IMG/VR virus record: IMGVR_UViG_3300006869_002135
Span: 1 to 20,131 of that record
DNA: 20,131 bases
Reading direction: 5' to 3' (one strand)
From: a virus
Shown here: one piece after another, positions 1 through 20,131 of the stretch
How the letters are laid out: each line of letters starts with the position of its first letter
How positions within the stretch are numbered: position 1 is the stretch's first letter
Notes under the pieces: generated by a model
Databases searched by the model: none
The model's input: the letters and a program-made list of their open reading frames with translations, nothing else
Told to the model about the DNA's origin: nothing
Position numbers and translations under genes: made by a program

Positions 1-822
1 AAGTTTGGACCTTTGGGGGATGAATATCATTTAGATGGATTTGAACAAAGAGAGGATTATGAGGATTTAAAAGACCAGTTTTGGGTGTGGATGGATAAGA
101 ATTCACAACACCTAAGACAGTTTCAAATATTAGGAGGAGAACCATTCTACATTCCAGAATGGGAAGAATGTTTAAGATTTTTTGAAGAAAGAGAACATCC
201 AAATCTTCGATGGAAAATATTTTCAAATCTTAAACACAACCCAAGAAAATTTAAAAAAGTAGTTGAAAGATTACAGAGATTAATTGATTCAAAAAAGTTA
301 CTTACATTCCAAGTAGTGTGTAGTATAGATAACTGGGGACCTCAAGGTGAGTTAGCCAGACATGGTATGGATTTAAAAGTATGGGAAGAAAACTTTAACA
401 CCATGCTATATGATTCAGATATAGAAATTATGATACATTCAACTATATCTCCAGTTACCATGTCAACTATGCCAGACCTATATAGAAAAGTTATGGAATG
501 GAGAAAAGTTAAACCAATGGATCTTAGTTGGAATATTATAGCCAACCCTACTTTTATGGCACCTGAAATTATGGGGCATCATTTAGGTAAGTATTTTGAT
601 GAACTATTAGACGTGGTACACGATATAGGACATTGGCGTAAGGTTCTTGAAGGATTTAAACAGCAGGTAGTTTCCCATGAAGTAGATTTTGTGAGACTGA
701 CTAAACTGGAAAATTATCTAGACAACATAGATAAAAGAAGAGGTACTGATTGGAGATCAATTTATCCAGAAATTGTCGAGGTAATAAATACAAACCCAGA
801 TAGATATGAAGATAAAACCTAA
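1..822 (+). CDS. radical SAM protein, C-terminal part (5' end outside window)
   Basis: The frame is open from base 1, so this gene is cut by the left edge; the TTG at 13 is not its real start. What remains is 273 codons. It keeps the second half of a radical SAM fold: the GGEP motif (about residues 45-48 of the visible part), which in this superfamily contacts the amino group of S-adenosylmethionine, and a later block with SIDNWG, E, RHG and W that lines up with the SIDGxG...EYxRxG block of the next gene. The CxxxCxxC cluster motif should lie upstream and is not visible. The C-terminus (RRGTDW, YPEIVE) looks complete. It overlaps the next radical SAM gene by 17 nt, so the two are probably translated from one transcript. 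The substrate is unknown. Confidence 0.85.
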   Translation, partial: KFGPLGDEYHLDGFEQREDYEDLKDQFWVWMDKNSQHLRQFQILGGEPFYIPEWEECLRFFEEREHPNLRWKIFSNLKHNPRKFKKVVERLQRLIDSKKLLTFQVVCSIDNWGPQGELARHGMDLKVWEENFNTMLYDSDIEIMIHSTISPVTMSTMPDLYRKVMEWRKVKPMDLSWNIIANPTFMAPEIMGHHLGKYFDELLDVVHDIGHWRKVLEGFKQQVVSHEVDFVRLTKLENYLDNIDKRRGTDWRSIYPEIVEVINTNPDRYEDKT

Positions 823-2164
823 AGACGGGAATAAAACATTTTGTATGGCACCATTTAGTCATACATACCTTTCTCCTCAAAGTGAAAGAAGAATGTGTTG
901 TGCATCTAGAGAAACAGCTGAATTTGCATCACAATACCTTGATCTTAACAATGCTACAGACCATAAAGACTTAGCAAAATACAACCCCACAACCTTAAAA
1001 GATCATTGGAATTCAGAGTATATGAAAAAGGTTAGGCGAGATCTTATGGCTGGAAAAGTTATACCTCAATGTCAGGTCTGTAATAATCAGCTTTTAAACA
1101 TTTCTATATACAGAACATATTTTAACCAAACTTTATTTCCACATAAAATTGATGAAGCTTTTGAAAAGACCCATGATGATGGTTATACTGAACTTCCTCC
1201 TATATCATTTGACTATAGAGTAAAAAACTTATGTAACTTTAAATGTAGAATGTGTGGAGACCAATTATCTTCTTCTTGGGAGGCAGAACGAAGAGCAATG
1301 GGTGATTATGATAGAGAAGGTAACGCAGATTTTTGGGCATTGAAAAAGTTTAAACCTGCTATTGAAAAATTTCAAGAGGAGGTTGCAGAAGCCGAATTGT
1401 GGGAAGCGGTAAAGAATGGTACTATCGAAGAAATATATTGGGTAGGAGGAGAACCTTTAATGTGGGAAATTCATTGGGAGATTATGGAGTATCTCATTGA
1501 ACATGATTTAGCTAAAAATGTGTGGATTAGATACAACACTAATTTTTCTCGTACAACATACAAACACTGGGATTTAAGAGAGATGTTACCTCATTTTAAA
1601 CAGGTACAAATTTGTGCATCTATCGACGGTACAGGTGAAATAGTTGAATACGTAAGACACGGTATAAAATGGGATCAATGGATAAGTAACTTTAAAGATT
1701 TTTTATTTTTAAATAAACAGTACGGTGAATATGGAATAGCTTTTGATTTAACTATAACAACCCCAGGTTTATTTAGTCTTAAAGACTTATTTGACTTATC
1801 ATTAGAATTAGATGTACATACGTTAATAAAAACTACCTTTGCTTTCGACAGTTCTATTATGATGTGCCCACAGGTACTACCAAGGGATTTATATGATGAA
1901 ATCATAGATGATCTTATAGCATACATACAACCTAAAGTTGAAAAACACCCTAAACACAAACACTGGATAGACAGTTTAACAGACCTAAAAGAAAGACAGG
2001 TATTTCAAGAACAATACCCAGATTGGAGAGAAGGTTTAGAAAGAGGTAAAGCTAATCTTTTAAAAGTTGATAAGTGGAGAAAAAACGAAGGTGTGATCGA
2101 TAAAATATACAAAGATAATAACATAAAAGTATACAATTGGTGGAAACAAAATCCCCTTACATAG
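806..2164 (+). CDS. radical SAM protein with N-terminal twitch-like cysteine motif
   Basis: A complete 452-residue protein. The radical SAM CxxxCxxC motif is C143, C147, C150 (LCNFKCRMCG), which binds the [4Fe-4S] cluster that cleaves S-adenosylmethionine. It is followed by SSSW (155-158), GGEP (214-217) and a SIDGTGE...EYVRHG block. Before the core lies a second cysteine set, C13, C31-C32 and C89-x2-C92, which resembles a twitch/SPASM auxiliary cluster site. The C-terminus has no CxxC pair. The ATG at 806 overlaps the previous gene by 17 nt and places the first cysteine 13 residues in, as in its siblings. The gene belongs to a row of six related genes. Radical SAM chemistry is well supported by the motifs; the actual substrate cannot be told. 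The likeliest general role is modification of a peptide, sugar or other small molecule in the cytoplasm. Confidence 0.92.
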   Translation: MKIKPKDGNKTFCMAPFSHTYLSPQSERRMCCASRETAEFASQYLDLNNATDHKDLAKYNPTTLKDHWNSEYMKKVRRDLMAGKVIPQCQVCNNQLLNISIYRTYFNQTLFPHKIDEAFEKTHDDGYTELPPISFDYRVKNLCNFKCRMCGDQLSSSWEAERRAMGDYDREGNADFWALKKFKPAIEKFQEEVAEAELWEAVKNGTIEEIYWVGGEPLMWEIHWEIMEYLIEHDLAKNVWIRYNTNFSRTTYKHWDLREMLPHFKQVQICASIDGTGEIVEYVRHGIKWDQWISNFKDFLFLNKQYGEYGIAFDLTITTPGLFSLKDLFDLSLELDVHTLIKTTFAFDSSIMMCPQVLPRDLYDEIIDDLIAYIQPKVEKHPKHKHWIDSLTDLKERQVFQEQYPDWREGLERGKANLLKVDKWRKNEGVIDKIYKDNNIKVYNWWKQNPLT

Positions 2165-3381
2165 GAATAGAAAAAGAATATAGGGACAAACCTTTTTGTG
2201 TACTACCCTGGATTCACCTAGCTACACACCCTATAGGTACAGTAACACCATGCTGTATAACCGATATGAAAGACGGTGTTTCTACAGCAGCAGCTGATTT
2301 TGACGACAAGTACCATCTGTTTTTATCCAAGGATAGTTTAGAGTCAATAGCAAATTCAAAGAAGTTTAAGCAAGTTAGGAAACAAATGCTTAACGGTGAA
2401 CAACCTCATGTGTGTAGAAACTGTTACAAGTATGAAGAAGGTGGTGTTGATTCTAAAAGAATAGAAGAAAATAAGGTATGGGAAAAATACATCGAAGAAT
2501 GTTTTTCTAACACCAGAACAGACGGGTCACTAAAAGAAGTTAATTACAAGTATGTTGAATTAAGACTAGGTACAGTATGTAATTTAAAATGTATTTCATG
2601 TAATCCATTCTCATCAAATAGATGGCATCAAGATTTACATGCTTTTAAAGATACTGAGTTTAGTAACATGTACTATAGAAATGATATTAAGACAGAGTGG
2701 TATAGAGACTATGATTTTTATGACGAACTTTATAGTAGATGTAATGGACTTGAAGAAGTATGGATAAACGGAGGAGAACCTACACTGATAAAAGAACACG
2801 GATATTTTTTAGAAAAGTTTATTAATGACGGTACCAGTAAAAACATAGACCTACATTATAGCTTAAACTGTACACAATTTCCTGATAAGTTTATAGAAAT
2901 ATGGAAACAATTCAGAAAAATAAAAATACATTTATCTATAGATGATCTTGCTGAAAGAAATTATTATATTAGATTCCCTTCTGATTGGAATATTATTATG
3001 GAATCTTTTAATAAAATATTAAAATATAGAGATAGATTTAATCTTGAAGTTTGTCAGACGGTAAGTGCACTCAATGTATCTAATATAGATAACTTTAAAA
3101 AATTTACTTTAGATCACGATTTAATTATAGGACATAATTTTGTACACTACCCATCACATCTACAGGTAAACCTTATTCCTGATGAAATGAAGCATAAAAT
3201 ATTAGATAATTTAAAGTACCTTAGAGATGATGAAACTCAAAGATTAAAAATTGAATTATTTAAAGAATATACACAAAAAGAAGTAGATAGATTTTATAGC
3301 TTTATTAACATAATGGATAAAACTAGAAATGTTAAAATAGGAGATTATCTCCCAGAATGGAAACCTTACTTCAATGGATAA
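2137..3381 (+). CDS. radical SAM protein with N-terminal twitch-like cysteine motif, TTG or GTG start
   Basis: About 414 residues. The core motif is C148, C152, C155 (VCNLKCISC) and GGEP is at 212-215. The N-terminal auxiliary set is C21, C39-C40 and C93-x2-C96, with a glycine five residues before C39 as in the CX9-15GX4C half of a twitch/SPASM site. The start is not ATG: an in-frame stop (TAA, 2119-2121) lies just upstream and no ATG occurs before the first conserved cysteine, so TTG 2137 or GTG 2140 must be used. This overlaps the previous gene by up to 28 nt, which suggests translational coupling. The SSSW after the core cysteines in several siblings is SSNRW here, and the SIDGxG block has become SIDDLA, so this copy has diverged from its neighbours and may act on a different substrate. 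Confidence 0.9.
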   Translation: MVETKSPYIGIEKEYRDKPFCVLPWIHLATHPIGTVTPCCITDMKDGVSTAAADFDDKYHLFLSKDSLESIANSKKFKQVRKQMLNGEQPHVCRNCYKYEEGGVDSKRIEENKVWEKYIEECFSNTRTDGSLKEVNYKYVELRLGTVCNLKCISCNPFSSNRWHQDLHAFKDTEFSNMYYRNDIKTEWYRDYDFYDELYSRCNGLEEVWINGGEPTLIKEHGYFLEKFINDGTSKNIDLHYSLNCTQFPDKFIEIWKQFRKIKIHLSIDDLAERNYYIRFPSDWNIIMESFNKILKYRDRFNLEVCQTVSALNVSNIDNFKKFTLDHDLIIGHNFVHYPSHLQVNLIPDEMKHKILDNLKYLRDDETQRLKIELFKEYTQKEVDRFYSFINIMDKTRNVKIGDYLPEWKPYFNG

Positions 3382-4654
3382 ATTAGAGAACAAATCAATC
3401 TGTTTAGCTCCTTGGCTTTCTATACATACTTGGCCAGATGGTTCTACTTTTCCATGCTGTGTTTGGGATTCAGATGACCCTATAGGAAACATTAACGATA
3501 CGGATTTAACTACTATTTGGAACAATAGTAAGTTAAGAGATGTTAGAGTTAAAATGCTTAACGGAGAGAAAGTAAAATCATGTGAGAGATGCCATAAGTT
3601 AGAGGAACTAGAACCTTACTCATATAGGTTAAAAATAAATAAAGACTTCAACGACAGTTTCGATATTATCGAAAAAACCGATAAAAACGGTAACGTTGAA
3701 GAAATGAAAATTAAACTGTGGGATTTTAGATTATCCAATTTTTGTAATTTAAAATGTCGTAGTTGTGGTATTAGTTTAAGTTCATCATGGTACGGAGATT
3801 TAATTGAACTTAAACCTATGTTAAAAGGTAAAATAAAAGCACTTATTTCTGTAAACGACAAAGTTTCATTTATGGATATGATTGAAAATCAATACGACTA
3901 TGTAGAAGAAATTTATTTTGCCGGAGGAGAACCTTTAATTACACCAGAACACTATACAATTTTAGATAAATTAATAGAAAGAGGAAATACTAATATTAGG
4001 TTACGGTACAGTACTAACCTTACAAACCTAGTCTATAAAGGTAAGCATATTTTTGACTATTGGAAGCATTTTCCTAATTTAGAGGTTTTAATTAGTTTAG
4101 ACGGAGTTAAAAAACAGGGAGAATATATTAGAAAAGGTTTAAACTATAGTGAGTTAAAGCAGAATGTTTACGCTCTTAGAGACAGTGGGTTGACTTTTAC
4201 AAAGGTTGGGTTTATGGTTACATACGGAGTACTAAATTATGAACATTTATTTGACATAATTTTAGAATTTCTTAAAGAAGATCTTACAGATAAAGATTTT
4301 CCTGTTCATGGTAGATATAATTTAAGAGAAATTTTATTTAGTCCAATTTATCGACCTCAAAATTTAGACTGTAGTTACTTACCATCTACGTTTAAAAAAA
4401 GATACTTTCAAAGACTACAAAACTTTGGTCAAGAACTCGATAAAATAGACACTCACGAAAAAGTAAAACAAGATTTAATTGGTAAGTTAAAATCTGTTTA
4501 CGAACATAGTACACAAAATCAGTACAGTCGCAGCATTATGGAATCTTTTGTTAGGGATACAGTAAGATTAGATGAAGTAAGAAAAGAAAAATTTAACGAT
4601 GTTTTTGAAGGCATTGATCTTTTTAACGATTATACAAATGATAGTTTAATATAA
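3374..4654 (+). CDS. radical SAM protein with N-terminal twitch-like cysteine motif
   Basis: A complete 426-residue protein. It has the cleanest auxiliary motif of the set: C10, G23, C28-C29, matching CX12GX4C, then C70-x2-C73. The radical SAM cluster motif is C124, C128, C131 (FCNLKCRSCG), followed by SSSW (136-139), GGEP (184-187) and a SLDG...GEYIRKG block. The ATG at 3374 overlaps the stop of the previous gene by 8 nt. No Shine-Dalgarno sequence is visible. A stretch between the auxiliary site and the core (about 88-118) is charged and probably a linker. After its stop, 6 nt separate it from the glycosyltransferase-like gene, so it is very likely co-transcribed with that gene. Radical SAM assignment is firm; substrate unknown. 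Confidence 0.92.
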   Translation: MDKLENKSICLAPWLSIHTWPDGSTFPCCVWDSDDPIGNINDTDLTTIWNNSKLRDVRVKMLNGEKVKSCERCHKLEELEPYSYRLKINKDFNDSFDIIEKTDKNGNVEEMKIKLWDFRLSNFCNLKCRSCGISLSSSWYGDLIELKPMLKGKIKALISVNDKVSFMDMIENQYDYVEEIYFAGGEPLITPEHYTILDKLIERGNTNIRLRYSTNLTNLVYKGKHIFDYWKHFPNLEVLISLDGVKKQGEYIRKGLNYSELKQNVYALRDSGLTFTKVGFMVTYGVLNYEHLFDIILEFLKEDLTDKDFPVHGRYNLREILFSPIYRPQNLDCSYLPSTFKKRYFQRLQNFGQELDKIDTHEKVKQDLIGKLKSVYEHSTQNQYSRSIMESFVRDTVRLDEVRKEKFNDVFEGIDLFNDYTNDSLI

Positions 4655-4660
4655 ATTGGA

Positions 4661-5968
4661 ATGGATATAAATAGCAAACCTATAAAACTTAAACGCCCAG
4701 TATACTTTGTTGGAGAAGGGTATTACCATGTAGTAGACACTAAACAAGCTGTTTTTGGCAATTTTCACCACTTTGGATACATAGAACACGTTGTAATGTC
4801 ATATGTAGAACAAACTGAAGTTACCGCACCATTAGTTATTTTACAGGAAACTAGATACCCGTACGATAACTACATAGAAAAACTAGATGAAATGTTATCT
4901 AGTTACAAAATTGATAGTACCAATGCGTTTTTTTATATATTTACCGAACAAGAACCAAGACCAGCAACTTATTCATTCTGGGTTCCATACTTGCTTCAAA
5001 AGTTTAAAGTTCCTGCAAATAACATTGTTTATATGAACAGTGTGAAGTGTGAGTTAGACTCCGATTTACCGATTAATGTTGTATCCAACCCACTATTAGG
5101 TATAAAGTTTGCTTCTAATCACACAGATATAGCTTCATATAGAGCCGAACATGAAATCAATATGTTTTCTACAAAAAATAAATTATTTAGTAACCTGGTA
5201 CGTAGACTAAACATATCTAGAGTTTTAACTACAGCAGCACTAATGAAAAATTTTAACAAAGACCAATATGTACTCAGCTGTGGCGAAGACGATATTGTGA
5301 AGTTTGGTTCAAGTCACGAAAATTTTTATAACAGAATTGCTGCAAGTGTAGGTCATGATTTAAATTTTATGAGTAAACTACCTATCAGGTTTGATTCTAA
5401 ATTAGATGTTACCGTATCAAGCGGACATCAATTTAAAATGACAGACAGGTCTTTACAAACTTGTTTATTTGAGGTTGTTCATGAAACGGTAGGTGCTCAG
5501 GATATTTTTATGGAGCAATCGGTAATGACGGCAGATAATTTCTTTTGCGTCACTGAAAAATCTTTTAGACATGCATTTAATTTACAAATTCCTATTTTTA
5601 TGAGTAGGGCAGGGTTTTACAAGTGGTTTTATGAAACTTTTGGCCTTAGACCTTATAAAAGCATTCCATGGCAAGAATGGGACGAGATGCAAGACTACCA
5701 CACAAAGGTAAATTCTGTAGTGAAATTTTTAAAATCTATTAATAAACAGGATTATCAAAAAATATTTGACGAAAATAAAGATATTATACACCATAATGTA
5801 ATAAAATTACGTAATCATGCTATAGTTCACCATTTCTACGCCTTAGAAGTAGCACAAACTGCAGCAGGTATACACTGGGACACTAAGTCATTAAATACTA
5901 CACTAGGTAACTACTTAAGTAAAATAGGTAGCGACCTTAAGACATTTATTCAATCAGCACCAATTTAA
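4661..5968 (+). CDS. putative glycosyltransferase-like protein (GT10/phage glycosyltransferase style)
   Basis: 435 residues with no radical SAM motif, although it sits in the middle of the radical SAM row. The C-terminal half has a pattern I associate with fucosyltransferase-like and related phage glycosyltransferases: a KLFSNLVRRLNISRVL stretch (about 174-189) like the usual N.R...HR..L block, then acidic ETVGAQD (275-281), FFCVTEKSF (294-302) and IPIFMSRAGFY...FG (310-328). In that family the TEK block and the following IPI...G segment lie in the sugar-nucleotide binding domain. The N-terminal 120 residues resemble a Rossmann-like domain. No signal peptide or membrane segment is seen, so it should act in the cytoplasm. 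It starts 6 nt after one radical SAM gene, and its stop overlaps the start of the next (TAATG). The family call rests on pattern memory, so a generic phage protein of unknown function remains possible. Confidence 0.5.
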   Translation: MDINSKPIKLKRPVYFVGEGYYHVVDTKQAVFGNFHHFGYIEHVVMSYVEQTEVTAPLVILQETRYPYDNYIEKLDEMLSSYKIDSTNAFFYIFTEQEPRPATYSFWVPYLLQKFKVPANNIVYMNSVKCELDSDLPINVVSNPLLGIKFASNHTDIASYRAEHEINMFSTKNKLFSNLVRRLNISRVLTTAALMKNFNKDQYVLSCGEDDIVKFGSSHENFYNRIAASVGHDLNFMSKLPIRFDSKLDVTVSSGHQFKMTDRSLQTCLFEVVHETVGAQDIFMEQSVMTADNFFCVTEKSFRHAFNLQIPIFMSRAGFYKWFYETFGLRPYKSIPWQEWDEMQDYHTKVNSVVKFLKSINKQDYQKIFDENKDIIHHNVIKLRNHAIVHHFYALEVAQTAAGIHWDTKSLNTTLGNYLSKIGSDLKTFIQSAPI

Positions 5969-7005
5969 TGGTAGATTTAAATAACTTTATTTGTATTAAC
6001 CCTTTTACCTACACCGAAATAATGGAAGATAGGCAAACTTTCTGCTGTCCACAATGGTTAGAGGAGTATATAGAAGGTGAGACTATAGATTACAAACAAA
6101 GTTGGAATTCAGATAAAGCTCTTAGCATCAGGCAATCAATGGTAGATGGTTCGTTTAAGTATTGTAGTACTTCTAAATGTCCACACTTATCAACACTTCT
6201 TAATACCGGTAAACTTTCTAGAGGACCTATTAAACAAAAAACAGACAGTTTAGTTAGGAGTCTAACTGACGATAGTATGTTAGGGCCTAAAGAAATAAAA
6301 TTTATATTTGATCAAGCATGTAATCTAGCATGTCCTTCTTGTAGAAACAGTTTTGTAAGAAACTCAGAAGAAATATATGTAAATTCTACTACCAAGTTAG
6401 AAAAATTATCGGATGCTTATTCTAACAGTGTAGAAAGCATTTCAATGTCCGGTGCAGGTGACCCTTTTTACAGTCAAACATTTTTTGAGTTTTTACAAAA
6501 TATTGACATTGATAAGTTTCCAAAATTAAATAGAATACATTTACATACAAATGCAATACTTTGGAACGAACATAATTGGAAAAAAATAATAAATTCTCAC
6601 AGTTTTATTAAATCAACTGAAATATCAATAGATGCTGCTACTGAAAAGACTTATAAGGTAGTAAGAAAAGGTGGCAATTTTGAAATACTTACACGTAACT
6701 TGAAATTTATTAGTACATTAAGAGGTATAAAAAGTTTTATATTTTCCTTTGTTGTACAAAAAGAAAACTATACTGAACTTGTAGACTTTCATAGGTATAT
6801 AGAAAGTATTTTTGACCGTCAAATGAAAATGGGACTAGTTTCGGTAACATATACAAAAGTACAGAATTGGGGGAACCTATCTGAGGAAGGTTATAACGAT
6901 ATGGCAGTACACCAACCCAAACACCCAGAGTATAAACTGTTTTTAGAAGAAGTAAATAAATTAATGTCTTTACAAAGCCCACATGTAATAACCAATCTTT
7001 TATAA
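5968..7005 (+). CDS. divergent radical SAM protein (GAGDP instead of GGEP)
   Basis: 345 residues, the shortest complete member of the radical SAM set. The cluster motif is intact (C118, C122, C125; ACNLACPSC). The usual GGEP is replaced by SGAGDP (161-166), which keeps a glycine-rich turn and an acidic residue at the S-adenosylmethionine-contacting strand. The N-terminal auxiliary cysteines are present but respaced: C9, C26-C27, and C66...C71 (C-x4-C rather than C-x2-C). The later block reads SIDAATEKTYKVVRKGG. The C-terminal part after about residue 290 is shorter than in its siblings. ATG overlaps the previous stop by one base, and its own stop overlaps the next start by one base (both TAATG), so all three genes are translationally coupled. 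It is a radical SAM enzyme by motif, but from a different subgroup; substrate unknown. Confidence 0.85.
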   Translation: MVDLNNFICINPFTYTEIMEDRQTFCCPQWLEEYIEGETIDYKQSWNSDKALSIRQSMVDGSFKYCSTSKCPHLSTLLNTGKLSRGPIKQKTDSLVRSLTDDSMLGPKEIKFIFDQACNLACPSCRNSFVRNSEEIYVNSTTKLEKLSDAYSNSVESISMSGAGDPFYSQTFFEFLQNIDIDKFPKLNRIHLHTNAILWNEHNWKKIINSHSFIKSTEISIDAATEKTYKVVRKGGNFEILTRNLKFISTLRGIKSFIFSFVVQKENYTELVDFHRYIESIFDRQMKMGLVSVTYTKVQNWGNLSEEGYNDMAVHQPKHPEYKLFLEEVNKLMSLQSPHVITNLL

Positions 7006-8216
7006 TGGAGTTTAACAAAGATACATTTTGCATGATGACCCATAAAGGTTTTTTTGTTCAACCGGATAGAAAAATAAAACCTTGTTGTGTTTTTACTGAT
7101 TTTGACATTCCAGTATTATATGATGAGTCGAAAACATTTGATGAAATGTTTAACTCACCTCAATTTATAGACTTGAGGCAAAAGATGGATTCCGGCATTA
7201 TACATAAAGGTTGTGAGGGTTGTTTTAACGGTAAAACTGAAATGAGGGAGGGACTCAATACTTTTCTTTTTGAAAACGACTACAATATTTTAAAACACAT
7301 AATACCTGTAGATAAAAAATCTACAAATATACACTACTTGGATTTAAGACTATCAAACCTATGTAATTTTAAGTGTAGAATGTGTAACGAAACTTATTCA
7401 TCGTCATGGGCACAAGAAAAACAAAAGCTAAATATACCCATTTCTAAACTAAACGGAGTATCAGACTTATCAGAGGATTATTTAGACGTTATTAAAGATA
7501 GTATAAAAGATTTAAAATATCTCTACCTTGGGGGAGGTGAACCCTTTATAATGAAAGAAACTTTTGAACTGTTAAATTTACTAACTGCGGAACAAAAGTC
7601 TAAAATTACTTTGGCTCTTAATACTAATTTATCTACCTTATATTATAAAGGATTGGATATACTAGAGATGTTAGGACAATTTCAAAGTGTTTACTTTAAT
7701 GTATCTTGTGACGGTATAGGTAAAGTAGGAGAATATCAACGAACCGGTTTTGACACATTAAAATTTGAACACAACGTAAAGAAGGTTCTTGAAAGAAAAA
7801 ATAAATTTAAACAGTTTGAAATTAGATTTACTTATGCATTAGGTGCGGTTAACATTTTTCATTTACCTGATTTTTTATCCTACATTAAGCAAAAGTTTAA
7901 TTTAACTGAAGATAACGTAGGTGTTGAGTTTATAGAATGGCCATGGTATTATAATATCGGCAATTCATCTCCAAAATTTAAAACTAAAGTAAAAACTTTT
8001 ATAGACAACCTACAGATAAACAAAAACTCAGAACTTTTCAGAAGACTTTCCAGCTACAAGTCTTTTATTGATCAAACCTTTAAAATAAACAACCCTATAA
8101 ACGACATTAATTTTATAAACACTATTGACAACCACAGAGGAGATTCCTTAAAAGAAACCGCTCCTTGGGTTGTAAAAGATATTTTAAACTATAACTTACA
8201 TTCTAAAACAATATGA
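7005..8216 (+). CDS. radical SAM protein with N-terminal twitch-like cysteine motif
   Basis: A complete 403-residue protein. The core motif is C120, C124, C127 (LCNFKCRMCN), followed by SSSW (132-135), GGGEP (176-180) and SCDGIG...GEYQRTG. The auxiliary set is C9, C27-C28 and C70-x2-C73; the glycine seen before the first CC pair in two siblings is an arginine here, so the twitch-like motif is looser. It is the last gene of the radical SAM row. Its start overlaps the previous stop by one base, and the next small gene overlaps its end by 4 nt (ATGA). It lies immediately before the tail module, but no promoter signal separates it from the preceding genes. Chemistry is clear, substrate is not. 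Confidence 0.92.
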   Translation: MEFNKDTFCMMTHKGFFVQPDRKIKPCCVFTDFDIPVLYDESKTFDEMFNSPQFIDLRQKMDSGIIHKGCEGCFNGKTEMREGLNTFLFENDYNILKHIIPVDKKSTNIHYLDLRLSNLCNFKCRMCNETYSSSWAQEKQKLNIPISKLNGVSDLSEDYLDVIKDSIKDLKYLYLGGGEPFIMKETFELLNLLTAEQKSKITLALNTNLSTLYYKGLDILEMLGQFQSVYFNVSCDGIGKVGEYQRTGFDTLKFEHNVKKVLERKNKFKQFEIRFTYALGAVNIFHLPDFLSYIKQKFNLTEDNVGVEFIEWPWYYNIGNSSPKFKTKVKTFIDNLQINKNSELFRRLSSYKSFIDQTFKINNPINDINFINTIDNHRGDSLKETAPWVVKDILNYNLHSKTI

Positions 8217-8458
8217 TTAAACTTACAGAACAAGAAATAGAGCAGTTGAACAACTATAAAACTACCAGAACAAATCTAACTTTAGAGTTTGGTAACATAT
8301 CTATATTAAGAAAGCAATTAGATGAAAGAGAAGAAAATGCTGCAAAATTATGGGCAGGATTTACAAAATCTCAAAATGAATTTGCTATCCAATTAGAAAA
8401 CAAATATGGACGTGGTACCGTAGATACTGACACTGGTGAATTTATTCCAATTAAGTAA
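8213..8458 (+). CDS. small coiled-coil protein of unknown function
   Basis: 81 residues, rich in Glu, Lys, Gln and Asn, with heptad-like hydrophobic spacing over about residues 4-65, so a helical coiled coil is likely. The end has a short glycine-containing tail (KYGRGTVDTDTGEF, about 64-77). It contains no cysteine, no signal peptide and no membrane segment. It overlaps the last radical SAM gene by 4 nt (ATGA), so it is probably translated by coupling. Proteins of this size and shape are, from memory, common near tail genes of marine T4-like phages and remain unnamed there. A structural or assembly-helper role is possible but is inference only. Confidence 0.75.
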   Translation: MIKLTEQEIEQLNNYKTTRTNLTLEFGNISILRKQLDEREENAAKLWAGFTKSQNEFAIQLENKYGRGTVDTDTGEFIPIK

Positions 8459-8469
8459 CTTTACGGTAA

Positions 8470-8524
8470 TTTTAGTCTATTTATATATGTAGTTAACAAC
8501 TGTTTTTACACTTGTTTTAGTCTA
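8470..8524 (+). repeat. direct repeat TTTTAGTCTA upstream of the sheath gene
   Basis: Two identical copies of the 10-mer TTTTAGTCTA lie at 8470-8479 and 8515-8524 in the 111-nt gap before the sheath gene. Each is followed by a TATTTATA motif, though at different distances: it starts 8 nt after the start of the first repeat and 18 nt after the start of the second. This may be a duplicated control region or a protein binding site. In such AT-rich DNA a short repeat can also be chance. Confidence 0.4.
8478..8485 (+). promoter_or_regulatory. TATTTATA motif, distal copy before sheath gene
   Basis: This is the more distant of two TATTTATA copies in the gap before the sheath gene, about 85 nt from its ATG. 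It lacks the final A found at most other copies, so it may be only a partial site. Confidence 0.3.
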
Positions 8525-8532
8525 CTTTAATA

Positions 8533-8541
8533 TATTTATAA
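8533..8541 (+). promoter_or_regulatory. TATTTATAA motif before sheath gene (candidate late signal)
   Basis: TATTTATAA lies 28 nt before the sheath ATG. The same 9-mer or a near match precedes four other tail genes here. Its reverse complement contains TATAAATA, the T4 late promoter core, but on the strand opposite to these genes. A phage late promoter or another expression signal is the favoured reading, by recurrence and position only. Confidence 0.45.
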
Positions 8542-8569
8542 GAGTACTCAATAATATAATTTTCACAAC

Positions 8570-10288
8570 ATGGCAGAAACATTAATCTCCCCAGGTGTAC
8601 TAGCAAGAGAAAATGATATTTCATTTATCGCACCAGCCGCATTAGAAGCTGGGGCAGCTATCATTGGACCAACAGTAAAGGGTCCCGTAGAAGAACCTAC
8701 GTTAGTAACCTCATATGGAGAATATTCAAGAATATTTGGTACTACTTTTACTTCTGGATCAACTAAGCAAGAATTTTTAACTTCACTAGCAGTAAAGTCA
8801 TACTTTGGACAAGGTGGTAATTCTGTACTAGTTAGTAGAATTGTATCTGGTGCATTTGCAGCAGCAGACAACACCCACATTTCTTCATCAGATAACGGCA
8901 GTGTACAACCATTCACTGTTGCTACTTTAGGTAAAGGTACCATTTACAATAACTCAGGTTCCCAAACTACAGACGGTTCTTTACCTCTTGGGTCAGAAGA
9001 TAACCTTAGATGGGAAATTACCAATGTTAGTGAAGCAAAAGGAACATTTAGTCTATTGATTAGACAAGGTAACGACCAGACTAAAAATAAAATTATTTTA
9101 GAAACATGGAATGATTTATCTTTAGATCCTAATTCAGGTAACTATATTGAATCAAGAATCGGTAACCAAACTAAATCAATTGCCTCAGATGGTTCTACTA
9201 AATATATTTCGTTAAGTGGTGAGTACGCTAACAAATCTAAGTATATTAGAATTGCTTCAGTACCTGGCCAAACATTAGACTATTTAGACAATGACGGAAA
9301 TGTTAGAGTAGCAGCTTCAACAGGCTCTTTACCAACAGCACAATCTGGTTCGTTTGAAAATGCTACAGGAGATATTGTACAAGGAGGAGATAATTACTTT
9401 AGTAATATTAACAATACAGATACTCAAGGATTAGTAGGTGGCAACTATAACAATATTATTTCAGTATTAGAAAATAAAGACGAGTATGTATTTAACATTA
9501 TTTCTGCACCTGGATTAATTTATGAGTTTGGTAATCATTCTACTCAGTTAGATAACATAATTTCCTTATCAGAAACAAGAGGAGATTGTATTGCAGTTGT
9601 TGATACTCAAAACTATGGTGCTACCGTAGCAGATGTAACAGGTACAGCAGCTAGCCTTAATTCATCTTATGCAGCTACATACTGGCCTTGGTTGCAAATG
9701 CAATCAGGTACAGGTAAAAATGAATTCGTACCTGCATCAGTTGTTATTCCTGGAGTATATGCATTTACAGATGGAGCAGCAGCACCTTGGTTTGCACCAG
9801 CTGGTTTAACTAGAGGAGGCATTCCTAACGTAATTCAAGCAGAAAGAAAATTAACAAGATCTCAAAGAGATACTTTATACAATGCTAACGTTAACCCAAT
9901 CGCTACATTCCCAGGAAGTGGAATTTCAGTATTTGGTCAGAAGACGTTACAGAAAAAACCATCTGCTCTTGATAGAGTAAATGTACGTAGATTACTAATC
10001 GAATTGAAAAAATTCGTTGGTGATGTATCAAGAACATTAGTATTTGAGCAAAACACAAATGTCACTAGAAATAGATTCCTAGCTCAAGTTAACCCTTACT
10101 TAACTTCAGTTGTAGAGCAGCAAGGTCTTTACGCTTATAGAGTAGTAATGGACGATACTAATAATACAGCAGACGTAATCGACCGTAATCAATTAATAGG
10201 TCAAATATTCATTCAACCAGCCAAAACAGTTGAGTTTGTAGTATTAGACTTTACTATTGAGCCAACAGGAGCGACATTTGGAGCATAA
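8570..10288 (+). CDS. gp18: contractile tail sheath protein (T4 gp18-like)
   Basis: 572 residues, shorter than the 659-residue T4 sheath but in the usual range for this family. The N-terminus (ISPGVLARENDIS, then the GPTVKGPVEEPTLV segment and YGEYSRIFG) is the typical sheath start. The C-terminal domain carries the conserved polymerising region: GISVFGQKTL, then ALDRVNVRRLL, FEQNT...R, and DRNQLIGQIFIQPAKTVEF. The variable middle (about 90-330) is rich in Ser, Thr, Gly and Asn, as expected for the outward-facing insertion. Sheath subunits stack as rings around the tail tube and contract at infection. The ATG has no Shine-Dalgarno sequence; an A/T-rich leader with the TATTTATAA motif precedes it. 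The tube gene follows 34 nt downstream, the normal T4-like order. Confidence 0.96.
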   Translation: MAETLISPGVLARENDISFIAPAALEAGAAIIGPTVKGPVEEPTLVTSYGEYSRIFGTTFTSGSTKQEFLTSLAVKSYFGQGGNSVLVSRIVSGAFAAADNTHISSSDNGSVQPFTVATLGKGTIYNNSGSQTTDGSLPLGSEDNLRWEITNVSEAKGTFSLLIRQGNDQTKNKIILETWNDLSLDPNSGNYIESRIGNQTKSIASDGSTKYISLSGEYANKSKYIRIASVPGQTLDYLDNDGNVRVAASTGSLPTAQSGSFENATGDIVQGGDNYFSNINNTDTQGLVGGNYNNIISVLENKDEYVFNIISAPGLIYEFGNHSTQLDNIISLSETRGDCIAVVDTQNYGATVADVTGTAASLNSSYAATYWPWLQMQSGTGKNEFVPASVVIPGVYAFTDGAAAPWFAPAGLTRGGIPNVIQAERKLTRSQRDTLYNANVNPIATFPGSGISVFGQKTLQKKPSALDRVNVRRLLIELKKFVGDVSRTLVFEQNTNVTRNRFLAQVNPYLTSVVEQQGLYAYRVVMDDTNNTADVIDRNQLIGQIFIQPAKTVEFVVLDFTIEPTGATFGA

Positions 10289-10301
10289 ATTAAATTATAG
10301 A

Positions 10302-10310
10302 TATTTATAA
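10302..10310 (+). promoter_or_regulatory. TATTTATAA motif before tail tube gene
   Basis: TATTTATAA is followed by TAAAGAAATAAA and then the tube ATG, a gap of only 12 nt. If this is a promoter the transcript would have almost no leader, so it could instead act in translation initiation or supply a TATAAT-like -10 box (10306-10311). Confidence 0.45.
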
Positions 10311-10322
10311 TAAAGAAATAAA

Positions 10323-10808
10323 ATGGCAGTAGTAGATCCTAACGAAATAATGTTCAGAGCCTTTGAACCAAAGGTGCAAAATAGATTCTTAATGTTTGTC
10401 GATGGTATTCCATCATTCATGATAAGAACAGCAGCTGGTCCAAATTTTACTGACAACTCAATCAAATTAGACCATATGAATACTTACCGTAAGATTAGAG
10501 GTAAGAGAGAATGGGGTGATATTGATATGACTTTATATGATCCAATCACACCATCTGGTGCACAAGCAGTAATGGATTGGGCTAGATTGTCATACGAATC
10601 TGTAACAGGTAGAGCTGGATATTCAGACTTCTATAAGAAAGATTTAACACTACAAGTTTTAGGACCTGTAGGTGATATAGTTAGTGAATGGGTAATTAAA
10701 GGCGCATTCATTACAGATATGGATCAAGGAGGATTTGACTGGGCTACTGACGAAACAGTAGAGCTTTCAATTACAGTTGCAATGGATTATTGCGTACTTA
10801 ACTTCTAA
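10323..10808 (+). CDS. gp19: tail tube protein (T4 gp19-like)
   Basis: 161 residues, close to the 163 of T4 gp19. The features fit the family: an N-terminal segment FRAFEPKVQNRFLMFVDGIP, then the KLDHMNTYRKIRGKREWGDI region, the WARLSYESVTGRAGYSDFYKK region, and the ending GGFDWATDE...ITVAMDYC. This protein forms stacked hexamers that make the inner tube through which DNA passes. It follows the sheath gene by 34 nt and is followed by a strong intrinsic terminator, which should set off the highly expressed sheath-tube pair from the genes downstream. No Shine-Dalgarno sequence is visible; the start context is AAATAAAATG. Confidence 0.96.
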   Translation: MAVVDPNEIMFRAFEPKVQNRFLMFVDGIPSFMIRTAAGPNFTDNSIKLDHMNTYRKIRGKREWGDIDMTLYDPITPSGAQAVMDWARLSYESVTGRAGYSDFYKKDLTLQVLGPVGDIVSEWVIKGAFITDMDQGGFDWATDETVELSITVAMDYCVLNF

Positions 10809-10830
10809 ACCGCTACACTACATATTCTTA

Positions 10831-10856
10831 AGCCCTCCATTCGGAGGGTTTTTTTT
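10831..10856 (+). terminator. intrinsic terminator after the tail tube gene
   Basis: CCCTCC (10833-10838) pairs with GGAGGG (10843-10848) around an ATTC loop, followed by eight T residues (10849-10856). This GC-rich hairpin stands out in AT-rich DNA. It lies 24 nt after the tube stop codon and should end the sheath-tube transcript. Confidence 0.93.
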
Positions 10857-10903
10857 CGCTTTATTTTTACTATTTTTGTTGGTTCCCATTTCAATTATTA
10901 CTA

Positions 10904-10912
10904 TATTTATTA
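10904..10912 (+). promoter_or_regulatory. variant TATTTATTA motif before gp26-like gene
   Basis: TATTTATTA differs by one base from the 9-mer found before other tail genes. It lies 27 nt before the gp26-like ATG and downstream of the terminator, where a new transcript would be expected to start. Confidence 0.4.
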
Positions 10913-10939
10913 TAGATCTAGTTATACTAAATAAAATTT

Positions 10940-11686
10940 ATGAGCTCAAACTTTACAATACCTACGGAAACGGTTGAACTACCTTCCAAAGGTTTACTTT
11001 ATCCTGAATCTTCTCCATTAGCAAGCGGTTCTATTGAAATGAAATATATGACTGCAAAAGAAGAGGATATACTTACTAACCAAAACTATATACAAAAAGG
11101 TATAGTAGTAGATAAATTACTTGAATCTCTTATTGTTACTAAAGTAGATTATAACGATATACTTATAGGAGATAAGGATGCACTACTTATAGCATCCAGA
11201 ATTTTAGGATATGGTAAAGATTATGAATTTACTTATGCTGGTGAAAAAGTATCAGTCGACCTTACTACCTTAAAAAATAAAGAGTTAGACGAAACGTTAG
11301 TTAAGGATCGTAAAAACGAATTTACTTTTAAATTACCAAATACGGATAATACAATCACTTTTAAATTAATGACTCAACAGGATGAAAAAAACATCCAAAA
11401 AGAATTAGACGGATTGAAAAAAATCTCTCCTTCAAACAGTTCAGAGTTATCTACAAGACTTAAGTATATGATTACATCCATAAACGGTAATTCAGAAAGA
11501 CCTGTAGTAAGAGAGTTTGTTGACAAAGCATTTTTAGCTAAAGATGCTAGAGCATTCAGAGAATATTATGCATCAATTGTACCTGGAATAGATACAACGA
11601 TCACACATGTGTTCGAAGATGGGGTAGAGGAGGACCTCGATATTCCGATCAATGCTAACTTTCTTTGGCCTGACTTCGGAGTATAG
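10940..11686 (+). CDS. gp26: baseplate hub protein (T4 gp26-like)
   Basis: 248 residues; T4 gp26 is 208. The N-terminus is the hallmark: IPTETVELPSKGLLYPE followed by GSIEMKYMTAKEEDIL, then a DKLLESLIV segment and DALLIASRILGYGKDYEF. The C-terminus is acidic and ends with NANFLWPDFGV. In T4 this family takes part in building the baseplate hub. It comes right after the terminator and its own TATTTATTA motif, so it likely opens a new transcript containing the rest of the tail module. Its last 35 nt overlap the next gene in a different frame. No Shine-Dalgarno sequence precedes the ATG (leader CTAAATAAAATTT). Confidence 0.8.
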   Translation: MSSNFTIPTETVELPSKGLLYPESSPLASGSIEMKYMTAKEEDILTNQNYIQKGIVVDKLLESLIVTKVDYNDILIGDKDALLIASRILGYGKDYEFTYAGEKVSVDLTTLKNKELDETLVKDRKNEFTFKLPNTDNTITFKLMTQQDEKNIQKELDGLKKISPSNSSELSTRLKYMITSINGNSERPVVREFVDKAFLAKDARAFREYYASIVPGIDTTITHVFEDGVEEDLDIPINANFLWPDFGV

Positions 11687-11939
11687 AAACGCTCTTTTTT
11701 CTCAAATTCACGAAATAGTTTTTAATGGTCAAGGCGGTTACGACTACCAAACCGTATACAATATGCCTATATGGCTAAGAAGATTTACGTTTCAAAAACT
11801 AAAAGAACATTACGACGCTTTAAACAGTAAAACAAAAGCTAAACCAAAACGAGAGTCTACAACTCCTTCTTGGGTACAAGATGCTAAATCAGCAGCAAGA
11901 TCTGGTAAAACTCCTTCTTATACAGTTAAGCGTTCATAA
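11652..11939 (+). CDS. small protein overlapping the gp26-like gene, possible tail assembly factor
   Basis: 95 residues. The first half is conserved-looking (QIHEIVFNGQGGYDYQTVY, then MPIWLRRFTFQK); the second half is a basic tail with Lys, Ser and Pro, ending SYTVKRS. From memory, similar small proteins follow gp26-like genes in marine T4-like phages without a named function. It begins within the gp26-like gene and lies immediately before the tape measure gene, the place held by tail assembly chaperones in many other phages. Its frame is +1 relative to the gp26-like frame. AGGAGG occurs at 11628-11633, 18 nt before the ATG, farther than is normal for a ribosome binding site. Ordinary coupled initiation at ATG 11652 is the default reading. 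Confidence 0.75.
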   Translation: MLTFFGLTSEYRNALFSQIHEIVFNGQGGYDYQTVYNMPIWLRRFTFQKLKEHYDALNSKTKAKPKRESTTPSWVQDAKSAARSGKTPSYTVKRS

Positions 11940-11940
11940 C

Positions 11941-11949
11941 TATTTATAA
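11941..11949 (+). promoter_or_regulatory. TATTTATAA motif before tape measure gene
   Basis: An exact TATTTATAA copy lies directly after the previous stop codon and 16 nt before the tape measure ATG. Confidence 0.45.
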
Positions 11950-11965
11950 GATATAAGACTGTAAA

Positions 11966-14878
11966 ATGGCCACACCAGATCCTAGAGAACTACAAAGACT
12001 GATTAAACAGTTAACCGATATCCAAGATAAAATTAAGGATATAGGCGGTACTCCTATTAAAGTAAACTTTGAAGGAAAAACTGCTGAGGATGTTGCCAAA
12101 GAATTTGGTAGTGCAAAAGATGCTATTGGACAGGTCAAATCTGCACTGCGTAATGCCCAAGGAGAACTTAATAACCTTCTTGACGGTTCAGCTGAATTTG
12201 CAAATCTAACTAAAGCAATTAGAGAGGAGTTTACTAAATTACCTTCCGGATTAAATGCCACAAGAGCTTCTTTCAGAAAAATAAACGGGTACGCTCAGGA
12301 ACTAACTGAGATGAGTGCTGATATTTTGAAAACAAATGTCAAAGATGTTAGAGCACTCAAAGAAAAAACAGCATTAGAATTTAAAAGAGCTGCTAAAAGA
12401 GCAGGTTCGTTAGAAGAAGAACTTACAAAAGCTAAACAAATACAAGCTGAAGAAGAAGCAAAGTATCTAGCTATTGATAAAAATGACAAAAGAGCAGAAC
12501 AAGCTCAATTAAAACGTTATAAAGCTGCTAAAGGTACTGTTGAGGAATTGCAAGCAGCTACAGCAGCAGCAAAAGATCAAGTAGGTTTAGCTCAAGCTGC
12601 AGAAGATGCGTATGAAGGTGTAGAAAAAAGACTTAAAACAATAAATCAAACAGCTGGACTAACGACAGGTCTACTGGGAGGTTTAGGAGCAGCTTTTGAA
12701 AAAGTAGGTTTTGGAGGTCTAGCTAAACACTTTGAAGCAGGTAGTGAGGCTGCAACTGAATTTGCAGATAAAATTACTGAAAGCGGCACTAAGGCTACAT
12801 TATTAACTAAGACTCTTGGTAATCTTGGTTCTTTATTTGTAGGTATCGGTAAGACAGCAACCTCGGCACTTGGTTCCTTACTAAGTCCACAAGGACTGTT
12901 TATTAGTGGTTTAACACTAATGTTTAAACAGTTTATGCATATTGATCATGCTGTAGCAGAAACAGGTAAATCTTTAGGTTTATCTAGAGATGCAGCACAT
13001 GAAATGACAATGGCAATAAAAAGTTCTGCTGCAGCTACCGGTGATACCTTCCTTAATATGGATAGATTACTCAAATCACAAGTTGAATTGAGTGAATCGT
13101 TAGGTACTAACGTAAGATTTACCGGAGAACAATTAGCCAACACAGCAAGACTAAGAGACCTAGTAGGATTACAAGGTGACGAACTTAAAAATGTTCTTAC
13201 ATCTTCTATGTTAGTAGGCAAATCACAAGAAGAACTATATGATTCTGTTGTTGCCACTAACGATACTATATTTGCATCAAACACACTGTTTAAAGAAGCA
13301 GCAAATACGACAGGTCAGATTGCACTTAATTTTGGAAATAATATAACTGCAATAGCAAAGGCAGCTGGAGAAGCAAAAAGGCTAGGTATTAACCTTAATA
13401 CTGCCAGAGATATGGCAATGGGTACACTGGATTTTGAAACCAGTATTGCTAAGGAAATGGAAGCTCAAGTTTTAACCGGTAGGTCAATAAATCTTAATAG
13501 AGCTAGAGAGTTAGCTTTTGCAGGTGATTTTACAGGTGCAGCTAATGAAATGCTTAAACAAGTAGGCGGTATAGGTGAGTTTCAGGAAATGAATGTTCTA
13601 GCCCAGCAGTCGTTAGCAGAGGCTATGGGTATGACAGTAGATCAATTAGCCGATCAAATTCGTCAACAAGAAGTAAATGCTAAAATTTCTGCTAGACAAG
13701 CTGAACTAATAAGAGCTGGTGTAGATCCTGCTGAAGCTCAGCTAAAAGCAATGAGAGAAAATCAAACAGTTGGTGAAAGACTTGGAAATGCTTTTAGTAA
13801 AATTGGAGACTTTATTGGTGGTAAAATTGCACCAGCAGTAGAATTTGTTGCAGACAACCTTGAAAGAGCAATGGTCTTTTTTGGAGGGTTGTTTGGTTCC
13901 AGCAAAGGCACTGCTTCAGAAGTAGAAAAGCTTTCTCCTAAAATGAAAGAAGCTCAAGAAGCAGGAATGAATATTGCAAAATCATTTGAAGGAGTATCTA
14001 ATTTTGTTAAACCACTTGGTGGTTACTTGCAAAAAGCATTTGACTACCTTAAAGATAGCCCTGTATTAAAACTTCTTGGCGGATTAGCTGGTGGTGCTTT
14101 AGTACTAAAAGGAGCTAAAAACCTATTTCAAGGTAAAGGATTATTCGGTCAGAAACTTGGTGCATCAGCTAGCAACCCTATGTTTGTTAAAATGGCCGAT
14201 GGTAGTTTTACAGACAGTATAGGTAGTTCTATTTCGAAGACGCTTAAAGGTAGGTTATTTAAAGGCTTATCTAGTGTAGTCGGTGGTAAGAAAACAATGG
14301 CTGGTAGAGCCTTAAGAGGTGCGGCAGCTAAATCTATGGGCGGCGGATTAGCTAAAACAGCTTTAAGAGGTGGAGGAAAAGCAGCTGGAAAAGTAGGTGC
14401 GAAAGGAGTGGCTAAACTAGGAGCTAAAGCATTAGGTAAGGCAGCTCTCAAAAAAATACCCGGTATTGGATTGTTAGCAGGTATAGGGTTCGGCCTTCAA
14501 AGAGCACTTAAAGGTGATATAGCTGGAGCAGCATTAGAATTAGCTTCTGGCGGTGCAAGTTTAATACCAGGAGCAGGTACGGCAGCATCGATTGGCATTG
14601 ATGCTCTATTAGCGGCAAGAGATGTTAAAAAAGCACAAACTCCTTCTGAAGATACTCAACCTATTCAACAAACATCTCCTCAGCAAATTAATGCTGCAGA
14701 TTTTGTAATAAAAACTTTACCTGAAGATACAATAACAATGGCCGGCGGTACGCAATTTGGTAAAGAAACTAACGACTTATTAAGACAATTAATAGCTGCT
14801 GTAAATCAAGGTGGCGACGTTATGTTAGATGGAGTTAAAGTAGGAAACACTTTAGCTTTATCATCTTATAAACTTTAA
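11966..14878 (+). CDS. tail tape measure protein
   Basis: 970 residues, the longest gene here. It is rich in Ala, Gly, Lys and Glu. The N-terminal third (to about 230) is mostly charged helix with coiled-coil character. Hydrophobic segments follow (about 285-325 and around 700), then a Gly/Ala/Lys-rich stretch (about 775-840) and another small-residue hydrophobic region near 845-885. The end (DGVKVGNTLALSSYKL) matches the style of T4-like tape measure C-termini. Such proteins sit extended inside the tail tube, set its length and are ejected at infection. T4 gp29 is 590 residues, so this tail should be considerably longer if about 1.5 angstrom per residue holds. Position between the gp26-like/assembly pair and the junction protein supports the call. 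The ATG follows a TATTTATAA motif; no Shine-Dalgarno sequence is seen. Confidence 0.88.
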   Translation: MATPDPRELQRLIKQLTDIQDKIKDIGGTPIKVNFEGKTAEDVAKEFGSAKDAIGQVKSALRNAQGELNNLLDGSAEFANLTKAIREEFTKLPSGLNATRASFRKINGYAQELTEMSADILKTNVKDVRALKEKTALEFKRAAKRAGSLEEELTKAKQIQAEEEAKYLAIDKNDKRAEQAQLKRYKAAKGTVEELQAATAAAKDQVGLAQAAEDAYEGVEKRLKTINQTAGLTTGLLGGLGAAFEKVGFGGLAKHFEAGSEAATEFADKITESGTKATLLTKTLGNLGSLFVGIGKTATSALGSLLSPQGLFISGLTLMFKQFMHIDHAVAETGKSLGLSRDAAHEMTMAIKSSAAATGDTFLNMDRLLKSQVELSESLGTNVRFTGEQLANTARLRDLVGLQGDELKNVLTSSMLVGKSQEELYDSVVATNDTIFASNTLFKEAANTTGQIALNFGNNITAIAKAAGEAKRLGINLNTARDMAMGTLDFETSIAKEMEAQVLTGRSINLNRARELAFAGDFTGAANEMLKQVGGIGEFQEMNVLAQQSLAEAMGMTVDQLADQIRQQEVNAKISARQAELIRAGVDPAEAQLKAMRENQTVGERLGNAFSKIGDFIGGKIAPAVEFVADNLERAMVFFGGLFGSSKGTASEVEKLSPKMKEAQEAGMNIAKSFEGVSNFVKPLGGYLQKAFDYLKDSPVLKLLGGLAGGALVLKGAKNLFQGKGLFGQKLGASASNPMFVKMADGSFTDSIGSSISKTLKGRLFKGLSSVVGGKKTMAGRALRGAAAKSMGGGLAKTALRGGGKAAGKVGAKGVAKLGAKALGKAALKKIPGIGLLAGIGFGLQRALKGDIAGAALELASGGASLIPGAGTAASIGIDALLAARDVKKAQTPSEDTQPIQQTSPQQINAADFVIKTLPEDTITMAGGTQFGKETNDLLRQLIAAVNQGGDVMLDGVKVGNTLALSSYKL

Positions 14879-14887
14879 TATTTATAA
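14879..14887 (+). promoter_or_regulatory. TATTTATAA motif before the 64-residue protein gene
   Basis: An exact copy starts right after the tape measure stop and ends 15 nt before the next ATG. The following bases (TAAAATAAAATAACT) are very A-rich. Confidence 0.45.
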
Positions 14888-14902
14888 TAAAATAAAATAA
14901 CT

Positions 14903-15097
14903 ATGGGAATTTTTAAAAATCAACTTAGTTCAAATTTAGGATTAAAAGGAGAAACACCAGCTACTAGAGAAGGTGCTTTGAATACATCAGAAATACATGC
15001 TCAGGGGTCTGCTCCTGCCAGTTTAAAGTCTGATCATTCAAAATACGATCTAGATGGAAAAACCCCTTCTAAATATTTGGACAACAAACCTGAGTAA
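14903..15097 (+). CDS. small tail-module protein of unknown function
   Basis: 64 residues, hydrophilic and probably largely unstructured. The N-terminus has LGLKGETPATREGA and the end has YDLDGKTPSKYLDNK; both are, from memory, recurring motifs in short proteins encoded beside baseplate genes of marine T4-like phages. It contains no cysteine, membrane segment or enzyme motif. It sits between the tape measure gene and the tube/baseplate junction gene, with only 2 nt before the latter. A structural peptide of the tail tip is possible, but nothing here shows it directly. Confidence 0.75.
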   Translation: MGIFKNQLSSNLGLKGETPATREGALNTSEIHAQGSAPASLKSDHSKYDLDGKTPSKYLDNKPE

Positions 15098-15099
15098 TA

Positions 15100-16401
15100 T
15101 TGGCTTTATCTGAATTAAAATCCAATTTATCTTCTCTCAAATTTGGAGACAATAGACCTATCATTAGACATGAAATAGGTAACACAGTCTCCCAGGCTAG
15201 TGCAAGACTTGACGATGTTAAAAGATTAGCTGGAATATTAACCAAAGCCCCTGGTTTAAAATTTGCTGCGAATCAAACGTTACTTCAAAGTACTAAAATA
15301 GCAAACGCAGCTTTTAGTAAAAAAGGAGTAGGTAATATGGTATTAGCTGGTTTAGGAGCAGCATTTAAAGCAACTGTTGGTACTGGACTATTTTTAACAT
15401 CCAATGCTGGAAAAGCAGGAACCGGATTTCACAGTGTAAACCCATCTGTTAGTCAGTCATACTTAACCGATGGTCCTGCTGCAAATCCAATTACTGGAGG
15501 AGATACATCAGCTGGTGGATTTTTAAATAAAGCAATTGCTGCAGTTTCTTCTGTTGCCACTGCAATAGGAGCACAGAGTGCAAATTATCATGCGGCAAAA
15601 GAAGTTTTAGGAGGAGGTAAAGTTTCTAAAAACTATACCAACCCTAAATATAAAGATGTAGGTAAAGATCAAGGTAAAACTCTAATATTTGTAGATAATT
15701 CTAGACAAGTAAAAAAAGAAGTAAGATCGAATGCTTATAAAGAATTTGATGACGCTACAGATGAAAGAATAAAATACTTAGAAAAAACTGACATAAAAGA
15801 CAAACAGTTACCTAAGTACTACACTAAAGACGCAGGTGATACATTACAAGGTACACAAGTACTTTCTGAAGCATTAGATATAGATGAACAAGATATAATA
15901 CCTTTTGTTTTTAACTTCTACACTCCAGGAGAAAACACTGATAAATTTTTATATTTTAGAGCATTTTTAGACAACCTATCAGACAGCTATAATGCTAGCT
16001 GGTCCGGTATAAAGTATATAGGTAGAGCAGAAGAGTTCTTCACTTATACTGGTTTTGGAAGAACCATGAGCTTTGGTTTTAAAGCAGCAGCATTTTCTAA
16101 AAGAGAACTAGAACCAATATATCAAAAACTTAACCACTTAGTAGGAGGAACAGCACCTACTTACGGATCAGAAGGGTTGTTTATGAGGGGTACACTACTT
16201 AAATTAACTATAGGGGACTACATTAAGGACCAAAATGGATTTTTAACATCCGTTTCATTAACCTGGAATACTGACTACCAATGGGAGATTGAAGGAGCAT
16301 TAAAAGTACCACATATGTTAGACGTAAGTTGTGAATTTACACCAATACATACATTTAACCCAGAGTTTGGTATTGATGAAAAACGATTTATTGGTACATA
16401 A
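15100..16401 (+). CDS. tail tube/baseplate junction protein (gp48/gp54-like), TTG start
   Basis: 433 residues. The N-terminal 190 residues are Ala/Gly/Ser-rich with a helical, weakly hydrophobic stretch. The C-terminal half is the informative part: PFVFNFYTPGEN, FRAFLDNLSDSYNASWSGIKYIGRAEEFFTYTGF in outline, then RTMSFGFKAAAFSKRE, YQKLNHLVG, and PHMLDVSCEFTPIHTFNPE at the end. That layout resembles tail-tube-like proteins that cap the baseplate in T4-related phages (gp48 and gp54). The start is TTG: an in-frame TGA (15091-15093) lies three codons upstream and the next in-frame ATG would remove about 78 residues. The stop TAA overlaps the next ATG by one base. The identity as gp48- or gp54-like is inferred, the structural role is likely. 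Confidence 0.68.
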   Translation: MALSELKSNLSSLKFGDNRPIIRHEIGNTVSQASARLDDVKRLAGILTKAPGLKFAANQTLLQSTKIANAAFSKKGVGNMVLAGLGAAFKATVGTGLFLTSNAGKAGTGFHSVNPSVSQSYLTDGPAANPITGGDTSAGGFLNKAIAAVSSVATAIGAQSANYHAAKEVLGGGKVSKNYTNPKYKDVGKDQGKTLIFVDNSRQVKKEVRSNAYKEFDDATDERIKYLEKTDIKDKQLPKYYTKDAGDTLQGTQVLSEALDIDEQDIIPFVFNFYTPGENTDKFLYFRAFLDNLSDSYNASWSGIKYIGRAEEFFTYTGFGRTMSFGFKAAAFSKRELEPIYQKLNHLVGGTAPTYGSEGLFMRGTLLKLTIGDYIKDQNGFLTSVSLTWNTDYQWEIEGALKVPHMLDVSCEFTPIHTFNPEFGIDEKRFIGT

Positions 16402-16706
16402 TGGCAGATAGATATATTGAAAATAAGGAATTAAAATCCAATGGTGGAAGAAGGTATAGAATAAATTCTATCTACCCTACCGTACCTGCCTCTGCAAACG
16501 ATACCTATATTATTACAACTGGAGGTGATAGGTACGATACATTAGCATTACAATTTTACAAAGATACTTCGTTATGGTGGATTATAGCAGCAGCTAATAA
16601 TTCTAAAAAAGATAGTCTAGCTGTTGAACCTGGAATACAACTGCGAATACCGGCTAATCCATCATCGGTAGTTAGTGAGTATAACAGGTTAAACAATATT
16701 AGATAA
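16401..16706 (+). CDS. gp53: LysM-type baseplate wedge protein (gp53-like)
   Basis: 101 residues. After a basic N-terminus (GGRRYRI) the protein has a LysM-like region at about 35-90: YIITTGGDRYDTLALQFYKD, then LWWIIAAANN and PGIQLRIP. This is the pattern of short phage LysM proteins that join the tail tube or baseplate and is the core part of T4 gp53 (196 residues), so this is a reduced version. Its start overlaps the previous stop by one base and its stop overlaps the next start by one base, so the three genes are coupled. A role in the baseplate rather than in cell-wall lysis is favoured by the context. Confidence 0.75.
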   Translation: MADRYIENKELKSNGGRRYRINSIYPTVPASANDTYIITTGGDRYDTLALQFYKDTSLWWIIAAANNSKKDSLAVEPGIQLRIPANPSSVVSEYNRLNNIR

Positions 16707-18847
16707 TGCCAATAGGAAGATCCATACCACAAAGTATAGTGGATGCAATTAGCTTGAGAGAGCAAAAGATATCTAGTGAAAATAAAACACCAGATTTCTT
16801 AAAATTTACTCATGCAAGATCTTCTTTTGTTGTGATGCGTTCATTAGTTAAGATTAACAATAGTTTTGATATTGCAAAAAAAGCAGTATTAACAGGTGGT
16901 TTAGGCATTACAGGTAGATCTGGAATAGACAGAGAACCAGGTAAAGATTTTTCCACTTCTGAATCTGCTTATTATCAAAATGAGGTGTATGGGTTTAGAC
17001 CTATACCAGGTATTACTAATGTAAATTCTTCAGTAATCGGTCAATCAGGAGCAGTACGTAAAACAGTAGTATCATTTCAAGCTAACTCTTCAGAAGATTT
17101 AGACCTGCTTAATAAGGTGTATATGCACTTTGGCGCTACGGTTTTAGTTGAGTTTGGACACACTGTTTATCTCACTAAAGATGGAAGTGTTAAAGAAATG
17201 AATATTGGTGATTTGATTAGTTCAAATGAGTTTTTTGCAGATGGTAATACCCTTTCATCAATTAAACAAAAAATTAGTAAAAAAGTCATTGATAAAAACC
17301 ATAGTTACGAAGGTGCTGTTGGTTATGTGTCTAATTTTGACTTTTCTATGACTACAGAAGGTACCTTTAACTGTTCGGTTACCATATTATCACACAGTAG
17401 TGTGACAGATAGTTTAAGCATACCCTCTGTTATAGACAACATAAGTAACTTTAAAACGTCAGAAGAAGAGGGAGAAGCTGAAGGAGATATACCAAAAGGT
17501 TTAACTAACCTAGTAGACTTAATTTGTAGTAGAATGGAAAACTACAATACCCAAACTGGCAAAGTTAATTTACGTACAGTTTTTGATGACAGTAACGTTA
17601 AATTAAACTCAATTGGCGATTGGGTGAGTAATTACCATGCCTATATTTCATCGGTACCTGTCGAAGGACCTGTTACAGAAACAGAATCAGCTGCTGGAAT
17701 GACTAGTCCGGAAGGTCAATATGTAATATTTCTTCCGTTAAGATTTTGGCTTGCACTATTTAACGTTTATGCCATGCCTCGTGTAAGAGGTAAAAAAGGT
17801 GAATTAGTTAGATGGAGTATGACCAGTAACAACTGGAGAGGTTATAAGTTTATGTATTCACACAACCCTGGCATGGTTCAACTCTCAAGAAAAGCAACCG
17901 GTGTTACCAGTCAATTTAATGTAAAAAGTAGTGACCCTATCATAGGTCTAAGAAACTATAGAGGTGAGGATTTAATTGATGTTAACGAACCAGGTAACAG
18001 ACAAATTTTAGATATTAGAGTTTCTAATGCTTTGGTACGTAAGGTAAACTCTAATTTTATTGGTCAAAACCCTTCTAAGGCTGACGAGATAGGAATGACA
18101 GATTGGGTTGATTTAATGTTAGATGAAATCCAAAAATATATGGGTAACATTAACTCATTTGAAATAGCATCCAATCCAAGAGAAATAGATAATGTTCTAG
18201 AAGATGAATTAGAAATATACGATAAATCTGGTAGACAAGGAAGAGGTGCTCTTTTAAACCTTACTGGGCTATCCACTACAGTCACCGGTTTAAATATAAA
18301 AAGTAATATTAGTAATAGAATCCAAACTGCTGCCATGCTATCAGGCGGTGGTTCAAAAGCTAATAGTGGTGGTAAAACAGGTGCTGGATTAGAAAATCTA
18401 AATGCAAAATCAGATGGTGTTGACGCTATAACTGGCAATTCATTTACCATACAAACAAAAGTTTCTGATGATGACAGTGATAACGGTTCTGCAGAGAACC
18501 CTAAAGGTAAAAGAGAAATTGCTGACATTATTAAAGAGACATATGATGCATGGAATGCAGGGCAGGGTAATAAGTTTGAAGAAATATTAGATGGTTCCCA
18601 GCAGTATGTACAGTCTCTCATAGGAAGAAAATCTTTGGGTAAGTATATGCCAGTCCCTGTTGATATTGATTTAGAAATGTTAGGTATAGGCGGGTTTAGA
18701 CCACTTGAATGCTTTACAATACCGGACCATTTAATACCTAAAAGGTTTGGAAATAGTAATTTTATTATAATGAACATAGAACACGTAATCGATGTTTCAG
18801 ATTCTATGTGGAAAACTAACATAACTGGAATGTTAAAACCTAACTAA
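16706..18847 (+). CDS. large baseplate hub-like structural protein
   Basis: 713 residues, not assigned with certainty. The N-terminal part has FRPIPGITNVNSSV, then GAVRKTVVSFQANSSEDLDL and YMHFGATVLVEFG (about 98-155). From memory this pattern recurs in large baseplate proteins of marine myoviruses: a conserved GI..V segment, a beta-rich domain and an L.E.G motif. The C-terminus (IPDHLIPKRF...FIIMNIEHVID, MWKTNITGMLKP) resembles the end of hub-type proteins, where a beta barrel finishes with W.T.I.G. A Ser/Gly/Asn-rich low-complexity region at about 545-605 may be a flexible linker. It follows the gp53-like gene with a one-base overlap and the next gene begins one base after its stop. Likely a baseplate hub component; exact T4 counterpart unknown. 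Confidence 0.6.
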   Translation: MPIGRSIPQSIVDAISLREQKISSENKTPDFLKFTHARSSFVVMRSLVKINNSFDIAKKAVLTGGLGITGRSGIDREPGKDFSTSESAYYQNEVYGFRPIPGITNVNSSVIGQSGAVRKTVVSFQANSSEDLDLLNKVYMHFGATVLVEFGHTVYLTKDGSVKEMNIGDLISSNEFFADGNTLSSIKQKISKKVIDKNHSYEGAVGYVSNFDFSMTTEGTFNCSVTILSHSSVTDSLSIPSVIDNISNFKTSEEEGEAEGDIPKGLTNLVDLICSRMENYNTQTGKVNLRTVFDDSNVKLNSIGDWVSNYHAYISSVPVEGPVTETESAAGMTSPEGQYVIFLPLRFWLALFNVYAMPRVRGKKGELVRWSMTSNNWRGYKFMYSHNPGMVQLSRKATGVTSQFNVKSSDPIIGLRNYRGEDLIDVNEPGNRQILDIRVSNALVRKVNSNFIGQNPSKADEIGMTDWVDLMLDEIQKYMGNINSFEIASNPREIDNVLEDELEIYDKSGRQGRGALLNLTGLSTTVTGLNIKSNISNRIQTAAMLSGGGSKANSGGKTGAGLENLNAKSDGVDAITGNSFTIQTKVSDDDSDNGSAENPKGKREIADIIKETYDAWNAGQGNKFEEILDGSQQYVQSLIGRKSLGKYMPVPVDIDLEMLGIGGFRPLECFTIPDHLIPKRFGNSNFIIMNIEHVIDVSDSMWKTNITGMLKPN

Positions 18848-18848
18848 T

Positions 18849-19682
18849 ATGATTGCTCCATTTCTACCTAAAATAAAGCAGAAAAAAAATAAAAAGAAAG
18901 GTAAGTTAATAGACCCTAAAACAGGTCTGGCATTTTTAGGACCGTTTCTTTTAGACCACCTTGGTAACTTTTTCAAAGGCAAAACACTTACAGCTGAATC
19001 AGAACCGCTTGTTTTTCAACCAGATGAGACAGAAACCGAAACTGACCCGCAATCGTTTTTTGATAGATTCCCACAACCTAACGATAAAGACTATTCAAAA
19101 GGAAAAGTAAAAAGGTATTTTGTCAAAGATATACCTTCTAATAAAGTTGTTGAATTAGATAAAACATCATATATAAAACAAGAAAGAGAAGGTAAACCGT
19201 ATAGAAAGTTTTATACATTAGATTGGAACGTGACTGGAAAGCTTGAAGACAGTACTATTAATGGATTTTCAGCAGAAGGTATAATTTCTAAAAATAAAAA
19301 AGCATTACAAGAAGCCGAAAAGGCACTACCAGGTATTTCTAACCTAGTTAAACCAGATCAATTTACAAAAGAATTAGTTAACACTCAGGAAGGTGATAGA
19401 TTGGGAGCAAAAGTTATTAATAATTTACAAACTAAACCAGACATGTTTGTAATATTAGGTACTAACATACCCTACAACGGTCCTTATCACATTCATCCAA
19501 CACTTGGTCCAATGGTTGGCCCAAAGCATACAGTAGCTGAACACCCTAGGTTAGGATTTGTAGGTAGTTTAGAAGACACTCCAATAGAGTTACAAAACCA
19601 AGAAAAATACTTAAAAAATAAATCTACTTTATCCAAGAACATTGAATATTCAGGAGGAACTCTTGTGAGATCAGAAAATTAA
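18849..19682 (+). CDS. hypothetical tail-module protein with a His-rich YHIHP motif
   Basis: 277 residues. The N-terminus is strongly basic (KIKQKKNKKKGK, 8-19) followed by a short hydrophobic stretch (26-42) that is too weak to be a sure membrane segment. The middle (RYFVKD...VELDK at 89-105 and DWNVTGKLED at 125-134) matches a style I recall in unnamed proteins of uncultured marine phages. Near the C-terminus lies GPYHIHPTLGPMVG followed by KH (H214, H216, H227), with H232 shortly after; the clustered histidines could bind a metal. No lysozyme or protease motif is seen. It starts one base after the hub-like gene and is the last gene of the tail module in this window. Function unknown; a tail-tip or baseplate part is inferred from its place. 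Confidence 0.7.
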   Translation: MIAPFLPKIKQKKNKKKGKLIDPKTGLAFLGPFLLDHLGNFFKGKTLTAESEPLVFQPDETETETDPQSFFDRFPQPNDKDYSKGKVKRYFVKDIPSNKVVELDKTSYIKQEREGKPYRKFYTLDWNVTGKLEDSTINGFSAEGIISKNKKALQEAEKALPGISNLVKPDQFTKELVNTQEGDRLGAKVINNLQTKPDMFVILGTNIPYNGPYHIHPTLGPMVGPKHTVAEHPRLGFVGSLEDTPIELQNQEKYLKNKSTLSKNIEYSGGTLVRSEN

Positions 19683-19709
19683 ACTTATATTACATAAAAG
19701 GTTATATAA

Positions 19710-20131
19710 GTGTTTTATATAGTAGAGCAAGATAGTAAACTAGACGAGTTACAAAGGTTATGTAAAGACGGGTTGTATGTAGATGTTATATCATCTAACG
19801 ATTTATACCACCCTAAACTTACTTCGACCATTGCAGTCTACATTAGACCAGTAAAGTTTCACCAAGGATTTATAATACCAATTAAACATAGTGAAGGACT
19901 AAACGTTACAAAAGAACGTATCTCCGGTATCTTATTTTCTACAAGTAAACTATATACATTAGATAAAAAAAACTTACTCTACCACTTTAATCTACAAGAT
20001 GCTATTGATTTATCGTTAGTTTATTCGATGACTAAATACGATAGATTAGAGTATTCTAGAGAAAATAACACTTTAAATTATTTTTATAATAAATTTAGAG
20101 ACTTTCCTAACATAAATCAGCTGATACCTAT
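19710..20131 (+). CDS. probable phage DNA polymerase, N-terminal part (3' end outside window), GTG start
   Basis: An open frame of 140 codons runs to the right edge. An in-frame TAA (19707-19709) directly precedes GTG 19710, and the next codons read FYIVEQDSKLDEL, so GTG is the only sensible start. The segments YVDVISSNDLYHPKLTSTIA, YIRPVKFHQGFIIPI and NLLYHFNLQDAIDLSL strongly resemble, from memory, the N-terminal region of a DNA polymerase common in uncultured marine phages; the catalytic motifs would lie downstream, outside the window. If correct it begins a replication module next to the tail genes. The assignment cannot be confirmed from this fragment alone. The 27-nt gap before it holds nothing clear. 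Confidence 0.55.
   Translation, partial: MFYIVEQDSKLDELQRLCKDGLYVDVISSNDLYHPKLTSTIAVYIRPVKFHQGFIIPIKHSEGLNVTKERISGILFSTSKLYTLDKKNLLYHFNLQDAIDLSLVYSMTKYDRLEYSRENNTLNYFYNKFRDFPNINQLIP

Follow-up and report, generated by a model that had tools for sequence, protein, structure and literature searches.

A row of twitch radical SAM genes beside a phage tail module, possibly part of a glycan-building and editing pathway

Clusters of several radical SAM genes have previously been reported in phages. Indeed, the Campylobacter phages CP220 and CPt10 carry an exchangeable cluster of five radical SAM genes, reported in 2010 (PMC2853527), which in CP220 (FN667788, 70,690-79,755) contains two nucleotide-diphospho-sugar transferase genes and lies near baseplate/PAAR genes. 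In pelagimyophages, radical SAM cassettes and glycosyltransferases were described in 2020 within a variable host recognition cluster near the tail fibres, as a passing mention without subfamily, row length or core order (PMC7029224), and radical SAM genes are enriched in some marine viromes (PMC7150976). The locus presented here, hereafter the window, is the entire 20,131-base IMG/VR virus record IMGVR_UViG_3300006869_002135, which is itself probably a genome fragment. Its likeness to CP220/CPt10 lies in a radical SAM row accompanied by sugar transferases near tail or baseplate genes, with a content interchangeable between relatives. However, the CP220 proteins displayed generic similarity only (best score of 31 bits, corresponding to another radical SAM subfamily) to the NCBIfam family NF033640 (twitch domain-containing radical SAM, N_Twi_rSAM), and the CP220 cluster includes an amidinotransferase and shows no twitch-core order. 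The window row thus works like a CP220-type exchangeable module and is not a member of that group. The pelagimyophage regions resemble it by description, as radical SAM cassettes and glycosyltransferases in a variable region near the tail fibre genes of marine myophages.

Two further likenesses are closer at the protein level. NF033640 shares with the window enzymes its motifs and its domain order, in which an N-terminal twitch domain precedes the radical SAM domain; its name designates a family and not a function, and here such genes are arranged as a row of 6-8. Vibrio phage K566 (OZ196521) carries four neighbouring twitch radical SAM genes (two of which pass the NF033640 cut-off), between which two GT8 genes and a weak GT4-like gene are interspersed, although this cultured phage forms its own long branch and its proteins are about 23-26% identical to those of the window over part of their length. 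A search of the open literature (subscription papers were outside this search) retrieved no description of the conserved twitch core, of its gene order or of its presence on a bacterial chromosome as well. The row is nevertheless less novel than the initial annotation implied, since phage modules with several radical SAM genes were already reported in 2010 (PMC2853527) and radical SAM cassettes in 2020 (PMC7029224).

On the plus strand, positions 1-8216 of the window contain six radical SAM ORFs and one non-radical-SAM ORF, head to tail. The ORF coordinates agree with the single-strand arrangement (overlaps of 1-28 nt or a 6-nt gap) given in the initial annotation, since consecutive row genes overlap by 17, 28, 8, 1 and 1 nt, with a single gap of 6 nt. 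The row starts at the left contig end, where its first gene, rS1 (1-822), remains open at the 5′ side, and its last gene, rS7, overlaps by 4 nt the small gene s8 (8213-8458, plus strand), which leads from the row to the sheath. Further downstream, PHROG matches identified, on the plus strand, the tail sheath (8570-10,288; phrog_23, E 1.3e-71) and the tail tube (10,323-10,808; phrog_4542, E 2.7e-25), followed by hub and tape-measure-like genes. At 64% identity, the sheath resembles its counterpart in Flavobacterium phage immuto, where a homologue of s8 occupies the same position before the sheath (E 2.5e-26); no match to this phage was found in the rS2, rS4 and B searches. Thus, s8 is part of the structural core and stands outside the radical SAM row, and its candidacy as a precursor peptide was rejected because it is a structural-core gene also present in immuto. 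Gene starts in the window lack a Shine-Dalgarno-like sequence (by eye), which, together with the sheath identity, makes a Bacteroidota host likely. Scans for promoters and terminators yielded fewer sites than did shuffled sequences, hence no operon boundary is claimed.

All six window copies matched NF033640 (E 5.6e-20 to 2.5e-106), and the five uncut copies contain the CxxxCxxC motif, so the initial proposal of six related radical SAM genes was borne out by the profile search. With a curated cut-off of 170 bits, NF033640 membership applies to four of the six copies, all encoded on the plus strand: rS2 (806-2164, group A, 319 bits), rS3 (2137-3381, group E, with a TTG start, placed by the tree, 340 bits), rS4 (3374-4654, group F, 356 bits) and rS7 (7005-8216, 274 bits). 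Two copies on the same strand remained below this cut-off. The first one, rS1 (group K), is cut by the left contig end and scored 124.5 bits over model positions 153-397, lacking the N-terminal twitch domain and CxxxCxxC due to truncation; it is 88% identical to residues 147-416 of an intact orthologue in the closest relative, contig L037, in which CNQKCLYC and the twitch cysteines are present. The second one, rS6 (5968-7005, group J), is shorter and divergent (71.8 bits), displays GAGDP where GGEP is expected in the motif table, and is therefore a relative rather than a filed member of NF033640. Pfam Radical_SAM was above its cut-off in rS2, rS4, rS6 (44 bits) and rS7 and just below in rS3, while rS1, owing to its truncation, was placed in the superfamily by NF033640 and PHROG only. 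The CxxxCxxC motif (rS2, rS3, rS4, rS6, rS7 and the intact rS1 orthologue) is accompanied in the same proteins by a four-cysteine N-terminal twitch pattern at residues 13/31/89/92 (rS2), 21/39/93/96 (rS3), 10/28/70/73 (rS4), 9/26/66/71 (rS6), 9/27/70/73 (rS7) and 18/37/75/78 (group K, rS1 orthologue). As judged from these sequences, the window copies are radical SAM enzymes and are predicted to cleave SAM. Their N-terminal domain could be aligned to the twitch domain at the C-terminus of BtrN, an aminocyclitol dehydrogenase; the domain order is thus permuted relative to BtrN, and no orthology is claimed.

The embedded gene P5 (4661-5968, plus strand) is assigned as a glycosyltransferase by fold similarity only, since no match was found in Pfam, NCBIfam or PHROG, no glycosyltransferase family at E 0.05 among 24 relatives, and no meaningful sequence match in the PDB. 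An orthologue occurs in L037 (45% identity). A close-relative search using P5 alone retrieved nothing; two further loci (L183 and L184) were recovered only with a two-sequence alignment, and a bridge protein in L183 joins P5 to cl1, a recurrent neighbour family found beside many rows. The AF2 model built from 24 sequences (pLDDT 67, pTM 0.70) displayed an alpha1,3-fucosyltransferase as best PDB match (E 0.024, prob 0.80), the next matches being for the most part other GT-B enzymes, with no PDB structure match under E 0.001. In BFVD, matches to unnamed phage proteins were strong (E down to 2e-8), one of these neighbours being a fusion with a UDP-glucose/GDP-mannose dehydrogenase, and matches to viral fucosyltransferases were weak (E 0.016-0.042). 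With modest confidence, the model suggests a GT-B, fucosyltransferase-like fold, and the PDB and BFVD fold matches make the initial label ‘glycosyltransferase-like’ reasonable, not proven.

In the closest relative, L037, the row contains eight radical SAM genes, and the gene order of the locus is GT7-lectin, GT7-lectin, D, cl4 (lectin-like), B, K, A, E, F, P5, J, rS7, s8 and sheath, where letters denote radical SAM groups. This gene order indicates that the window holds the right part only of an eight-gene row; the same row was also found beside the tail module in related phages. Since the genes belong to one family and stand head to tail, they could in principle be recent tandem duplicates without separate functions. 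The probability of this explanation is close to nil: the window copies are ~20-30% identical to each other compared to 63-95% with their L037 orthologues, every window copy groups in the tree with orthologues from other phages, the six window rows require six label changes, and no copy of at least 300 aa lacks CxxxCxxC in the first set of loci. K566 is the only phage whose row grouped as a separate clade, and its long branches make this grouping unsure. The tree thus contained no near-identical duplicates, and the window copies are old divergent paralogues and not recent tandem copies, as the initial annotation had argued from their differing motifs. Individual conservation varied: rS2 orthologues in other viral contigs are 47-95% identical (95% in L037), rS4 is 44-53% identical to its viral relatives and 63% to L037, and an rS7 orthologue occurs only in L037 (64%) among the examined loci. 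In lineage relatives whose tube is 96-97% identical to that of the window, rS4 is about 50% identical, and the accessory genes from the core to s8 turn over among relatives with near-identical tube, as expected of a locus under competition.

On a larger scale, rS4 retrieved 15 loci in IMG/VR scans, and rS2 and B each retrieved at least 599 confirmed stretches, the best 80 of which were examined; hundreds of viral contigs encode this NF033640-type family. Note that the locus sets were selected by bait, and the following frequencies describe bait-bearing loci and not all phages. With group A as bait, B was located upstream in 60 of 64 loci and C/E downstream in 62 of 70. When B served as bait, on contigs not included in the first set, 51 of 53 loci had D/G/S upstream, but only 20 of 48 had A downstream. 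These counts make D/G/S-B the most constant unit, a recurrent core that is often extended by A-C/E. In the first set (~95 loci), 519 of 537 radical SAM ORFs were full-length with CxxxCxxC. The viral loci examined displayed rows of 2-10 radical SAM genes, and two large viral contigs contained 13 and 14 copies above the NF033640 cut-off. Almost all adjacent gene pairs (428/432) are on the same strand, and where genes are directly adjacent, 96% of them overlap or are at most 10 nt apart. The ‘dedicated multi-step pathway’ of the initial annotation is thus a fair inference from conserved order and co-occurrence.

Among neighbours that could be assigned to a family, sugar genes predominate (GT7 with lectin, UDP-glucose dehydrogenase, carbamoyltransferase, GNAT, GDSL-type hydrolase and epimerases, as well as glycogenin-like GT8 and GDP-fucose synthase), and all 25 strong GT7 matches, in 11 contigs (~1.26 Mb), are located within 5 kb of a row radical SAM gene. 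Neither Pfam nor PHROGs assigned a family to cl0, to cl1 or to most of the small neighbours. One upstream gene in another locus (L029) displayed a partial, weak match to a DNA-methyltransferase PHROG. Among the targets proposed in the initial annotation, sugars or glycans fit the neighbour genes better than the others. The rS2 AF2 model (pLDDT 91, pTM 0.89) has BlsE (blasticidin S biosynthesis) as best PDB match, then the peptide-modifying radical SAM enzymes CteB, SuiB and EpeE, which match nearly as well, with DesII and SpeY lower. BlsE, SpeY and DesII belong with BtrN to the sugar/aminocyclitol radical SAM group, and here again no orthology is claimed. These matches are compatible with both sugar and peptide chemistry.

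Peptides are frequent substrates of twitch/SPASM enzymes, and the row could modify the phage's own virion (e.g., tail fibre or sheath) through radical SAM peptide cross-links or epimers, together with fibre glycosylation by the glycosyltransferases. Its position directly preceding s8, sheath and tube would fit such a role, as would CteB, SuiB and EpeE among the rS2 matches and the pelagimyophage cassettes located beside tail fibres in a host recognition cluster (PMC7029224). We nevertheless consider virion modification unlikely, since nucleotide-sugar biosynthesis genes in the island would be superfluous for peptide cross-linking, no sheath or tube homologue was found beside one viral row (L019), and the same family core is found in a bacterial chromosome. 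Indeed, bacterial homologues, with at most 38% identity to rS4, come mainly from Bdellovibrionota and Flavobacteriales (five of the contigs bearing them look viral by gene content), and a Bacteriovoracaceae chromosome (L104) contains an eight-gene row that includes a B-A-C run; the genes on either side of this row are, by eye, obgE-like and lgt-like. No tail genes were recognised within 10 kb of this row, which speaks against a purely virion role. Inside the same row no glycosyltransferase was recognised, the genes beside bacterial homologues were mixed with no common theme in a pooled Pfam scan, and the ~230-aa genes beside bacterial rows did not form one family when aligned. One of these ~230-aa genes (L106) looks GT2-like by eye only and was not counted as evidence.

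Clusters with several radical SAM genes are typical of small-molecule and modified-peptide pathways, and a diffusible product (antimicrobial, signal or cofactor) could be made from the row. Although BlsE, DesII, SpeY and the peptide maturases are among the structural neighbours and carbamoyltransferase, GNAT and GDSL-type genes occur in such pathways too, this explanation appears improbable: the window row genes overlap or abut, so that a precursor peptide gene would have no space between them, s8 is structural, and no transporter or carrier protein was recognised among neighbours that mostly have no family match. The radical SAM enzymes of phages also include QueE-like ones for deazaguanine, and DNA can be a substrate of glycosyltransferases. 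A role in phage DNA or nucleotide hypermodification, to which the weak generic phrog_2076 matches might point, is nonetheless highly improbable, as these matches reflect the general fold, and the row, within which no gene for DNA modification was recognised, adjoins tail and nucleotide-sugar genes.

We therefore favour, with slightly less than even confidence, a phage pathway that builds and edits a glycan, most likely on the host surface. It is supported by all copies being members or relatives of one twitch family, the conserved core order, the surrounding sugar genes, the P5 fold, the GT7 proximity, the K566 cluster, the BtrN twitch alignment, the match of rS2 to BlsE and the accessory turnover. 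Against it stand the peptide enzymes matching rS2 nearly as well, the moderate P5 model, the L104 row without recognised glycosyltransferase, the mixed bacterial neighbours and the unplaced cl0 family; the position beside the tail module, taken alone, also fits virion modification. In the glycan pathway, the window row would be the right-hand part of a conserved phage island, in which glycosyltransferases (the upstream GT7-lectin pair in relatives and P5 within the row) would assemble or transfer sugars. Each twitch radical SAM enzyme would then perform a single radical reaction at a sugar carbon (dehydrogenation, epimerisation, decarboxylation or another C-H edit of this kind), with a SAM-bound [4Fe-4S] cluster generating the 5′-deoxyadenosyl radical and an auxiliary cluster in the N-terminal twitch domain serving in substrate binding or electron removal. 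The D/G/S-B core, often with A-C/E, would provide the shared steps, and swappable genes (F, J, rS7, P5-like and GDSL-type hydrolases) would give each phage its own variant. The product would most likely be placed on the surface glycan of the infected host, where it may change receptors and shut out competing phages. What the analysis shows are the genes, their family, fold class, order and co-occurrence, whereas we infer the sugar substrate, the reaction types and the surface target.

More broadly, these rows might represent a widespread phage pathway of serial radical SAM glycan edits, with a two-enzyme D/G/S-B core and exchangeable tailoring enzymes, shared with bacterial chromosomes and forming a radical-chemistry glycan code in phage-phage or phage-host competition; we propose this wider reading tentatively, as a rather doubtful one. 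Radical SAM enzymes perform chemistry possible for few other enzymes, and to our knowledge sugar pathways use one or two of them, compared to the viral rows of 2-10 and up to 14 above-cut-off copies per record. Thanks to the conserved core and to Vibrio phage K566, which is in culture, the question can be addressed experimentally. Should the product be a glycan, it would represent a new class of sugars edited by radical chemistry and would contribute to explaining the competition of phages for hosts.

Downstream of the radical SAM row, the structural-core gene s8 (window 8213-8458) has a homologue in Flavobacterium phage immuto that lies immediately 5' of the sheath gene (E 2.5e-26). The window tail tube (10323-10808) shares 95-97% identity with many relatives, whereas the sheath of those same relatives reaches just 76-81% and the tape-measure protein is much more diverged. 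Residues 774-888 of the tape-measure-like protein (window 11966-14878) match peptidase and endolysin PHROGs.

Counting the radical SAM genes that score above the cut-off of the family gives 13 in the 246-kb virus record of locus L098 and 14 in the 103-kb virus record of locus L095. On five contigs placed in bacterial MAG bins (L112, L113, L115, L118 and L121), the row has neighbours of phage type; these contigs are probably of viral origin. A row of eight twitch radical SAM genes also occurs on a Bacteriovoracaceae chromosome (L104, 6043-18039), flanked by an obgE-like gene on one side and an lgt-like gene on the other, and includes the same run of tree groups B-A-C as the phage rows. In L157, the integrase-like gene adjoining four twitch radical SAM genes (6637-14043; functions read by eye) suggests a mobile island.

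Among row neighbours, a 194-aa protein of cluster cl4 (e.g., L038, 1378-1962) sits between the group D and B genes in 21 loci, and a portion of it is similar to the part of the GT7 glycosyltransferases that holds their lectin domain (hhalign probability 93).

In Vibrio phage K566 (OZ196521; L102, 4729-14190), two GT8 genes and one weak GT4-like gene are interspersed among four twitch radical SAM genes, and a gene annotated as PagP (lipid A acylation) adjoins this cluster. K566 provides a cultured carrier of a twitch radical SAM cluster that is usable experimentally.
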